Source of the DNA: Chamaesiphon minutus PCC 6605
GTDB lineage: Bacteria > Cyanobacteriota > Cyanobacteriia > Cyanobacteriales > Chamaesiphonaceae
Assembly: GCF_000317145.1 (NCBI RefSeq)
Contig: NC_019697.1
Coordinates: forward strand, 1,860,001 to 1,924,000
Direction of reading: 5' to 3'
DNA: 64,000 nucleotides
Shown here: piece by piece, positions 1-64,000 of the stretch
How the letters are laid out: each line of letters starts with the position of its first letter
Numbering within the stretch: position 1 is the first letter of the stretch
Translations under genes and position numbers: made by a program
The notes under the pieces: generated by a model
Seen by the model: only the letters and a program-made list of their open reading frames with translations
What the model was told of the DNA's origin: nothing
The model's database searches: none

Positions 1-54
1 TGCTTTTGCCTCTTTCATCAACGGAGCATAAACTCCTATAGGGAAATATAAATG

Positions 55-399
55 TTAATCATTATTAGTGTTAGTATCTGGTGGTGAATCAACTGGATCG
101 AAGCAATCGGTTGACTGAGCGGAGTTTTTAGGACAAGTATTCTTGAGTAGATTGGCTACTGCTTTTGGGGTGACTCCGACTTTTTTGGCAGCCTGGGCGA
201 AATTCATCCCTTGATTTTGACATTCTATGATTCGATCGATCTCTGGTGGTGTCAGCCGACGATCTTCATATATAGTCCCAGCTAATTCCGAAAAAGATTT
301 TTGACATTTCTCACAAATATAACGTTGGTATTTCTGCTTTCCTCTTTTAGTTTTACCTCGTTTGTAAATTTTGGAATGACCACAATACATACAGTGCAT
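55..399 (-). CDS. Zinc-ribbon/HTH protein resembling the N-terminal half of IS1-type transposases (InsA-like)
   Basis: A 114-residue protein. The N-terminus has two CxxC knuckles (CMYC near residues 3-6, CEKC near 29-32) joined by a basic segment. A helix-turn-helix-like stretch follows (about residues 50-85, with AAKKVGVTPKAVANLL), then an acidic, Pro/Asp/Asn-rich tail. This layout matches the zinc finger plus HTH of InsA-type transposase subunits, but no catalytic DDE domain is present here. It starts 5 bases after the stop of the AAA+ ATPase gene and looks like the last visible gene of the transfer operon. It could be a DNA-binding accessory protein rather than a transposase remnant. Confident about the fold type, unsure of the role. 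Confidence 0.6.
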   Translation of the reverse strand: MHCMYCGHSKIYKRGKTKRGKQKYQRYICEKCQKSFSELAGTIYEDRRLTPPEIDRIIECQNQGMNFAQAAKKVGVTPKAVANLLKNTCPKNSAQSTDCFDPVDSPPDTNTNND

Positions 400-404
400 A
401 ATGA

Positions 405-1850
405 TTAATTACTATTGGGAATTGGGGCGTAGGCATCGAGGTGACGGTCTGGTAAGAATTTACGACTGCCGGAACTCGCTGGATCGGCTTTATCGACGAG
501 CATGTTACGAATTTCATGGATTTTCTTCTTGTCGCGTTTATACATTGAATTAAACGCTAATGTCGTCTTAATCAGATCGTCGATCGTCACCGTTAAACTC
601 TTACGTTCGCGGTGAACTCTGGCGATCGTATCTTGAGCGACTTGCTGAATTTCTGCGCCGATAAATTCAATGGAGCTATCGGCGAGGTGTTGCCACTCTT
701 GCGGAGAGAAGACCGAATCGTCTTCATTGGCAAACCGTTTATCGTAACGTTTGAGAAATAGTCTAAATAGCTCTATGCGCTGTCCCTCATCGGGCGAATC
801 GATAAAGAATATTCGATCGAATCTCCCCGAACGGGTCATTTCAATCGGCACTTCTGCCATCCGATTGAGGGTACCAATGACGAATACTTTGGCGAGTTTG
901 TCGTTGAGCCAAGTCAAGAATGTTGCCAGAATCCGTCGATCGATTCCCGCTCCAAATAATTTCTCGATCTCATCGACAAACAGAATGCAGGGGGCGCAGC
1001 TTTCAATGGTAGTTAGTAGTTTGGGTAAAGCCAATCCTCCACCTTCGATAACGTAATCGATGCTCAAGGCGAACAGTGGATAACCTAAGATGGCTGAGAT
1101 CGCGCGAGCTGAAAAGGTCTTTCCCGTTCCTGGTACTCCCGCCAGCATTACCCCTTTCGGGTAGGGTAAACCGATGGCTTCGGCGGCGGAACTGAGCCTG
1201 TACTGTAAATCTTCGATCCACCTCACTAACAGGTCTAAGCCGCCAATTTCGATGTGCTGGGGTGGTGGTTCGTAGCGGATACCCTTGAGTGCCAAACGTT
1301 TCGATCGAAATTGTTCGACTTGAGCGTAAGGATCGCGGAGGGGGTCGATCTTCCGCAAGCAGCCTTCTAAATCCGCGTGGGATAAACCCATCGACAACCG
1401 GATTAAGCGATCGTCTTGGGGTAAGGCATACTTCCCTAGTAACGCGTATATCTCTGACCCACTGGGCAACTCGACGATTCGTTCGGAGACTAAAAACCCT
1501 AAAGCGGAGGGAATCGGGGTTAAATCGGTTTGAAGTATGTATATACGTGTGGGTCGCTCGAATTCTTTGAAGTAGAGCGATCTCAATCGGTCGTAGACGA
1601 TCTGTTGCTCCATCTGCTCTAAACAAGCTAGGGCACTCAGATAATCTACCCAAACTTGCATACTACTATTTGTACTCGCCGAATCTATAGGTTGAATTAG
1701 CCTGTCTAGATTGCTCAGTGGCTCCAAACTACTGGCAACTGTCCAAGTGGGCAACTTGCCAATTCCTAACCGGAGCGGCACCGCTGGCTCGTCGATGGGG
1801 TCGCAGCGCAGGACGATAATTTCAAGTTGATGTGTTTCACATGCCAACAC
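405..1850 (-). CDS. AAA+ ATPase of the conjugation operon
   Basis: A classical AAA ATPase. About 215 N-terminal residues of unknown fold precede Walker A (GVPGTGKT), Walker B (CILFVDEIEK), and a second region of homology with sensor and arginine-finger residues (GTLNRM, RSGRFDRIFF). The family includes FtsH/Vps4-like remodelers; no protease domain follows, so unfolding or remodeling is likelier than proteolysis. The open frame reaches 1913, but that start overlaps the upstream gene by 77 bases. A GTG at 1850 (or TTG at 1847) just before the upstream stop at 1837 leaves a short coupling overlap and is preferred. No VirB11-type ATPase is visible in the operon; whether this protein serves the pilus machine is only inference. 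Confidence 0.75.
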   Translation of the reverse strand: MLACETHQLEIIVLRCDPIDEPAVPLRLGIGKLPTWTVASSLEPLSNLDRLIQPIDSASTNSSMQVWVDYLSALACLEQMEQQIVYDRLRSLYFKEFERPTRIYILQTDLTPIPSALGFLVSERIVELPSGSEIYALLGKYALPQDDRLIRLSMGLSHADLEGCLRKIDPLRDPYAQVEQFRSKRLALKGIRYEPPPQHIEIGGLDLLVRWIEDLQYRLSSAAEAIGLPYPKGVMLAGVPGTGKTFSARAISAILGYPLFALSIDYVIEGGGLALPKLLTTIESCAPCILFVDEIEKLFGAGIDRRILATFLTWLNDKLAKVFVIGTLNRMAEVPIEMTRSGRFDRIFFIDSPDEGQRIELFRLFLKRYDKRFANEDDSVFSPQEWQHLADSSIEFIGAEIQQVAQDTIARVHRERKSLTVTIDDLIKTTLAFNSMYKRDKKKIHEIRNMLVDKADPASSGSRKFLPDRHLDAYAPIPNSN

Positions 1851-3477
1851 TTTTGGTTTGACTCCGTTGTTGCGTGGGTGATTCTGGCTTGTTCTGTTTT
1901 TGCTGTGCGGCAATCCGCGATTGTTCGGCAGCCAACGTATTAGCCGCCTCTAAGTTGGCTCGATCTGCGGGTGCTAACTCGACCGCATCCGATTGGAAGG
2001 TCTTGAAAAATCCGTTAGTCATTTTGAGATCGGGATTATTGCTAACTGCCTTACCGTGCTGCGATAGTTGGAATTTATAGCGATCGAAGTTTGCCTGGGC
2101 TTCAAGGCTTTCTGGTCTGGCTTTGCCTTCAGGAGACTTGGTATAAAAGTTTTTGAGGTTAATCAAATCTTTGAGACTTACCCCAGGCTTAGAGCCATTC
2201 GGCGATTGTCCTGTAGTTAGAGCTTTCACCCCTGCCGCAGGAAGTGACTGCCCAGGCGGGACATTTGGCACTGAATCGGGCTGGTTATTGACTGCTGCCG
2301 TAGGAGCGACAATCGGGGCTTTGCCTGGAACTTCGTTTGCCAGCCCCTCGTTTTTTACGAATTGGCTGACGGCTGCATAGCGGGGAGCCGTGTATTCCTT
2401 GCTGAGAATGACATTCCCTCTCTCGTCCATATTGCCGAGGACGACTGGCTCTGGCGCGTCCACCTCGTACATTTTTATTTGGACGATCCCATCGCCCTCT
2501 CGCCCTGGAATTGGCTCGGCTTTAATGGTCGAGCCATTATCGAGTCTAACTTCACCATCGCGGTCGAGGCTGTCTTTAATTTCAATGAGAGCATCTACCT
2601 TCTGCTTGTTAGCGGTCGCGTCCGGTGCTTCCCCTGAAGACCGTGCCATCGACGAACTCTTTGTCATCCGTTCAAATTGGCGATCTGGTGGTTCGATGCC
2701 CGTCGCCCGTGTCACATCTAATTCATCTCGGAGCGACTGCTCGTTACGAACGATCGATGTTGCCCGTTGTTGTAAGTCATTAATCGAGTTGACGATCGGA
2801 ATATTGCGGTTGGCTTTAAACCGCCTATCGCGATCGTTTGCTGAATAAATGACCTTGCCCTGGGCATCTGTCTCAAACAGTGTTTTATTACCAGACTTAA
2901 TCAGTAAGTTCTCGCCATTGTTGATCCTCGACCCTTCGGAGCTAGAAATTAAATCGACGATCGCTTGCGCTTCAACTCCAGTAATTCCTGGTTTGAATGA
3001 AGTTTTCGTCTCCCAAAAATCGCTAAATTTGTAGAGCGTTTCGCCAGATGCTCTGGATGGCGAAAACTCTTCTTCATCTTGGGTTGAATTTGGCAACTTC
3101 TCTTCGATAGTAGGAGTAGTTGTTTCTTCTTCATCCCCCCGACCGCCTTGCGGCGCGCTTACGCGATTGCGCTCTGCTTCAACTTCCGATTGAGGGGTCG
3201 CTGTTTTACAGATTACCTCAAGATCTGCATACTCTAATTCGGATTTAGGCTGTGGCGATTCTTTGCTTGCCTTCAGATCGGGATTGTCTAGTGGAGCCTT
3301 ACCATTCGATTTATCAGTTACTTGAATTTTCGGCTTACGACGTTCGTAGGCGTTATTTGCCATCATCACAATGAAGTTAACAGTATTTCGGGTGGTATTT
3401 TTAAGCTGCTCGTCGCCGATAGCTGAAGTCTCTCTAAGATTTCTAATCAATTCATCCAAACTAACTTGGGCTGACAT
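1837..3477 (-). CDS. Hydrophilic protein of the transfer operon, not recognised
   Basis: No family recognised. The protein is hydrophilic, rich in Gln, Asn, Pro, Glu and Lys, with no signal peptide or membrane segment. The frame opens with a GTG at 3519, but an ATG at 3477 (protein beginning MSAQVSLDELIRNLRE) has a GAGG about 10 bases upstream and is the better start. The first 60 residues form a short helical domain; the rest is low complexity with Pro/Gln-rich linkers. Around 3137-3178 the coding DNA holds a short GC-rich hairpin element, in frame, that looks inserted. Its position between the coupling protein and the AAA ATPase suggests a cytoplasmic accessory or secreted substrate of the transfer system, but that is inference. 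Confidence 0.6.
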   Translation of the reverse strand: MSAQVSLDELIRNLRETSAIGDEQLKNTTRNTVNFIVMMANNAYERRKPKIQVTDKSNGKAPLDNPDLKASKESPQPKSELEYADLEVICKTATPQSEVEAERNRVSAPQGGRGDEEETTTPTIEEKLPNSTQDEEEFSPSRASGETLYKFSDFWETKTSFKPGITGVEAQAIVDLISSSEGSRINNGENLLIKSGNKTLFETDAQGKVIYSANDRDRRFKANRNIPIVNSINDLQQRATSIVRNEQSLRDELDVTRATGIEPPDRQFERMTKSSSMARSSGEAPDATANKQKVDALIEIKDSLDRDGEVRLDNGSTIKAEPIPGREGDGIVQIKMYEVDAPEPVVLGNMDERGNVILSKEYTAPRYAAVSQFVKNEGLANEVPGKAPIVAPTAAVNNQPDSVPNVPPGQSLPAAGVKALTTGQSPNGSKPGVSLKDLINLKNFYTKSPEGKARPESLEAQANFDRYKFQLSQHGKAVSNNPDLKMTNGFFKTFQSDAVELAPADRANLEAANTLAAEQSRIAAQQKQNKPESPTQQRSQTKSVGM

Positions 3478-3509
3478 ACTTTCGCTTGCCTCTAGTATTG
3501 AATTAAAAT

Positions 3510-3740
3510 TTATACGCACATTGCTATGACTGAATTAGCCGTCACCATTAACGGGATATTTTCAATCAGTACGCGACCCGTTTCGGTAGAGCGCATGTAG
3601 GCTAATTTACTATCGACCGCGATCGCTCGATAGGTAATCGGTAGCTCAAAATCTTCCTCTCGTTCTAAAACGATCGCCCCATTTTGGATCAGAACTAGTG
3701 TTTGAAAATCGTTGATAACCGCGATTTCTGGTTGTGACAT
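3510..3740 (-). CDS. Small conserved-looking protein of the transfer operon, unknown
   Basis: A 76-residue soluble protein of alternating hydrophobic and charged residues, which suggests a small beta-rich fold (for example TLVLIQNGAIVLERE and RVLIENIPLMVTANSVIAM). There is no signal peptide, Cys motif or TM helix. It starts 16 bases after the VirD4-like gene and ends close to the next gene, so it sits in the operon. I do not recognise the family. Confidence 0.55.
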   Translation of the reverse strand: MSQPEIAVINDFQTLVLIQNGAIVLEREEDFELPITYRAIAVDSKLAYMRSTETGRVLIENIPLMVTANSVIAMCV

Positions 3741-3756
3741 ATCAATAATTCGACTG

Positions 3757-5583
3757 TTAAATATTCAAGGTAGTCATCATTGAATGCGGCGGTTCTGCCA
3801 TATCTTCAGTGACTTCTTCGGTCTGTGAACTTAGCGGTAAGATGTCGTTTAAGATTTGGTAATATTCCCGCATTAGTTGGGCATAATCCTGTTGCTGTGT
3901 TGGCTTGCCACGTTTGGCGACATCGCAGAGTAATCGATATTTGCGCTTGGATTCTGCCCTGAATTTGGTGTTGAGTTTTTTGCTGAACTTGAAGCTGTGT
4001 TTGTAAGGCAAACCTACTTCTTCTTTATTCCCAACAGTAGGAGCTTGAATGACACAAGTACCTTTCGGGAAATTCTGTGGTTCGTGTGGCTCTAATAGGG
4101 ACACTTGATGGAGTTGAGTACCTGTCGTCCGACTGGTGCCGCTACCCTTGCCCGAATTGGTCGATTTGGAAACAGTCGGTAGTTCCATCTCTTGCTTGCA
4201 GAGTAAATCTGACAGGACTTTGGCTGTCTCTGGATTCCCAGGATTGAACCAGATTGTTGTCGCACAACTAGCGAGGAAACCCTCTGCCCTTGCCTTCCCG
4301 TATTTTTCCAGTTGACCTAAATACTGAATTCCCAAGATGAGACTGCATCCAGAAGACCGATAGCGGTTGAGCCAATCGAGAACCACTGGCATGTTTAAGG
4401 TGTCGAACTCATCGAGAATAATCACCAGCGGACGATCTCGTTGATATTTGAGGTTGTAGCTGACGATCTGTTCTAACGCCGTAGCAATTAGCGGTAATGT
4501 CGATTGTTCGTTGGCTTGGTTGACCCCGAATACTAACATCTGCTTGCCGTCTACCTTCAGTGGCTCGTCTGGGTTGAAGCGGGGGAAAGTACTCGTACCG
4601 CAGAAATTGTCAAGGAAGTTAGGCAGAATCATCGGCGAGAGAAACTTTGCCGCCGTCGCCAGTAATCCGCCCTCGGTATTGTTTTTTTCACCCTCCCCAC
4701 TGCTGCTAGTCAGGATTGAAAATGCGCTGTAGCACCACGGCGGAATCTTATCGCGGTGCAGTTCCAGCCGTTTGGAAAGATTTGGCAGGGAGAGAATTTG
4801 ACTCGCCATCAAGATATTTGCATAGCTGGGCACGTTGAGATATTCAGCGACCCATCTTGCCATCAAGAACGCACCTTCTAGGATTGTTTTACCCCCAGGA
4901 TCGAAAAAGCCATCGGTTTTGGCATCTTTGCTGGCATTATTTCGCACCAAACAGCCGATCGCTTCTCTGACTCCCGCTAAATCCGCAGAATTCTTAATCA
5001 GATCGAAGATATTAAACGTCCCCGACAATAGGCTCCCAGGCGCGAGAGTGCGGACTTGATAGCCATAATCGATCGCAATGGGCATCAACGATTCAGCCAA
5101 GCCATTATTATCGAACTTATAATCGAATAGCACGATCGAACATGCCTCTTTGATGGCTGAGATCGCCGCAGGTTCGATGAAGTTAAGCGTCTTCCCCCAC
5201 CCCGCTCCGCCGATAACCAATGTGCCGCAATTGATTTGGGGAAAAAAGAGGATGTTCTTGGCTCGATGCGGTGATTTCCATTGCTGGGGTGGCATCCCAA
5301 TTGGTTCTTGGATGTAATAGGTTGCGTCGTTAAATTGAGAGTTCTTCCCGACACAAGCTAACCCCGCTGCTTTCGAGTTTTTCAGATCGTCGGCATTTGC
5401 CCACCGCGCTCTAGCCGTCTTCCCTTTTTTGGGGATTCTGCTTCGCAAGATAGTCATAATGGCAATCCCGACTAGCATCAAGCCAATGACTGCGACTTGC
5501 GGATCGGCTTTGAGTTTGGCAATAACGATATTTAATGGCTTTAAATCTATCGAAGTTGTGTTTTTCAATATCCTTGCTCGCAA
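3757..5583 (-). CDS. Type IV coupling protein, VirD4/TraG family
   Basis: This protein brings plasmid DNA and relaxase to the secretion channel at the inner membrane. It has one predicted membrane helix near residues 30-46, Walker A GGAGWGKT at 125-132, then FDYKFD. Walker B is PLVIILDEFD near 390-400, followed by GIQYLGQLEKYG, as in TraG/VirD4. Length (about 608) fits the family, although VirD4 usually has two N-terminal helices. The first codon is TTG at 5583 and overlaps the upstream gene by 19 bases, so the exact start is uncertain. Its presence with virB-like genes supports a conjugative rather than effector-only system. No relaxase gene lies in the window. Confidence 0.9.
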   Translation of the reverse strand: MRARILKNTTSIDLKPLNIVIAKLKADPQVAVIGLMLVGIAIMTILRSRIPKKGKTARARWANADDLKNSKAAGLACVGKNSQFNDATYYIQEPIGMPPQQWKSPHRAKNILFFPQINCGTLVIGGAGWGKTLNFIEPAAISAIKEACSIVLFDYKFDNNGLAESLMPIAIDYGYQVRTLAPGSLLSGTFNIFDLIKNSADLAGVREAIGCLVRNNASKDAKTDGFFDPGGKTILEGAFLMARWVAEYLNVPSYANILMASQILSLPNLSKRLELHRDKIPPWCYSAFSILTSSSGEGEKNNTEGGLLATAAKFLSPMILPNFLDNFCGTSTFPRFNPDEPLKVDGKQMLVFGVNQANEQSTLPLIATALEQIVSYNLKYQRDRPLVIILDEFDTLNMPVVLDWLNRYRSSGCSLILGIQYLGQLEKYGKARAEGFLASCATTIWFNPGNPETAKVLSDLLCKQEMELPTVSKSTNSGKGSGTSRTTGTQLHQVSLLEPHEPQNFPKGTCVIQAPTVGNKEEVGLPYKHSFKFSKKLNTKFRAESKRKYRLLCDVAKRGKPTQQQDYAQLMREYYQILNDILPLSSQTEEVTEDMAEPPHSMMTTLNI

Positions 5584-6344
5584 ATTTCAAAGTTTCGATC
5601 TTCACCTTCTTGCCGTTGGACGACATTAAAGCAGTGAAATTTAGGGGATGACTTAAACATCTCTTTGCCCACGCCAATATCTTCTAATTGCAATGAGATC
5701 GGTATTCCCTCTTCGGGTGTAACGATGTACAAACAGCCGAGTTTGCCGCAGGTTTCGGGGGCAATAATTCTAAACACAGTGTATTTTTGGTCTTGAGATT
5801 TAAACTGAGTAACACTAAGCTTGCTCCGCAGATAAGCAAGCGTTACCTTGGAATCTAGCCTCACTCCTGACTCGACAACTTTATCGATTTGTTCGCTAGT
5901 GAGATTAGGTATTTTATCTGGAGATTTGAAGATTTCTGTCTTCTGTTGAAAAATCAGGCGACTAGCTCCAAATGCCAGGGTGAGGATGGCAAGAATTACA
6001 GTTGTCGTCAATAAAAACTTCCAATTCTTATTCTTACCATCGCTTTTAGTTGACTCATCCTTGGCTGGTTTCTTGCTTGTTACTTCACTTTCTACTGGCT
6101 CGTCCTTAACAGGTTTAGTTTTAACTACATCACTTTTGGGAAGTTCACCTTTGGGTGGTTTACTTTTAGCGGGTTTACTCTCTGGTGCCTCGGTAAGTGG
6201 TGTTGTTACGTCTGACTGGGTGATTTTAAGTAGGATACTTTTTGGCTGTTGCTGTTCTGCCGTTGCGCCGGAATCTGAATCTACTGTTGGCAATTCGGTA
6301 GTGCTAGCTTTAATTTGATTGGGTTCGCTCGGCGTTAAATCCAC
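5565..6344 (-). CDS. Bitopic membrane protein with Lys/Pro-rich cytoplasmic arm, transfer operon
   Basis: A 259-residue protein, GTG start. An N-terminal arm of about 100 residues carries repeated Lys-Pro/Lys-Ser units (KPAKSKPPKGE, VKTKPVKDEP, KKPAKDESTK). One TM helix lies near 108-130 (FLLTTTVILAILTLAF), followed by a globular domain of about 125 residues with cysteines (CGKLGC, HCFNVV, EICEQGY) that probably sits in the periplasm. The architecture recalls one-TM assembly factors of secretion systems. It overlaps the coupling-protein gene by 19 bases. I do not recognise the family. Confidence 0.65.
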   Translation of the reverse strand: MDLTPSEPNQIKASTTELPTVDSDSGATAEQQQPKSILLKITQSDVTTPLTEAPESKPAKSKPPKGELPKSDVVKTKPVKDEPVESEVTSKKPAKDESTKSDGKNKNWKFLLTTTVILAILTLAFGASRLIFQQKTEIFKSPDKIPNLTSEQIDKVVESGVRLDSKVTLAYLRSKLSVTQFKSQDQKYTVFRIIAPETCGKLGCLYIVTPEEGIPISLQLEDIGVGKEMFKSSPKFHCFNVVQRQEGEDRNFEICEQGY

Positions 6345-6400
6345 TTAAATCTCTCCAGTAAACGATGTGCTGTGACGACTCGTACCTGCATGATTTTCTC

Positions 6401-7861
6401 CTAACTGATATTAGTAATATTCGACAGTGGACTATAAGAGCCGATCGTGTGCGAACCAAATAATTTCTGGTAAGCGATCGACGTGTCGGTTGTTGCTGGT
6501 GCCGCTGCTACTGTGGGTGCTATCTCTCCGTTGCTCTCTGTTGCTCCATTACTCTGTTTAGTGGGAATAATGGTCGGTAATGTTGCTGCCGCTGGAGCTG
6601 TAGGCGTTGGGGTAGTGGGAGTAGCGGTAATGTCTGGCATTTCCACTTTCATCGGGAACAGTGCCAGTTTATTCTTCTCGCTCACTTGCGGTAGTGGTAA
6701 GGCGATCGGCCCGATAAATTTCGAGCTACAGTTGCGCTCGAAGGCGATATTGGTACAAAAAGCCAAGTACAGCCGTTGTTCGACGGTGCCAGTTTTGGCG
6801 TTGCCGCGTTCTAGCACGAGCTTCATCTGGTCTGAATCGAATGCTGGTGCTACCCCAGGCGGTTCTTTAAAGTTCCACAGCGTCTTGCCAATCGACCCGA
6901 CCCCACCATCGATCCATTTGGTTTGCCCTGGCTTATGTATTTGGATTGCCAAATTGCGATTGAGGGGATTCGATCTACCCGCGACCATGTTTTGTAAGAC
7001 CGTATAGTCGCAATGAGGCTCTTTACAGGTGGAATTAGGGACGCGATTACTGCCCGAAATTAAATTGATCCCGGTAATTTTCTGCCCATTTTTCCCTGGC
7101 ACCTCTGTCTCTAGATGATCGACCTTCATCAGATTGGCAGTGGTGAGACTAGTTGATGGCATCAATAAGATCTTGGCAAAGGAGACATCTGCTGCCAGTG
7201 GAAAGCTCGTCGTCGGTAAGTTTTGGATGTTGAGCTTATTGGCAAAGTCGCCATAGGGAATGTTGTGCATTCCGGTTTGGGCGATGGGGATGGCGGCACG
7301 GACATCCGCTGGAATTGGATTCGCACCGCAACTTGTCGCCGCAACACTTCCAAAAGTTGGCACCGCACCCGCCCCACAAGCTCCCCAAGAACCGACTTGC
7401 TCGGTATTGATGGCAACATTGGCCAGTTGCGGGAACGCCGTGACGAGTTGTTTGACGGGCACTTTATCTAGAAACTTGAAATTGCTTAATGCTCCTTGAA
7501 CTGCTGTTTGAACTTCTGGGGTCGTGGGATAGATTTTTTGAGCTAAAGTCACCATCGACTCATTCCCGCCACTGCCGACACCCGTAAAAGCACCGATGGG
7601 CAGTTGCGACCACGATCCACCTTTAGCGATCGTCGTGGTAGTGGGTTGAGTTTGGGGTGTGGTGGCGGGAAATTGGATTTGAATGTTTTGAGTTGGTGGT
7701 GCGATATTTTTAAGAGTCACGCTCCCAAATGCGTCTTTAATCATCGCGATGGTCTTGGCGTTTTCCGCTTGGCTCAATGCGGACGCTTCTTGCGATTTCA
7801 CGATCGTTGCCGTAGACCCGATCGCGAGTAAGGCTAAACTTCCAATTTTGATGATGTTCAT
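6401..7861 (-). CDS. Secreted protein of the transfer operon, unknown family
   Basis: A 486-residue protein with a clear signal peptide (SLALLAIGSTATIV, cleavage near the ASA of residues 26-28). The mature part has several cysteines (CGAGAVPTFGSVAATSC, CKEPHCDY, CTNIAFERNC), which suggests disulfides in the periplasm or outside the cell. A Pro/Thr/Ala-rich linker follows, then a short C-terminal segment. It overlaps the preceding small membrane gene by 4 bases (ATGA), so the two are coupled. Position in the operon suggests a pilus or mating-pair component, but no family is recognised. Confidence 0.65.
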   Translation of the reverse strand: MNIIKIGSLALLAIGSTATIVKSQEASALSQAENAKTIAMIKDAFGSVTLKNIAPPTQNIQIQFPATTPQTQPTTTTIAKGGSWSQLPIGAFTGVGSGGNESMVTLAQKIYPTTPEVQTAVQGALSNFKFLDKVPVKQLVTAFPQLANVAINTEQVGSWGACGAGAVPTFGSVAATSCGANPIPADVRAAIPIAQTGMHNIPYGDFANKLNIQNLPTTSFPLAADVSFAKILLMPSTSLTTANLMKVDHLETEVPGKNGQKITGINLISGSNRVPNSTCKEPHCDYTVLQNMVAGRSNPLNRNLAIQIHKPGQTKWIDGGVGSIGKTLWNFKEPPGVAPAFDSDQMKLVLERGNAKTGTVEQRLYLAFCTNIAFERNCSSKFIGPIALPLPQVSEKNKLALFPMKVEMPDITATPTTPTPTAPAAATLPTIIPTKQSNGATESNGEIAPTVAAAPATTDTSIAYQKLFGSHTIGSYSPLSNITNIS

Positions 7862-8043
7862 CTCGCTTTTGCTGCCTCTTTAAATAGTGAATATGTCGGT
7901 AACAGATTGTCTTTAATGAACCTAAAAGTTTCGGTTGTTGACTGGTAGAGTTCGTAAAAAAGGATTGTTAAAATTACGGCGAGGACTAAATACAGTGTTA
8001 GCTTTAGGGTTCGCCACCCGATCGGTAACAAAACTCGTCTCAT
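7858..8043 (-). CDS. Small one-TM protein overlapping the VirB9/TraK-like gene
   Basis: A 61-residue protein with one strongly hydrophobic helix (LTLYLVLAVILTILFYEL) flanked by basic residues, then an amphipathic tail. Its ATG lies inside the 3' end of the neighbouring gene (122-base overlap in another frame) and its stop overlaps the start of the secreted-protein gene by ATGA. Both couplings and the clean TM helix make it a plausible real gene. Small TM proteins are common in T4SS operons (VirB7-like position), but it has no lipobox. Confidence 0.5.
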   Translation of the reverse strand: MRRVLLPIGWRTLKLTLYLVLAVILTILFYELYQSTTETFRFIKDNLLPTYSLFKEAAKAR

Positions 8044-8458
8044 GTTCTGGCTGAGGGATTTTACTAACTTTGATGGTGATAGTATAAGGATGTAATTGAT
8101 TGCGCCTGTCTTTGGTAATCACTCGAATCGTGCCTCTGTAGCCGATTCTTGCTGCCGAACGCGCACTAATTAACAGGATTGACGAGTTATTACATGCCGT
8201 GCGATTGCAACCGTTGGCATTAAACAGGAGGCTTTTGGTTAGCACTTCTGGGTTATCAACCATGATCGATTTGATGCGACGATCCGTGCGCGACCAATTA
8301 AATAAATGTCCGGTGCCTTGAGTGATATTTATCTCGATATTTCTGTTTTCAGAATTGAGATCTTTAGGGTGAGCGGGAGCTACAACGAGCATTGAAATAC
8401 ACCCAGCTAATCCCAGTAACCAAGATCTCAACTTGCTAACTTCGATTTGTCTTAGCAT
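7922..8458 (-). CDS. Periplasmic VirB9/TraK or secretin-N-like protein
   Basis: The frame is open from a TTG at 8524. The ATG at 8458 has GAGG upstream and puts a signal peptide at the N-terminus (LRSWLLGLAGCISMLVVAPAHP), so it is chosen; about 178 residues. The mature part has short strands typical of VirB9/TraK or secretin N-domains: INITQGTGHLFNWSRTDRRI, then DNPEVL, then SILLISARSAARIGYRGTIRVIT. The operon position between VirB10-like and other envelope proteins agrees. An LAGC sequence in the leader resembles a lipobox, but the following residues are hydrophobic, so ordinary cleavage is likelier. Family assignment is tentative. Confidence 0.55.
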   Translation of the reverse strand: MLRQIEVSKLRSWLLGLAGCISMLVVAPAHPKDLNSENRNIEINITQGTGHLFNWSRTDRRIKSIMVDNPEVLTKSLLFNANGCNRTACNNSSILLISARSAARIGYRGTIRVITKDRRNQLHPYTITIKVSKIPQPEHETSFVTDRVANPKANTVFSPRRNFNNPFLRTLPVNNRNF

Positions 8459-8532
8459 TACTTGAAACCTCGAAGAAAAGCGCGTCGTAAGAGCGACGAT
8501 CGAAATAGAGCTGTGGACTGCCAACGACTCAA

Positions 8533-11262
8533 CTACGGTAGCGGTGCCATTGCGGGGTTTTGTGTGGTTACAGGTTGAATGCTGCCTCCGTTATCGAATT
8601 GGATGGGGATGAGTCCCGATGGGGTTCCACCAGTAGTAGGTTGAGTAACTATTGGTGTGAGATTTTGAGTGTTTTGTGCCTCAATTAATTGAGTGGATGT
8701 GATAATTGGCGGCGATTGTGCGTCGATGCCACTATTGGCTGGAATCGGTGCGAATGCTGGTGTTGTGCTGGTTTCTACTGCTTGACTGGGCGCGGTCGAT
8801 TGAGGTTGGGTGTTGACGATGTTATTTGGCTTGGTTGGCGCGATGGGAGATGTTCTCGTCGTGCTAGTTGACTGCGATGGAACAATGACGGGTTGAGTCG
8901 TCAGTGCTGGTTGCTGCTGTACGACTATGGGCTGAGTCGGTGTTGGGGTAGGTTGGTTAGTTGTTGTCGATTGTGGTGGTATAAATGTCGATCGAGTAGT
9001 TGTGGATTGGATTACTTGCGGTGTTGTCACCAGCGGACTTACCGCTGTTGGTTCACTCGGTATAAATGTTGGGTGGGTGGTAGTGGCAGGGGTACGAAGT
9101 GGTTGCTGGGGTACGAGTGTTGATTGGTTAGTAAATGACCGATCGATCGTGGTGGGTGTAGCTATTGGTTGGGCGATTACTCCGTTACTAGATTGAGGTA
9201 CGACGGATGGCTGTGTAATGGCTGTGGTAGGATTCGGTGTTGTAGGTGATGGAGCTGTAACGATTGGTCGATCGGTAGTTACTGTTGGCGTTGGCGTTGA
9301 GAGTTGAGTAGGAGTAGACGGTCTGGATCTGAGCGGCTGTGTGGCTGTCGTGACAGGAGTAGGAACTACGCTAGTCGGTTGCGTAACTGCCGGACTGCTG
9401 GTTTGAATGGGGGCGATAGTCGGTTGAGTATTAACGACGTTATTGGGTTTAGTCGGCGCAATCGGGGATAGTGTATTTATTCCCTGATTCACTTGGGTCG
9501 TTGGTGGAGTCGCAGGTTGAGTTGTTGCCGTTACAGGTGAGGGTGCAACAACAGGCTGAATATTTGCCGTTGTCGGTAATGGCGAAACGACAGGCTGAGT
9601 CGTCGCGGTTACTGGTGTTGCCGTAGATGAAACAGGCTGAGTATTCGCAGGTGTGGGTGGTGATGGTGCGACGACAGGCTGAACATTGACCGCACTAATC
9701 GGCTTAGTCGGAATCATTGTTGGTGGCTGCTCGACATCCCCACCACTCAGAACTTGACCCTGTGCTGGCGTTCCTGTATTGGCTGCGGTCACATCCGAAG
9801 AAACTGGAACAGTAACGGTAGCCGCCGCTGCGACAAACACTCGCACCGGACTCCGTACTGGAATTTCATTGAGCTTGCTCGACTGTTGCAGTTCTTGTGC
9901 TAGAGCGTTTGCTCTGGCTTCTTTGGCTTTGGCTAACGGGCTAAATGCACCGTTAAGTAAGGCTCCAGGGATATTCACACCCCCATTATTGGTTTGGACG
10001 ACCGAAGTACCCAATCCCGAAGTGTTCACTACAGAGGTATTTCCAGAGTCCACCAAAGCTTTCCCTACACTTCCCGCAGCTCCCCACATAGCAGCGGTAG
10101 TATCGGCACCTGATAATTCGCCTTCGAGCAATGAGCGTTGGTTGGCAACTAGAGCCGCGCTATTACTCGCTGTCAATGCAAAGGCTCCGACAGGCACTTT
10201 GATTTCAGTACCGTCGATAAAAACGCCTCTAGAAGTAGCTGTGACCGCGCCGTTATCATTAACTGTCGCCCCAAATTGAACGATCGTGCCTGCGGGTAAA
10301 TTGAATCCCTGCGACAGTTGGATCGGTTGGTCGAGTTGGACGGATAATGGTGTTTCCGTGCCGTTGGTGGCACTGTTGCGACTGAGCGAGGTATACGGCG
10401 TAACCGTGTGTGCCGCTACATTTGCGCCGACAGGTAAACTTAGTGTTAGTGCTGAACTATCATCACTAGCTAAAGTCATTGCTCCATTGTCGGACTTGTC
10501 ATTATCGCCACCAAACATGCCCAACGCTGACGCTTGTTCAAAGCTCAATGGTGGCTGCTCTGGTTCGACTGGTTTGACTCGAACGGGCTGAGTGGGCTGG
10601 GTCGCGACGGGAATCGGGGTCGGACGCGGCTGTTGGATGACTGGTGCGGGTGTTGGTCTTGGAATCGGACGCGCGACGGGTCTTGTTACCGGAATCGGTA
10701 CGGGTCGAGCGACAGTTGCGGGTGTGGCGGCAACAACTGTCGGTGGTGGGACGGCAATAGTTCTAGGTTGTGGTGCTGGAGTCTTAACTACTGGCTGAAG
10801 TTTGGGCGGTTGTGCGGCAACCGTCGGTGATGGTGTTGGTGTTGATGCTGGCTTTGGTGTCTGCGCGACAGTCTGGGGTTTGCCTTTGGCTTGAATATCG
10901 AGTGCGCTTTGAGTCTTGAGATTTTCAAGTTCGCGATCTGCCAGCGAAGAAGTAGTGTCCTCTACTTCAGGAGCAGTGGGTTTTGTTGCCGTGGGCGTAC
11001 CGCCGAGTCCAAACAGTACGGTTAATGGTACGCCAACTGCACCGAGTCCGATCGCTCCAGCTACGATATATTGTAGGAGCGGGTTTTTGCTACTGGGCTG
11101 TAAGTCGAGCGTTCCTTGGATGTCGGTATTGCTCTGTGAAGATGATATGACGCTGCCGTCGTCCGCTTGAATCTTGGTCGTTGGGGATAGAATTGGCGTA
11201 CCGAGTTGGTTGCCGATTTCTTGGAGTCGGCGTTCGCTTTCAGGGATGTTATTGTCGCTCAT
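8533..11262 (-). CDS. VirB10/TrbI/TraB-like channel protein with giant Pro/Thr-rich tail
   Basis: Spans the envelope of the conjugation machine. Order: cytoplasmic arm (about 1-65), TM helix (VAGAIGLGAVGVPLTVLFGL), a Pro/Thr/Val periplasmic arm, then the VirB10-type beta domain (about 270-500). The beta domain carries LPVGANVAAHTVTPY, LPAGTIVQFGATV, GTEIKVPVGAFAL, antenna-like Ala/Gly helices (LSGADTTAAMWGAAGSVG) and a final PVRVFVAAAATVTVP strand. VirB10 proteins normally end there, at 380-480 residues. This one continues about 400 residues in Pro/Thr/Gln/Val repeats such as SPIAPTKPNNVVNTQP and TTQPVV, for 909 in all. The tail could be exposed at the cell surface. Five bases separate it from the VirB8-like gene. 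Confidence 0.8.
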   Translation of the reverse strand: MSDNNIPESERRLQEIGNQLGTPILSPTTKIQADDGSVISSSQSNTDIQGTLDLQPSSKNPLLQYIVAGAIGLGAVGVPLTVLFGLGGTPTATKPTAPEVEDTTSSLADRELENLKTQSALDIQAKGKPQTVAQTPKPASTPTPSPTVAAQPPKLQPVVKTPAPQPRTIAVPPPTVVAATPATVARPVPIPVTRPVARPIPRPTPAPVIQQPRPTPIPVATQPTQPVRVKPVEPEQPPLSFEQASALGMFGGDNDKSDNGAMTLASDDSSALTLSLPVGANVAAHTVTPYTSLSRNSATNGTETPLSVQLDQPIQLSQGFNLPAGTIVQFGATVNDNGAVTATSRGVFIDGTEIKVPVGAFALTASNSAALVANQRSLLEGELSGADTTAAMWGAAGSVGKALVDSGNTSVVNTSGLGTSVVQTNNGGVNIPGALLNGAFSPLAKAKEARANALAQELQQSSKLNEIPVRSPVRVFVAAAATVTVPVSSDVTAANTGTPAQGQVLSGGDVEQPPTMIPTKPISAVNVQPVVAPSPPTPANTQPVSSTATPVTATTQPVVSPLPTTANIQPVVAPSPVTATTQPATPPTTQVNQGINTLSPIAPTKPNNVVNTQPTIAPIQTSSPAVTQPTSVVPTPVTTATQPLRSRPSTPTQLSTPTPTVTTDRPIVTAPSPTTPNPTTAITQPSVVPQSSNGVIAQPIATPTTIDRSFTNQSTLVPQQPLRTPATTTHPTFIPSEPTAVSPLVTTPQVIQSTTTRSTFIPPQSTTTNQPTPTPTQPIVVQQQPALTTQPVIVPSQSTSTTRTSPIAPTKPNNIVNTQPQSTAPSQAVETSTTPAFAPIPANSGIDAQSPPIITSTQLIEAQNTQNLTPIVTQPTTGGTPSGLIPIQFDNGGSIQPVTTQNPAMAPLP

Positions 11263-11267
11263 GATAA

Positions 11268-12233
11268 TTATTTGGGGGTCGTAGGTGGCGAATTCTTACT
11301 AGGAGTAGTAAAACTAGAGGGAGTAGTAGCGGCAGGATTGGGCGAAGTCGGCTTCTTTTCATTGATAATCGATGTTTTGGGGTTGGGCACAGACCCATTG
11401 GGAACGGTGAAATTACGGGCGATTGGTGCCATGCTAGTCGTTTCTAATCCCTGACTTCTGATCCGCGCTACCGCCACGGCGAGTCCTTTGTCTTTATATA
11501 AAAGGGAAGCTTCCGAGAGCGTCAGCGGTGGTACGGCGCGAATGGTGAGTCGTCGGTTGATGGGGATACTGCTGCCCACTTTTAAGTCCTTGCTATAAAA
11601 CAGACTCCCCACTACATCTACCGTCCAAGTCCCAGGCGATACCAGCACTGGTTTAGAAATATTGGCAGGGATATATACTGTTTCCTGCGCGCCATTAGTG
11701 GTGAGCTTTGCCATGACGGTTGCTAGTTTAGTACGAAAGACTTCGGCAAACTCTGTCGATAGCCCGAACGTATAGCGGTAAGATGTGGTGGAAATCCTCC
11801 CCTGCCCGACGGCGATGCCTGGATCTGGCGGGTTGCCCTCAACAGGTAAGGTGTTCCGCCAAGTGAAGATGCCAATCATCTGCGTCCGCGCAAAGTCGGC
11901 GATTAATGCCGGATTGCGATCGTTCCCTGCCATGTACTCTAGAGATTCGATTTCGCCGTTACCACGCGTCACGAATGGGGTCATCGGCTTAGTTGCAGCG
12001 GCAAATTGCATCGCTAGAATGACGATTAGCAACATTCCGTTGATGCCCATAAAGCCTAGAGTTGCCATTCTCCAGCCGCCAACGGTCATGGCATCCTTGG
12101 CGCGGCGCATCCGATCTGACTCTTCGTAATCCGAGTTAATTCCCGTAACGGCATCGATATCAATAATCTCTAAATCGTCACCTGCTGGCTCGACGATTAT
12201 TGGTGCTTTTCTTTTGCTGTTGAGGATTGTCAT
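11268..12233 (-). CDS. VirB8/TraE/TrbF-like inner-membrane protein
   Basis: A 321-residue protein. The cytoplasmic N-terminus ends with RRAKDAMTVGGWRMATLG before one TM helix (MGINGMLLIVILAMQFAA), followed by a periplasmic domain of about 190 residues. That domain has a VirB8/TraE pattern: FVTRGNGEIESLEY, IADFARTQMIGIFTWRNTLP, then VDVVGSLFYSKDLKVGSSIPINRRLTIRAVPP. The C-terminal 60 residues are Pro/Thr/Ser rich. VirB8-type proteins dimerise under the channel and contact VirB6, VirB9 and VirB10. Neighbours on both sides are T4SS genes in the expected order. Confidence 0.75.
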   Translation of the reverse strand: MTILNSKRKAPIIVEPAGDDLEIIDIDAVTGINSDYEESDRMRRAKDAMTVGGWRMATLGFMGINGMLLIVILAMQFAAATKPMTPFVTRGNGEIESLEYMAGNDRNPALIADFARTQMIGIFTWRNTLPVEGNPPDPGIAVGQGRISTTSYRYTFGLSTEFAEVFRTKLATVMAKLTTNGAQETVYIPANISKPVLVSPGTWTVDVVGSLFYSKDLKVGSSIPINRRLTIRAVPPLTLSEASLLYKDKGLAVAVARIRSQGLETTSMAPIARNFTVPNGSVPNPKTSIINEKKPTSPNPAATTPSSFTTPSKNSPPTTPK

Positions 12234-12272
12234 AACAGTAGTTTTTAATAATTTTTAAGAACTAGCGGCTAT

Positions 12273-13337
12273 CTATAAGAATCGACCGACAGGGGTAAAT
12301 TTCAAAGCAATCCCCGCAACTTGTGGTACTAACTTGACTGCCTCCCCAGCTAAGTTTAAAGTGGCATTAAAGATGGCAATCCCACCTCCTCTGGCGAGGA
12401 GTCCGGCGATTGCAGGGGCGAATAAACAGATGGCAATATCGATAAAGTAGACTGAAATATTGGCACCCATTTTGACGTTCAAATATTCAAATGTTCTGGT
12501 AAGTACCGTTAACATAAATTGAAAGATACCCACTGCCCAGAAACTTGAAAACCAAACCATTAACGGTGAGATATTAATTACACTCAGACACAAAGGAATC
12601 GGTAATGCGAGAATGGCAGCAAATATCGATACTTGGGCAAAGTTACTAATTACCATCCGCCAACCCCCAAAAATTCCTTTAAGTGAGGCATCGATTAAAT
12701 TGGTTAATTGACCGCCGATGCCCTTAAAGATATCGGAGGTTGCCTCGCCAAAATTACCCGAAGCGAGATTGCCCACAGCCGCGCCCATGCTGTCTAGAGT
12801 CGTCGGATTCTTGATTCTCCCTGCACTGGTATCAGCGTTAATTTGAGCGGATAATTCGCCTTGGCAAGCAGTAAAGGCTGGATTGGGACTACCATTGGTT
12901 AAAGTCGGTGCGATCTTTAAACATTGTTTGGTTTTTGTCTCGATCCCGTTTAATGCTGCCGTCTCGCCAGTGAAGTCTTTCTTGAGCTGGACTAGATTGC
13001 TAACTTGTTCGATATTAGTGTCGATGGCAGTATTAATCGAGCTAATTGCCGCCCAATTGAACAGGGCAAAATCCCTAGCTAATGTGCCTCTGCCCACAAT
13101 GAAAGATACTAAAACCGCCGCCCAAAATAACTTACTCGCATTAGCGGGGAACTGGTCGAGTTCGGCAAAACTGGGAACGATAAAGTATAGTTGAAATGCC
13201 AGCCCAAAGACAGCAAATATTGTACAAGGTGCCATAATTGCTCCAAATAGAGCATTAGAATCACTGAGCCAATCTGTAACCAAACTATCTGCGATCGCCG
13301 GAGTCGCCGCTAGCAATGATGTCAAGTAAATATCCAT
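12273..13337 (-). CDS. VirB6/TrbL-like polytopic membrane protein
   Basis: A 354-residue protein with several predicted TM helices: two at the N-terminus (AIMAPCTIFAVFGLAFQLYF, LFWAAVLVSFIVG) and a cluster after residue 215 (VSIFAAILALPIPLC, VWFSSFWAVGIFQFML, VYFIDIAICLFAPAIAGLLA). A periplasmic loop with paired cysteines (KQCLKIAP, FTACQGEL) lies between the groups. This loop-between-bundles plan and position beside VirB8 match VirB6/TrbL, part of the inner-membrane channel. Sequence families of VirB6 are very diverse, so the call rests on topology and context. Confidence 0.65.
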   Translation of the reverse strand: MDIYLTSLLAATPAIADSLVTDWLSDSNALFGAIMAPCTIFAVFGLAFQLYFIVPSFAELDQFPANASKLFWAAVLVSFIVGRGTLARDFALFNWAAISSINTAIDTNIEQVSNLVQLKKDFTGETAALNGIETKTKQCLKIAPTLTNGSPNPAFTACQGELSAQINADTSAGRIKNPTTLDSMGAAVGNLASGNFGEATSDIFKGIGGQLTNLIDASLKGIFGGWRMVISNFAQVSIFAAILALPIPLCLSVINISPLMVWFSSFWAVGIFQFMLTVLTRTFEYLNVKMGANISVYFIDIAICLFAPAIAGLLARGGGIAIFNATLNLAGEAVKLVPQVAGIALKFTPVGRFL

Positions 13338-13398
13338 GTTGTCAAACCTCTTTAAAAGATCGAACGCAGACGGTTAAAAGTTAGACTGATATCGCTAT

Positions 13399-14283
13399 TT
13401 ATTTAGTACTATTGGCGTAAACATCCATTGCTTGTCGGATTGTCAGATCTTTATCCTTACTTTCGTCTAATGCTTGCCGTGCTGATTGAATTTGGGCTTC
13501 ATTGAGGGTTTGTAGTTGCTCTGCCGCACCATTAGAATGAGCGAGTAACGTGTTGATGCCCTGCCCCATCGTCGCTTGAAGGTTGCCAATTTGAGTTACC
13601 CCCACCAGCGTACTTTCCGGTGCGACGACACTACTATAGACACTGCTCGACTGTTTGATTTGTTGGGCATCCACCTTCATCGTGTCTTTGACGACCTTCC
13701 CTTGACCAGCGATTACGGCTTCATTGATGGTGCCTCTAGCTTCGCGATCTGCTGTGGTGGCAGAATTACGACCATTTTGCGAAATCGCTTGCACTAATTT
13801 ACTAAACTCTGCTGTCGCACTCACTGGCGTAAAGTTATTTTTGCCATCAATGAGATTGGTAGCGGTAACGGCGATACCTTGGGTTTTCGGATCTAGATTG
13901 AAGACGTTGCTACCTAAAATTGCCGTTGTCAGAGTATCGGTGGTAAAAGCAGATGGGGCATTAGCTTGACCTAACAGTAAGCCCCACGCACTGCTGGGAT
14001 TATTGACAATTCCTGAGATCGTGTTTAACGTACCGAGTGCGTTGGTAATCGCTGGGTCTACCGTTATTGCTGGCACAGTTACGCCCATGTCCGCCCCTGG
14101 GACTGTTACCCCTGTGGTGGGGGTCATCGGATCGAATGTCGGATTCATTGGGACGGTGACATCGCCACCTGTAGTAAATACGGTACTGGCATCGGCTGTA
14201 CCGCCCAGAGTTGCAGCTTCGGATGGGCTAGCGCAAAGTGTGACTAGTGCCGAGATTGTGGCTAAAATAGTAAACTTTTGCAT
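13399..14283 (-). CDS. Periplasmic VirB5/TrbJ-like protein
   Basis: The frame begins with TTG at 14295, but the ATG at 14283 has a GGAG 7 bases upstream and gives a standard signal peptide (FTILATISALVTLCASPSEA). After a Thr/Pro/Val-rich segment the C-terminal half is helical, rich in Gln, Ala and Ser (AVIAGQGKVVKDTMKVDAQQIKQ, and QTLNEAQIQSARQALDES). VirB5/TrbJ minor pilins have this helical C-terminal shape. The gene lies directly downstream of VirB4, where VirB5 is expected. Call is by shape and place, not by a diagnostic motif. Confidence 0.55.
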   Translation of the reverse strand: MQKFTILATISALVTLCASPSEAATLGGTADASTVFTTGGDVTVPMNPTFDPMTPTTGVTVPGADMGVTVPAITVDPAITNALGTLNTISGIVNNPSSAWGLLLGQANAPSAFTTDTLTTAILGSNVFNLDPKTQGIAVTATNLIDGKNNFTPVSATAEFSKLVQAISQNGRNSATTADREARGTINEAVIAGQGKVVKDTMKVDAQQIKQSSSVYSSVVAPESTLVGVTQIGNLQATMGQGINTLLAHSNGAAEQLQTLNEAQIQSARQALDESKDKDLTIRQAMDVYANSTK

Positions 14284-14296
14284 GAATATCTCCAAT

Positions 14297-17128
14297 CTAA
14301 GTTTGAGTTAACAGTGCTTGACGTGCTTGACGTTCCAGTCGCTCGTCTACGTTGTTGGCAGTCAGCGCGACTAGACTCGGTGGTAAGTAAGCGGTGACGG
14401 CGGTAAATCTGTCGTTGAATTTAATCAGCCACCGTGAGGAATTGGTAGTGGGGTCTGGAGCAAAGTCGATCCCTGCATTTAACACCGCTAATTCATACGG
14501 TAGATGTAGATACTTTTGGTAAGCATCGATACTGTCGCTCCCGATTCTGCCGATGAACTGGTATGTCAGCGCGTCCATAATTTGGTCGCCATTGGCTGAA
14601 TTAGCGATCGATCCTGGCTCTTGGCTTGCCAGCATCACCCGCATCCCCGCTTTTAAACCGTTAACCATCGTGGCAGCGATCGCATCCCCAATCGCCCGAA
14701 TCGGAATCGTTCTAGCCGCTTCATCCACAAACAGGAAAGATCCCTTGGGACTGGCTGAAGCGGCAATCGCGCGACGCATGGCAACTAAATAAATCAGACT
14801 GCCAAACACCGCCGCTTCATCGTTACCCGTCACCCCCCGCATCGCAATTGCCAGCAGTGGCACCCGATCGATTTCCACAGTTGAAGGTGAGTTCAAGACT
14901 TGGGCGTGTTGTCCCGATGTCCACTTGCGAAGTTGATTGCGGATGAAACCCATTGTTTCTAGATCCTCCAATGTGGCATCGGTTAAACCGATCAGCGAAA
15001 CTTCACAAAATTGGACGAAATCGTCTAAGATTGGGTGTTGCTTCCACGCATCAGAGCCGATGCCCCCTTCTCTAGCGCGAATGTAGCGCAGGACGATCGA
15101 GTTATTATCGAGAAAGTGTTGTAGGATGACGGGCAAGAACCCCTCGACGCGCTTGGTGTGTGGGCTGCTATCTTGGATATCCCCCAATACCATTGCCTTG
15201 ATGACCCGCAACAGGTGAATTTGTGACTCTTGTTTCAAGTCGTCCTGTTGTCCCTTGCTGGCTGTTATTGGCAGATTGGGCAGTTCAAACGGGTTGATAC
15301 TGTCTTTGAGAATATCGACATAACCCCCACCCATATTGATGACAAAATCCTTGAACGAAGATGCCTCCCCCGATGGCGGTTGATCGACGATCGTCGATTT
15401 GACTCCTTCGACTAGAGCGCGGTAAATTATCCATGCTGCCAGTAAGGTTTTACCGGATCGCGTCTGTCCCCACAAGGAAATGTGACCTTGATTTTTAGGA
15501 TCGAAAGCGTCAAAATAGATGGGAGTTCCACCCTTATTGGCAATAAACTCGATCCCTTTGCGGTGCGGCGATTGGGGTACTAGCAGGGGCATATAGGATG
15601 CCATTACCACTGCCGTCGTCCGGTCGCGCCTGTCGCGAGTATCGACTAGTAGCGTTTTCCCATAGTAGGGTAACGATTGCAGCCAGATCGCATCGCAAGT
15701 ATCCGTATCGGCGAGCATCCTAGCTGGGGCGCGAAAGCTCTGGCGAAACGCATCCATCACTTCCCGCAACTCTTTTAAAGTGTCGCGGTAAAAATAGACT
15801 GTCAGTGCCAGATCCAAAGTCGGATCGCCAGCGGTGATATCCCGCTGACTGGCAACTGCTTCTTCCAGGTGCATTTCGGCGCGAACGTCGATTTTGCCCT
15901 TGCTTTTAGCCGTGTTGATTTGTTGGGCAGCTTGTTGGATCAGATCTTGGTTGTTAATATTGACTGCCGTGCGATCGACAATCGACATTTCCAGTACGAC
16001 CCGAATATCGTGGCAAAACCGCTTCGATAAAATGTCCCACATATACTGAAGCTGCACCAAATCCAGCGTTCTGCGTCCTACCGCATCGAATGATGTGGGT
16101 TGGGTCTTTAAATACATGCAGCCGACGTATTTATCATCGACAAAGACATAATCTCGACCCGTCGATGGGATGCTGCTTAACTCCTCATGAATCAGAGCCG
16201 TGGGATGCAGCCGACTATTGGCAACTTCAGTAATCTCATTCCGCGTTAGATCGTAAGTAATTAAATGTGGAATGCTTTGAGACTGCATTTGACGACCCGC
16301 TTGAATCTCGGCGATTCTAACTTTTCGATCGTGAAAGCGATTGGATTCGGCGCGGCAAAACTGCCACACCCCCTCGGCATCTAGCGGTGTAAATGCCATC
16401 TGCAACCGTTCGCGAATCAACGTCGTCCAATACAGGTATCCCGATTGATAGCCTTTGAGTAAAAATCTGTCGAGATCTTCTTCGGCAATCAGTTTATCTG
16501 CTCCAGAGACTTTTCCTAGGAATTTAGGGAATATCGACGAGCAAAACTCAATCGCACTTTCTAGCCACTCCTTTTCTAAGTGTTCGCTTTTTGCCGTGTA
16601 AGTCACAGCTAGATACAGATCTTGTTGGCGGCGATGTCCGCCTTGATGTGCATCGCGAAGGATTTTAATCTCTTCGACCAACATTTTAAGCGCGGGTTCG
16701 GATTGAAATTCAGGACGATCGTAAGTCGAGCGAAAGGTTTGGGCTAGCTCTAACTCGCGATCGATCGGATCGGGAAAACATTGCCAATGCACCCGCAGAC
16801 TTTCACCTTGGGGCACCTCTCGAATTAAAGCCGCAATCCCAGACACCGCCGCTTCTGCTTGAATGGCATCCTGGTAATCGTGGATGCCATTGCACTTGAG
16901 GATAAATCGCAGCCGATAAGCTGGGTCGTCCACGGTGCCAGTGTTGAGCAGGATTGCTCCGATGGGTCGTTCTCCAAGCTGTTGATACTCGACAAACGAT
17001 CTCAGGTGAGTGTTGGTTTCGAGTAAGTACAGCTTGTGTTTCTTGCCATCGATCGTTTTGTGCTTGATGAACTTGCGTCCTTGCGGCTGGGTCTTTTGCG
17101 GCTTACTTTTGGACTGTGGTTTTGCCAT
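14297..17128 (-). CDS. VirB4/TraC/TrbE-type conjugation ATPase
   Basis: A 943-residue cytoplasmic ATPase that powers pilus assembly and DNA transfer. The VirB4 N-domain (about 30-480) is followed by the nucleotide-binding core: Walker A GQTRSGKT at 554-561, VDQPPSGEASSFKDFV after it, a GGGYVDIL and NPFELP region, Walker B FLFVDEA near 798-804, and VMLASQEPGSIANS (sensor-like) downstream. A Lys/Gln-rich leader of about 25 residues precedes the N-domain. The start overlaps the VirB3 gene by 26 bases and the stop is 13 bases before the VirB5-like ATG. Family call is strong. Confidence 0.9.
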   Translation of the reverse strand: MAKPQSKSKPQKTQPQGRKFIKHKTIDGKKHKLYLLETNTHLRSFVEYQQLGERPIGAILLNTGTVDDPAYRLRFILKCNGIHDYQDAIQAEAAVSGIAALIREVPQGESLRVHWQCFPDPIDRELELAQTFRSTYDRPEFQSEPALKMLVEEIKILRDAHQGGHRRQQDLYLAVTYTAKSEHLEKEWLESAIEFCSSIFPKFLGKVSGADKLIAEEDLDRFLLKGYQSGYLYWTTLIRERLQMAFTPLDAEGVWQFCRAESNRFHDRKVRIAEIQAGRQMQSQSIPHLITYDLTRNEITEVANSRLHPTALIHEELSSIPSTGRDYVFVDDKYVGCMYLKTQPTSFDAVGRRTLDLVQLQYMWDILSKRFCHDIRVVLEMSIVDRTAVNINNQDLIQQAAQQINTAKSKGKIDVRAEMHLEEAVASQRDITAGDPTLDLALTVYFYRDTLKELREVMDAFRQSFRAPARMLADTDTCDAIWLQSLPYYGKTLLVDTRDRRDRTTAVVMASYMPLLVPQSPHRKGIEFIANKGGTPIYFDAFDPKNQGHISLWGQTRSGKTLLAAWIIYRALVEGVKSTIVDQPPSGEASSFKDFVINMGGGYVDILKDSINPFELPNLPITASKGQQDDLKQESQIHLLRVIKAMVLGDIQDSSPHTKRVEGFLPVILQHFLDNNSIVLRYIRAREGGIGSDAWKQHPILDDFVQFCEVSLIGLTDATLEDLETMGFIRNQLRKWTSGQHAQVLNSPSTVEIDRVPLLAIAMRGVTGNDEAAVFGSLIYLVAMRRAIAASASPKGSFLFVDEAARTIPIRAIGDAIAATMVNGLKAGMRVMLASQEPGSIANSANGDQIMDALTYQFIGRIGSDSIDAYQKYLHLPYELAVLNAGIDFAPDPTTNSSRWLIKFNDRFTAVTAYLPPSLVALTANNVDERLERQARQALLTQT

Positions 17129-17420
17129 GTTTGAGTACCGGAATATGTTCTAAACCCCCTCTGGTATAGTGTCTGGTCTTACGTGCCCGACTCAATACCG
17201 TGTCCGTACCATCGCGAAAGATATAAATTGTGGCAACAAGCATCGAAACCGTTAGCGGTACCACCATATCGATGGGTAGAAATTGCGTTAAGACAATTCC
17301 GAGTACGATTACGCTTAGGCTCATTATTGCCAAGCCCGAGTTAATCCCAAAAAAGCCGGAACGCCGTCTTAGTGCCCGATTGACAACTAATCGATCTCTC
17401 TGTGGCAGATTGTTATTCAT
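17103..17420 (-). CDS. VirB3/TrbD-like small inner-membrane protein
   Basis: A 105-residue protein with two adjacent hydrophobic helices (GLAIMSLSVIVLGIVLTQFL and MVVPLTVSMLVATIYIF) after a basic N-terminus, then a short basic cytoplasmic tail (RARKTRHYTRGG). Size, topology and its position between the pilin gene and VirB4, with a 26-base overlap with VirB4, fit VirB3, which anchors VirB4 at the membrane. Confidence 0.75.
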   Translation of the reverse strand: MNNNLPQRDRLVVNRALRRRSGFFGINSGLAIMSLSVIVLGIVLTQFLPIDMVVPLTVSMLVATIYIFRDGTDTVLSRARKTRHYTRGGLEHIPVLKHGKTTVQK

Positions 17421-17447
17421 TAATAATCTTGACTACCGATCGAGCCG

Positions 17448-17876
17448 CTAACCCGCCCCACCCGCTACCATTGCGTCGGTAATTGCGGATGAAGTGAACA
17501 GTAATGCTACCAGTACCAAAACATTCAAGATACACTTACCCGCTCCTGAAAGATCTTCTCTTTCGTAGGATTGATAGCCCGTATACGCTTGCCAAGCTAC
17601 AATCGCACCGACTAACAAGATAATCGACCAGGGAATCAAATCGAGAAATGCCAGTAGCAGCGGTTGAACCACTGATAACGATGGCACTGCTGTCAAAAAT
17701 GCTGTGGCTTGGGTTTTGATATAAGTCGTCATATTCGCAAACAAAGCCGCATTTGCAGGTCGATTGAAATCGCCGCCTAGTACTAATGCCGTAGTGTTAG
17801 CGATGACCGCAGTAACAAAAATATGCCGTCGCTGAATCGCTTTACGCTTTTTTGCTGGAGTGGCGCAAATAAGCAT
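17448..17876 (-). CDS. VirB2/TrbC-like pilin precursor, first gene of the T4SS operon
   Basis: A 142-residue protein with a long, basic signal peptide (KKRKAIQRRHIFVTAVIANTTALVLG, cleavage likely after NAA near residue 44). Two hydrophobic helices follow (PWSIILLVGAIVAWQAYTGY, LNVLVLVALLFTSSAITDAM) with a short polar loop KREDLSGAGK-like between them, the usual VirB2/TrbC pilin design. A strong AGGAGG lies 8-9 bases before the ATG on the minus strand (about 17880-17886). It heads the minus-strand operon that runs to 55. Confidence 0.75.
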   Translation of the reverse strand: MLICATPAKKRKAIQRRHIFVTAVIANTTALVLGGDFNRPANAALFANMTTYIKTQATAFLTAVPSLSVVQPLLLAFLDLIPWSIILLVGAIVAWQAYTGYQSYEREDLSGAGKCILNVLVLVALLFTSSAITDAMVAGGAG

Positions 17877-18091
17877 GAAGATACCTCCTCTAAATAAGTA
17901 GCGATCGATCGCTACGATAATAAGGTGAATCGGATTTGCTATCGAGTTAAGTAAAAAAAGCCGTGATTACCGCGAGGGTATTAAAATTTGAGGAGAATAA
18001 TTATCAGTTTTCAATCCTATCCTCGACAGGGTTTGCCTCACCTACCGCTGCATAGTTCATCGAAAACCTAACTGTTGAAGTCAACGTTGTT

Positions 18092-18148
18092 ACCGATGAG
18101 TCCAATGATTACCGATCTCTAAGTGCCGATGAATCGGTAGGGATCGGT
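18092..18148. repeat. Cluster of CCGAT/ATCGG words, possible operator
   Basis: ACCGAT at 18092 and 18111, GCCGAT at 18125, and inverted ATCGGT at 18133 and 18143. The middle pair forms the perfect palindrome CCGAT-GA-ATCGG (18126-18137). The first two words are 19 bases apart. The cluster is about 220 bases upstream of the pilin gene on its 5' side, a fitting place for a regulator. Confidence 0.4.
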
Positions 18149-18218
18149 ATCCAATCCGCCCGAACACTTAATAAATTGCTTGAAAATATGTGTCTTTAGA
18201 TACAAAATACTTAAAAAC

Positions 18219-18255
18219 CTCCACACTAACGCCTCAGTGCAGACGATGTGTGGAG
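18219..18255. repeat. Inverted repeat with 21-base loop
   Basis: CTCCACAC at 18219-18226 and GTGTGGAG at 18248-18255 are exact reverse complements. No U-run follows on either strand, so it is not a typical terminator. It could be a protein site or part of an origin of transfer. Confidence 0.4.
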
Positions 18256-18496
18256 AAAGATATTTGACAAATCTTGCATTAAACACGTATACAAATCAGC
18301 TAAATCTCCAAAACTTTTATTTCCATTGCTCTCCCCCCTACCTATGTGATAGGGTTAAAGCAGGTAGTATAAATGTCAAGCTTAATATTGCTGTGCTCGA
18401 TCGGTAGGGTTTTTTACAAAAATCGTACCCACAATTTAGTCGGATGTAATAAAAATCTCCGCACTGTCTAGTATCCGCAGCGCATTCGAGCAAGTT

Positions 18497-19054
18497 TCAA
18501 TCGCGATCGATTTCATCGGCTTGTGCCGCTTGTCGATCTCGCTCTAGCCATTCATTGAGGATGCGCCTGTCTGCATCCGAATGAGAATTGGCTCCTCTAT
18601 AGCGATATTCTAATCGCCCATTTTCCATTACTCGATCGAACCGAACTATATCGAGTCCGAACAACCTAACTACCCGTTGTGCGGCACATGCTAACCGAGT
18701 TTTACGCGTAATGTCTATGCGGAACTTGATTAGCTCAAATCGATATTGATACAAATTTTCAAACCAATCGGTCAAGTCTTGTACGGTAAGAAGTCTTTCC
18801 TGACCCATTAGTTGAGGAATATTTAATTTGTCTAAAGTCTCTACCTTTTTGAGCATACTCTCTCGCTCATAATCATTGGAGAGGTTTGAATTGATATAAT
18901 TGCGCCCAACTGTAAAGTAATAATAAAGCTGTAGCTTTTTATACTTCGATCTTTGCTTTCTTCTATCTAAAGGGTTCTCAGACTGTTCGACTTTTGATGG
19001 AGTAACTATCTTGCTAGGATCTTGCCTGGGTCTGCCTCTTTTGCCCTTAACCAT
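18497..19054 (-). CDS. Basic protein with AT-hook-like N-terminus, unknown
   Basis: A 185-residue protein. The first 12 residues contain KGKRGRPRQDP, which matches the RGRP core of an AT-hook (minor-groove binding). The rest is helical, rich in Arg, Tyr and Leu, with a predicted helix-rich domain (YYYFTVGRNYINSNLSNDYERES, LLTVQDLTDWFENLYQYRFELI) and an acidic C-terminal tail. No TM or signal peptide. It lies alone between the T4SS operon and the Rep gene and could regulate transfer or replication. Family not recognised. Confidence 0.55.
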   Translation of the reverse strand: MVKGKRGRPRQDPSKIVTPSKVEQSENPLDRRKQRSKYKKLQLYYYFTVGRNYINSNLSNDYERESMLKKVETLDKLNIPQLMGQERLLTVQDLTDWFENLYQYRFELIKFRIDITRKTRLACAAQRVVRLFGLDIVRFDRVMENGRLEYRYRGANSHSDADRRILNEWLERDRQAAQADEIDRD

Positions 19055-19768
19055 GAGGTACTAAAAAGCTAATAAAGAAGTGTTTGACAATTATCTACAA
19101 TTTTTGTGTCCAATTTACGATAATATAGGGAAATATCTTTATTTAAACCAAAAATAACCAATAAATAATCCTATCGGATTGCCGTTGTTTCACTCCCAAG
19201 ACCGCTAAATAGGGCAAAAGCCCCCGAACCGAAGTTCGAGAGCTTTAAACCGTTATTATTTAGCCCAGCAGACTATTTGCTTTTTCTAAGATTGATGTTT
19301 TTGCCGACGTTAAATCTTAAAAATCGCGCTTAGTTCTACTTTATCATGCAGTGTGCTATTTATCTAGTATTTTAAAATAATCGCTAAATAGCCGATCTAG
19401 GTACGCATGTACTTCAGTTGTTCGTTACCATGAATTTATATGTATTGAGGAAAATCATCAATTGTCTCGCGCTTAATACGTGTGTACTAGTATTTTGACG
19501 ATCAATCTCAAATAAATAACTTCATCCCGATCCAAGATCTCAACTGAATGAAAAATAGTTAAGTTGTATCATTTTCGACGAAATTCGCTGTACGAGTAAG
19601 CGATCTCTGCCGTCTAAGGCTGTAGATAACGTCTTTCTGTGCTGCAAGCTATTGGCGACACTTGTTGTTGTTAGGCGCAATTTAACTGTGAATAAAAAAT
19701 AAAGTAAACTCGTCTGTTTTGGCAAATGATATCGTGACCGCCCTAGTTACTCACCCTAACTAGCCGCC
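19055..19768. other. Gene-free region between the basic protein and Rep; nested hairpin
   Basis: About 700 AT-rich bases with no supported CDS. The clearest structure is the nested hairpin at 19204-19266. The minus-strand frame at 19540-19725 lacks a plausible RBS and protein-like composition. As the leader of the PrimPol Rep gene, this region may hold the origin or a copy-number control RNA; no iteron array is visible here. Confidence 0.45.
19204..19266. terminator. Nested hairpin, terminator-like or structured RNA
   Basis: The inner stem is AAAGC...CGAAC-CGA-GTTCG...GCTTT at 19217-19246; the outer arms GCTAAATA (19204-19211) and TATTTAGC (19257-19264) are exact complements. A T-rich stretch follows at 19270-19285 on the plus strand. 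The two levels of pairing resemble a terminator of an antisense control RNA as much as an ordinary gene terminator. Confidence 0.45.
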
Positions 19769-22258
19769 ATGATAACTAAATTAGAACTCCATACCAAACT
19801 ATCCAACCTGTTCCACATCGGCTTTAACTTCATCACTGCCGAAAATACCCCCAAACCGAAGTGGCGTACCAACCGCAAATATCGACTTACCCGTGGTGAA
19901 TTCGTCAAACGCTACAGCGACGAACTCACTCTCCTGGGAGTCAGCTTCGGTACTACCACAAAATACTTCATGCTCGACATCGACTGTGGCAGTAAATATC
20001 ACCCAGACAACGACCCCACTGCACTACCAAAAATTCGTCAGCTCCTCGAACAAGTCGGTATAGTCAGAACAGACCTCATCCGTAGCTCCCACAGCGGAGG
20101 CATCCACCTCTATGGATTCTTCCCCAAAAATGTCTCGACAATTCGCCTCGCCACCTTGCTCCACGTCACCCTAATCGACGCGGGTTTCGAGATTGCTAAA
20201 GGACAACTCGAATGCTTCCCCAACCCCAAACCCTATGGAGAAAAAGGACACTTTACCTACTATAACCCACATCGAGTACTCTTACAGCCCAATAGTGGCG
20301 GTTTCTTGCTTGATGAAGATGGCAACATTCTCCTCAGTGCCGAGAACCTGACTCATGAAAATATGTTGGCAGGGTTCTTAACCAGAGTAGAGCAATCGGC
20401 ACAAGCTCAAGATATGGATCTATTGCGTCGCATGATGGACACATGCTATGCCAAATACACCAGCAATGCAGGCATCGCCAAATATCAACATCATCACAAA
20501 GACTATACCGAAGTCGCCCGTGAGTGGAAAGAAAACCTCGAATTGACGATCCAAATGATCGGCTGGACGGCTCACGGTCAAACCAACACTCTCCTACCTA
20601 ATTTTATCGCTTACGGGGTCGTCTTTCTAGGGTTCAAAGGAGAAGAACTAGAAAATTGTCTCTACGACCTTATCCAAGCCGCCCCAGGCTACCATGACTA
20701 CTGTCGCCACCAACACGAAATTAAAAATGTAATTAAAGATTGGGTCGAAAATACCGAACGCCAGGGTTACTACGTCGAATACTGTGGATTTCCAGCCAGA
20801 AGCGGCTTAAACCCCCACATCACCGCCAAACGGATTAAAGCTAGCCGTAACCAACATAACAATAACCTAGCCAAACGTACCGAACAAAGACTAAACGCCA
20901 TCCTCGCCGCATTAACCGAAATCCCCAAACAAGCTAAAGCTAAGATCGCGGCAATCCGAACCAAGTCCATCGAACTATTTGGAGAAGCCATCAGTCGCAA
21001 TACATTGTATAAACCGGAATACAAGCCGCTCTGGTTTGAGGCTGAAATAGCCAAATTAGATAGCAATTTAGAAAAAGATCCCACACCCCTTTCTAATTCC
21101 CCTTTAACCAATACCGACCAACAATTTCAGCCAATTGCCATCGAAAATAACACTTCAATTTCAGCCGCTCAAACTCAGTCTGAGACTAGTTTGTCCCACA
21201 CCCCCCCCCTATATGAAACTTATGTGGGACGAATCCAGAGTAGCTGGCTACATCACCAGTTACGGTTATACTGCATCAATCTATGGTGTCAATCTATCCT
21301 CGATCTACAATCTCCAAGCGTCGAATTAGAATTAGTATCAGATCTTCCCAACCACTCCAATCTTCCCAATCTCGATTCCAACCTTCAATTCACATCCGTC
21401 ACACTAGAGAGTCAAAATTCGCCAATTCAGAACATTCATAATACTGAAAACTTCAATAATAACAATCTCCAGTCTGAGGAGGTTGCCAAGATTAGTAATG
21501 GGAGTAAAAGTAACAACGATATTGAATCTCAAATCGAGAGCGAGCCAGAATCAGATCCAGTTTCCCCGATCGAGATTGGGACTAAGCTACGACGAAACGT
21601 GCAGCAAATCGGACATAAGACCTATCCGGCATTGGCTAATTGCCAGGTGGTATCTGCTAATGGATTGGATTGGGTTGTACGGGATCGAGAGGGTTATTCG
21701 TGGAATGTGTCTCACCACGCACTCGCTAGTGGGGTCTGGGAAATTGAAGCCGACTTGACGGATGTTGGAATCTCAATTCCCCAGCAACGATCTGCAATCG
21801 ATATCGCTCGACAGATGCGGCTAAATCTTTCGTCCGTCCCAGACGATCTGCTCTTAGAATTTCTACACCATCCAGCGATGGAGACAATTCAGTTCACAAT
21901 CGAGTTAGCCGACCGACTGGTTACTGCTTCAACTTGCAAACTGGTGGAAGAGTTAGTTGCCGATTTATCTCCTTGCCAGAAGTTAGATTTATGGAAGACT
22001 TTATCAGATCGGGAGCGCATCGATATCGAGCAATTGATGTCTCAACATTCGCCAAACTTCGAGCAAATCGACCATCAGAGTAAGCCGATCGGCTCAATTG
22101 ATGTCTTCGTTGGTGCGACTGTTCTTACCTTAACAGGGCTGATTGGGGTTGTTAAGCACGTATTTACGTCGGTCGTGAAGCCGTTTGTTGTTTACCATGA
22201 AAGCCTCGGTCGCACCATCCTCTATGGTCGTGAGGATCTGCGACTAGATCTAAGTTAA
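19769..22258 (+). CDS. Plasmid replication protein with primase-polymerase (AEP/PrimPol-like) domain
   Basis: An 829-residue protein. The N-terminal 240 residues carry the three motifs of archaeo-eukaryotic primases: FMLDIDC (Asp70, Asp72), SSHSGGIHLYGFF (residues 106-118; His108 or His113 as the sxH histidine) and QLECFPN (Glu148). The middle is helical and basic. Residues about 430-610 are low complexity (Ser/Asn/Gln/Glu) and look like a linker, and a C-terminal domain of about 220 residues begins near VQQIGHKTYPALANCQVV. No helicase motifs are present; DnaB encoded at 30740 could supply that activity. Adjacent ParA/ParB genes point to a plasmid initiator. The ATG at 19769 has no obvious Shine-Dalgarno. 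Confidence 0.7.
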   Translation: MITKLELHTKLSNLFHIGFNFITAENTPKPKWRTNRKYRLTRGEFVKRYSDELTLLGVSFGTTTKYFMLDIDCGSKYHPDNDPTALPKIRQLLEQVGIVRTDLIRSSHSGGIHLYGFFPKNVSTIRLATLLHVTLIDAGFEIAKGQLECFPNPKPYGEKGHFTYYNPHRVLLQPNSGGFLLDEDGNILLSAENLTHENMLAGFLTRVEQSAQAQDMDLLRRMMDTCYAKYTSNAGIAKYQHHHKDYTEVAREWKENLELTIQMIGWTAHGQTNTLLPNFIAYGVVFLGFKGEELENCLYDLIQAAPGYHDYCRHQHEIKNVIKDWVENTERQGYYVEYCGFPARSGLNPHITAKRIKASRNQHNNNLAKRTEQRLNAILAALTEIPKQAKAKIAAIRTKSIELFGEAISRNTLYKPEYKPLWFEAEIAKLDSNLEKDPTPLSNSPLTNTDQQFQPIAIENNTSISAAQTQSETSLSHTPPLYETYVGRIQSSWLHHQLRLYCINLWCQSILDLQSPSVELELVSDLPNHSNLPNLDSNLQFTSVTLESQNSPIQNIHNTENFNNNNLQSEEVAKISNGSKSNNDIESQIESEPESDPVSPIEIGTKLRRNVQQIGHKTYPALANCQVVSANGLDWVVRDREGYSWNVSHHALASGVWEIEADLTDVGISIPQQRSAIDIARQMRLNLSSVPDDLLLEFLHHPAMETIQFTIELADRLVTASTCKLVEELVADLSPCQKLDLWKTLSDRERIDIEQLMSQHSPNFEQIDHQSKPIGSIDVFVGATVLTLTGLIGVVKHVFTSVVKPFVVYHESLGRTILYGREDLRLDLS

Positions 22259-22400
22259 TAGCTCGAACTATCAGAATGTTTACGAGATCGAATCTGAGGC
22301 TTTGAAGAACGAGCTAGTTCCAGTTATTTAGTTGTGCATATTGTGGTAGTTTGAGCGAATGAATCTATCGAACCTCAAGCGGCTGAATTTTCTAGAGTTA

Positions 22401-23354
22401 CTACTTTTCACCACATAACGCTTCGAGCCGCTCTAGTAAGCTTTGAACCTCCAACCATTTATCGGGATGTTCCCATACCTTAGCTGCTACTACCCTGGTA
22501 ATTGTATTTTTGACCCGAAGCTGAGGAGAAGGTAGCTGTGGCTCTATTTGTGGTTGTAAGCTTTTAATTTGCTTCTTAATTTCCGTTAAGGGCATTCCTC
22601 CCTCGATTGCCGCTCTAAGGAGATCGTCTCTAGCAGCAGTGTCGCTAACTTTGGCAATTGCTAAAGCTTTGGTATGATCTAATCCTGCGGCGATTGCATC
22701 GCTAACATTGTCTGGAAGCTTAATTAAAGGTAATTTGGTTTTGACAAAAGACAATAATTTGATGCCGTACTCGCTCAAGATCCGCTCGACGATCGTTTGC
22801 TGGTCGTTAAATTTAGGGGAAACGTTTTCCCTAGATTTGACCCCCTTGGCAACATTCGCCAAACTATAAAGTACGGACTTTACTTCGTCTGTAGAGTCAA
22901 TTTCTAAATCCACTGCTAATAAATTAAGGATCGCCCAAGTTTCTTCGATCGGATTTAGGTTAACACGATTGAGATTCTCCGCTAGGGCAATCCGCCGCGC
23001 ATCGCGATCGGATAAGTCCATCACCTTAATCGGTACTTGCCGCTTGGCGGCTATTGCTGCAAGTTGTCGCCGTTCGCCCGCAACTAATTCATAACGACCT
23101 GCTACGACTAAGCGCACGATAACATTTTCAAGTACGCCCCAGGCATCGACACTAGCTGTCAGTTGGGCCATTTTAATTGGATCGAAATGCTTGCGCGGTT
23201 GATAAGGACTTCGATCTAGTAACTGCGGATCGACTAGTTGAGTAATCTCCGCTTTTTCCAACTCAGCGATTCGTGACTGGAGCTGGGCAATGTCGATTGA
23301 GACTTCTGGCGAAGCCTCACGAGTAGCGGCAAAACGAGCCAATCTGTTAGACAT
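22401..23354 (-). CDS. parB: ParB-type partition protein
   Basis: ParB/Spo0J nuclease-like N-domain: LLDRSPYQPRKHFDPIKMAQLTASVDAWGVLENVIVRL, then YELVAGERRQLAA (the GERR box) and LSDRDARRIALAENLNRVNLNPIEETWAIL. A helix-turn-helix and a C-terminal dimerisation part follow. The open frame extends to 23462, inside parA, but the ATG at 23354 (MSNRLARF) lies 4 bases after the parA stop and is preferred, giving about 317 residues. It binds centromere-like parS sites and works with ParA. The gene converges on the Rep gene. Confidence 0.88.
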   Translation of the reverse strand: MSNRLARFAATREASPEVSIDIAQLQSRIAELEKAEITQLVDPQLLDRSPYQPRKHFDPIKMAQLTASVDAWGVLENVIVRLVVAGRYELVAGERRQLAAIAAKRQVPIKVMDLSDRDARRIALAENLNRVNLNPIEETWAILNLLAVDLEIDSTDEVKSVLYSLANVAKGVKSRENVSPKFNDQQTIVERILSEYGIKLLSFVKTKLPLIKLPDNVSDAIAAGLDHTKALAIAKVSDTAARDDLLRAAIEGGMPLTEIKKQIKSLQPQIEPQLPSPQLRVKNTITRVVAAKVWEHPDKWLEVQSLLERLEALCGEK

Positions 23355-23358
23355 AGGT

Positions 23359-24144
23359 TTATCCAATTGTTTGTAGTAGTTGCTGACAGACATTTCTGAA
23401 TTGCTCGACCGTTTTGTGTACTGGCCGAAATTTGCCGATTGCCAAGCCGTTGCCATTGGCATTCATAATTTCGAGTGAATTGTCGATTGTTTCAAACATC
23501 CGTAATCGAGCGCGTGCGGCTACAAATTTTAATTGTTCCATACACTGTCGATGAGTTTGTGATTTCTCGTTATAAGCATAGGGTACGATCCCTAGCACCT
23601 GGGGGGCAGGTTGTAAGTTTAAATCGTCACTTAGATATTTGAGCCAGTTGAGCAATCCGTCTAGCCCCGTTAATGCTTTGTCTTGGAGGATCAATGGGAT
23701 GAGCACGTAGTCGGCTGCCACGACCGCATTCTCACAAATCTTCCCCAATGTTGCGGGACAATCGATCAAAATTACATCGTGACCGAGCGGCTTTTTTTTA
23801 AGTTTGTTGGCTAAAATATGCTCGCTGCCACGTCTAGCTACAAACTCGTTTTGTAGTTCCGCCATCCCCAGATGACCGCGACAGACATGAATATTTTTCT
23901 CGTTGGGTACGGGAACTAAGTGCCAGTCTCGATCGTATTTTTCGCCCAGCATTCCGACAATAGTATCGATCATTGGGATTTCAACATCTAACCCACAAAA
24001 CAAATCGAGATTATGTTGGGGATCGAGATCTAGTAGCGCGACCTGTAGCCCAGATCGATCTAATTCGTAGGCTAAATTGCGTACTAGCGTACTTTTGCCA
24101 GCTCCACCAGAGTTAGATAATACGGCAATGGTTGTTTGTTTCAT
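23359..24144 (-). CDS. parA: ParA-type partition ATPase
   Basis: A 261-residue deviant Walker ATPase: SNSGGAGKST at 10-19 (signature Lys in GGAGKST), LLDLDPQHNLD (Walker A'), and VILIDCPATLG (Walker B). It has no N-terminal HTH, so it resembles the small (type Ib/Soj-like) ParA group, which usually leaves autoregulation to another protein. It segregates plasmid copies by patterned binding to nucleoid DNA. Its start overlaps the upstream GIY-YIG-like gene by 4 bases. Confidence 0.9.
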   Translation of the reverse strand: MKQTTIAVLSNSGGAGKSTLVRNLAYELDRSGLQVALLDLDPQHNLDLFCGLDVEIPMIDTIVGMLGEKYDRDWHLVPVPNEKNIHVCRGHLGMAELQNEFVARRGSEHILANKLKKKPLGHDVILIDCPATLGKICENAVVAADYVLIPLILQDKALTGLDGLLNWLKYLSDDLNLQPAPQVLGIVPYAYNEKSQTHRQCMEQLKFVAARARLRMFETIDNSLEIMNANGNGLAIGKFRPVHKTVEQFRNVCQQLLQTIG

Positions 24145-24506
24145 CGTTCGTTTTTAGACCGCTTTAATTTCGCACAAGATTCGATCCAAGCCAGTTCTCG
24201 ATCTGATAGATTCTTCGGATCTTCTACGATATCTAGCACCACAAACGTAAACACTTCAGCTCCAGCTATGTTCCAAACCCTTTGGAGATCCGGATCTGGA
24301 TGCTGTCCTTGTTTGAGCCAAGATTGATGTTGCTGCCATACTGTGGTGATATCTATCGTACTGGCTATATAAATTTGATGATTCCAGGTATTTTTGATTG
24401 CAAAAATACCACCAATTGAATGACCGCCTAAGAGCGCGTTTACAGTTGGCAGTAGTTTTGCGGGAATATAACGATTCGTTCCTTGGCCTGTCGCAGGTCT
24501 GCCCAT
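24141..24506 (-). CDS. Degenerate GIY-YIG-fold protein, first gene of the par operon
   Basis: A 121-residue protein. Residues 33-47 read GIFAIKN...IYI, the position of the GIY...YIG motif. The remaining pattern (STIDIT, WQQHQSWLKQGQHPDPDLQRVWNIAGAEVFTFVVLDIVED) matches the helix-loop-strand spacing of GIY-YIG nucleases. The usual catalytic Arg of that helix is replaced (DITTVWQQH) and the YIG glycine is Ala, so catalysis is doubtful. It begins with GRPATGQGTN, AT-hook-like. Overlap with parA by ATGA means the two are co-translated. A DNA-binding regulator for partition is a reasonable inference. Confidence 0.6.
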   Translation of the reverse strand: MGRPATGQGTNRYIPAKLLPTVNALLGGHSIGGIFAIKNTWNHQIYIASTIDITTVWQQHQSWLKQGQHPDPDLQRVWNIAGAEVFTFVVLDIVEDPKNLSDRELAWIESCAKLKRSKNER

Positions 24507-24659
24507 AATACCTCCTCGACAGAGTTTATATTCAATAAACTAGTTTGTCAAATATTAATCAAGCGATCTAATCGAGTGTAATTTCTGATTGAAAAATAGT
24601 AATTTTGTTCTCAGTCGATTTATCTTATGTTGGCAGTTCAATGGAATGAACTCTCCTAT

Positions 24660-24707
24660 TGAACTATGGGAGTTTTAAGCTACTGAACTATGGGAGTTTT
24701 AAGCTAC
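24660..24707. repeat. Two tandem 24-bp direct repeats
   Basis: The unit TGAACTATGGGAGTTTTAAG followed by CTAC is present twice, back to back (24660-24683 and 24684-24707), with no mismatch. This iteron-like pair lies 150 bases upstream of the par operon start. Confidence 0.7.
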
Positions 24708-24820
24708 ACATAAGACTAAAACTAGGAAATATTGTCGTTAGTTAATTTTCGCTCTGTTGATATAAAATACAGTTTGACACTGCTATCTCATAGATATACC
24801 GATTGCTTTCTACTTTGGCT

Positions 24821-24846
24821 TAGTTCCAAGTAATTACTTGGAACTA
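24821..24846. promoter_or_regulatory. Perfect 26-bp palindrome (copy 1)
   Basis: The half-site TAGTTCCAAGTAA is followed directly by its reverse complement (TTACTTGGAACTA). The 24-bp core AGTTCCAAGTAA plus complement is shared exactly with the copies at 24961 and 25118. Likely binding site for a dimeric regulator, ParB-like protein or recombinase. Confidence 0.7.
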
Positions 24847-24956
24847 TTCGATCCACTCAGAAACCTTATGTAGCAGCAGTCACGCCCAATATTCATTATC
24901 GGTATATTAGCTCTACTAAAGCTCAAATGCTTGCTGGATAACGATTAGCATCTCTC

Positions 24957-24988
24957 GATTAGTTCCAAGTAATTACTTGGAACTAATC
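24957..24988. promoter_or_regulatory. Perfect 32-bp palindrome (copy 2)
   Basis: Same 24-bp core (24961-24984) with flanking GATT and AATC that extend the dyad to 32 bp. Spacing from copy 1 is 139 bases, and to copy 3 is 157 bases, measured core start to core start. A half-site TGGAACT lies at 24997-25003. Confidence 0.7.
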
Positions 24989-25117
24989 AAAGTCAAATGG
25001 AACTAAGTCCATACCCAACCAGGCTTTTGCTCGATAGTCGATTACAAATAGAGAACGCATTCAGTCATAACTAACAGCTAAAACTGTTTACTAGCAACAA
25101 CTCGATCGACCTAGTAT

Positions 25118-25141
25118 AGTTCCAAGTAATTACTTGGAACT
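25118..25141. promoter_or_regulatory. Perfect 24-bp palindrome (copy 3)
   Basis: Third exact copy of the AGTTCCAAGTAA/TTACTTGGAACT dyad, 265 bases before the first recombinase start codon. Confidence 0.7.
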
Positions 25142-25386
25142 GCGGATATAGCTCAAAACCACCTCTAGTTGTACGTTTCCGGCAATTAGTACTTGTACGG
25201 CAGCTACTTGTTCGGGTCGAACGGAGACAGTGTGAGATTTGTACTTGCCATCTGGTTCCTTTTGCTTGTAACTGAGATGCCAATTATCTCATACAAGAAT
25301 TATTAATTAGACAACAACAACAACGACCCTCTTCTTATACAGAAGTCAAAGATAGATAGTTACAAAGTTTTATTTCTACAACGTGT

Positions 25387-25410
25387 TTCATGGTACGATT
25401 ACACCATGAA
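25387..25410 (+). promoter_or_regulatory. Inverted repeat over the start codon of the first recombinase
   Basis: TTCATGGT (25387-25394) pairs exactly with ACCATGAA (25403-25410), and the latter contains the ATG start at 25406. In RNA this would form an 8-bp stem with an 8-base loop hiding the start codon. It could reduce translation of the recombinase operon or act as a DNA operator. Confidence 0.5.
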
Positions 25411-26488
25411 GTTAAACATTCAGAAAGGAATCGACCCCCATACCAATGAAATCGTCTGGCTGATGCTCGACGATCGCTACGAGGTAGTCGAACCCATCCA
25501 ACGTTATCTCACATACCTCAGCACTGGTAAATCTCCTAATACCGTCGAGGCATACGCTTACGATCTCAAATTCTGGTGGAAATTTCTCGAACTTAAAACT
25601 CTAGACTGGCGCAATATCAACCTAACTGACGTGGAAGATTTTGCGTACTGGTTGAGAGTTGGGGATACAACCAAAGTCGTATCCATGCAACCAGTGCAGG
25701 CAATCCGGTCTGAGAAGACCGTCAATCGAGCGATTACTGCCATTACAGGCTTTTACGAATATCACATCGCTAACGGTCGAGTAGACTTCAATCAGTTTGA
25801 TAGATTTCACATGCCTTATGGGATTGGCACCAGAGGATTGCTCACGGGTATCGCCAAGAGCAAACCCACCAGACAGAAGCTAGTCAAGCTCAAGGAGCCG
25901 AAGAGCTTTCCAGGTTGCTTGACTGACGAGCAAGTAGCAACGCTAGTGGATGCCTGTCATCGCCTGAGAGACAAACTTATCGTCCTCATGCTCAACGGTA
26001 CTGGAATGAGAAAGGGCGAGTTGCTGGGACTGTGGATTGAGGATGTTGGGGATTGTGGTGACAACTATATTCGAGTGGTTAGTCGCAATAATCCCAATGG
26101 AGCGAGGGTAAAGGGACAAGAGCGAACTATTCCGGTAGTACCAGAACTACTGAAAATGTATAACGACTATTTGATCTACGAGTATCCAGCACAAAAATCT
26201 AATTATGTGTTTGTGAACATCTGGGAAGGAAATGTCGGAATGCCGATGAAACCAGATGTTTTGAATACCATGTTTTCTCGACTGGGTAAAAAGACAGGAA
26301 TCCATGTTTATCCTCACCTTTTTAGACACACCTATGCCACCAGACTACTCAGGTCTAATTACTCCCCAGAACGGGTGAAACATCTATTGGGACATACATC
26401 GATTCAAACAACCTTGGATGTTTATTCTCATGTAATTGACGAGGCAAATTTAATAGAAGTAATCGAACGAGAGAACTCTGGAGAATGA
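25406..26488 (+). CDS. Tyrosine recombinase, Tn554 TnpA-like (first of three)
   Basis: A 360-residue recombinase. The SAM-like N-domain is followed by the catalytic domain with Arg202 in GTGMRKGELLGL, Lys near 236 (RVKGQERTIPV), HLFRHTYAT (His304, Arg307), LGHTSIQTT (His330) and Tyr340 in DVYSH. All catalytic residues are present. Length agrees with TnpA of Tn554 (361 residues). The stop overlaps the next start by ATGA. First gene of a five-gene operon that also includes a second and third recombinase, a coiled-coil protein and DnaB. Confidence 0.85.
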   Translation: MKLNIQKGIDPHTNEIVWLMLDDRYEVVEPIQRYLTYLSTGKSPNTVEAYAYDLKFWWKFLELKTLDWRNINLTDVEDFAYWLRVGDTTKVVSMQPVQAIRSEKTVNRAITAITGFYEYHIANGRVDFNQFDRFHMPYGIGTRGLLTGIAKSKPTRQKLVKLKEPKSFPGCLTDEQVATLVDACHRLRDKLIVLMLNGTGMRKGELLGLWIEDVGDCGDNYIRVVSRNNPNGARVKGQERTIPVVPELLKMYNDYLIYEYPAQKSNYVFVNIWEGNVGMPMKPDVLNTMFSRLGKKTGIHVYPHLFRHTYATRLLRSNYSPERVKHLLGHTSIQTTLDVYSHVIDEANLIEVIERENSGE

Positions 26489-27951
26489 GTAGACCGCTTA
26501 ATAATTATACATTTTTAAATGATTCACCAATTGATGGCAATAATTCAGCTAGAAAGTTACTCGATAATCCATTGATTCATCAGGACATCTGGCATACGAT
26601 TGATGACTTAGGATTAAACGTCAACCAGCACAGTAGAGTTATGACGATTAGTTTCAACCAGGTCGAACAAGATTGGCTGAAATTATTAATTAAACTATAC
26701 TGCCTAGTCAGAGTCGAACGACGAATTGCAGCAGCAGCCATTAGGCAAGATCTTTGCCACATTAATAGGTTTTCTCGTTTCATCGAACAGAAATCTATTT
26801 TTAGATCCGAACAAATCAATGGAGATTTATTTGATGAATTTGATTTCTACCTGAAATCCTTGAAATTGTCTCCAGCAACCATATCTGGTAACTACATAGC
26901 ATTAAATAACTTCTTCAAGATCTGTCGAGAAGAGGGCTGGCTGGAAGTTGATACCTATTGGTTTAAAGGCAGGCAGAAAAGAACCAAACCGAAAAATGAC
27001 GAGATTGAGTATATCCCTGAAGAAGTATGGCAACAGCTAGACGAAAATTTATGTCACTTGCCTGAATCATTACAACGTATGGTATTGGTTATTAGAGCAA
27101 CTGGATTGAGAATTGGAGAACTACTCAATCTCTCTATAGATTGCCTGCGCCAAAGAGATCGACAATGGCGGTTGAGATTTTTGACAGAGAAATATCAAAT
27201 TGTAGACGAAATACCTATCTGTGAAGAACTAGTAGCAGTTATTAAAGAGCAGCAGAAATATATCAACAAATACTTTAGTGACAGTTATCATAACTTATTT
27301 GCTAGCAATACAAGTGGCTATCGGTATACTCCAACCCCAAGGGTAATGAGTGGACAAACTTTCAATCAGCAGCTTAACACACTAGCTAAACAGCAAAATA
27401 TTTGTACCAATGATGGTCGAGTTTGGCACTTTAGTTCCCATCAATTTAGACGAACGCTAGCTACTGTAATGACGAATGCTGGAGTCAGGGACTTAATCAT
27501 TCAAAAATACCTCAGACACCGTTCGCCAGATATGCAAAATCATTACAAGCATCTACTCAAAGAGGTATTAGGCGCAGAATATCAAGAGTTAATGAAGGGA
27601 AGTAGCTATGTTAATAGCACTGGTAAAATTATATTACAACATCAACCCCAAAACCCAATCACCGAACTAGTAAGGCGGAAGATGTATCAGATTACTACTC
27701 AGCATGGAGAGTGCCATCGTCCAGTATTAAAATCTCCTTGTCAAACAATCAATGCTTGTTGGCAATGCGAACATTGGTTGACATCTATTGATGATTTATC
27801 GACTCTTCAAGAAGATTTTCAACGAGTAAAAACTGAGTTAGATATCGCGGCTAATCTAGGAATGGTCAGGCAGCAGCAAATTTTAACTACAGACCGCAAT
27901 AACTTAATGATTCGGATTGAAGTTTTGGAGACGATTGATGATAGAGATTAA
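26485..27951 (+). CDS. Tyrosine recombinase (second of three), TnpB-like
   Basis: A 488-residue recombinase. Catalytic motifs: RATGLRIGELLNL (Arg), Lys region near LRFLTEKYQIVDEIPI, HQFRRTLAT (His, Arg), LRHRSPDMQNHYKHL (His, Tyr). The C-terminal part adds a cysteine pair (CWQCEHWL), as in TnpB-family proteins, and a final helical segment (about 415-488). It overlaps the next gene by at least 14 bases. Three recombinases in a row also recalls RIT (recombinase-in-trio) elements, although sizes and the TnpC-like neighbour favour the Tn554 group. Confidence 0.85.
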   Translation: MSRPLNNYTFLNDSPIDGNNSARKLLDNPLIHQDIWHTIDDLGLNVNQHSRVMTISFNQVEQDWLKLLIKLYCLVRVERRIAAAAIRQDLCHINRFSRFIEQKSIFRSEQINGDLFDEFDFYLKSLKLSPATISGNYIALNNFFKICREEGWLEVDTYWFKGRQKRTKPKNDEIEYIPEEVWQQLDENLCHLPESLQRMVLVIRATGLRIGELLNLSIDCLRQRDRQWRLRFLTEKYQIVDEIPICEELVAVIKEQQKYINKYFSDSYHNLFASNTSGYRYTPTPRVMSGQTFNQQLNTLAKQQNICTNDGRVWHFSSHQFRRTLATVMTNAGVRDLIIQKYLRHRSPDMQNHYKHLLKEVLGAEYQELMKGSSYVNSTGKIILQHQPQNPITELVRRKMYQITTQHGECHRPVLKSPCQTINACWQCEHWLTSIDDLSTLQEDFQRVKTELDIAANLGMVRQQQILTTDRNNLMIRIEVLETIDDRD

Positions 27952-29920
27952 TTGGCAGCGAGATTATCATGGTGAGTTTACATGTCCAAGATGCTCTTAC
28001 TTGCCACTAAAGTTAAAAGGAAATTACAGAGGCAGTAAAAAGCTTTTTTGTTCGCAATGTCGAAATACAATCATTAGTTCAGTCCAATTAAGTAGCCGTT
28101 CGAGATACTTGGAATCTCGAATGAAGGATGAATATATCGATTGGGAGCGGGATTACCACGGTGAATTTATTTGTCCAGAATGTGATGCTCCAGGTATTTC
28201 AGCTAGAGGAATACGTAAAAAATCTGGTAAAAGGCACTTTGGTTGTCCTACTTGTAAAAAGAAACAAGAAGAGTCATGTGAAATCAGCATAATTAAAATA
28301 GAAGATCCTCTCAATCCCGGAGTTAATTGGTACACCAATCATCGAATTGGAGGCTTCATTTGTCCTAAATGCCAAGCTGAAGATATTTATCTAACTGGCA
28401 TCAGGTTTGGTAAAAAGAGATTTCAATGTAAAAGCTGCAAGCATCGTCAACTTGACTCACTGATTTTGAGTAATGTGAATGTTAGTCATTATAGCGACAA
28501 CACTAGTTCAGCAATAAAATCATTTGACTGGAAAGATGAGCAATGGGATTTGAGAACGATTAACCCTAATTTTGATGACCGAGATCGAGGAATACATCTA
28601 GCCAACTTTGCTAATATTCATCCAGTTTGGTTTAAAGTTGAAGTTAAAAAATATGTTAAGCATCTTTGTAAGACTGGTAGATCTCTAAGCACAATCCAGC
28701 AAGATCTGTCTACACTCAGACGGTTCTCTCGCTATTTAGTTAGAGAAAACATATCTAGTTTTGATGAAATCAATCGTAGCCTTATCCTTGATTATCTAGT
28801 TCGAGAACAGAAGGTTAATAAACTTAAACTAAGTGGATTGCGAAAACTATTCACCATCGGAACGACTAAAGGTTGGTTTGATATCGACCAAGACATCATC
28901 CGCGATGCCGACTATCCAAAACAGTATCAATCCAATCCCGACCCGATATCAGACCAGGTAAGGGAGCAAGTAGAACAGAATTTACATTTATTACCAGATC
29001 CGATTGCTCGAATGTGGTTGATAGGTTACTTTTCTGCTATGCGTCCTTCAGAACTAGCCTTGCTCAAACGAGATTGTCTAGTTCGAGAAGGACAACATTG
29101 GAAATTAATCTGGCATCGAAAAAAGACTGATGACTATCATGAAATACCGATTAGTAGAACTGTTGCTAAAGTAGTCCAAGATCAACAGGAGTATATTCAA
29201 AATCTTTGGGGCGATAAATGGGATTACCTATTTTGTCACTATCACAATTTATCAAAGACTGACGTATCCCAACCTCAACTAGAACCAGTTACGAAAGTTT
29301 TACCAATTCATGCAAATCATCCCTTATCAGTTGGTATTCGCACTCTAATTACAGTCCTCGATATCCGCGATGAAAATGGTCTATTAGCCAAGTTTCAATC
29401 AAAATTACTCAGATCCACTCGCTTAACCGAACTATTCGCACAAGGGCACGATTTAGCAGTAGTTAGTGCCTGGGCAGGTCATAAACAATTTGCTACTACC
29501 GCTACCCACTATACCGAAGTCAGTTGCAACCTGATAGAGAAGGAAACTGGACATATCCAGAAAGCACTTGTTAACAGTAACGGTCATCGTATTCTCTATG
29601 AATCATTTCCTAAGTCTTTTTGGGAAACCCCCATTTCCCACAAACTCGAACTAACCCAAACCCATGTTAATACACCTATCTATGGTTATTGTGGTCTACC
29701 GCTTAACCAAGACTGTCATAAATCTAGAGCTTGTTATACCTGTGAGTGCTTTGTCGCTACTATTGAAAAACTCCCCCAATACATCAACACACTTAACGAG
29801 CTTCGAGCAAAATTAATTAAAGCTATGTCAGTAGGGCAGGAAGTACTGGTCGAGCAATTCGGCAGACAAGCAGAACAACTTGACAAAATCATTGCTAGTT
29901 TGCAACAGGGGGCAGCATGA
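27938..29920 (+). CDS. Large tyrosine recombinase with N-terminal zinc ribbons (third of three)
   Basis: About 660 residues. The first 190 carry three CxxC-type ribbons (CPRCSYLP with CSQCRN; CPECDAPG with CPTCKK; CPKCQAED with CKSCKH), each preceded by a W-x-R/N-x-Y/H-G-F pattern, so it looks like a triplicated zinc finger. The recombinase domain follows: SAMRPSELALLKRDCL (Arg), IWHRKKTDDYHEIPI (Lys), QSKLLRSTRLTELF, AWAGHKQFATTATHYTEV (His, Tyr). The first His of the HxxR box is replaced by Lys, a visible deviation. A CysxxCys pair is near the C-terminus (CYTCECF). The ATG at 27917 is possible, but 27938 gives a shorter overlap. Stop overlaps the next start by ATGA. Confidence 0.75.
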   Translation: MIEINWQRDYHGEFTCPRCSYLPLKLKGNYRGSKKLFCSQCRNTIISSVQLSSRSRYLESRMKDEYIDWERDYHGEFICPECDAPGISARGIRKKSGKRHFGCPTCKKKQEESCEISIIKIEDPLNPGVNWYTNHRIGGFICPKCQAEDIYLTGIRFGKKRFQCKSCKHRQLDSLILSNVNVSHYSDNTSSAIKSFDWKDEQWDLRTINPNFDDRDRGIHLANFANIHPVWFKVEVKKYVKHLCKTGRSLSTIQQDLSTLRRFSRYLVRENISSFDEINRSLILDYLVREQKVNKLKLSGLRKLFTIGTTKGWFDIDQDIIRDADYPKQYQSNPDPISDQVREQVEQNLHLLPDPIARMWLIGYFSAMRPSELALLKRDCLVREGQHWKLIWHRKKTDDYHEIPISRTVAKVVQDQQEYIQNLWGDKWDYLFCHYHNLSKTDVSQPQLEPVTKVLPIHANHPLSVGIRTLITVLDIRDENGLLAKFQSKLLRSTRLTELFAQGHDLAVVSAWAGHKQFATTATHYTEVSCNLIEKETGHIQKALVNSNGHRILYESFPKSFWETPISHKLELTQTHVNTPIYGYCGLPLNQDCHKSRACYTCECFVATIEKLPQYINTLNELRAKLIKAMSVGQEVLVEQFGRQAEQLDKIIASLQQGAA

Positions 29921-30747
29921 GCAATTCAGATACCAAACAAGCTAGAGTCGATAATCTTCAACAAGTTCAAGCAGCCCGTAAGGAGGATTCAGCAGGTCGA
30001 GTTTTTAAAGCTATCGAACGTTTACAAAAGATTGATGGCAAGATTAACTTTACCACCGTCGCAAAGGAGGCTAATGTCAGTGTATCTTATCTCTATAAAT
30101 ATCCAGAGATTAAGCAACGCATCGCCGAAGTTAGAAATAAACAACGGTCATTCCCGACTTCACCAGTTGCACAACCGAACTCATCTTCTACGGGTAAAAT
30201 CATTGCCCGTCTGAAGGAGAAAATTCAACAACTAGAGAACGAAAATAAAGAACTCAAGCGTAAGAATGAAGCACTTGCTGGTCAAGTCTACCGAGTCCAT
30301 TACCTCCAGGAGCAAGTCGAAAGGCAGCAGCAGATTATCGAAGATCTACACGGTAAATTAAAAGGCGAACAAACAGATAGCAAAGTCACACCAATATCAA
30401 GCAAGAGAAAATCTACGATTGACGAACAGATTCAATCCGAACTAGATTCTCTAGACATCGGTTTAAATCCGACTCTAAATAAGACAATTAAAGCTGCTAC
30501 TGAATCGACTGTCTTAGCTGCAATAGCAGCACTCAAAGATCAACTCAGCAAAAAGGATATTCCTAATCCTGGTGGCTGGTTAAACAAAGCTATTAGAGAA
30601 GGTTGGACTAAACCAGAACTAATCCCACAACAGTCAGCTAAACCGGAGTATCAAATAGTTACAACTAGCGAAAGACCAACTAAAGAATTAATCAGCTTCG
30701 ACAAACTTCAAGAACTCAGTACTATTTTCAAACAGAAAGATGAATGA
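29917..30747 (+). CDS. TnpC-like protein (HTH plus coiled coil)
   Basis: A 276-residue protein. The N-terminus has an HTH-like segment (INFTTVAKEANVSVSYLYKYPEIKQRI), then a long coiled coil with heptads (IARLKEKIQQLENENKELKRKNEAL and YLQEQVERQQQIIEDLHGKL). This is the architecture of Tn554 TnpC / DUF6262 proteins, small accessory factors for transposition; here it is longer than the usual TnpC. It overlaps dnaB by 8 bases. Confidence 0.75.
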   Translation: MSNSDTKQARVDNLQQVQAARKEDSAGRVFKAIERLQKIDGKINFTTVAKEANVSVSYLYKYPEIKQRIAEVRNKQRSFPTSPVAQPNSSSTGKIIARLKEKIQQLENENKELKRKNEALAGQVYRVHYLQEQVERQQQIIEDLHGKLKGEQTDSKVTPISSKRKSTIDEQIQSELDSLDIGLNPTLNKTIKAATESTVLAAIAALKDQLSKKDIPNPGGWLNKAIREGWTKPELIPQQSAKPEYQIVTTSERPTKELISFDKLQELSTIFKQKDE

Positions 30748-31890
30748 TCCCATTCCACCCAACAATATCGAAGTAGAAGAGAATATCTTAGGTGGTATTC
30801 TGCTAGATCCGTCAGCTATGGGTCGAGTTATTGACTTGCTAACTCCTGAAGTTTTCTATATTACTGCTCACTCTACTATTTACCGAGCAGCTTTAGATCT
30901 TTATCATCAAGACAAACCCACCGACTTATTGAGCATAAAGACATGGTTATCTAACCAGAAACTACTCAAACAGGTAGGCGGTGAGGCAAAATTAATTCAG
31001 CTATTAGAACGGACAGTTTCAGCCGTTAATATCGACCATCTTGCATCATTGGTAGTTGATAAGTACAAGCGGCGCGAATTAATTGCAGCGGGTCACGAGC
31101 TGGTGAAGCTAGGACACGATACGACTATCGAACTAGAATCGGTGTTCGACCAGTCAGAACAGAAGATATTTAACCTGACCACCAATAAACAAGACCAGTT
31201 TAAACCCAAAGTTATTGGTGATTGTCTGGCTGCTGTCTTCACCAAAATCTCACAGGGAAGCGAACCTGCATATCCTACTGGATTGGATAATTTAGACACT
31301 TTGATTGGCGGTTTGATTAAGCAGGATCTAATCATTGTTGCTGCTAGAGCGAGTATGGGTAAAACTTGGTTGGCTTGTCATTTGACGAATCATATTGCGA
31401 CTACTCAAAACAAGCCAGTCGTTTTCTTCAGTGCGGAGATGTCTAGCGAACAGTTAACGAAGCGGCTGTTATCGATGCACTCTGGCATTGATTCTCATCG
31501 GTTGATTCACAATACAATCTATGCAGATGAGTATGAAACTCTAAAGCAAGCTTTGGGTACATTGGGTGAACTTCCCATCATCATTGACGATACTCCAGCT
31601 TATGCTTTGACCCCCACAAAGATTCGCTCTGTACTGCGGAAAATCCGCCACGAGCGGGGCGAATTGGGGTTGGTGGTGCTAGATTATATTCAAAAGCTGG
31701 GTGACAGAGCTGCGGGGAATAGAGCGCAAGCTGTGGGCAAGTTCTCTGGGGCGTTCAAGGATATAGCGAAGGAGTTTGATGTCCCCTTTGTGGCGTTGGC
31801 TCAGATCAACCGTGGAGTGGAGAGTCAGAGTAATAAGCGTCCTGGAATAGCTGATATTAAAGATTCGGGGGACATCGAGCAGGATATGGA
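30740..31890 (+). CDS. dnaB: DnaB-type replicative helicase, exon 1 (interrupted by a group II intron)
   Basis: The N-terminal DnaB domain starts with NNIEVEENILGGILLDPSAMGRV. The RecA-like domain has ARASMGKTW (Walker A, near residue 205), VVFFSAEMSSEQLTKRLLS, LGLVVLDYIQKL (Walker B), FVALAQINRGVE (sensor) and ADIKDSGDIEQDM (H4-type motif). The frame would continue 8 codons into intron sequence and stop at 31915. If the intron 31891-36335 is removed, exon 1 joins exon 2 in frame and restores IEQDMD-LGLLL-YRDEYYN, the canonical H4 region and the usual DnaB length (436 residues). It is the fifth gene of the recombinase operon, coupled by an 8-base overlap. Confidence 0.85.
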
Positions 31891-32552
31891 GTGCGATTCG
31901 TTCGCTCTAAACTGAACAATCAGGGGATGAGCGACATTGGTTTGGGTAATCCTTCGGATTGAGTTCGCACTTTAATCCCCAACCGATGATAACTATACAA
32001 CCTTATAGGTGAGTGAAAGTACCCTAGAACCCACAAATCCTATCCTTCAGACGCAGAAGTGAAAACCTATCCCTTATAGCAGAGACTAGCCATCAATCTA
32101 TAAAGCAGGGGTAAAAGCAAAAAGATACTAATAGCCTAAATTAGTATCCTGTGAGTAGGTGACTATGGATAACAATTGCTAAGACACTATCTGAATCATC
32201 GTTACCTGTAACCAGCGAAATAAGGCTGTATGCGCTGGGAGTCCCAAAAGGGCGTAGAACAGGGTGGTATAAAGGTTCCATCTTATATACCATGCGTTAC
32301 CCTAAAACTCGATGAAAAGGTGTCATCCTACAGGTCACAAAACAATGGTTGTATGGAACGAAGTAATCCATCAGATTACTCTTGGAGAGGTCGAATACTC
32401 CAAGCAGTCAGCTAAGACGTAAACTCTGCAATTTTGTAGGTATCTGGTGGGAGAGATTGTGTAAGAAGCTAACGCCTGTCGTAATTGACAGGATATGCAG
32501 ACGTACACACGGTATCACGGAAGGAAAAGCTACAAGTAGTAATAAATATGCT

Positions 32553-33402
32553 ATGAACACGGCAATTAGTCCGATGTATAGATGGAACGAAATCAACTGG
32601 CGCAAGCTAGAACGTAGAGTTTTCAAGTTACAAAAGCGGATTTTCCAAGCGTCTAATCGTGGCAATGTCAAGTTAGTTCGCAGACTTCAGAAACTTTTGA
32701 TAAGTTCACGGTCGGCAAGATTGTTAGCGGTTCGTCGTGTAACTCAGGATAACCAAGGCCGGAAGACGGCGGGTGTAGATGGGGTCAAATCCCTAACTCC
32801 AAAGCAACGTCTCATCTTGGTAGATAAAATCAAACTGGGTACTAAAGCAAAACCTACGCGCCGTGTTTGGATTCCCAAACCTGGAACCAGCGAAGAAAGA
32901 CCTTTAGGCATACCGACAATGGAAGACCGCGCCTTGCAAGCAGTAGTAAAAATGGTTCTCGAACCTGAATGGGAATCGAAATTTGAACCAAATAGCTATG
33001 GCTTTCGCCCTGGACGTTCGTGTCACGATGCAATTGAAGCAATCTTTTCGTCAATTTCTAAAAAATCAAAGTATGTTTTAGATGCTGACATCAGTAAATG
33101 TTTTGACCGCATTAACCACAATAAACTTCTATCAAAACTAAATACCTTCCCGACCTTACGGAAACAAATCCGAGCTTGGCTAAAAGCTGGTGTCATGGAT
33201 GGAAAGAAGCTGTTCCCTACAAATGAAGGTACCCCCCAAGGTGGAGTTCTTAGCCCACTTTTGGCAAATATAGCCTTACATGGACTTGAGGAATTGATAA
33301 TGGGATTAGCCCCAAAATTCGATATGAAGCGTCCCAATGGTAATCAATTGCCTGTCAGGGATAAATTAAAATCGATTTGCTGTGTAAGATATGCTGATGA
33401 CT
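32553..33402 (+). CDS. ltrA-like: Outer intron-encoded reverse transcriptase-maturase, 5' part
   Basis: N-terminal 283 residues of the intron protein. RT motifs: GRKTAGVDGV, RRVWIPKPGTSEERPLGIPTMEDRALQ (RT2), SYGFRPGRS, KYVLDADISKCFDRINH (RT3 with Asp), and GTPQGGVLSPLLANIAL (RT4). It ends in CVRYADD, exactly at the inner intron junction. Joined to 35271-36238 it reads YADDFVILHEDL, an intact RT5 motif, and totals about 605 residues. Reading without splicing hits inner-intron sequence and stops at 33458. ATG at 32553 (MNTAISPMYRWN) is preferred over a longer frame from 32382. Confidence 0.85.
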
Positions 33403-35270
33403 GTGTGCCACGAAGGCGCATAGGAGGACGAAGTCCTCCTGGCAGCTATGCTGCATAAGAGATGAGGGAAGGCCCCTCGGAGCCGCCATTCAGGTGGAGG
33501 CTTCAAACCACCGTAAGCTGCATCGGTAAAGAGCCGAGGTGGTGAGCGTTACGGAAAAGGCAGAGCAAGACTCTGTCAGGTAAGGATCGAGGAGACGAAC
33601 GCGAGTGAACCGTTGATGAAGTGTCGAAAGCATAGGAATGAGGTCAAAACCGAGGGGTAGTCGTTACTTCGGGATTAGTCTGGCAGCAACCTGATTACTG
33701 GCCAGATGGCCTCCGGCATGAAGACGGCGTGAACTCGATCTAGGCTCTGATGTGGAACGTGGGAACCTGCCATCCTGATGATAAGGGAGAAACACAAGTG
33801 GAAGCCCCATAAGTGTGAGAGTACCGATGCAGGTGGCAGGGGCGGAGCGACCCGTAGTAGCGAAGAACATCCTGTAATGGGATGGGAGCGAAGGGGAAGC
33901 ATTGTCCAGCTTGGAAAAATCGAACAACCGGAAATCGGGAGGATTCAAATGGAACAAGCAAAGCCGTTGAGTATCACCAAACGCCAAGTTTGGGAAGCAT
34001 ATAAACGGGTCAAAGCCAACAAGGGAGCGGCTGGAGTAGATGGACAGACGATCGAAAAGTTTGAAGAGAATCTGTCGGATAACCTCTACAAATTATGGAA
34101 TCGGATGACATCTGGCAGCTACTTTCCATCCCCGGTTCTACGGGTAGAAATACCAAAAGGAGACGGCAGGATGAGGCCATTGGGAATTCCGACTGTGTCA
34201 GATCGGGTAGCCCAGATGGTAGCCAAAGATTTATTGGAACCGGAATTGGAAAAACACTTCCATCCAGATTCATATGGCTATCGACCGGGAAAATCGGCAT
34301 TAGATGCGGTGGGAATGGCGCGAAAACGTTGCTGGAAAAGCAACTGGGTGCTAGAGCTAGACATCAAAGGCTTTTTCGATAACATCGACCATGAGCTGAT
34401 GATGCGGGCGGTGCGCGTACATACGGAAGAGAAATGGGTAATTCTGTACATCGAACGCTGGCTAAAGTCACCGATTCAGATGCCAGATGGCACCAAACAA
34501 CTTCCAGACAAAGGGCTACCGCAAGGCGGAGTTGCCAGTCCATTGCTGGCGAATCTGTTTTTGCATTACGCATTCGACAAGTGGATGGAGCGGAAAAATC
34601 CGGACATTCAATTTGAGCGGTATGCGGATGATGCGGTGTGTCACTGTAAGAGCGAAGCCCAGGCGCAAAAGCTGAAGCAAGACCTAAATGAGCGCATGAA
34701 GGAAGTTGGGTTGGAACTTCATCCAGAAAAGACGAATATAGTCTATTGCAAGGATGATGACCGACGGGAAGAATATCCCCTCACCAGCTTTGACTTTTTG
34801 GGGTATACATTTAGACCTCGCAGGTCAAAGAATCGATGGGGAAAACACTTCATCAACTTTACTCCAGCGATTAGTAATCAGGCAGCTAAGGCGATTCGGA
34901 AGACATCGCGCCAGTGGGACTGGCAATTAAGGAGCGATAAAAAGTTAGAAGACCTGGCCAGGATGTTTAATCCAGTCATTAGAGGTTGGATTAACTACTA
35001 TGGTCGCTACTACAAGTCAGCCCTATACCCGACCCTAAAATGCTTGGAACGTCGCCTAGTCATGTGGGCGACGCGGAAATACAAACGTCTACGGAATCAT
35101 CGGCGGCAGGCAGCACAATGGTTGAGACGCATAGCGCGAAAACAGCCGAACCTGTTTGCTCACTGGGGATTGCTGTATATGGCGGCTGGATAATAGGAGC
35201 CGGATGAGCGGAGACGTTCACGTCCGGTTCTGCGAGCGCCTGGAGGGGTGGTTCCTCTGGGCGACTCTAC
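33403..35270 (+). mobile_element. Group II intron (inner) inside the RT gene of the outer intron
   Basis: Starts with GTGTG at 33403 and ends with AC at 35270. Domain V is 34 bases at 35197-35230 (GAGCCGGATGAGCGG, then GACG...CGTCCGGTTC). Removing it restores GAT GAC T|TT GTT, that is YADDFV, in the outer RT. The intron carries its own complete RT gene. Insertion is exactly in the catalytic motif of the host RT, so splicing of the inner intron is required before the outer one can make its maturase. This arrangement is a twintron. Confidence 0.85.
33949..35193 (+). CDS. ltrA-like: Inner intron-encoded reverse transcriptase-maturase
   Basis: A 414-residue protein. RT motifs: GAAGVDGQTIEKF, VLRVEIPKGDGRMRPLGIPTVSDRVAQ, SYGYRPGKSALDAV, WVLELDIKGFFDNIDHEL, LPQGGVASPLLANLFLHY, and FERYADDAVC (catalytic YADD intact). 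The maturase domain X follows (FNPVIRGWINYYGRY). No HNH endonuclease is present, unlike the outer protein. The ATG at 33949 has GGGAGG just upstream; the open frame from 33778 lacks this. It probably helps splice only its own intron. Confidence 0.88.
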   Translation: MEQAKPLSITKRQVWEAYKRVKANKGAAGVDGQTIEKFEENLSDNLYKLWNRMTSGSYFPSPVLRVEIPKGDGRMRPLGIPTVSDRVAQMVAKDLLEPELEKHFHPDSYGYRPGKSALDAVGMARKRCWKSNWVLELDIKGFFDNIDHELMMRAVRVHTEEKWVILYIERWLKSPIQMPDGTKQLPDKGLPQGGVASPLLANLFLHYAFDKWMERKNPDIQFERYADDAVCHCKSEAQAQKLKQDLNERMKEVGLELHPEKTNIVYCKDDDRREEYPLTSFDFLGYTFRPRRSKNRWGKHFINFTPAISNQAAKAIRKTSRQWDWQLRSDKKLEDLARMFNPVIRGWINYYGRYYKSALYPTLKCLERRLVMWATRKYKRLRNHRRQAAQWLRRIARKQPNLFAHWGLLYMAAG

Positions 35271-36238
35271 TTGTTATTCTTCACGAAGATTTGAAAGTTA
35301 TTAATCAGTGTAAAAAAGAAGTAGAAGAATGGTTAAGTGACATTGGATTGGAATTAAAACCCAGTAAAACTAGAATTGCCCACTGTCTAAGTGATTTAGA
35401 TGGAGAAAAAGCAGGGTTTAATTTCCTTGGCTTTAACATCCGACAATTTTCTGTTGGAAAATATTCATCTGGAAAAAGCTCTAATGGTAAGTTATTGGGA
35501 TATAAAACTATTATCAGACCCAGTATAGAAAGTCAAAAAAGACACTATAAAAAGCTAAAAGAAGAAATAAATAAGCGAAGAGGATTAAGCCAATCTCGGC
35601 TAATCAATAGTCTCAATCCGATCGTGAGAGGTTGGTGTAATTACTTCTGCACAGTCAACAGTAAGGAAGTCTTCGGTAAAATTTATTCTTTGGTCTTTCT
35701 TAAACTTTTTAAATGGGGTAGTCACCGTCATCCAAATAAAGGTAAGAAATGGATTCGCCATAAATACTTTAAAAGTATTAACAATAATAATTGGTTATTT
35801 GCGACCCTAGAAGGAAACAACCTAATCAAGTTAGTGCGGCATGATTCGATTGAAATCAAACGACATGTCAAAGTTAAAGGCAATTCCTCACCTTATGACG
35901 GAGATTGGGTTTATTGGAGTTCAAGAATGGGTAAACATCCTGAAGTGTCTACTAAAGTGGGAAATCTACTGAAAACACAAAAGGGAAAGTGTGCTCATTG
36001 CAAGAACTACTTCAAAGATGGAGATTCGCTAGAAGTTGACCACATCATCCCTAAATCGAAAGGTGGAAAGGATAAATATGAAAATTGGCAATTACTTCAT
36101 CGGCATTGTCACGACACAAAAACTGTCAATGATGGCAGTTCTGGCACAAAATCCAACTGTAATAGTGTTGAGCCTAAGCCACCAGTTAAACCTGAATCTT
36201 GGTTCTGGCAAGACGATATGTTGGTAATGACGCATTGA
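35271..36238 (+). CDS. ltrA-like: Outer intron-encoded reverse transcriptase-maturase, 3' part (with HNH)
   Basis: Continues the outer RT from VILHEDLKVINQCKKEVEEWL, with LKPSKTRIAHCLSDLDG and GFNFLGFNIRQF, then maturase domain X (LNPIVRGWCNYFCT, HPNKGKKWIRHKYF). A C-terminal HNH endonuclease ends the protein: CAHCKNYFKDGDSLEVDHII, then KGGKDKYENWQLLHRHCHDTK. The endonuclease is intact by motif, so the element may still be mobile once spliced. An unspliced frame beginning at 35156 inside the inner intron is an artefact. Confidence 0.85.
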
Positions 36239-36335
36239 TGACAACAACCGTTTTACTGAGGAGCCGTGTGCGTTAAAAGGCGCAAGCACGGTTTTGGAGA
36301 GCAGTGGGGGTGGTGACACCTTCACTGACTTTAAT

Positions 36336-36495
36336 TTTGGGATTATTGCTATATCGGGATGAATATTACAATTCAGATAGTTTGGAACTAGGGGTGATGG
36401 AGATTATCGTCAGTAAGAATCGGAATGGAAGTGTGGGCACTTGCAAGGTTAAATTCGACCCTAGCATTGGTAGATTTTCTAATGTTGCGGATTGA
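36336..36495 (+). CDS. dnaB: DnaB-type replicative helicase, exon 2
   Basis: Exon 2 reads LGLLLYRDEYYN, then DSLELGVMEIIVSKNRNG and VGTCKVKFDPSIGRFSN, the standard C-terminal end of DnaB. The first base completes an Asp codon begun by the last two bases of exon 1. The short open frame reaching back to 36304 belongs to intron domain VI and is not coding. Confidence 0.85.
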
Positions 36496-36730
36496 AATCA
36501 AGGCTCATTGTGGAATACATAAACAATGATAAAGTCATTACAATAAAAGCTTTTCAGCCTTTTAGTGGCTGATAATGCCACAACCAATGCAATATGTTGT
36601 GAACGTCACGTTCGACACTTACCAATGGATATTCCTGAATCTGTCCGTTCTGTAGCTTTTTCTTCTTGGTGCGTTGGCAAAGAGTACCGCTCCGACCGGG
36701 TACGCGATCTCCACGAATCTTCATCTGCGT

Positions 36731-37246
36731 CTAATCCGTTGCAATTGGAGCACCCGGATCGCCTTGAAGATCGCTATACTCTAATGCTCCACTAACATCT
36801 GAAGCCAAAACATCCCCAAGAAAGCGGTCGTCCAAATCCAATTCCAGTTGCCGAGATAATCCGCTCGGTAATTGTGGCAATCGATCGATTAAATCGGCTA
36901 GCGTCAATTGAAAATTTCTATCCTTTTGGCGCGAACGACGAACCTTTGGTAGCTTCAACTTCAACGCTAACTGCCCCGGAGTCGGTTTGGGGTGGTGACG
37001 ATGCAACCGCAGATGACAACCCGCACACACGCATACCAAATTAGCTCTGTCATTGTGAGCCGGATTGCGATCGACGTGATGGACTTGAGCCGAAAGTCTC
37101 CGCCGCAAAGAGCGATCCAAATGACGATAACTGCGAGCAGGCGGCAAACACTTCAACCCACAACGATCGCAACGATACCCCGCTGCTTGTTTAATCGCCG
37201 TTGCAATTTGCGCCCAATTGTCTGGGTAATCTGAAGTCAATACCAT
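36731..37246 (-). CDS. HNH endonuclease domain protein
   Basis: A 171-residue protein with a full HNH core: CDRCGLKC (first Cys pair), VHHVDRNPAHNDRANLVCVCAGCHLRLHR (HH, N, second Cys pair and H). The first 20 residues (SDYPDNWAQIATAIKQAAGYR) are typical of this family. The C-terminal 80 residues are basic then acidic and unknown. It stands alone, 235 bases from dnaB exon 2 and convergent with it. It could be a homing-type or phage/plasmid-type nuclease. Confidence 0.8.
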   Translation of the reverse strand: MVLTSDYPDNWAQIATAIKQAAGYRCDRCGLKCLPPARSYRHLDRSLRRRLSAQVHHVDRNPAHNDRANLVCVCAGCHLRLHRHHPKPTPGQLALKLKLPKVRRSRQKDRNFQLTLADLIDRLPQLPSGLSRQLELDLDDRFLGDVLASDVSGALEYSDLQGDPGAPIATD

Positions 37247-37527
37247 TGTTTGAAATTACTCTAGAACATCTGCAATTGGCATTGAGATTATGGGTCTTTT
37301 CGTGCAAATGACCGATCTCGCTCGATCTGCAACAACACGTTTATTTTCTGGCATCATCACAAAATCTCGAAGGAGAAAATATTGTCATAGTTACACTTAT
37401 AATTCCCGAATTTTAGATGTAAATCGATAATGCCAACCAGCTAGGGCTAAAGTTAGACGACGCATCTGTGTCTACCGCACGCTGCCTTTAAACCCGCTCG
37501 ATTTAAAGTTGAGATGAAAATTGATCG

Positions 37528-38172
37528 CTAAACATTCGCTCGATACTCCACGATCCAAATCCCTGCTTGATCGTAGAAATCAATACTAAATTCTATCTCA
37601 CTACTCAACTGGCGGTGAATCGAACAGCCAGTATTCCCTAATAACAACCCCAACCATAAATCTACCAGATTCAAACCTGACTTCTGCTGCAACTCCACTA
37701 ACAACATCTCCCCACATTCCACCATCACCCCTCGAATCCGACTCGCCCACAGCTCGATCTCCTCTTCATGAGCATTTCCTATCACCGCCGCTCTCATCAT
37801 CGCCTCAGTCGCCACCTCATCCGCCTCCACCCCCAACTTAATTACCGACTGCCGCTCATGCGGATAATCTTGTTCCACCTCCAGATACAGATGCTCGTCC
37901 CGTAAAATGAAAGTCTGGCGATACAGATGTGCCCATAATTCATCTGGTAGAACTGGCTCCTTCGCTGGTAAATAAGCCGTTGCAATCTCCGCGAGAATCG
38001 TCTCCGCACGCGATCGATAAATCTCTGCAATTTCCCCAACCGCCCGCGCCCCATCAACCAGATTCAACCCATCTAAACGACCGCACAGCTCGATAAAACC
38101 GACCGTCGCTGGTTCTGCTTGAGCGACCGCCAGGATTTGCCACAAATCTAACTCTAATTGTTGTGGTGGCAT
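37528..38172 (-). CDS. Conserved-looking hypothetical protein
   Basis: A 214-residue acidic, helical protein with no signal peptide, membrane segment or known motif (MPPQQLELDLWQILAVAQ at the start; EEEIELWASRIRGVMVECG later). The ATG at 38172 overlaps the upstream gene by 19 bases; a TTG at 38181 is less likely. It is probably co-transcribed with the Cys-rich protein upstream. Function not recognised. Confidence 0.55.
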   Translation of the reverse strand: MPPQQLELDLWQILAVAQAEPATVGFIELCGRLDGLNLVDGARAVGEIAEIYRSRAETILAEIATAYLPAKEPVLPDELWAHLYRQTFILRDEHLYLEVEQDYPHERQSVIKLGVEADEVATEAMMRAAVIGNAHEEEIELWASRIRGVMVECGEMLLVELQQKSGLNLVDLWLGLLLGNTGCSIHRQLSSEIEFSIDFYDQAGIWIVEYRANV

Positions 38173-38642
38173 TGCGGACAAGAACTAATGGGACATTGGC
38201 TGGGATGCAACTCTACTTTCGACGCGAACTTAGTCAACTCCACCCCCAACTCACTCGAACAAGCCTGTAAGATCTCAGTCATCACCCCAACTACTTGAGC
38301 CGGAGATAAACCCATGCAGTGCATCGGCTCCACCTTCAACACTTTCTCCGTCCCCTGCCAAACCTCAGCCGCGATCGCATGAACTGGCGCATCCTGCCGC
38401 TCTCGATAGAAGATAATGCTAACAGACGTACCGATCGGTGGCTCGATGGCGATCGTCCGAAGTACATTACCAGCCGACTCTACCGGACGACTTTGCTTGC
38501 GTTGCTGGCTAATCCGCGCCTTATTGCGTTGATAATGCCGTCGATTTGGACATCGTATCGCATCCCAACAAGGTTTAGCCCCAGCCTCGGTGGTACTCAA
38601 TTTCGAGCATTGAAAACAGTTATGACCGACTTTTTTCGGCAT
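38154..38642 (-). CDS. Small Cys-rich protein, unknown
   Basis: A 162-residue protein. The N-terminus has CFQCSKLSTTEAGAKPC and WDAIRCPNRRHYQRNKAR, a likely zinc-binding basic domain. The C-terminus ends CPISSCPQCHHNN, a second Cys/His cluster. The middle (AIEPPIGTSVSIIFYRERQDAPVHAIAAEVW) looks beta-rich. Family not recognised; DNA or RNA binding is possible from the basic Cys-rich start. Confidence 0.5.
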   Translation of the reverse strand: MPKKVGHNCFQCSKLSTTEAGAKPCWDAIRCPNRRHYQRNKARISQQRKQSRPVESAGNVLRTIAIEPPIGTSVSIIFYRERQDAPVHAIAAEVWQGTEKVLKVEPMHCMGLSPAQVVGVMTEILQACSSELGVELTKFASKVELHPSQCPISSCPQCHHNN

Positions 38643-38683
38643 CTTAACTCACACCTAGCTCTGGCTACGCTCTGATTTCACAT

Positions 38684-38821
38684 TTAAATATTGTCATTTT
38701 CTAGCTCCATATAATCGCACTCATCGCAACTGATGCCATTTGTTTCATCATGACTAAAACTGTTGCTACCACACACTGGGCAACAAACTTCAAGTTGCTC
38801 TAGGATATCTTGTTCGCTCAT
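38684..38821 (-). CDS. Small zinc-ribbon protein (45 residues)
   Basis: A short gene reading MSEQDILEQLEV, then two CxxC pairs: CCPVCGSN and CDECDYME. A strong GGAGG lies 10 bases before the ATG on the minus strand, which supports translation. It lies 59 bases downstream of the PIN-toxin stop and is probably part of that transcript. It resembles a minimal zinc ribbon; role unknown. Confidence 0.55.
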   Translation of the reverse strand: MSEQDILEQLEVCCPVCGSNSFSHDETNGISCDECDYMELENDNI

Positions 38822-38880
38822 TATTTACTCCTCCACAAAAACACATTGCTTGCTGGTCTTCGATTCACACAGATCCAAAA

Positions 38881-39360
38881 CTATAAATTAATATCTCGCC
38901 ACTGTGCCGCCTCACAAAATAGAGATAGATGCTTTAAATTTGTTGTCGCCACAATAACTTGTTGTCCTGGATACTCATCCTTGAGTAGTTGGTATTGAGC
39001 GGAAATAATAATATCAAAGTCAATATCCTTCCGATCTCTAGTAGTTTGCCCACTGGTAGATGCTCTCGCCCAAAGATCGGCTGCTAACTCGAAAGCTTTG
39101 GTAGAAACGGGTAAAAATTCTAGCAACCCATCGCTCTTGAGAGCATCTAATGAGCCGATACCTGGAGCAATCTCCCCCTCGATCATCGATGAACTTATCA
39201 ATCCCCTCCTCACTTCATAATCGCAAACATCTGAAGTAATAAAATAAACACTTCTCGTTAATAACTTACTAAACCATTTCTGACATTGTTGCCCTTCATT
39301 AAAATTAATATTTTCATTGGAAATTAATCCAAGAATATTAGTATCTAGGAACACAATCAT
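38881..39360 (-). CDS. PIN-domain toxin (VapC-like RNase)
   Basis: A 159-residue PIN nuclease: FLDTNILGLI with Asp6 at the start, CDYEVRRGL (acidic Glu), and DRKDIDFDIIISAQ (acidic Asp pair) before VIVATTNLKHLSLF. The quartet of acidic residues needed for Mg-dependent RNA cleavage is present. Antitoxin gene 8 bases upstream, the usual order for type II pairs. Confidence 0.75.
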   Translation of the reverse strand: MIVFLDTNILGLISNENINFNEGQQCQKWFSKLLTRSVYFITSDVCDYEVRRGLISSSMIEGEIAPGIGSLDALKSDGLLEFLPVSTKAFELAADLWARASTSGQTTRDRKDIDFDIIISAQYQLLKDEYPGQQVIVATTNLKHLSLFCEAAQWRDINL

Positions 39361-39368
39361 TACTTGAA

Positions 39369-39788
39369 TTATCTCCGCGATTCTTCGAGAGATTTATACA
39401 ACGCCTCGAATTGTCGGTCGTGTTCCACTCGTTCTTCTGGAGTCAAACTCTCCCATCGTTGACGCTGACGTTCTTGGAAACGTTCAAAAGCAGCAACTCG
39501 TCGAGCAATTTCCGTTGGGGTTAGTTCGGGAAACCGATATTTTCCTGACGATGTTGACTGAGAAATTGGATCTCGCTCTGGTGATGGGACTTCTTCCACC
39601 TCAGATGCTTCAACTTGCTCGGCGACACTTGAAGAGGGGAAAGCAATCAGTTTTCCGTCCTCAGTTAATTCTAGGTGGAGATCGGGATTACTCATTCGCA
39701 ACCGCTCGAACTGTTCGGGCGAAAGCTGGAGATCGGTATTATTTAGATCGATGAGTAACGGCTGAGGATGATTTTGAGCGATGGTCAT
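39369..39788 (-). CDS. Probable antitoxin of the PIN toxin
   Basis: About 139 residues from the ATG at 39788 (GGAGG close upstream). The start (DLQLSPEQFERLRMSNPDLHLELTEDGKLIAFP) resembles the N-terminal edge of Uma2-type proteins, while the second half is acidic, then helical and charged (LTPTEIARRVAAFERFQERQRQRWES, EERVEHDRQFEALYKS), the sort of disordered toxin-binding tail seen in antitoxins. Its place directly before a PIN toxin supports the call. Confidence 0.6.
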   Translation of the reverse strand: MTIAQNHPQPLLIDLNNTDLQLSPEQFERLRMSNPDLHLELTEDGKLIAFPSSSVAEQVEASEVEEVPSPERDPISQSTSSGKYRFPELTPTEIARRVAAFERFQERQRQRWESLTPEERVEHDRQFEALYKSLEESRR

Positions 39789-39821
39789 AAAACCTCCGAA
39801 TGGTCGTGGCAATCGATGCAC

Positions 39822-40864
39822 TGCATCTGTAATATTATATCACGACCCGATCGAGTGGCCAATTTTGTCGGATGTGTATCGGATGCACGATAATGTCCCT
39901 TATCATGAATTTGTAGTAATGTAATCTTGAGTAACTGGTGGGGTGTGGGGGAAGGGTTAAAGGGGAAAGGGGAAATTGCGACACGAGGTCGAAGATATTT
40001 AGTGAAGCGTAAAGCTTCTACCTTAGTATCAAAAGGTATGGACACCCTGAAGGAGCATCAACAGCAATGGGGATGTTTCACAGCTAGAGGGGAAAGCCTA
40101 ATCGCACTGGTAGCCTAAACTGGTACGAAGGCAAGTCTAAGTCTGGTAAGGTTAGCGAAAGCGAATCTGAGTAACGTCCGTCATTTCCCGATGAGCCAAA
40201 TCAGGCTGATAGGCTCAAACCAAAAGGTAAGTGGCATTTACGACAACTGACTTTTTCCCGTCAGTGTGATGATACCGTTCGCCACCGGATGACATCAGGA
40301 ACCTAACCCAGACACATCTAAATACTGCGGAACGTGTAAACCTCTACAAGGTCAGTATTAATTACTGTAGGGAAGTCGTGAGACGTACCAATTCCTTGGA
40401 GAGAAGGGACTCTTCTAAAAAGCTAAAGCCTGTAGAGCGAAAGCTCAGAGGAATTCATAACTCACAGGATAAGGGGCATCCCGTACCCGAAAGGGGAGCA
40501 GACGTAGAAGAGGCTGAAACGTTATTGAAATCTTCAACCAGAAAATCTTCACCCCTCCACATGTTAGAGACGAAGGGTATTCGTCAACGGCGGAGGGCGG
40601 GAATCTAAGGATGGAAGCCCAATTATAAAATCCTGAAAGCCCGCATTGGACATAGTGATTCGACCCATTATGTAAGAGAAGTATAACTTGAAGAAAGTAG
40701 ATGATACAGCAGGAGCCGAGTGCTTAGAAATTTGCAAGCTCGGTACTGTGGAGGGGAAAACCCGTAAGGGTTTACCTATTCCGGCGGGGGCGGAAATTAT
40801 CTTGACCTTTATGTTGATGCCAACTATAGTTGGCTATGATTTATAATTAAGGAAGGTTCGGACT
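39822..40864. other. Long non-coding stretch with a degenerate group II intron remnant
   Basis: No supported gene in about 1 kb. Short frames here (39927-40118, 40378-40608, and 39785-40045 on the minus strand) overlap RNA-like sequence with no protein character. Most of it is explained by the group II intron remnant at about 40036-40785; the 5' 200 bases are G/A-rich repetitive DNA. Confidence 0.5.
40036..40785 (+). mobile_element. ORF-less group II intron remnant
   Basis: A 34-base domain V candidate lies at 40713-40746 (GAGCCGAG, TGC, GAAA-type loop, CTCGGTAC), followed by a domain VI-like stem (AAACCC-GTAA-GGGTTT) and an ACCTAT end near 40785. Domain V has a mismatch at its base, so the ribozyme is probably damaged. 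The 5' end is taken as GTATG at 40036; this is the least certain boundary. No RT gene is left between them. Confidence 0.5.
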
Positions 40865-41218
40865 GTGACACGGATCGTAGAACCTAAACAAATTATCTTT
40901 TACGCAGATGCCGACGGAAACGAACCGTTTCAAGTCTGGCTCGACGCTCTGCGCGATACTCAAGGTAGGCGGCGAATTATCAAACGCCTGTTTCGAGTTC
41001 AGCAGGGTAACTATGGAGATGTCGAGCCAATCGGGGAGGGGTTGTCCGAATTACGTCTGTTCTTCGGCCCTGGATATCGGGTGTATTTCGGTGAAGATTC
41101 AGGCAACATTGTCATTATCCTGTGTGGTGGAGACAAAGATAGCCAAGACCGCGACATAGAAAATGCTAAAGCTTATTGGCAGGAGTACCAAACTAATGCG
41201 AAAACTGAGAACCCTTGA
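40865..41218 (+). CDS. RelE/HigB-family toxin
   Basis: A 117-residue protein with the type II RelE/HigB killer pattern: PFQVWLDALRDTQGRRRIIKRLFRVQQGNYGDVEPIGEGLSELRLFFGPGYRVYFGEDSGNIVIILCGGDKDSQDRDIENAKAYW. The GxRVYF and GGDKdsQ...DI..A motifs are typical of the addiction-module killer group (phage-derived Gp49/HigB). GTG start at 40865. The following antitoxin-like gene overlaps by 23 bases, so toxin comes first, as in HigBA. Confidence 0.8.
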   Translation: MTRIVEPKQIIFYADADGNEPFQVWLDALRDTQGRRRIIKRLFRVQQGNYGDVEPIGEGLSELRLFFGPGYRVYFGEDSGNIVIILCGGDKDSQDRDIENAKAYWQEYQTNAKTENP

Positions 41219-41522
41219 TGAAGTGACAGAAGGCTATTTCCGCAACCATCCTGAAGAAATCGATGATTATCTAACAGAAATTTTCCAAGACTTTGCCGAA
41301 GATAATGACACTGGAGTATTGCTTGCCTCATTGCGTGTCCTGGCTCGTGTGCGGGGTATTGGTGATATGGCGGCACAAATTGGGATGACCAGACAGGGAT
41401 TGCAAAAAGCCTTGTCTGATGATGGCAATCCACGACTTAGTAACGTCACATCAATCGTTAAAGCAATGGGTTATTGTTTGGTACCTCAAAAACTTACCCA
41501 GTCGCAACCCGCTCCACACTAA
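41196..41522 (+). CDS. HigA-like antitoxin (HTH)
   Basis: About 108 residues. The helical core contains LASLRVLARVRGIGDMAAQIGMTRQGLQKALSDDGNPRLSNVTSIVKAMGYCL, the helix-turn-helix pattern of the addiction-module antitoxin that pairs with HigB-type killers. The ATG at 41196 is preferred over an upstream GTG/TTG-type start at 41163. It overlaps the toxin gene, so the two are co-translated. Confidence 0.8.
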   Translation: MRKLRTLDEVTEGYFRNHPEEIDDYLTEIFQDFAEDNDTGVLLASLRVLARVRGIGDMAAQIGMTRQGLQKALSDDGNPRLSNVTSIVKAMGYCLVPQKLTQSQPAPH

Positions 41523-41588
41523 TTATAGTCCGTCTCAATCGATGCCTAATGCTCAATTGTCCCGATTTTAGTTCACTCTTAAATAAAG

Positions 41589-42617
41589 ATGGCGCGCGAC
41601 CTACCAGCAATTAAGATCGTTCGCACCACTCCCCCAAATCTCGTGGGTGCCTCTGCTGTAGATGAGCGGTTGACTGTCAAACCAGTTGCTCCAGGGGTCT
41701 GGGACGAGTTTCTCCAACTGCAAATTTCACCTGCTACCAGACGCTCGTATGCAGCGGCGTTGAAGGACTTTTTTGGGCGAGAGTTAGAAACTGAGGTGTC
41801 TGTAGGGGCGATCGAGTTGTTCTTACAACTCCCCGAACGGGAAGCAATCGGTCATGTCTTAAACTATCGCGGACAACTACTGACGGCGGGTTTAGCTGCG
41901 GCGACGGTGAATGCTCGGTTGGCGGCACTGCGCTCTTTTGTCGTCCATGCTTACAAGCGGAAACTGTGCAATTTTCGGTTGGATGATATTAAATCGGTGA
42001 AGGCGCAGAGCTATAAGGATACTAGGGGAATCTCGATCGACCAATTTCAGTTGTTAATCGATGGGATCGATCGATCCACTGTCATGGGTAAGCGCGATTA
42101 TGCGATGCTGCGGTTGCTCTGGGACAATGCTCTGAGGCGCGCTGAGGTGTGTGGACTCGATCGAGCTGATTTTCACCCTGGTGAAGCTCGGCTTTATCTC
42201 AAGGGGAAGGGGAGAATCGATAAAGAACCGATCGATCTGGCACCTGCTACGGTTGAAGCGATCTCTGATTGGTTGGCGAGTATGGGTGAGAGTAGAAGTC
42301 CGGCTTTATTTGTCTCTAGTCGAGATACACGGATAAGTGTCGATCGTCTCTATCAGATCGTCGGGGGATTGGCGGCAGCGGCGGGGATTACCTCCGGTAG
42401 GCAAGCCAACGAGCGGGTGGTGAGTCCGCACAAGATTCGACATTCTAGTATTACGGCATTACTAGATCTTAATGGTGGGGATGTGCGCTCGGCTCAGGCT
42501 CACAGTCGGCATAAGAATTTATCGACGCTGATTCGCTATGATGATGGGCGACAGCAATTGCAGGGTAAGGCTGCGAAGACACTGGCTGACGCGATTTCGG
42601 AGCGAGAGATGGATTAG
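41589..42617 (+). CDS. Tyrosine recombinase / integrase
   Basis: A 342-residue site-specific recombinase with an N-terminal SAM-like domain and a catalytic domain: LLWDNALRRAEVCGL (Arg), HKIRHSSITALLDL (HxxR) and HSRHKNLSTLIRYDD (His, Tyr). All catalytic residues are visible. It is XerC/D-like in size and stands alone, unlike the three Tn554-type recombinases, with which it shares no obvious sequence beyond the catalytic motifs. It could be responsible for island integration or plasmid dimer resolution. Confidence 0.82.
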   Translation: MARDLPAIKIVRTTPPNLVGASAVDERLTVKPVAPGVWDEFLQLQISPATRRSYAAALKDFFGRELETEVSVGAIELFLQLPEREAIGHVLNYRGQLLTAGLAAATVNARLAALRSFVVHAYKRKLCNFRLDDIKSVKAQSYKDTRGISIDQFQLLIDGIDRSTVMGKRDYAMLRLLWDNALRRAEVCGLDRADFHPGEARLYLKGKGRIDKEPIDLAPATVEAISDWLASMGESRSPALFVSSRDTRISVDRLYQIVGGLAAAAGITSGRQANERVVSPHKIRHSSITALLDLNGGDVRSAQAHSRHKNLSTLIRYDDGRQQLQGKAAKTLADAISEREMD

Positions 42618-42755
42618 AGGATGGGGATTATATTTCTATAAATCAAGCTAGGGTTACTTCTTGTCGATCCCTTTTTTTAGCACACCAATCTCAATCGATT
42701 TGGGGCAAGTTTGGGGTAAAAATGCTATTTGCTACCGTACTAAAAAAAGGTTAGC

Positions 42756-43949
42756 TCAAAAAGCACTTTGGATATACTTTTCACTCGATGCTGCCTTCAC
42801 TTTTTGCACGGTAGCAGGCGATACCCCAACTTCTTTAGCAGTAGCTCGAATCGACAAACCTCGCGCTAAGGCATCCAGAATCTCAACAGACGACGGCTTG
42901 GCTAGAAAATCATCATCTGTTGTCATACTACCACTCGGTCTACCAACATGAGTGCCCCATTGTTTGGCTCGTGCCATGCCAACTTTAATAGCCGCTCGTC
43001 GCTGCTGCGATCGTTCTACTGCTTCAATTTCGCACTCGACCTGAGATGGTAATCTATTTAATAGATCGCGTTCGACGTTGGATATCTCCTTTGCTTCGAT
43101 CCGTCTGAGTTCGCGCAATACCGATTTACTCAGCTTTTCATCTAACTTAAAATATTCACTATGCGAACCGATGCGATAAAGATATCGTTCGTATTTATAA
43201 ATAAAGTATCTCTCCAAATTACCACGATGCAGCCAAGTACCTAATATTTCGATTGCTACTGTTTCAAAGTGACCTTTGAGATCTGCATTTATTTCGATCG
43301 TCCGCTCTGATACCGTGCGCCCAGTCACGCCAATTTTATAGAATTCTTCGCCATCTGCAATAATTTTTAAATAATAAAGATGGTTGGCTAATGCCGATCT
43401 AACTCGATCGCGATAAATTTTGAGATCGATGAGGACATCGGGATAATCGACCGATTCTTCCTCATAAGCCAATCGGACGCGCTCTTCAAGATCGCAAAGT
43501 TTGCCATACATTAGCGGCTCTTGGACTTGGGCAAATAAATTCATCGAGAGTTTACGACAAATAACTTTCCCTAATTTAGTTAGTTCCCACCCTCCATAAC
43601 TACCTTTGTGAGGATTGTAGACGATCGTGTCTTTGGCTTCGAGTGTAAATCTATATTTTGAATCTACACCTTTCTTCTCAAATTGAAGTAAGGCTGCATA
43701 TTCTCTGGGTGTTAAATGTAAATTAAATCTGTCAAATAAGGGAAGTTCGACATCTCTACCTGACGATACCGCTCGACAAGTTGTGTCAGTATGGGCGAAG
43801 TGGTGGGCTTTGATTTCACCCTTTTTGGAAGTTAAACCTCCTTGGCAATATGGGCATTTTAGATCGGTTTTACCTCGACGCACTCGATCGACAGGTACGA
43901 GGTTGCCATCTGGGTCGATGCCGTATTCTAGCCACTGCCACATTCTCAT
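42756..43949 (-). CDS. CoiA-like zinc domain, GIY-YIG-like (T5orf172/MUG113) domain and HTH fusion
   Basis: About 397 residues. Start ATG at 43949 (MRMWQW) is chosen over a TTG at 43976. N-terminus: CPYCQGGLTSKKGEIKAHHFAH, the Cys/His signature of CoiA-like competence proteins. Middle: YYLKIIADGEEFYKIGVTGRTVSERTIEINADLKGHFETVAIEIL, with a later HSEYFKLDE, the GIY-YIG-superfamily T5orf172 pattern. C-terminus: GRPSGSMTTDDDFLAKPSSVEILDALARGLSIRATAKEVGVSPATVQKVK, a resolvase-type HTH. This combination suggests a DNA-recognising nuclease of a mobile or defence element. It lies between the integrase and pAgo. Confidence 0.7.
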   Translation of the reverse strand: MRMWQWLEYGIDPDGNLVPVDRVRRGKTDLKCPYCQGGLTSKKGEIKAHHFAHTDTTCRAVSSGRDVELPLFDRFNLHLTPREYAALLQFEKKGVDSKYRFTLEAKDTIVYNPHKGSYGGWELTKLGKVICRKLSMNLFAQVQEPLMYGKLCDLEERVRLAYEEESVDYPDVLIDLKIYRDRVRSALANHLYYLKIIADGEEFYKIGVTGRTVSERTIEINADLKGHFETVAIEILGTWLHRGNLERYFIYKYERYLYRIGSHSEYFKLDEKLSKSVLRELRRIEAKEISNVERDLLNRLPSQVECEIEAVERSQQRRAAIKVGMARAKQWGTHVGRPSGSMTTDDDFLAKPSSVEILDALARGLSIRATAKEVGVSPATVQKVKAASSEKYIQSAF

Positions 43950-44028
43950 CTCTAGTTTCACCTGCCTTTCGAGCAATGTGCAAATGATTTATGTTCTTAT
44001 TTACTATTATCCTCCTCGCTGGCTTGAG

Positions 44029-44074
44029 TTTCTAAACATTTATCGAGTCTAACTTCACTGTGTTAGTTTAGAAA
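44029..44074 (-). terminator. Hairpin at the 3' end of the Argonaute operon
   Basis: TTTCTAAAC (44029-44037) and GTTTAGAAA (44066-44074) are exact complements; inside them CTAAC and GTTAG form a second stem. It is directly downstream of the pAgo stop at 44079 in its direction of transcription, with no long U-run. It is a likely transcript end, but not a textbook terminator. Confidence 0.45.
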
Positions 44075-44078
44075 AACA

Positions 44079-46310
44079 TCACAACCAATGCTGGCGACGC
44101 ATTTCAGGCAGACAAACTCCTCTCAACTTCAAATCGGCAAGTCGATGTGCCCCAGCTAACATCGCTGGTAATTTTGGAGGATTTAGAGAACCGTAATGTA
44201 GCAATGTCAGCTTGAGATATGTCTCTAAAACATCATCGATCGATACTTGATGACCTTCAGGACGAATATTTACGCGCATTGGTTTTGGTACGCCGATTCT
44301 GGGAGCTACTTTCGTAGCCACTAAAATCGCTTCTCGATCGGATAATTTCAAAGCTATTCCTCGATCTGGAGCTTGAATTGGGTATGGTGCCCTACTAGAG
44401 ATGTTATACAGGCGCGGGCATCCAGATTTACAACATTCAATTAAGATGAACTTGGCTTTAATCGCTGCTGCCCAATCAGCTAAACATTGAGCCTCATTGC
44501 CACAAAACCTACCATCTCGAAAGATCGCCACCGTTTTACCCCTTAATTCCCCCGCAGGTAATAAAGACTCTAAAAAATGGCAAGGAATTTCCTCACCTTC
44601 AATCATGGCATCCTCAGATTTCGCTCGGAGGAATTCACCCTGCTTGCCATAAAAACAGACTCCCGCACAAGCACTCCTAGTCCCTGACAACTTGCGCTTG
44701 TTTCTCCGTCCGACATCCAATCCGACGAAGACATCAGCAATAGTTAATGGTTCGGCTAAAATAAACGGAATGTGCCCCAATTTACCCAAGACTCCTGGAA
44801 TCACCTGATTGAGCATAAATCTAGGTTCTACCTTTCGCAGTTTTTCTTCATAGACAAATTGGGTGGCGATACCTCTTTTAAGTAGCTTGCCATAGATCCG
44901 ATGGTACAGACTCCCACCATCGTCATCATCGCGGTTTCGATCGCTTTGAGGCAGAAATATAAATACTAAATCTGGAGTAATCATCAATAATTCCTCTAGC
45001 TTTTCATCCAGCTCCGCTCGTCCGCTAGGATTATCGAGATTCTCAATGTTCATTTTCGATTCATTAGGATTGAGTCTTAAGTATTTACACCAAAATTTAT
45101 CGAGATACTTTTCTACTTCTGACATGAATCGATCGCTCGATACGTTGGATGTAATCAGATCGACTTCGGCAATACGAATCGGTATTTCTGATGAGAATTC
45201 TTTGGAGCGACGATATATACCTCCTTTCATTAATCCATTAATAATGTCGTTATGACGATAAATCTGACCTTGCCCAAACAAAAGTTTCGTTTGTTCCAAT
45301 GGTTCTGCTAGTTGCCAAAACAAGGAATCATCTTCACGGTTGCTACCAACAATGGACTTCTTGATTTGGATTCCATAAGGTTTGAGACTTTGATTGGCTT
45401 CAGCTTTATAAGTATTTAACAGCTTTTGTCGCTCTGGATAGCCGATCTTAGTAGCTGCAATCAATTTATCCCAATCTAATTCTAGTTGGTCGGCTGTCTT
45501 AGCTGTAACATGCGGACGTAGAGCAGCTAAAGCATAGCAAAATTTATTTCCACGATTGCCAAATTGTACTGCTACTACTGGTTGTTCATTTGGGGCAATT
45601 CTTAATTTTTCTTTACTAATAGCACCAGTAGCTTTAGCAATTAAGTCATCACGATGTTCGGAGATAGTACCGACTATTTCCACTATGGTAGCTGTACTAT
45701 TATTATCTAAAGTTTGGACTTCAAGATTAATCAGGAGCTTGTGTAAATCTTGGCGATAGGGATGATTTTTTATAAAATCTGCTAGATCTTCTCTGGAAAT
45801 AATCGGACTGCGATTAGTAATAGTTAAAGCTGGCAGCTCTCGATTTTCAATCTGAATTATTTCATGACTGACTTCAGCCTGTCGGATGACTTTGGCATTT
45901 TTATCTTTGTATTCCTCTTTAGTACTAAACGGTCGTTCGACACTCAAAATTTCTCTGGTTAACAAAGCGATAACAATCGGCGTGAGTTTTATCTGTTTAA
46001 CTGGAGACAATTTGCCTAAACTTTCGATACTTAGATCTTGCTGGATGCTTTTCAGGGCACAATTCCACTCATCTAAACTAGGTATTTTCCCCTCGCTACC
46101 TGTGAGAGCATGAAAGATTTTTTCGTGCCAAATCACCACTACTTTTGGGAAATAGCGCGATAGCCGATAGCTGAGTTTTCTAGCAACTTGTAGATCGAGA
46201 TTTGGTGGTAAACAATAGCTAGCGAAATTGAGAGAGGCACTATATTCAATCTCGGAAACTTCAGCGATGAAGTATTGAGTATTCGTCGTCTGCTCAGTGG
46301 ATGCTGTCAT
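44079..46310 (-). CDS. Prokaryotic Argonaute (long type) with complete-looking PIWI catalytic site
   Basis: A 743-residue protein. The MID domain shows GIATQFVYEEKLRK, FMLNQVIPGVLGKLGHIPF, the 5'-guide binding pattern. PIWI: FVGLDVGRRN (Asp532), SEDAMIEGEE (Glu566 the likely finger residue), AIFRDGRFCGNE (Asp599), and LPAMLAGAHRLADL with His722 at the fourth site, giving DEDH. The spacing from Asp532 to Asp599 (67) is near that of active long pAgos. The N-terminal half should hold N and PAZ domains but is not diagnostic by eye. It overlaps the nuclease gene by 17 bases. Likely guide-directed DNA (or RNA) cleavage against invading DNA. Confidence 0.85.
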   Translation of the reverse strand: MTASTEQTTNTQYFIAEVSEIEYSASLNFASYCLPPNLDLQVARKLSYRLSRYFPKVVVIWHEKIFHALTGSEGKIPSLDEWNCALKSIQQDLSIESLGKLSPVKQIKLTPIVIALLTREILSVERPFSTKEEYKDKNAKVIRQAEVSHEIIQIENRELPALTITNRSPIISREDLADFIKNHPYRQDLHKLLINLEVQTLDNNSTATIVEIVGTISEHRDDLIAKATGAISKEKLRIAPNEQPVVAVQFGNRGNKFCYALAALRPHVTAKTADQLELDWDKLIAATKIGYPERQKLLNTYKAEANQSLKPYGIQIKKSIVGSNREDDSLFWQLAEPLEQTKLLFGQGQIYRHNDIINGLMKGGIYRRSKEFSSEIPIRIAEVDLITSNVSSDRFMSEVEKYLDKFWCKYLRLNPNESKMNIENLDNPSGRAELDEKLEELLMITPDLVFIFLPQSDRNRDDDDGGSLYHRIYGKLLKRGIATQFVYEEKLRKVEPRFMLNQVIPGVLGKLGHIPFILAEPLTIADVFVGLDVGRRNKRKLSGTRSACAGVCFYGKQGEFLRAKSEDAMIEGEEIPCHFLESLLPAGELRGKTVAIFRDGRFCGNEAQCLADWAAAIKAKFILIECCKSGCPRLYNISSRAPYPIQAPDRGIALKLSDREAILVATKVAPRIGVPKPMRVNIRPEGHQVSIDDVLETYLKLTLLHYGSLNPPKLPAMLAGAHRLADLKLRGVCLPEMRRQHWL

Positions 46311-47214
46311 GCTCTAGATGCTCTGTATAATCGCAAATCGGGGAAAAGGAACAGTGTTGGCATTGAGTGCCAGGATTGGGTCTAAAAATTAGGTTAAATG
46401 CCGATCTATTGTGGTGGTAATGATTTGAGTCATCCGCTAGCCGTTGGGCAATCTTGACAACTAGCATTTCCAATCCTTGGAGTCGGGCTGGACTCGCCGT
46501 AATGATGCTCGAACTCTGTTGCGACTCTAAATTGTAGAAAGATGCGACAGCGGGCTGTTCTGGGTACAGATATTTAGCTGCTAATAGATAGGTGTAAGCT
46601 TGGCGGCGATCGAATTTGGATGTTCCAGTTTTGAAGTCTAGGATATGGATCGTGCCATCTGGCTCGATATATACACAGTCCATCACTGCATAAAAATCAA
46701 ATTCCTTTCGTTGTAATTTGAGGGGTAATGGTTTGGGTAACTCTTCATCGCCTCGTTCTAATTGGAGAATTTGCTTGCCTTTAAGGATCGGTCGATCGTG
46801 GTATCGTTCCAGAATTCGAGTGACTCTTGCGGCGATCTCTGGCTCTAACTGCTGCACCTGAAGGAGATCGGCTACGAGCCTTGCGCCATCAGATCGATCG
46901 AGTAATTGGGGATCGGCATGAAATTCATACACTCCTCGTTGGGCGAGGTGTCCGATGGCTTGAGCGGTACTATCTGTAGCGATTAAAGCTTTAACGATCG
47001 GCTCTCGATTGCGTACTCGCCTAAATCCCCGCTGCATCGGACAATGAAAGGCTTCTAGATTGAAGGCTGGCTCGGAATCTGCCCAGAGTTTGTAGCTAAA
47101 ATACGGACGATATCTAGTTGGACTGAGCATTCTAACGGTGTGAGGAGGTTGAGTTAGGAATGAGTGCTGGTAATTTTCTAGCTCGGCTACACCAACGGTT
47201 CGGTTTGACCACAT
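46294..47214 (-). CDS. Cas4/RecB-like PD-(D/E)XK nuclease with Fe-S cysteines, coupled to pAgo
   Basis: A 306-residue nuclease. Motif II/III: FDFYAVMDCVYI with Asp179, then HILDFKTGTS with Asp193 and Lys195, and QAYTY at 205-209, the RecB QxxxY motif. One cysteine near the N-terminus (Cys58, FHCPM) and three at the C-terminus (Cys285, Cys288, Cys294 in CQHCSFSPIC) fit the Fe-S layout of Cas4/AddB. No CRISPR array or other cas gene is near. Its stop overlaps the pAgo start by 17 bases, so the two are made together. It could prepare guides or remove cleaved DNA ends for the Argonaute. Confidence 0.82.
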   Translation of the reverse strand: MWSNRTVGVAELENYQHSFLTQPPHTVRMLSPTRYRPYFSYKLWADSEPAFNLEAFHCPMQRGFRRVRNREPIVKALIATDSTAQAIGHLAQRGVYEFHADPQLLDRSDGARLVADLLQVQQLEPEIAARVTRILERYHDRPILKGKQILQLERGDEELPKPLPLKLQRKEFDFYAVMDCVYIEPDGTIHILDFKTGTSKFDRRQAYTYLLAAKYLYPEQPAVASFYNLESQQSSSIITASPARLQGLEMLVVKIAQRLADDSNHYHHNRSAFNLIFRPNPGTQCQHCSFSPICDYTEHLEHDSIH

Positions 47215-47227
47215 CTAGCGTGTTAAA

Positions 47228-47250
47228 TGGTTGATTTCTGAAATCAACCA
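47228..47250. promoter_or_regulatory. Operator palindrome in the pAgo/XRE divergent promoter
   Basis: TGGTTGATTTC and GAAATCAACCA surround one central T: a perfect 23-base dyad, 14 bases upstream of the nuclease start (47214) and about 80 bases before the XRE start (47329). A second, weaker dyad lies at 47272-47292. Both share the TTGA half-site word. Confidence 0.7.
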
Positions 47251-47271
47251 CCTCTGTAGAAAGATAGCATA

Positions 47272-47292
47272 TGTTGATTTTTTTCGTCAACA
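47272..47292. promoter_or_regulatory. Second operator-like dyad
   Basis: TGTTGA (47272-47277) and TCAACA (47287-47292) flank an AT-rich spacer. Its word TTGA matches the first dyad, so one XRE-type repressor could bind both and control both directions of transcription. Confidence 0.5.
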
Positions 47293-47328
47293 TCGATTAT
47301 CATTGAAGGTGTCTAAGTTGGAGCAACC

Positions 47329-47673
47329 GTGAGTCAGACATTCGGGAAGTGGATTAAAGATGCTCGTCGTAGCAAAGGCTATAGCCAGAGAGATCTAGCT
47401 GCTCTGGTGAAAGTTGACTATACCTACCTGTCGAAATTGGAAAACGATCGAGCGGAATATCCACCCAAAGACGATGTGATCCAAGCGTTGATCGAACATC
47501 TAGATTTGGATGTGGATCTGGCTACGCTCAGTTATTTAGCTGGACGGATTACACCAGAGGATTCAAAAGTAATTCAACAGTTGGCTAAAACCTATCAGGA
47601 TAAAATGCCTGTACTATTACGCAAGATGCAAGATCCAGAAGTGATGCGGCGGTTGTTGGAGAGTGATGGATGA
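47329..47673 (+). CDS. XRE-family transcriptional regulator
   Basis: A 114-residue protein. A helix-turn-helix occupies the first 60 residues (GKWIKDARRSKGYSQRDLAALVKVDYTYLSKLENDR), followed by a short helical tail. GTG start at 47329. It overlaps the ImmA/IrrE gene by 4 bases, a pairing common in repressor-protease switches. Divergent from the nuclease-pAgo operon across a 114-base region with two operator-like dyads. Confidence 0.82.
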   Translation: MSQTFGKWIKDARRSKGYSQRDLAALVKVDYTYLSKLENDRAEYPPKDDVIQALIEHLDLDVDLATLSYLAGRITPEDSKVIQQLAKTYQDKMPVLLRKMQDPEVMRRLLESDG

Positions 47674-48347
47674 CTTCAATTAAGCCTGCTAGATTTATTA
47701 ATAAGTCAGAGATTACTGCTATCGCCGATCGATTGTTGGTTGAGATGCGAGATGCTAATTGGACTCCTAAATGGCCACAATTAGCGGATTTAGCTGCTGA
47801 TTTTCTGGATTTGTCGATCGATTATGAGGACTTTGATGTTGGTGAGGATGGGATAATAGCTGCCAAGATTTATCCAACCAAGAAAGAAATATATTTCAAT
47901 AATGCTTTTCCAGCTATTCGAGATAATTATGGATTTTATCAATCTACGTTAGCTCATGAAATCGGTCATTGGCTGTTGCATATAGATCTGAATTTACCAG
48001 AGACTGTGAACGACGATCTCATCTCGACCGCCTTGCCTGGAGAGGTGTTTTTATGCCGGAGTTTGGATGAAAATAAAAATAAGGTGGTGAATCAAAGAAC
48101 TCCCGAAGATTGGCGGGAGTGGCAAGCTCAGTACTTTGCTAGTTGTTTGTTGATGCCACTGGATAAACTGGAAGAGGTACGGCGTGGACGTAATTTAACT
48201 AATCGACAGCATCTGGGCGCGATTGGGGATGAATTAGGTGTAACGATCTCAAATTTAATCAACCGTCTTCAGGATTTAGAGTATCTTGAGAAAGGTGGTA
48301 ATTCTAAGCAGCTTTATCCTGGTAAACGGTTGAGATTGTCAGAATGA
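47670..48347 (+). CDS. ImmA/IrrE-family metallopeptidase
   Basis: A 225-residue zinc peptidase: the HEIGHWLLH motif (HExxH) after GFYQSTLA, and a downstream WREWQAQYFASCLLMP helix with the third ligand region, as in ImmA/IrrE. A C-terminal wing (LTNRQHLGAIGDELGVTISNLINRLQDLEYLEK) looks like a DNA- or partner-binding part. ImmA cleaves its cognate XRE repressor to induce an element; IrrE acts on a DdrO repressor after DNA damage. Its partner is the XRE gene upstream (ATG overlap). Confidence 0.82.
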   Translation: MTSIKPARFINKSEITAIADRLLVEMRDANWTPKWPQLADLAADFLDLSIDYEDFDVGEDGIIAAKIYPTKKEIYFNNAFPAIRDNYGFYQSTLAHEIGHWLLHIDLNLPETVNDDLISTALPGEVFLCRSLDENKNKVVNQRTPEDWREWQAQYFASCLLMPLDKLEEVRRGRNLTNRQHLGAIGDELGVTISNLINRLQDLEYLEKGGNSKQLYPGKRLRLSE

Positions 48348-48498
48348 TTGCGATATTCGTTTACCGTATTCAAGATCCAGAAGGAGAAGAATTGAAGTGG
48401 TTTAAAGCTCAGAACGATCGGAAGCTAAAGAATACCTCATCGCCCCCTACTTTGCGATCGAACGGCTAAGACTACAAAATTTCCAGAGCGTTAACTAA
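48344..48498 (+). pseudogene. Short frameshifted gene remnant after the ImmA/IrrE gene
   Basis: An ATG at 48344 overlaps the ImmA/IrrE stop (ATGA) and reads MIAIFVYRIQDPEGEELKW, stopping at 48469. In the next frame, from near 48415, the sequence continues as SEAKEYLIAPYFAIERLRL and stops at 48498. One frameshift would join them into a small protein of about 50 residues. A third member of the XRE-ImmA unit seems lost. Function not recognised. Confidence 0.4.
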
Positions 48499-48539
48499 AG
48501 TTAGATTTGAGGAATTTGGTATAGTTAACTAATTAAGGC

Positions 48540-49511
48540 TTAACGCTTAGATGTCTGTGGTAAATCGGTTCCTTTGTGACTGTTGCGAAACCAACTTAAC
48601 CGCCAAGTCTTGGGCTGTAAATAAATACTACCCACACCGACTAAAAAGAAGAAGTAGCAAACTGCTTGCACCAAATATAGTCGCTGGGCATAGCCAAACA
48701 GTGCGGCAAATACCATGCCTGGAAATCGATCTTCTGGTAGCGTCTTACTTAAATTCCAGACCATTGGGCCGAGAATACAGTCTTTATCGGCTGGTTTGGC
48801 AAACCGCTCGTAGAAAAAGCACATTCCTTGAGACTCGCGGCTCATCTGAGCGACAGCATTAATTGCCTGGTCGAACTTACCCAGGGAAGTGACTACCAAA
48901 CCCGCAATAATTAAGAGTAACAACACTCCCATCACCGCAAAGAATTTGCGGATATTCAGGCGCATTCCCCACTTGAATAATAGCATCCCCATCAGGCTAG
49001 CTGTAACGACTCCAGCGATCGCGCCCACTACTGGGACGATCCCTTGCTGGAATTTGCTAGCAATGAAGAGTACCGTCTCAAAGCCTTCGCGAAGAATGGC
49101 AAAAAAGACTAGTCCAAATATCCCCCAACCCGCCTGAGCATCGGTTTTGAGTGCGCTACCTACCGCACTTTCGACCTCTTGCTTTAGACCTTTAGCGTGT
49201 CGTGCCATCCAGATTAGCATCCAACTGAGCAGTCCGATCGCCAGTAGCCCAAACACACCTTCCATCAGTGGTTCGATTGCGCCTGCGTATTGCTGATTGG
49301 CATCACCTAAGCCTTTAATTACCCACTCAAAGGCAACCCCAGCCATCGCACTAACGGCAATTCCCGCGCCGATCCCAAAGTAAATCCAGTTTTTGAGGTG
49401 AGTTTGTCCGGCTTTTTTGAGATAGGCGAAGACAATGCCGATGACCAGAGCGGCTTCGACACCTTCGCGGAAAGTGATAATAAAAGTAGGTAAGGCTGAA
49501 CTAAAATCCAT
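48540..49511 (-). CDS. FTR1-family high-affinity iron permease
   Basis: About 323 residues from the ATG at 49511 (MDFSSALPTF); a longer frame from 49556 is less likely. Two REGxE iron motifs: REGVEAALVIG near residues 15-25 and REGFETVLFIA in the middle, with about seven hydrophobic helices (for example GIFGLVFFAIL, VLLLLIIAGLVVTSLG, YFFFLVGVGSIYL). FTR1 carries ferric (or ferrous) iron across the inner membrane. A TTTCAT-type direct repeat lies 60 bases upstream (49572-49589), shared with the copper/metal genes nearby, so expression is probably under the same two-component system. Confidence 0.85.
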   Translation of the reverse strand: MDFSSALPTFIITFREGVEAALVIGIVFAYLKKAGQTHLKNWIYFGIGAGIAVSAMAGVAFEWVIKGLGDANQQYAGAIEPLMEGVFGLLAIGLLSWMLIWMARHAKGLKQEVESAVGSALKTDAQAGWGIFGLVFFAILREGFETVLFIASKFQQGIVPVVGAIAGVVTASLMGMLLFKWGMRLNIRKFFAVMGVLLLLIIAGLVVTSLGKFDQAINAVAQMSRESQGMCFFYERFAKPADKDCILGPMVWNLSKTLPEDRFPGMVFAALFGYAQRLYLVQAVCYFFFLVGVGSIYLQPKTWRLSWFRNSHKGTDLPQTSKR

Positions 49512-49571
49512 CGGTTGATGTTCGCGTAGGTAAAGGGTTTGAAGGCATCTTTCCAAGGATACAGAGCCATA

Positions 49572-49589
49572 ATGAAATTTAGATGAAAT
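49572..49589 (-). promoter_or_regulatory. Response-regulator direct repeat upstream of FTR1
   Basis: On the minus strand: ATTTCAT-CTAA-ATTTCAT, an 11-base period, about 60 bases before the ATG. It matches the boxes at 51862, 51898, 52986 and 63155. Confidence 0.6.
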
Positions 49590-49617
49590 TTAGCCATTGG
49601 GCGCGAAATTAGATAAT

Positions 49618-51024
49618 CTAATTCTGGTTAGATATCTTGCTCGGAGTAGCTTTAGTCGGGAGACTCACTGTAAATGTACTACCTACATCTAGTTGACTAT
49701 CAACTTGGATACTGCCATGATGCGCCTGGACGATCGCGCGGACGATCGCTAAACCCAATCCTGTTCCGCCTGTATTGCGCGAGCGATCTGCTTGCACTCG
49801 ATAAAAGCGATCGAAAATATGCGGTAAATCTGCCTCAGCAATCCCAATCCCATTATCTTGGATGGTGACGATCGCGTGACGCTCTGAAGATTCTAAGCGA
49901 ATCGTGACTACTCCGTCGGTAGGAGTGTATTGAATGGCATTATTAATCAGATTGGCGATCGCTCGATACAGCCTGTCGCTATCACCCATGACATAGATTG
50001 GCTGTTTAGTGAGGATTTCTAAGCGGAGATCGATTCTCCTTTGGAGAGGCTCTGCCAACGAACTCGCGATCGCTATTGGAGCTAATTCTTCCTCTAAATC
50101 GCTGACTAAATCGTTCAAACAGCAGGGCTGAAACTGTATGGGTAATTGTTTGGCTTCCAACCGCGATAGCCAGAGTAAATCCTCAGCGAGACGAGTGAGG
50201 TGGCGAATTTGACGCTGGGCAATTTCCCAATTATTGCGAGTTTCCGGCTCGATTACTTCGACATCTAAAGCATTTTCTACGGCTATGCTGGTGACAGCTA
50301 GCGGTGTGCGGAGTTCGTGGGCGGCATCGGCGGTAAACTGCTGAATTTGTTGGTACGACTGGTAAATTGGTTCGATTGCCAAACCTGAGAGCCACCAACT
50401 AGCCCCGCCAATTAGTAACATTGCTAGTGGAATCCCAAACATCAGCATCAAATGCAGACTACTCATATACTCATCTAATCGATCGAAGGATTGGGCAACT
50501 TGAAGATAACCCCAGTCGCGATTGTCAATCGTTTTGAGTGGTAGTGTATGAAAGTGATAGCGTTCGCCACGATCGTCAGTAATAGTTTCCCAATCCAGAG
50601 TTGGGATTTTATTCTCCCTTGGCAAAGCGAAGCTTCCGGTAAACTTGTGTTGTTTCGATCCCAAAGTTGCAATCGTTTGACCTTTTAAGTTCAATAATCG
50701 CAGACAGTAGCCTTGTTTTTTTGTCAGTTCGGCAATTTTGGAATGAGGTTTAACTGGCGAACATTCCTGGCCGACTACACATAGTCCAGGAAGTACATTC
50801 ATCACAACGGGATTTACTATTCCCGGCTGTTGTAAAACAGCTTCCAGCGTATCATGTACGGTGCCAGCTAAAGTGTTTAATTCTCGATCGACAGTTCGAG
50901 CGAATGCTCTAATCATCACTAAATGAATTGATAATCCACACAGCAATGCGATCGAACCAATGACGAGCGCATAGGTGATAGTTAGTTGAATACGGGTGCG
51001 ATTGAATAGTCGATTTTGATGCAC
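49618..51024 (-). CDS. Sensor histidine kinase (RppB/NrsS/CopS-like)
   Basis: A 468-residue kinase: N-terminal TM helix (YALVIGSIALLCGLSIHLVM), a sensor domain of about 150 residues in the periplasm, second TM (LMLMFGIPLAMLLIGGASWWL), then DHp with FTADAAHELRTPLAV (phospho-accepting His), N box NLINNAIQYTPTDG, G1 DNGIGIAEADLPHIFDRFYR and G2 GGTGLGLAIVRAI. GTG start at 51024. It ends 20 bases after the response-regulator gene. A short interspersed repeat (50032-50062) is inside its coding sequence, in frame. Likely senses a metal or redox signal, given the neighbours. Confidence 0.88.
   Translation of the reverse strand: MHQNRLFNRTRIQLTITYALVIGSIALLCGLSIHLVMIRAFARTVDRELNTLAGTVHDTLEAVLQQPGIVNPVVMNVLPGLCVVGQECSPVKPHSKIAELTKKQGYCLRLLNLKGQTIATLGSKQHKFTGSFALPRENKIPTLDWETITDDRGERYHFHTLPLKTIDNRDWGYLQVAQSFDRLDEYMSSLHLMLMFGIPLAMLLIGGASWWLSGLAIEPIYQSYQQIQQFTADAAHELRTPLAVTSIAVENALDVEVIEPETRNNWEIAQRQIRHLTRLAEDLLWLSRLEAKQLPIQFQPCCLNDLVSDLEEELAPIAIASSLAEPLQRRIDLRLEILTKQPIYVMGDSDRLYRAIANLINNAIQYTPTDGVVTIRLESSERHAIVTIQDNGIGIAEADLPHIFDRFYRVQADRSRNTGGTGLGLAIVRAIVQAHHGSIQVDSQLDVGSTFTVSLPTKATPSKISNQN
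50032..50062. repeat. Interspersed short repeat, copy 1 (inside the kinase gene)
   Basis: GATTCTCCTTTGGAGAGGCT followed by CTGCCAACGAA. The same element, differing only at two bases, lies at 63218-63248. The TCTCC/GGAGA arms form a small hairpin. In the kinase it is translated in frame. Confidence 0.65.
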
Positions 51025-51044
51025 TTTTAATGATTGATAATTAT

Positions 51045-51767
51045 CTATTTATGAATAGAATTGAGGCGATATCCAAATCCACGCATAGTTTCGATCGAAC
51101 TATCACAGCCAAATTCAGCTAACTTCTTCCGCAATAGCCGAATTTGGGCGGCGACAACATTACTCGCCGACTCTGAATCGAGCGGCCAAATCCGATTGCG
51201 AATTTGGTCGTGGGTGAGGGTGCGATCGGGATGTTGCATCAGGTATTCTAAGAGTTGAAATTCTTTGGCTGTCAGATTCCCAGACTGTTCGCGTCCCTGG
51301 AGATCGATCGTCACGATCGCATTATTACCATAGTCTAGCCGCAGATTTCCCAATTGCAATCGCTCTGCTTGAAAGACTTGGGTGCGACGTTGCAGAGCGC
51401 GAAGTCTAGCGAGGAGTTCTTCCATTCCAAAGGGTTTGACTAGATAGTCATCGGCTCCAGCATCCAATCCCGCAATTTTATTCTCCATCCGATCTTTGGC
51501 AGTCAACATCAGGATGGGTAGAGTATATTTTTCTGCTCGTAACCGCTGACAAATTTCGATTCCAGACATTTTGGGCAACATCCAATCGATAATTGCCAAC
51601 GCATAGGTTGTTTCGCCAGCGGAGATGCTACACAAACGATCGTTGGTTAAATATTCCCAGCCAGTTTTGCCATCTTCTGCCCAATCTACTACATATTGAT
51701 GGCGAGAGAGGATTTTCTGAATGATGGCACCTAAGTCTGGCTCGTCTTCGATGAGTAAAATTTTCAT
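51045..51767 (-). CDS. OmpR-family response regulator (RppA/NrsR/CopR-like)
   Basis: A 240-residue regulator. Receiver: ILLIEDEPDLG, Asp61 in IIDWMLPKMSG, LTAKD (Thr/Lys) and LVKPFG with Lys111. The C-terminal winged helix: LTAKEFQLLEYLMQHPDRTLTHDQIRNRIWP and IETMRGFGYRL. Paired with the kinase gene 20 bases downstream. A reverse-oriented TTTCAT direct repeat is 95 bases upstream (51862-51879), so autoregulation is plausible. Confidence 0.9.
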   Translation of the reverse strand: MKILLIEDEPDLGAIIQKILSRHQYVVDWAEDGKTGWEYLTNDRLCSISAGETTYALAIIDWMLPKMSGIEICQRLRAEKYTLPILMLTAKDRMENKIAGLDAGADDYLVKPFGMEELLARLRALQRRTQVFQAERLQLGNLRLDYGNNAIVTIDLQGREQSGNLTAKEFQLLEYLMQHPDRTLTHDQIRNRIWPLDSESASNVVAAQIRLLRKKLAEFGCDSSIETMRGFGYRLNSIHK

Positions 51768-51861
51768 AACTATACCGTAATTGTCCCCTAGTTAAGGGCA
51801 CTTGAGTCTGAGTTGTCTTCGATCGACAGAATTTTCCTAACTACGATCGTCGCTTAACCAG

Positions 51862-51879
51862 ATGAAATTGAGATGAAAT
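51862..51879 (-). promoter_or_regulatory. Response-regulator direct repeat, oriented to the regulator gene
   Basis: Minus-strand TTTCATC-TCAA-TTTCATC, 11-base period. Divergent to the DUF305 box at 51898, with 18 bases between them. Confidence 0.65.
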
Positions 51880-51897
51880 CTCGGCTTGACTCATGAT

Positions 51898-51915
51898 TTC
51901 ATCTTAATTTCATCT
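51898..51915 (+). promoter_or_regulatory. Response-regulator direct repeat, oriented to the DUF305 gene
   Basis: TTTCATC-TTAA-TTTCATC, 11-base period, 52 bases before the ATG at 51967. A TAATA-like -10 region follows about 15 bases later, which suggests activation by a bound OmpR-type dimer. Confidence 0.65.
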
Positions 51916-51966
51916 CATCCCAATAGGATTGTAATAAGGTCAACATTACAATTATTTCTAGCACTT

Positions 51967-52662
51967 ATGAATTTCAAAGTTAAATTACTCGCTCCGATTG
52001 CTCTGCTCTTAGGCGGGATTGGTTTCGGCTCCTTGGCAATTGCTAATTTAACAAACCAGAGGTCGAATTCAACAATTGCCCAAAACTCTGGTGGGATGAA
52101 TCACGGTGGGATGAATCATGGTTCTATGAAGAAGGGGGGCATGATGAATCATAATATGGATGTCGGCCCCGCTGATGCTAACTACGATCTGCGCTTTATC
52201 GATAGTATGATTCCCCATCATCAGGGTGCATTGGTAATGGCGCAAGAAGTTCTCCAAAAATCCAAACGACCGGAACTAATTAAACTAGCTAAAGGTATTA
52301 TTACCGAGCAGAAAAAAGAAATCGCCCAGATGCAGCAGTGGCGCAAACAATGGTATCCCAAAGCATCGGCAACACCCATCATGTGGCACGCTGCTATGAA
52401 TCATGAAATGGCAATGACTGCCGAACATAAACAGTCAATGATGATGAGTATGTCTTTGGGTAAAGCCGATGCGGGATTCGATCGCAGATTTATCGATGCA
52501 ATGATTCCCCATCATCAAGGTGCCGTGACAATGGGACAAGATTTATTGAAAAAATCTCAACGCCCAGAGATGAAAAAACTCGCTCAAAATATCATTACAT
52601 CTCAACAAGCAGAGATCGCTCAGATGACTCAATGGCAGAAACAATGGTCGGCAAGTAAATAG
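51967..52662 (+). CDS. Secreted duplicated DUF305 protein, CopM-like
   Basis: About 231 residues from the ATG at 51967 (frame opens earlier, 51886). Signal peptide or anchor: LLAPIALLLGGIGFGSLAIAN. A Met/His-rich segment (GGMNHGGMNHGSMKKGGMMN) likely binds copper or silver. Two DUF305 repeats: DLRFIDSMIPHHQGALVMAQ and DRRFIDAMIPHHQGAVTMGQ, each with IPHHQG and EIAQM. CopM of Synechocystis is a copper-binding member of this family. An 11-bp direct repeat for an OmpR-type regulator lies 52 bases upstream, divergent from the regulator gene. Confidence 0.82.
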   Translation: MNFKVKLLAPIALLLGGIGFGSLAIANLTNQRSNSTIAQNSGGMNHGGMNHGSMKKGGMMNHNMDVGPADANYDLRFIDSMIPHHQGALVMAQEVLQKSKRPELIKLAKGIITEQKKEIAQMQQWRKQWYPKASATPIMWHAAMNHEMAMTAEHKQSMMMSMSLGKADAGFDRRFIDAMIPHHQGAVTMGQDLLKKSQRPEMKKLAQNIITSQQAEIAQMTQWQKQWSASK

Positions 52663-52697
52663 TTAGTGGAAATTTATCTGAATTAAGGTAATGGCTG

Positions 52698-52723
52698 GGG
52701 ATATAAGCGATCGTTTATATCCC
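52698..52723 (+). terminator. Hairpin after the DUF305 gene
   Basis: GGGATATAA and TTATATCCC (9-base arms) enclose GCGATCGT; an AT-rich stretch (TTATTTAAATTTT) follows. About 36 bases after the stop codon. Confidence 0.65.
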
Positions 52724-52985
52724 TTATTTAAATTTTGATAAAAGTCTGTTATGCCCAGCCAATAACGATCGCGATTATCTGTGTCGTGTTGAAATACGGT
52801 TAAGGTCGCTCGCACGTTAAGTTACCTCAAAGTAAGTTCGATCGATAAGACTTCAAAACAATAAACTTAGTTGCCTGACAGATCTCTGCACAACCTGGGT
52901 TTGACAGCTAAATTTATCAAGTGTTGAGATCTTGCGATCTCAGCACCTAACGCATATTCTGAAATAATTTACCAAATATGTCTAA

Positions 52986-53003
52986 ATTTCACTAAAATTT
53001 CAC
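52986..53003 (+). promoter_or_regulatory. Response-regulator direct repeat upstream of the DUF2808 gene
   Basis: ATTTCAC-TAAA-ATTTCAC, 11-base period, ends 51 bases before the ATG at 53055. Identical to the box at 63155. Confidence 0.6.
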
Positions 53004-53024
53004 ATATCATTGCAATGATATGTG
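53001..53024. repeat. Perfect 24-bp palindrome next to the regulatory box
   Basis: CACATATCATTG followed by its exact complement. It overlaps the last bases of the direct repeat and covers the expected -10 region (TGATAT), so a second regulator may compete there. Confidence 0.6.
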
Positions 53025-53054
53025 CAGCAAGCTAATTCACGAAAAGTCAAGCAC

Positions 53055-53567
53055 ATGCGTTTTCATCGCTTATTACCCTTCGCTACTCTATGTCTAGCAC
53101 TGACTACTATTGCAACTAGTGCTAGAGCACAGAGCCAAACTGAGAGTACTCTTCCCTACATCTATAGCAACTATACTTTTCCCTCCGCACGGGCTAGCAT
53201 CGCTCGTCATACACTCCGGTTGGCGATTCCTACCAACTCAAAACCTGTATCTGCCCTGAAGCTCACCGCTCCAGCCGGATTTACGCTCAACCAAAAAGTG
53301 TCAGTTTTAGACCATAAAACAGGTAAAAGCTTACCTGTAAATGTCAGTATCGCTGGACAGACTGTAGAACTGAGCTTCGATCGAGCAATCGCACCTGGTG
53401 TGGCAATCGATATCGAACTGAATAATGTCAGCGTGTGGGGCACAGCTCGGTATTACGATCTGGCTGTGAAATTTGCTAGCGATAATCTAAATGTTAATGA
53501 TGGCAAAATGCGAGCATCTAACGATCGATATGTCAATATTGGCAGAACGGGTTTACGTCTTTCTTAG
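53055..53567 (+). CDS. Secreted DUF2808 protein
   Basis: About 170 residues. Signal peptide LLPFATLCLALTTIATSARA (cleaved before QSQT). The mature part has SNYTFPSARASIARHTLRLAIP, LKLTAPAGF and VEL...GVAIDIEL, then YYDLAVKFASDN, the DUF2808 pattern found in cyanobacteria. ATG at 53055 is preferred over a GTG at 53022. It precedes the RND pump and shares the metal-type promoter box, so an envelope role in metal stress is plausible. Confidence 0.75.
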   Translation: MRFHRLLPFATLCLALTTIATSARAQSQTESTLPYIYSNYTFPSARASIARHTLRLAIPTNSKPVSALKLTAPAGFTLNQKVSVLDHKTGKSLPVNVSIAGQTVELSFDRAIAPGVAIDIELNNVSVWGTARYYDLAVKFASDNLNVNDGKMRASNDRYVNIGRTGLRLS

Positions 53568-53646
53568 AGCGATCGAGACTTAAATCGATAGCAAGATTTC
53601 CCCATCTTCTCGACTGCATACAGCTAACTTTCACCCCTTAATTATC

Positions 53647-55584
53647 ATGCGATCGATTAAACTAAAATTACTATTATCTTTAGTTATATTAACAACAGTA
53701 TCTAGTCCTAAAATCGCGATCGCAGGTGCCGGACATGACCATAGTGGGGCGAGTTCGTTTAAGTCTGGTGGTGAGGCTACTGGGGCGGTAACGGTTGATG
53801 CCGATACGGTCAAACGATTGGGGATTAAAGTCGAACCAGTTAAAAACCAACCGTTAGATATTGGCTTAAAAACTACCGGACAGATTGAAACTTTACCAGA
53901 CCAAAAAGTTGAGGTAACTGCACCGCTAACTAGTAAGGTAGTGCAGCTACTAGTTAAGCCTGGGAGTAAAGTTACTAAGGGTCAACCTCTGGCTACGATT
54001 GCCTCCCCAGAGTTAGCTAACTTGCGTGTAGATGCCCAAGGCAAACAAGCCGACGCACAAGGTGCATTGCAGAAAGCACGGGTTAATTTGCAACTAGCTC
54101 AAGATAATTTAGTCAAGCAGCAAACAATTAGTAACGCCGACGTTGCTCAGGCTCGGACTAAATTAAGTGCTGCTCAAGCTCAATTCGATCGAGATAAATC
54201 GATCGTCAATCAGAGTGGAGTTTTGAAAGTAGCTCAGGAAAATCTCAAACTTCAGCGGCAAATCGCTAATGCCGAAATTACCCGCGCAAATACTGAAGTG
54301 GCGATCGCGCAAGAACAATTCGATCGAGATAGCGAATTAGTCAAAACAGGTGCCCTTGCCAGACGGCAAATGTTGGAGTCTAAAGGTAAACTCGAACGCG
54401 CCAAAGCTGAAGCGGCTAGAGCTAAAAGTTTACCCCAAGTAGTGCAAGCTCAAAGTGATGTTAAAAAGGCAGAGGTAGACTTGCCCTACCGCGAATTACG
54501 TGCTTCGCAAGCCAGTGTCGCTGAGGCACAATCGCTATTACAACGCGCTGAAACTCGTCGCGATGTTCTAGAAGCCCAAGCGCAACTCAAACGCGCCCAG
54601 TCGGATGTAGTTATCGCCCAATCGCAACTCAATCTTAGTACCACTAATTATCAGACTCGACTCCAACAATTGGGCAGCACCGCCAACGCGCAAGGATTGG
54701 TAACGATAACCGCGCCGATTGCTGGGACTGTTGCCAGCCGAGATGTCAGTATCGGTCAATCGCTCCAAGATGCGGGTGGTAAACTAATGACGATCGTTAA
54801 TGACAGTCGGATTTTTGCGACGGCAAATATCTATGAGAAAGATTTGGGGCTGGTGAAAACTGGACAAAAAATCCGCGTCAAAGTCGCCTCCTTACCTAAC
54901 CAAAGTTTTGAAGGTCGAATTACTCAAATTGGCACATCAGTACAGGGAGAAACCAGAGTCGTTCCCGTTCAAGCCGAAATAGCTAATGCTGGCGGTGTCC
55001 TCAAGCCAGGAATGTTCGCCGAACTAGAGGTAATCACCGATAAAACAACTGAGTCGCTACTGGCGATTCCCACTTCGGCGGTAGTCGATGCCAATGGTAA
55101 AAAAGTAGTCTACGTCCAGAATGGGAACGCTTTCCAAGCGGCAGAAGTCACCTTCGGGCGCACTTCTGGAGACATGGTAGAGGTAAAGACGGGTTTATTT
55201 GCAGGTGACATGGTGGTGACTCAACGGGGGACGCAACTATTCGCCCAGTCCTTGCGTGGCGGTGGCGAAAAGCCTGCTGCTGACGAACATCAAGATGAAG
55301 CGGCTCCAGCTAAAAGTAATGGTTTAGTCGTACCGCCTTGGTTATTACCAGTCGGTGGGGGCGCGATTCTAGTAACTGGGGGTGTGCTGCTGTGGAAACG
55401 GTTTCGTTCGGCTCCAGCAGATGATTTAGAAGATGGCGAGGAGGACGCTTACGCCGACAACTATCGTGACTCGTTACCTGCGGCTGAACTCACCGAACCC
55501 GAACCTTACACAAATAATCATCACTCCGTACCTTCGTCACCAGTATTGATGGGAGGAAAGAGTAAGGAAGGGGCGCAAGAGTGA
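53647..55584 (+). CDS. RND efflux periplasmic adaptor (CusB/CzcB-like HlyD family)
   Basis: A 645-residue protein, longer than most CusB/CzcB (about 400-520). Signal peptide (LLLSLVILTTVSSPKIAIAG), HDHSG-type His cluster, barrel-sandwich and lipoyl strands (VVQLLVKPGSKVTKGQPLATIASPELANL), a very long coiled coil (about 130-340), then beta-barrel (ANIYEKDLGLVKTGQKIRVKV, GRITQIGTS). Near residues 555-575 there is a TM helix (LLPVGGGAILVTGGVLLW) and an acidic tail, an unusual extra. It ends overlapping the next gene by 4 bases. Delivers metal to the RND pump encoded at 56375. Confidence 0.85.
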   Translation: MRSIKLKLLLSLVILTTVSSPKIAIAGAGHDHSGASSFKSGGEATGAVTVDADTVKRLGIKVEPVKNQPLDIGLKTTGQIETLPDQKVEVTAPLTSKVVQLLVKPGSKVTKGQPLATIASPELANLRVDAQGKQADAQGALQKARVNLQLAQDNLVKQQTISNADVAQARTKLSAAQAQFDRDKSIVNQSGVLKVAQENLKLQRQIANAEITRANTEVAIAQEQFDRDSELVKTGALARRQMLESKGKLERAKAEAARAKSLPQVVQAQSDVKKAEVDLPYRELRASQASVAEAQSLLQRAETRRDVLEAQAQLKRAQSDVVIAQSQLNLSTTNYQTRLQQLGSTANAQGLVTITAPIAGTVASRDVSIGQSLQDAGGKLMTIVNDSRIFATANIYEKDLGLVKTGQKIRVKVASLPNQSFEGRITQIGTSVQGETRVVPVQAEIANAGGVLKPGMFAELEVITDKTTESLLAIPTSAVVDANGKKVVYVQNGNAFQAAEVTFGRTSGDMVEVKTGLFAGDMVVTQRGTQLFAQSLRGGGEKPAADEHQDEAAPAKSNGLVVPPWLLPVGGGAILVTGGVLLWKRFRSAPADDLEDGEEDAYADNYRDSLPAAELTEPEPYTNNHHSVPSSPVLMGGKSKEGAQE

Positions 55585-56279
55585 ACATCTACAAATGGAT
55601 ATTGAGGCCAAGAATCTCTATAAGATCTACTAAGACTTTGCGGTTATTTCAATTATTGATGTTGGGTGTAATCGTTAGTGTCTTGGCAAAGCCGCTGGTC
55701 GCCACAGCTTATATCAATATTAGTACTCACGATCGCCGCTATCTGGAACCCGTACAAGTTCCCCAAGAGCGGGTAGGGATTGTTTTTGGTGCAGGACTGC
55801 TGCAAAATGGGCAGCCGACACCTTTTTTAGCCAGCAGAATTACCGCAGCAGCCAAGCTCTATCATCTCGATCGAGTGCAGAAATTACTGATGACTGGTGA
55901 TAATAGCCGAACTGATTATAATGAGGTGCGATCGATGCAGGAATACGCTCACAATTTGGGCGTACCGATGCAAGATATTACTTTAGACTATGCCGGATTT
56001 AGTACTTATGAGAGTTGTTATCGCGCTCATAAAGTTTTTGGCGTACATCAGGCGATCGTGATTACCCAAAATTATCATCTACCGCGTACTGTTTATACCT
56101 GCGATCGCTTGGGTATTAAGACAGTGGGTTTGGGCATTCCCGATCTGGAATTGTATGGATGGCGGGGGATGATGCCAGATTTAAGGCGAGAAATGTTGGC
56201 CAATGTCAAAGCTTTATTAGAAGTTCATGTTACTCGTCCCCGACCTACTTTTCTGGGAGATTTTGAAGGAATGGACTAG
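55581..56279 (+). CDS. SanA/YdcF-type (DUF218) membrane protein
   Basis: A 232-residue protein. N-terminal TM (LLMLGVIVSVLAKPLVATAY), then VGIVFGAGLLQNGQPTPFLASRITAA, LLMTGDNSRTDYNEV, TLDYAGFSTYESCYRAHKVFGVHQAIVITQNYHLPRTVYTC, the core of SanA/YdcF proteins. GTG start at 55581 overlaps the adaptor gene. SanA is linked to envelope permeability; its place between the adaptor and pump genes is notable. Confidence 0.82.
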   Translation: MNIYKWILRPRISIRSTKTLRLFQLLMLGVIVSVLAKPLVATAYINISTHDRRYLEPVQVPQERVGIVFGAGLLQNGQPTPFLASRITAAAKLYHLDRVQKLLMTGDNSRTDYNEVRSMQEYAHNLGVPMQDITLDYAGFSTYESCYRAHKVFGVHQAIVITQNYHLPRTVYTCDRLGIKTVGLGIPDLELYGWRGMMPDLRREMLANVKALLEVHVTRPRPTFLGDFEGMD

Positions 56280-56374
56280 TTGAAAAAAATTATCGATTTA
56301 TTTGTTAAGTGCAGATAAAATTCTAAAATTTATCGCTTTCTACCCGCAGCCCATCTTATTATTCAAATTAAAAA

Positions 56375-59300
56375 ATGCTCGGAAATATCGTCCAGTGGGT
56401 AATTAACCGTCGGTGGCTAGTCGTACTAGCGACAGTTATCGTCTCATTGTGGACAGTTTATGTGATTCCCCAGATGCCCTTGGATGTGTTGCCAGCTTTC
56501 GCGCCGCCGCAAGTGGAAATCCAAGCCGAAGCACCTGGACTCGCACCAGAGGAAGTAGAATCGCTAGTAACGTTACCGATCGAAAGTGCGATTAATGGTA
56601 CGCCTGGAGTCACTGCGGTGCGTTCGTCGAGTGCGGCGGGAATTTCGGTGGTACGGGCGATCTTTACTTCATCAACCGATACTTATCAGGCGCGGCAACT
56701 GATTACCGAGCGACTGCAACAAGCCGTTGGTAAGCTACCCCCAGGAGTCGAAACACCCCAATTATCCCCCACCACTTCGCCCGTCGGTTTGGTGGTACAG
56801 TATGCTTTTACCGTCGCCGATGGCGTGAAAGCTGCACCAAACTCCCTGATGGTAGCGCGGCGGATTGTCGATTGGCAAGTGACAAATCGCCTCTTAGCCG
56901 TGCCAGGAGTCAGTCAAGTTTTGGTGTTTGGTGGCGACGATCGACAGTTTCAAGTATTGGTAGATCCGGTTAAATTAGCAGCTTTTAATATTACTTTAGA
57001 CCAAGTTACCCAAGCGACTAGAAAAGCAAATGTCAATGCCGCAGGTGGCTTTTTTATTACTCCTGATACCGAGAGATTGATTAGGGGTGTTGGTAGGATC
57101 GAATCGATCGAAGATCTCCAAAAATCGACAATTGTATCCCGTAATGGCACCCCCGTTAGATTGCAAGATGTGGCCGAGGTGAAAATTGGTGCGGCACTAC
57201 AACGGGGCGATGGTGGTTTTAACGGTCAGCGAGCGATTATCGTGATGGTGAATAAGCAGCCTAGTATCGATACGCCGACTGTCACCCGCGCGGTGGAAAA
57301 AGCAGTCGCCGAACTTAAAGTTGGTTTGCCCAAAGATATCAAAGTTACTACTACTTTTCGTCAAGATAGCTATATCGAATCTTCCGTCGATAACGTGCGT
57401 TCTTCTTTGATTCAAGGTAGTATCATTGCCGCGATTATCTTGATTCCATTTCTATTGAATTGGCGAATTCTGGCAGTATGTTTATTAGACTTTTTCTTGA
57501 CATTGCTATTTGGAATGTTAGTACTGTCATGGTTGGGAGTTGGTTTGAATACCATGACACTGGGTGGTTTAGCGGTAGCAATTGGAACCGCGATCGATGA
57601 TGCGATCGTCTATGGTGAAAATACCTATCGTCGCTTGCGTGAAAATAAAGCTGAGGGCGATCCACTCACGCCGCTAGAAATCATTTTTGAAGGTTCTCAA
57701 GAAGTGCGCGATTCACTTTTAGGCGCGACGATTATTGGGATTATTGTCTTCTCACCGATCTTTACATTACCAGGGATTGAAGGGAAGATATTCACCCCGA
57801 TGGGGATTGCTTACTTAGCCGTAGTTGTTGTTTCTAGCTTAGAATCTTTATTCGTTTCTCCGGCTCTGTGTGCGATTTTGCTCCCTGCTACTAAAGTGAC
57901 ACAACGAGAACCGTGGCTGGCGAGATTTTGTAAGGGGATTTATAGCTTATGCTTAAATTTCTCGATGAGAAACCCCTTGTTAATTATGGGGACTGCCACA
58001 GTTTTGACCGTCGCATCAATTGTTGTTATTCCTTCATTTGGTAGAGCATTTTTACCAGAGTTTCAAGAGCAAACGATGGTCAATACCTTGATTTCTTATC
58101 CAACTGTTTCCCTCGAAGGCAGCACCAAAGCGGGTTATGTGGTTGAGGAATCCTTGAAAAACGATAAGCGGTTTGAATTTATCCAAACTCGTGCCGGACG
58201 CGCTGCTGGTGACTCTGAAGCCGCAGGCGTGAATGTTGCCCACGTCGATATCGAACTCAGTAAACTAGGGATGCAAAATCGGGAAGAATCGCTCAAAGTC
58301 ATGCGGAAAGCCTTCGAGCAAATTCCAGGTGCAGCCGCAAATATTGGCGGCTTTTTACAACATCGGATGGATGAAGTTTTATCGGGGGTACGCAGTTCGA
58401 TTGCGGTGAAAATTTTCGGTTCTGACTTAGCGGAGTTGCGGAAAGTTGGGCAACAAGTAGAACAACAGATGAAAACAGTTGATGGTGTCGTCGATTTGCA
58501 ACTCGAACCTCAATTACCAGTACCGCAGATTCAAATTAAATTCGATCGCGATGCAGCTAGTCGTTATGGTCATACAGTAGGCGATTTATCTGAGACGATC
58601 GAAACTGCTCTCAATGGTAGAGTCGTTTCTAAAGTACTAGAAAATCAACAATCTTTCGATCTACTTGTCTGGCTAAAACCCGAAGCCCGACAAAATCTAG
58701 ATACCATCCGCAATCTCTTAATTGATACCCCCAACAATCAAAAAATTCCGTTGGGTAGCATTGCCAAGATTGAAGAAGGGACGGGGCCGAATACGATCGG
58801 TCGGGAAAATGTATCGCGCTTAATCGTCGTCTCAGCTAATGCTAAAGGTCGCGATATCCGCTCGATCGTGACTGAGATCGAAGCTAAAGTTAAAAGCAAC
58901 GTCCAATTGCCGACGGGCTATTTCATTCAATATGCAGGTCAATTTGAAGCTGAAGAACGTGCTACCCAAAACATTCTAGTTTTCAGTGCGATCGCTTTTG
59001 TGGCAATTACCGTTCTGATGTATCTTTCCGTTAAGTCGATCGCATCTACGGCAATGATTATGATTAACTTACCAATTGCCTTAGTCGGTGGGGTCATTGC
59101 TGTGGCTCTCACAGGTGGGGTAATTTCAGTCGCATCTTTAGTCGGATTTGTATCCTTATTTGGAGTCGCAACTCGGAACGGATTGTTATTAGTCGATAAC
59201 TACAATACTAAATATGCCGAAGGAATGCCGATGAAGGAAATCATTACTAAAGGTTCGATGGAGCGATTGAATGCGATCTTGATGACGGCGTTAACTTCGG

Positions 59301-59506
59301 GCTTGGGTTTAGCACCAATGGTATTTCAAGGTGGATCGGGACAGGAATTATTACAGCCGTTATCGATCGTGGTCTTTGGTGGTTTATTTACTTCTACGGC
59401 GATTACTTTACTAGTATTACCCGCTTTATATGCCAAGTTTGGCAAGCATTTATTTCCGAAAAAAGAGGAAGAACCCAAGACAGAGCAGTTTTTCATGCAC
59501 ATGTAG
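56375..59506 (+). CDS. RND efflux pump (CusA/CzcA-like)
   Basis: A 1043-residue inner-membrane pump. Twelve predicted helices with two large periplasmic loops: first helix LVVLATVIVSLWTVYVIPQM; TM4 with GLAVAIGTAIDDAIVYGENTYRRL, in which the Asp pair is the proton-relay motif of metal-specific RND pumps; TM cluster LLIMGTATVLTVASIVVIP and later ATQNILVFSAIAFVAITVLMY, FVSLFGVATRNGLLLVDNYN. It lacks an outer-membrane partner in the window. Metal specificity (Cu, Ag, Co, Zn or Cd) cannot be set by eye. A small intergenic gap separates it from the SanA-like gene. Confidence 0.9.
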   Translation: MLGNIVQWVINRRWLVVLATVIVSLWTVYVIPQMPLDVLPAFAPPQVEIQAEAPGLAPEEVESLVTLPIESAINGTPGVTAVRSSSAAGISVVRAIFTSSTDTYQARQLITERLQQAVGKLPPGVETPQLSPTTSPVGLVVQYAFTVADGVKAAPNSLMVARRIVDWQVTNRLLAVPGVSQVLVFGGDDRQFQVLVDPVKLAAFNITLDQVTQATRKANVNAAGGFFITPDTERLIRGVGRIESIEDLQKSTIVSRNGTPVRLQDVAEVKIGAALQRGDGGFNGQRAIIVMVNKQPSIDTPTVTRAVEKAVAELKVGLPKDIKVTTTFRQDSYIESSVDNVRSSLIQGSIIAAIILIPFLLNWRILAVCLLDFFLTLLFGMLVLSWLGVGLNTMTLGGLAVAIGTAIDDAIVYGENTYRRLRENKAEGDPLTPLEIIFEGSQEVRDSLLGATIIGIIVFSPIFTLPGIEGKIFTPMGIAYLAVVVVSSLESLFVSPALCAILLPATKVTQREPWLARFCKGIYSLCLNFSMRNPLLIMGTATVLTVASIVVIPSFGRAFLPEFQEQTMVNTLISYPTVSLEGSTKAGYVVEESLKNDKRFEFIQTRAGRAAGDSEAAGVNVAHVDIELSKLGMQNREESLKVMRKAFEQIPGAAANIGGFLQHRMDEVLSGVRSSIAVKIFGSDLAELRKVGQQVEQQMKTVDGVVDLQLEPQLPVPQIQIKFDRDAASRYGHTVGDLSETIETALNGRVVSKVLENQQSFDLLVWLKPEARQNLDTIRNLLIDTPNNQKIPLGSIAKIEEGTGPNTIGRENVSRLIVVSANAKGRDIRSIVTEIEAKVKSNVQLPTGYFIQYAGQFEAEERATQNILVFSAIAFVAITVLMYLSVKSIASTAMIMINLPIALVGGVIAVALTGGVISVASLVGFVSLFGVATRNGLLLVDNYNTKYAEGMPMKEIITKGSMERLNAILMTALTSGLGLAPMVFQGGSGQELLQPLSIVVFGGLFTSTAITLLVLPALYAKFGKHLFPKKEEEPKTEQFFMHM

Positions 59507-59603
59507 CAAACAATATCAAATGGACAATGCAATTTTAGATGGACGTTTGATTGACTATTTTCAGATCTAAAAAACTAAGTTTCCCGCATTGGGCTGATTT
59601 TTT

Positions 59604-62600
59604 GTGAATCTAGATACTGTAGTTAGAGAGAAAGTGTGGAAAAGTCTTAAATCCACAGATCCAAGCTTTATTGAAGAAGTTCGGCAATGTATCAACAAAA
59701 TTGAAAAAAGACAATTTGACGTTGGTTTGAGAGTAAAAAAGCTCAAAGGTACGAGCAAAATTGTCTGGGAAGCCAGAATAAATCGAGATAGCCGCTTGCT
59801 GTTTACCTATAAACAGTCCAACCATCGCAACGGTCAAACTTGGAAATTCATCGCCATCGAAGCAGTGTGTAGAGAGCATGATGAAGTCAACCATCATGCC
59901 CAGATTATCGATCGAAATTGGTGGGAAGCAGAAGAAGTTAGAGTATTAGGGAACTTAGACCAAAAATTTCAGGAATTGAGTAGTGAAGACCAGGCGGAAA
60001 TCCACTTATGGCAAGCAGCAGAAATAGAGATTCAAGCAGAATCGACAGATGAGCTGCTAGATAATACCAAGTGGTTAATTCTCGAACCAGAAATTATTGA
60101 ATCAGAGCAAGCATGGCAAATGGCGATCGCCAGTGCAGCAGATTTACGGCTGCGATTGACACCAGATGAAAGTAAAGCGATCGATACCTATGGTAATATG
60201 CTGCTGTCTGGTAGTGCTGGGACTGGCAAAACTACAGTTGGATTGTATCGACTGGCTCGAACTCTGCAAATGAATCCAACTGCTAAGTGTCTTTATGTTG
60301 GTTACAATCCAATATTAGTGAAGGAGTCAAAAGAACAATTTAAGCAGCTATGGGGGGAGACATTTGAAGGTCTGCCACTCAAACCCGAATTCTTGACGAT
60401 TAGAGATTTGTGTCTAAAAATCACGAAAGATCTTGGGGAAGAATTCAAGCATCATCTTGTCGGCTATCAATATTTTTACCAGCGTTATATCAAAAAGCCA
60501 GAAAGTAAGCAATATCCACCAGCTTTAGTGTGGGATGAAATCAGAAGTATTATCAAAGGTGCGAACTTAAAAGCGCAATCTGGATGTTATTTGCTAAGTC
60601 AAAAAGAATATGAAAATTTAGGAAAAAAAAGGTCTGGAGCGATTCGGGCTGGAGAACGTCATAAGATTTATAAATTAGCACAATGGTATCAAAACCGTAT
60701 AGATCGCGAACAATTAGCTGATGAAATCGATCTAACAAGAACAGCTTTACGGCTGAGTAAAACTGCTCGATATCAACCTTATACATTAATTGTCTGCGAT
60801 GAGATTCAAGACTTAACCGAGATTCAGATCGAGCTATTAATTAGATTACTAGTCCAAAATGGACAAATTTTGGGTGCTGGAGATATGAATCAAATGATTA
60901 GTCCGAGTGGCTTTCGATGGGAAGATTTAACAACCAGACTATATCAGCAAAATCGTCAATGGACTGAAAAAAGATTAGATTTTAACTTTCGTAGTACTGG
61001 TAAATTAGGAGCTTTTGCTGTCGAGCTGCTGAACCTAAAATTCAAACTACTCTCCGAATCACAATCCCAATCAGAAGCTCCAATTAACACCAGTGGAGAA
61101 CTAGCTCGGTTAGTAGCAGCTTCCAGAAATGACCTCAAGCAAATTAAGCTCGGATCGGGGGATGCTATTTTAGTAAGAACCGAAGAACAAAAAGCCGAAC
61201 TTCTTACAGATTTAACCACTAAATTAATTTTTACAATTGAGGAATCTAAAGGCTTAGAATTTGATACTGTTTACTTAGTTAACTTTTTTGAATATACTAA
61301 CAGCTTAGAGTCTACGATCGCCAGTTCAACTAAACAGTTGACACGACAACAGCCACAGTTGCGGTTGGAGTTTAACCTTTTATATGTAGCTATTACCCGC
61401 GCTCGTTATATTCTCAACATCTGTGAACCAAAAATATCAGATCTGTGGAAACGTACTGAATTAGCAGAGAGTTTAATATCGATGAGTATCGCTGAAGCTT
61501 TTAGTCCAGCTCAAGCGATCGCCCCTCAAGATTGGTATCTGAAAGCTATCTACTATCGAGATGCCAGACTATTACCGCAGGCATTAGAATGTGCCACTAA
61601 ATCTGGAGATGAAACTCTCAAACAAGAAATCGAAGTAGAGTCTTTACTACTCGATCTCAAATATTATGAAGCGGCTCAATTACTGCTAGAGATCGAAAAA
61701 TATTCCGAAGCAGCCGAAATTTTGGAAGATTTAGGCGATTGGCAAGAAGCCGCACAAGCTTGGGGTTGGGCTGGAAATAGAGTCAGATCTTTAGAGTGTG
61801 AAGTAAAAAGTCTAAAAGATAAAAATCAGCTAGAATCTGCGGCTGATAAACTGATTGAGATTGAAAGATATGGAGAGGCCGCCGAGCTACTAGAAGCTGC
61901 GGAATGCTGGGATAAAGCCGTAGAAATATGGGGTAAACTAGGTGATGAAGATGGTCGGAATCGATGTTTATTGCGATCGTCGATAAATAATTGTGTTGCT
62001 ATTGAGGATCGATCGGGTCAGAATATAGAGGCTATTAATGACTACGATTCCGAGCGCGTAATCGAGATCGATCCTCAAGATGCTAAAGCTTACTTCGATC
62101 GGGGCACAGAAAAGTACCGCTTAGGACAGAATGCAGAAGCTATTGATGACTACAGTCGTGCCATTACAATCGATCCTCAGTATGTTGGTGTCTATGTTGG
62201 GCGGGGTGCTGCTAAGTATAATTTAGGGCAGCATCGAGAGGCAATTGATGACTATAGTCGTGCCATTACTCTTAATCCTCAAGCTGCTGAGGCTTATTTT
62301 GGGCGAGGTACAGCAAAGTATAACTTAGGGCAGCATCGAGAGGCAATTGAGGACTACAGTCATGCCATTACTCTTAATCCCCAAGATGCTTTTGCTTACT
62401 ATAATCGGGGCTTTGCTAAACATAGCTTAGGACAATATCAAGCAGCTATTGATGATTATAATTGCGTCATCATGATAAATCCTCAAGATATTGATGCTTA
62501 TTTTCGTCGGGGTGCTGCTAGACATAGTTTAGGACAGCATCAAGCAGCGATTGATGACTACAATTTCGTCATCATGATTAATCCTCAAGCTGCTGAAGCT

Positions 62601-62963
62601 TATGTTGGTCGAGGTACGGCAAAGTATAACTTAGGTCAGCATCAAGCAGCGATTGATGACTGCAATTTTGCCATTACTCTTAATCCTCAAGCTACTGATG
62701 CTTACAATAATCGCGGTCTTGCAAAATGTAGTTTAGGACGGGATCGAGAGGCGATCGATGACTACAATTTCGCCATTACTCTTAATCCTCAATATGCGGT
62801 TGCTTACTATAATCGCGGTCTTAGTAAGTATAATTTAGGGCAAAGTCAAGCAGCTATTCCAGATTTTATTAAAGCTACGGAATTATTCGATCGGGAAAAT
62901 CAGATGGTCGAATATAAAAGGGCTATAGATATTATTAATTTTTTGAATACTCGATTAAAATAA
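59604..62963 (+). CDS. RelE-like domain, UvrD/Rep-type helicase and TPR-repeat fusion
   Basis: A 1119-residue protein, GTG start. Residues about 1-100 (FIEEVRQCINKIEKRQFDVGLRVKKLKGTSKIVWEARINRDSRLLFTYK) resemble a RelE/ParE-type fold. Walker A SGSAGTGKTTVG is at 203-214, Walker B LIVCDEIQDL near 395-404, then GAGDMNQMISP (motif III), FNFRSTGKL (motif IV), EESKGLEFDTVYLV (motif V) and LLYVAITRARYIL (motif VI), all of superfamily 1. A helical scaffold follows (about 640-820). The last 290 residues are eight near-identical 34-residue TPR units (AYxxRGxAKYNLGQHxxAIDDY pattern). I do not know this fusion as a named family. Confidence 0.75.
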   Translation: MNLDTVVREKVWKSLKSTDPSFIEEVRQCINKIEKRQFDVGLRVKKLKGTSKIVWEARINRDSRLLFTYKQSNHRNGQTWKFIAIEAVCREHDEVNHHAQIIDRNWWEAEEVRVLGNLDQKFQELSSEDQAEIHLWQAAEIEIQAESTDELLDNTKWLILEPEIIESEQAWQMAIASAADLRLRLTPDESKAIDTYGNMLLSGSAGTGKTTVGLYRLARTLQMNPTAKCLYVGYNPILVKESKEQFKQLWGETFEGLPLKPEFLTIRDLCLKITKDLGEEFKHHLVGYQYFYQRYIKKPESKQYPPALVWDEIRSIIKGANLKAQSGCYLLSQKEYENLGKKRSGAIRAGERHKIYKLAQWYQNRIDREQLADEIDLTRTALRLSKTARYQPYTLIVCDEIQDLTEIQIELLIRLLVQNGQILGAGDMNQMISPSGFRWEDLTTRLYQQNRQWTEKRLDFNFRSTGKLGAFAVELLNLKFKLLSESQSQSEAPINTSGELARLVAASRNDLKQIKLGSGDAILVRTEEQKAELLTDLTTKLIFTIEESKGLEFDTVYLVNFFEYTNSLESTIASSTKQLTRQQPQLRLEFNLLYVAITRARYILNICEPKISDLWKRTELAESLISMSIAEAFSPAQAIAPQDWYLKAIYYRDARLLPQALECATKSGDETLKQEIEVESLLLDLKYYEAAQLLLEIEKYSEAAEILEDLGDWQEAAQAWGWAGNRVRSLECEVKSLKDKNQLESAADKLIEIERYGEAAELLEAAECWDKAVEIWGKLGDEDGRNRCLLRSSINNCVAIEDRSGQNIEAINDYDSERVIEIDPQDAKAYFDRGTEKYRLGQNAEAIDDYSRAITIDPQYVGVYVGRGAAKYNLGQHREAIDDYSRAITLNPQAAEAYFGRGTAKYNLGQHREAIEDYSHAITLNPQDAFAYYNRGFAKHSLGQYQAAIDDYNCVIMINPQDIDAYFRRGAARHSLGQHQAAIDDYNFVIMINPQAAEAYVGRGTAKYNLGQHQAAIDDCNFAITLNPQATDAYNNRGLAKCSLGRDREAIDDYNFAITLNPQYAVAYYNRGLSKYNLGQSQAAIPDFIKATELFDRENQMVEYKRAIDIINFLNTRLK
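62086..62898 (+). repeat. Eight tandem TPR-coding repeats (102 bp each)
   Basis: Eight consecutive units of 34 codons with highly similar DNA as well as protein, for example repeated GCCATTACTCTTAATCCTCA and GCAATTGATGACTA. The low divergence at DNA level suggests recent duplication or recombination between units. Confidence 0.8.
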
Positions 62964-63154
62964 TCGAAATGAATACTCTGGCTGGATCGTAAGATATTCG
63001 ATTAGAGTCTTAAAATAACTGTTATATAAATATTGTTCGATCGAGGAAACGATCTAGTTACATAGCCAAGTTTTGGTGGAAATTAAGGATATCATCATAT
63101 ATAACCTAGATATAGAATCAAAGCAGCCAGCCTATTTTAATGGAACTAGTCAAA

Positions 63155-63172
63155 ATTTCACTAAAATTTCAC
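63155..63172 (+). promoter_or_regulatory. Response-regulator direct repeat upstream of the lipoprotein
   Basis: ATTTCAC-TAAA-ATTTCAC, 11-base period, 136 bases before the ATG at 63308. Same words as at 52986. Confidence 0.6.
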
Positions 63173-63217
63173 ACATATTTGCCAGAATGAAAGGGCATGT
63201 CTGTAAATACTCGGTTC

Positions 63218-63248
63218 GATTCTCCTTTGGAGAGGCTACGCCAACGAA
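63218..63248. repeat. Interspersed short repeat, copy 2
   Basis: GATTCTCCTTTGGAGAGGCT followed by ACGCCAACGAA, two differences from copy 1 at 50032. Here it lies in non-coding DNA between the promoter box and the lipoprotein gene. Confidence 0.65.
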
Positions 63249-63307
63249 TATGATGACACGATCGCGATCGTGTGAAATTACCATTTACCAAATATTGAGG
63301 ATTATCG

Positions 63308-63829
63308 ATGAAATTTTTCAACATCAGCTTAATTGCTTTGGGTAGTGTCAGCGTACTCTTCTTAGGTGCTTGTAGTAGTGGAGATAAAGCTACTACAACT
63401 GAAACTACTACTACTAGTTCAACTCCAGCAACGGCAGCTACAACTGAACCGCAGGTGGTAAAAGAGGGTGAAAAGCATGATGAAAGCTCTAACCATAAGC
63501 ATTCAGGGGATAAAGATGGTCATAGTGGACAAGTCGTACAATTGGGTAAATATCATATCGAGTTAAAGCCAGATCTCGACAAAGATTCTATTCATCTAGA
63601 TACAAAGTTACATGGCGAACAAGATAAAGAGATTACTGATGCCAAACTGCTCGCTCAAGTCCAGCTACCAGATGGTAGTAATAAAACCCTACCAGTTCTC
63701 TATAACGCCGAAGAAAAGCAATACACCGCCAAGCTACCTGCAAGTGCGACGAAGGGCGATTACAAAGTTGTCCTCCAAGTCGATGTCAAAGGGGAAAAAT
63801 TCAATAGTCGCTTTAGTTTTAAGCAATAA
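63308..63829 (+). CDS. His-rich secreted lipoprotein, metal-stress related
   Basis: A 173-residue protein. Lipobox FLGACSSG with Cys22, a Thr-rich linker, then a His-rich segment (KHDESSNHKHSGDKDGHSG) likely to bind metal. The C-terminal domain has HIELKPDLDKDSIHLDTKLHGEQDKEI. A direct-repeat box of the metal regulon lies upstream, and a response-regulator gene follows. Confidence 0.75.
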   Translation: MKFFNISLIALGSVSVLFLGACSSGDKATTTETTTTSSTPATAATTEPQVVKEGEKHDESSNHKHSGDKDGHSGQVVQLGKYHIELKPDLDKDSIHLDTKLHGEQDKEITDAKLLAQVQLPDGSNKTLPVLYNAEEKQYTAKLPASATKGDYKVVLQVDVKGEKFNSRFSFKQ

Positions 63830-63891
63830 GATCGACTGTGGCTCGATTCGATCCAGGTCATCGGCTTGATAAATAATGTCATAAATCTAAG

Positions 63892-64000
63892 ATGGTACGC
63901 ATTTTATTAATCGAAGATGAACTAGATTTAGGAGCCGAGATCGAACGATTGCTGCAACGTGAAGGCTATGAAATCGATCGAGCAACAGATGGCGATCTCG
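63892..64000 (+). CDS. Response regulator, 5' part only (runs off the window)
   Basis: Begins MVRILLIEDELDLGAEIERLL, a receiver-domain start (ILLIEDE acidic pocket), very similar in kind to the regulator at 51045. ATG at 63892. The remaining receiver and any DNA-binding domain lie outside the window, so class is uncertain; OmpR type is likely. Confidence 0.8.
   Translation, partial: MVRILLIEDELDLGAEIERLLQREGYEIDRATDGDL

Follow-up and report, generated by a model that had tools for sequence, protein, structure and literature searches.

Within the window, by which we mean the whole analysed stretch of 64,000 nucleotides from Chamaesiphon minutus PCC 6605, four genes form two divergent pairs. 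The reverse strand carries the genes of a Cas4-like PD-(D/E)XK nuclease (46294..47214; relatives of the solved structures 9iab and 9iac) and of a long Argonaute (pAgo) of 743 aa, a predicted slicer (44079..46310). Their ORFs overlap by 17 bases and constitute an operon. On the forward strand, the gene of a CapH/DdrO-like XRE repressor (114 aa, GTG start; 47329..47673) overlaps by 4 bases with that of an M78 zinc peptidase of the ImmA/IrrE/CapP-like kind (225 aa; 47670..48347). Pfam matches were above cut-offs for all four products (Piwi for pAgo, PDDEXK_1 for the nuclease, HTH_3 for XRE and Peptidase_M78 for the peptidase), and PADLOC gave 1048 bits for pAgo_II, 409 for Aga_Cas4-like_Nuc, 40.7 for capH and 60.5 for capP. 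An earlier note on this DNA had described both the 17-base overlap and the divergent XRE regulator overlapping an ImmA/IrrE peptidase, and the coordinates and profile identities confirm both. The note had also put 114 bases between the two pairs, which holds between the ORF ends (47214 and 47329); homologues of the nuclease start at about residue 29 of its ORF, and its true start may be Met29 at 47130, which would widen the intergenic space to about 200 bases. The same window contains a tyrosine recombinase gene at 41589-42617.

The catalytic residues of pAgo are D532, E573, D599 and H722 (DEDH; most homologues have DEDD). Across 21 aligned pAgos the first three residues occur in every sequence, and at the fourth position this genome has H and most others have D. 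As the catalytic D, E, D and D/H are retained, the protein is predicted to be catalytically active in slicing; 9iad_A is the solved structure of a relative (E 1.6e-198). In the nuclease, E157, D179, D193-x-K195 and Q205xxxY209 are invariant among 16 sequences, as are four Cas4-type cysteines (C58, C285, C288 and C294). Both effector profiles are matched in one operon and the PD-(D/E)XK residues and four cysteines are present, which places the pair in the PADLOC group of class II pAgo with Aga_Cas4-like nuclease. The nuclease-pAgo pair is itself already known, as the earlier note had said: the same two effectors are found in PDB entries 9iab, 9iac and 9iad and in Microcystis, for which Makarova 2009 (PMC2743648) pairs an apparently active pAgo with a Cas4-related nuclease. 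BPAN (long-B pAgo with bAgaN, PMC10620215) likewise combines a long pAgo and a PD-(D/E)XK nuclease in one operon, but its pAgo is catalytically inactive, its pAgo gene precedes the nuclease gene and its nuclease belongs to another family. Identity with BPAN, which is marked by a pAgo without the catalytic tetrad, was rejected on the retained D, E, D and D/H residues and on the gene order.

In the peptidase, the HEIGH motif at residues 96-100 (AHEIGH) and the distal glutamate E150 are conserved, and the C-terminal part is winged-helix-like. Its AlphaFold model (mean pLDDT 88) has CapP of CBASS as the best structural match (VIA Z 13.4 over 177 residues; Foldseek 1.4e-6), followed by PprI with ssDNA (Z 11.0) and IrrE (Z 10.8), and a PDB search with the peptidase family profile also retrieves CapP by sequence, at low similarity (E 5.8e-6). 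The CapP alignment ends near CapP residue 208: the C-terminal domain that CapP and IrrE possess is without counterpart here, and no GAF-like domain was found in the peptidase. Because of the missing domain and the low sequence similarity, its trigger may differ from that of CapP. The XRE protein consists of an N-terminal HTH and a helical C-terminal region, and its HTH matches CapH (Z 10.8), ImmR (Z 10.2) and DdrO (Z 8.9) among many other HTH proteins. The pair shares with CapH/CapP-type controllers an HTH repressor gene that adjoins an M78 peptidase gene at a defence operon promoter, and an M78 fold in which HEXXH and the distal Glu are present. The earlier analogy was with ImmR/ImmA and DdrO/IrrE; CapH/CapP is the nearest relative.

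Pairs of XRE and COG2856 proteins have been predicted to be toxin-antitoxin modules. Were the two genes such an addiction pair and a chance neighbour of the defence genes, one could understand the weak match that NCBIfam gives to the family of the spr1629 repressor/antitoxin, the HigA-like antitoxins among the XRE structural matches and the naming of CapP as a toxin in the PDB. The divergent placement recurs from locus to locus, the operators contain the operon's own promoter elements and the operator dyad is nearly absent where the pair is missing (see below), all of which argue against chance neighbourhood and leave this explanation very improbable.

Two dyads lie in the intergenic region. 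Putative operator 1 is a perfect 23-base dyad, TGGTTGATTTCTGAAATCAACCA, with arms of 11 and a centre of 1 (47228..47250), and putative operator 2 is the 23-base dyad ATGTTGATTTTTTTCGTCAACAT, with arms of 7 and a gap of 9 (47271..47293); the perfect dyad that had been seen before is exact, and the related second one is confirmed as well. Only ~0.01 such dyads (≤1 mismatch) were expected in the intergenic region and 2 are seen; this and their recurrence in most homologous promoters mean that they are not due to chance. The predicted nuclease-pAgo promoter (TTGACG-18-TATCTT, 47261..47290, reverse strand) and the predicted XRE-peptidase promoter (TTGATT-18-TATCAT, 47274..47303, forward strand) meet at operator 2, whose half-sites each hold one of the two -35 hexamers, and operator 1 follows directly after the predicted nuclease promoter. 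Because operator 2 holds both -35 elements, one XRE dimer bound there should silence both promoters. In 24 of 44 loci with gap 9, the TATAAT-like -10 element on the XRE side matches at 5 or 6 of its 6 bases, a count somewhat inflated by choosing the best site per locus, vs ~3% for random flanks; on the nuclease side, a TAnnnT element in the mirror position is conserved too. A typical locus carries two dyads ~43 bp apart, and arrays of 13 and 6 dyads are found in two Hormoscilla loci.

A genome search for the four-gene unit, which the earlier note had proposed, was carried out on 84 nuclease-pAgo loci (<97% identical, with enough upstream sequence) taken from 386 cyanobacterial genomes and from a search of a genome collection with the pAgo alignment. 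All nuclease-pAgo loci returned by the pAgo alignment were cyanobacterial; no relatives came from searching the collection with only the nuclease. The divergent XRE and M78 pair stands at 59 of the 84 loci, one gene of the two at 2, and neither at 23. The two genes are fused into one ORF in 11 loci, and the locus closest to the window is that of a Chamaesiphon MAG. The M78 family is present in 15 of 19 genomes with nuclease-pAgo vs 18 of 367 without (the same 386 genomes; Fisher p 9e-15). Since presence of the pair requires 8 changes on the pAgo tree, far below the 18 found with shuffled labels, the pair was inherited with repeated loss or gain. Together with this conservation, the phylogenetic footprint at the shared operator-promoter and the agreeing structures give strong support to a four-gene unit under an XRE/M78 switch.

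The dyad follows the pair. GTTGA-N9-TCAAC (≤1 mismatch) occurs in 85 copies vs 0.64 expected in 20.6 kb upstream of the 59 pair-bearing loci and in 5 copies vs 0.9 expected in 28 kb upstream of the 23 loci without it, the expectations being drawn from shuffles that preserve single-base composition only and the loci being mutually related. When the gap was scanned from 4 to 14, a strong excess appeared only at 8 (64 vs 0.9 expected) and 9 (82 vs 0.4); at 13 the excess was small (13 vs 0.55). Of 57 loci that have the pair, 54 show a dyad of gap 8 or 9, vs 5 of the 20 that lack it. Phylogenetically independent contrasts of pair against dyad gave a sign-test median p of 0.125, the contrasts being too few for significance. 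The linker length of the repressor and a Y/F change in the recognition helix track the operator gap of 9 or 8, although L129 at least is clearly an exception and the clades are confounded; this covariation is compatible with binding of the dyads by XRE. The gene arrangement, the promoter footprint and the intact catalytic residues point strongly to a probable binding of the dyads by XRE, and its predicted repression through them is strongly supported. Operons lacking the pair had been named beforehand as evidence against the switch. Such operons exist: the nuclease-pAgo operon stands without the switch in 23 of 84 loci, which counts against the explanation that we prefer. These loci mostly lack the dyad too, and thus do not contradict the switch elsewhere; the switch is not obligatory.

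The XRE protein could also be a simple homeostatic limiter of both promoters, in the manner of restriction-modification C proteins, with the peptidase constitutive or responsive to a signal other than DNA damage. XRE's own predicted promoter is covered by operator 2, its HTH resembles C proteins and locus L087 keeps XRE without the peptidase, as this explanation would have it. The peptidase, however, is beside XRE in 59 of the 61 loci with either gene, its zinc ligands are intact and its nearest structural kin are ssDNA-activated, and we regard the limiter as unlikely. A further possibility is that the XRE-ImmA pair governs a mobile element, with the integrase next door, and not the pAgo operon, as ImmR/ImmA does in ICEBs1. 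The tyrosine recombinase in the window would fit, and ICEs commonly carry ImmRA modules (PMC10233336), but a related recombinase is near only 1 of 20 relatives (L030), and outside the nuclease-XRE promoter the genome holds hardly any of the dyads. ICE-type control was rejected on the poor conservation of the recombinase and has hardly any probability left.

Behind the observed arrangement (genes, operator dyads, promoter overlap, conservation and intact catalytic residues) there is probably a pAgo-nuclease immune operon that is held off by a dedicated XRE repressor and relieved by peptidase cleavage upon DNA damage or ssDNA. XRE dimers would bind the two GTTGA-N9-TCAAC operators ~43 bp apart and repress the nuclease-pAgo operon as well as their own gene pair, operator 2 covering the -35 elements of both promoters and operator 1 lying just past the nuclease promoter. 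DNA damage or invasion would then activate the M78 peptidase, probably by ssDNA as for CapP and PprI, which are so activated (PMC10904395, PMC13373217). The activated peptidase would cleave XRE in its C-terminal region, with the site predicted to fall within helices at about residues 89-103, and free both promoters; we infer this cleavage from the CapP-CapH, PprI-DdrO and ImmA-ImmR families and from the gene pairing, and ssDNA or DNA damage as the trigger is likewise suggested by these relatives. The induced slicing pAgo and Cas4-like nuclease would attack the invader, and pAgo biology suggests defence against plasmids or phages. These results suggest an immune system that is normally off and induced on demand in many cyanobacteria.

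CapH/CapP of CBASS and other defences likewise has an HTH repressor and an M78 peptidase at a defence operon promoter (Lau 2022, as cited in PMC13373217). Here, in contrast, the switch would control a pAgo-Cas4-like nuclease operon, the orientation is divergent, the operator is GTTGA-N8/9-TCAAC, the peptidase is without CapP's C-terminal domain and ssDNA activation is proposed by analogy. DdrO/IrrE (PprI) of Deinococcus has related XRE repressor and M78 peptidase folds, and PprI is activated by ssDNA (PMC10904395); that system commands a genome-wide DNA-damage regulon and has the GAF-like domain that is missing here, whereas the sites described here are local and almost confined to pAgo promoters. 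Only 8 exact dyads were found genome-wide (6.8 Mb, three contigs), 4 within two pAgo promoters and 4 elsewhere, which is no dispersed DNA-repair regulon; the one non-pAgo dyad that was checked, on contig C3, is inside a phosphoketolase-like gene. ImmR/ImmA of ICEBs1 and TnSmu1 (PMC10233336) is also a repressor and M78 protease switch, but its targets are genes of a conjugative element, and no link to conserved mobile-element genes was found here (recombinase near 1 of 20 relatives). An XRE/peptidase switch is not mentioned in the accessible portions of Makarova 2009 or Ryazansky 2018; the latter lists lambda-repressor-like proteins among pAgo-operon proteins, in that portion without a peptidase partner. 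Our search of the open-access literature found no pAgo under an ImmA or CapH/CapP-type switch.

Most work on long pAgos has relied on forced expression. How a cell escapes being targeted by its own active slicer and nuclease is a question to which the conserved repressor-protease switch, if true, gives a direct answer: the system would stay off until invasion is signalled by DNA damage or ssDNA. The switch would also give candidate inducing conditions for pAgo in the native host and extend CapH/CapP-type control to pAgo immunity, and the operator motif may be used to find further members of the regulon.

A second complete four-gene copy is present in the same genome on the plasmid-like contig C3, with pAgo 65% and XRE 88% identical to those of the window; XRE and M78 homologues in this genome were found only at these two pAgo loci (E 0.001). 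In the peptidase of the plasmid-like copy HEIGY replaces HEIGH, which counts against the repressor-cleavage explanation. We had considered a special pressure on XRE for cross-regulation between the chromosome and C3, and dropped it: XRE is 96% identical to that of another Chamaesiphon's locus vs 88% for the C3 copy. Across the 386 genomes, about half of the strong M78 matches sit away from pAgo loci. It is an even chance, in our estimate, that the whole amounts to inducible immunity, in which an active guide-directed pAgo and a nuclease are switched on by ssDNA-triggered repressor cleavage through a modular cyanobacterial DNA-damage switch beside LexA. As judged from gene neighbourhoods and promoters, the XRE-M78 switch is a cyanobacterial module that has been joined to at least two operons. 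Most of the non-pAgo M78 copies are placed divergently to an unrelated, uncharacterised operon that encodes phrog_29668-like proteins, and the promoters there carry the same dyad with gap 8. On the M78 tree, 2 label changes divide the copies linked to pAgo from the others.

The XRE-M78 pair varies among the nuclease-pAgo loci. At the second copy in the C. minutus genome (L029, contig C3), the peptidase (5678-6343, minus strand) carries HEIGY in place of the HEIGH found in the other aligned sequences, and because of this substitution the enzyme is possibly inactive and may rely on the chromosomal peptidase of the same genome. The same contig holds a third pAgo (249760-249954), a C-terminal fragment of 65 residues with 62% identity. 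At L041, L090, L097, L098, L105, L110, L116, L118, L121, L130, and L131, a single ORF encodes an XRE-M78 fusion, and most of these fusions are followed by an additional separate M78 gene or remnant. Chlorogloeopsis fritschii PCC 6912 (L087) retains the XRE gene (5711-6067) beside nuclease-pAgo, and the peptidase gene is absent at this locus, which is possibly a natural locked-off locus. In Gloeocapsopsis (L031, identical to L071), a broken XRE remnant is present at 5418-5632 and the peptidase is absent; a second dyad there is still almost intact. Operator-like dyads form tandem arrays between the nuclease and XRE genes at two Hormoscilla loci, with 13 copies upstream of the nuclease at L080 and six at L124.

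In the window, the pAgo gene adjoins a minus-strand gene (42756-43976) whose product matches CoiA N-terminal, MUG113/T5orf172 (GIY-YIG type), and HTH domains; it is not conserved elsewhere among the pAgo loci. The plus strand at 40865-42617 encodes a Gp49-like/HI1420-like toxin-antitoxin pair with a tyrosine recombinase behind it, features that hint at a mobile or defence island.

The same switch family, accompanied by gap-8 dyads, also lies divergent from an uncharacterised cyanobacterial operon at loci L174-L193 (e.g., L189, 7191-9334; L177, 7274-11089). This operon encodes two paralogues of 325-370 aa, both matching phrog_29668, and in some genomes also several small proteins without Pfam families.
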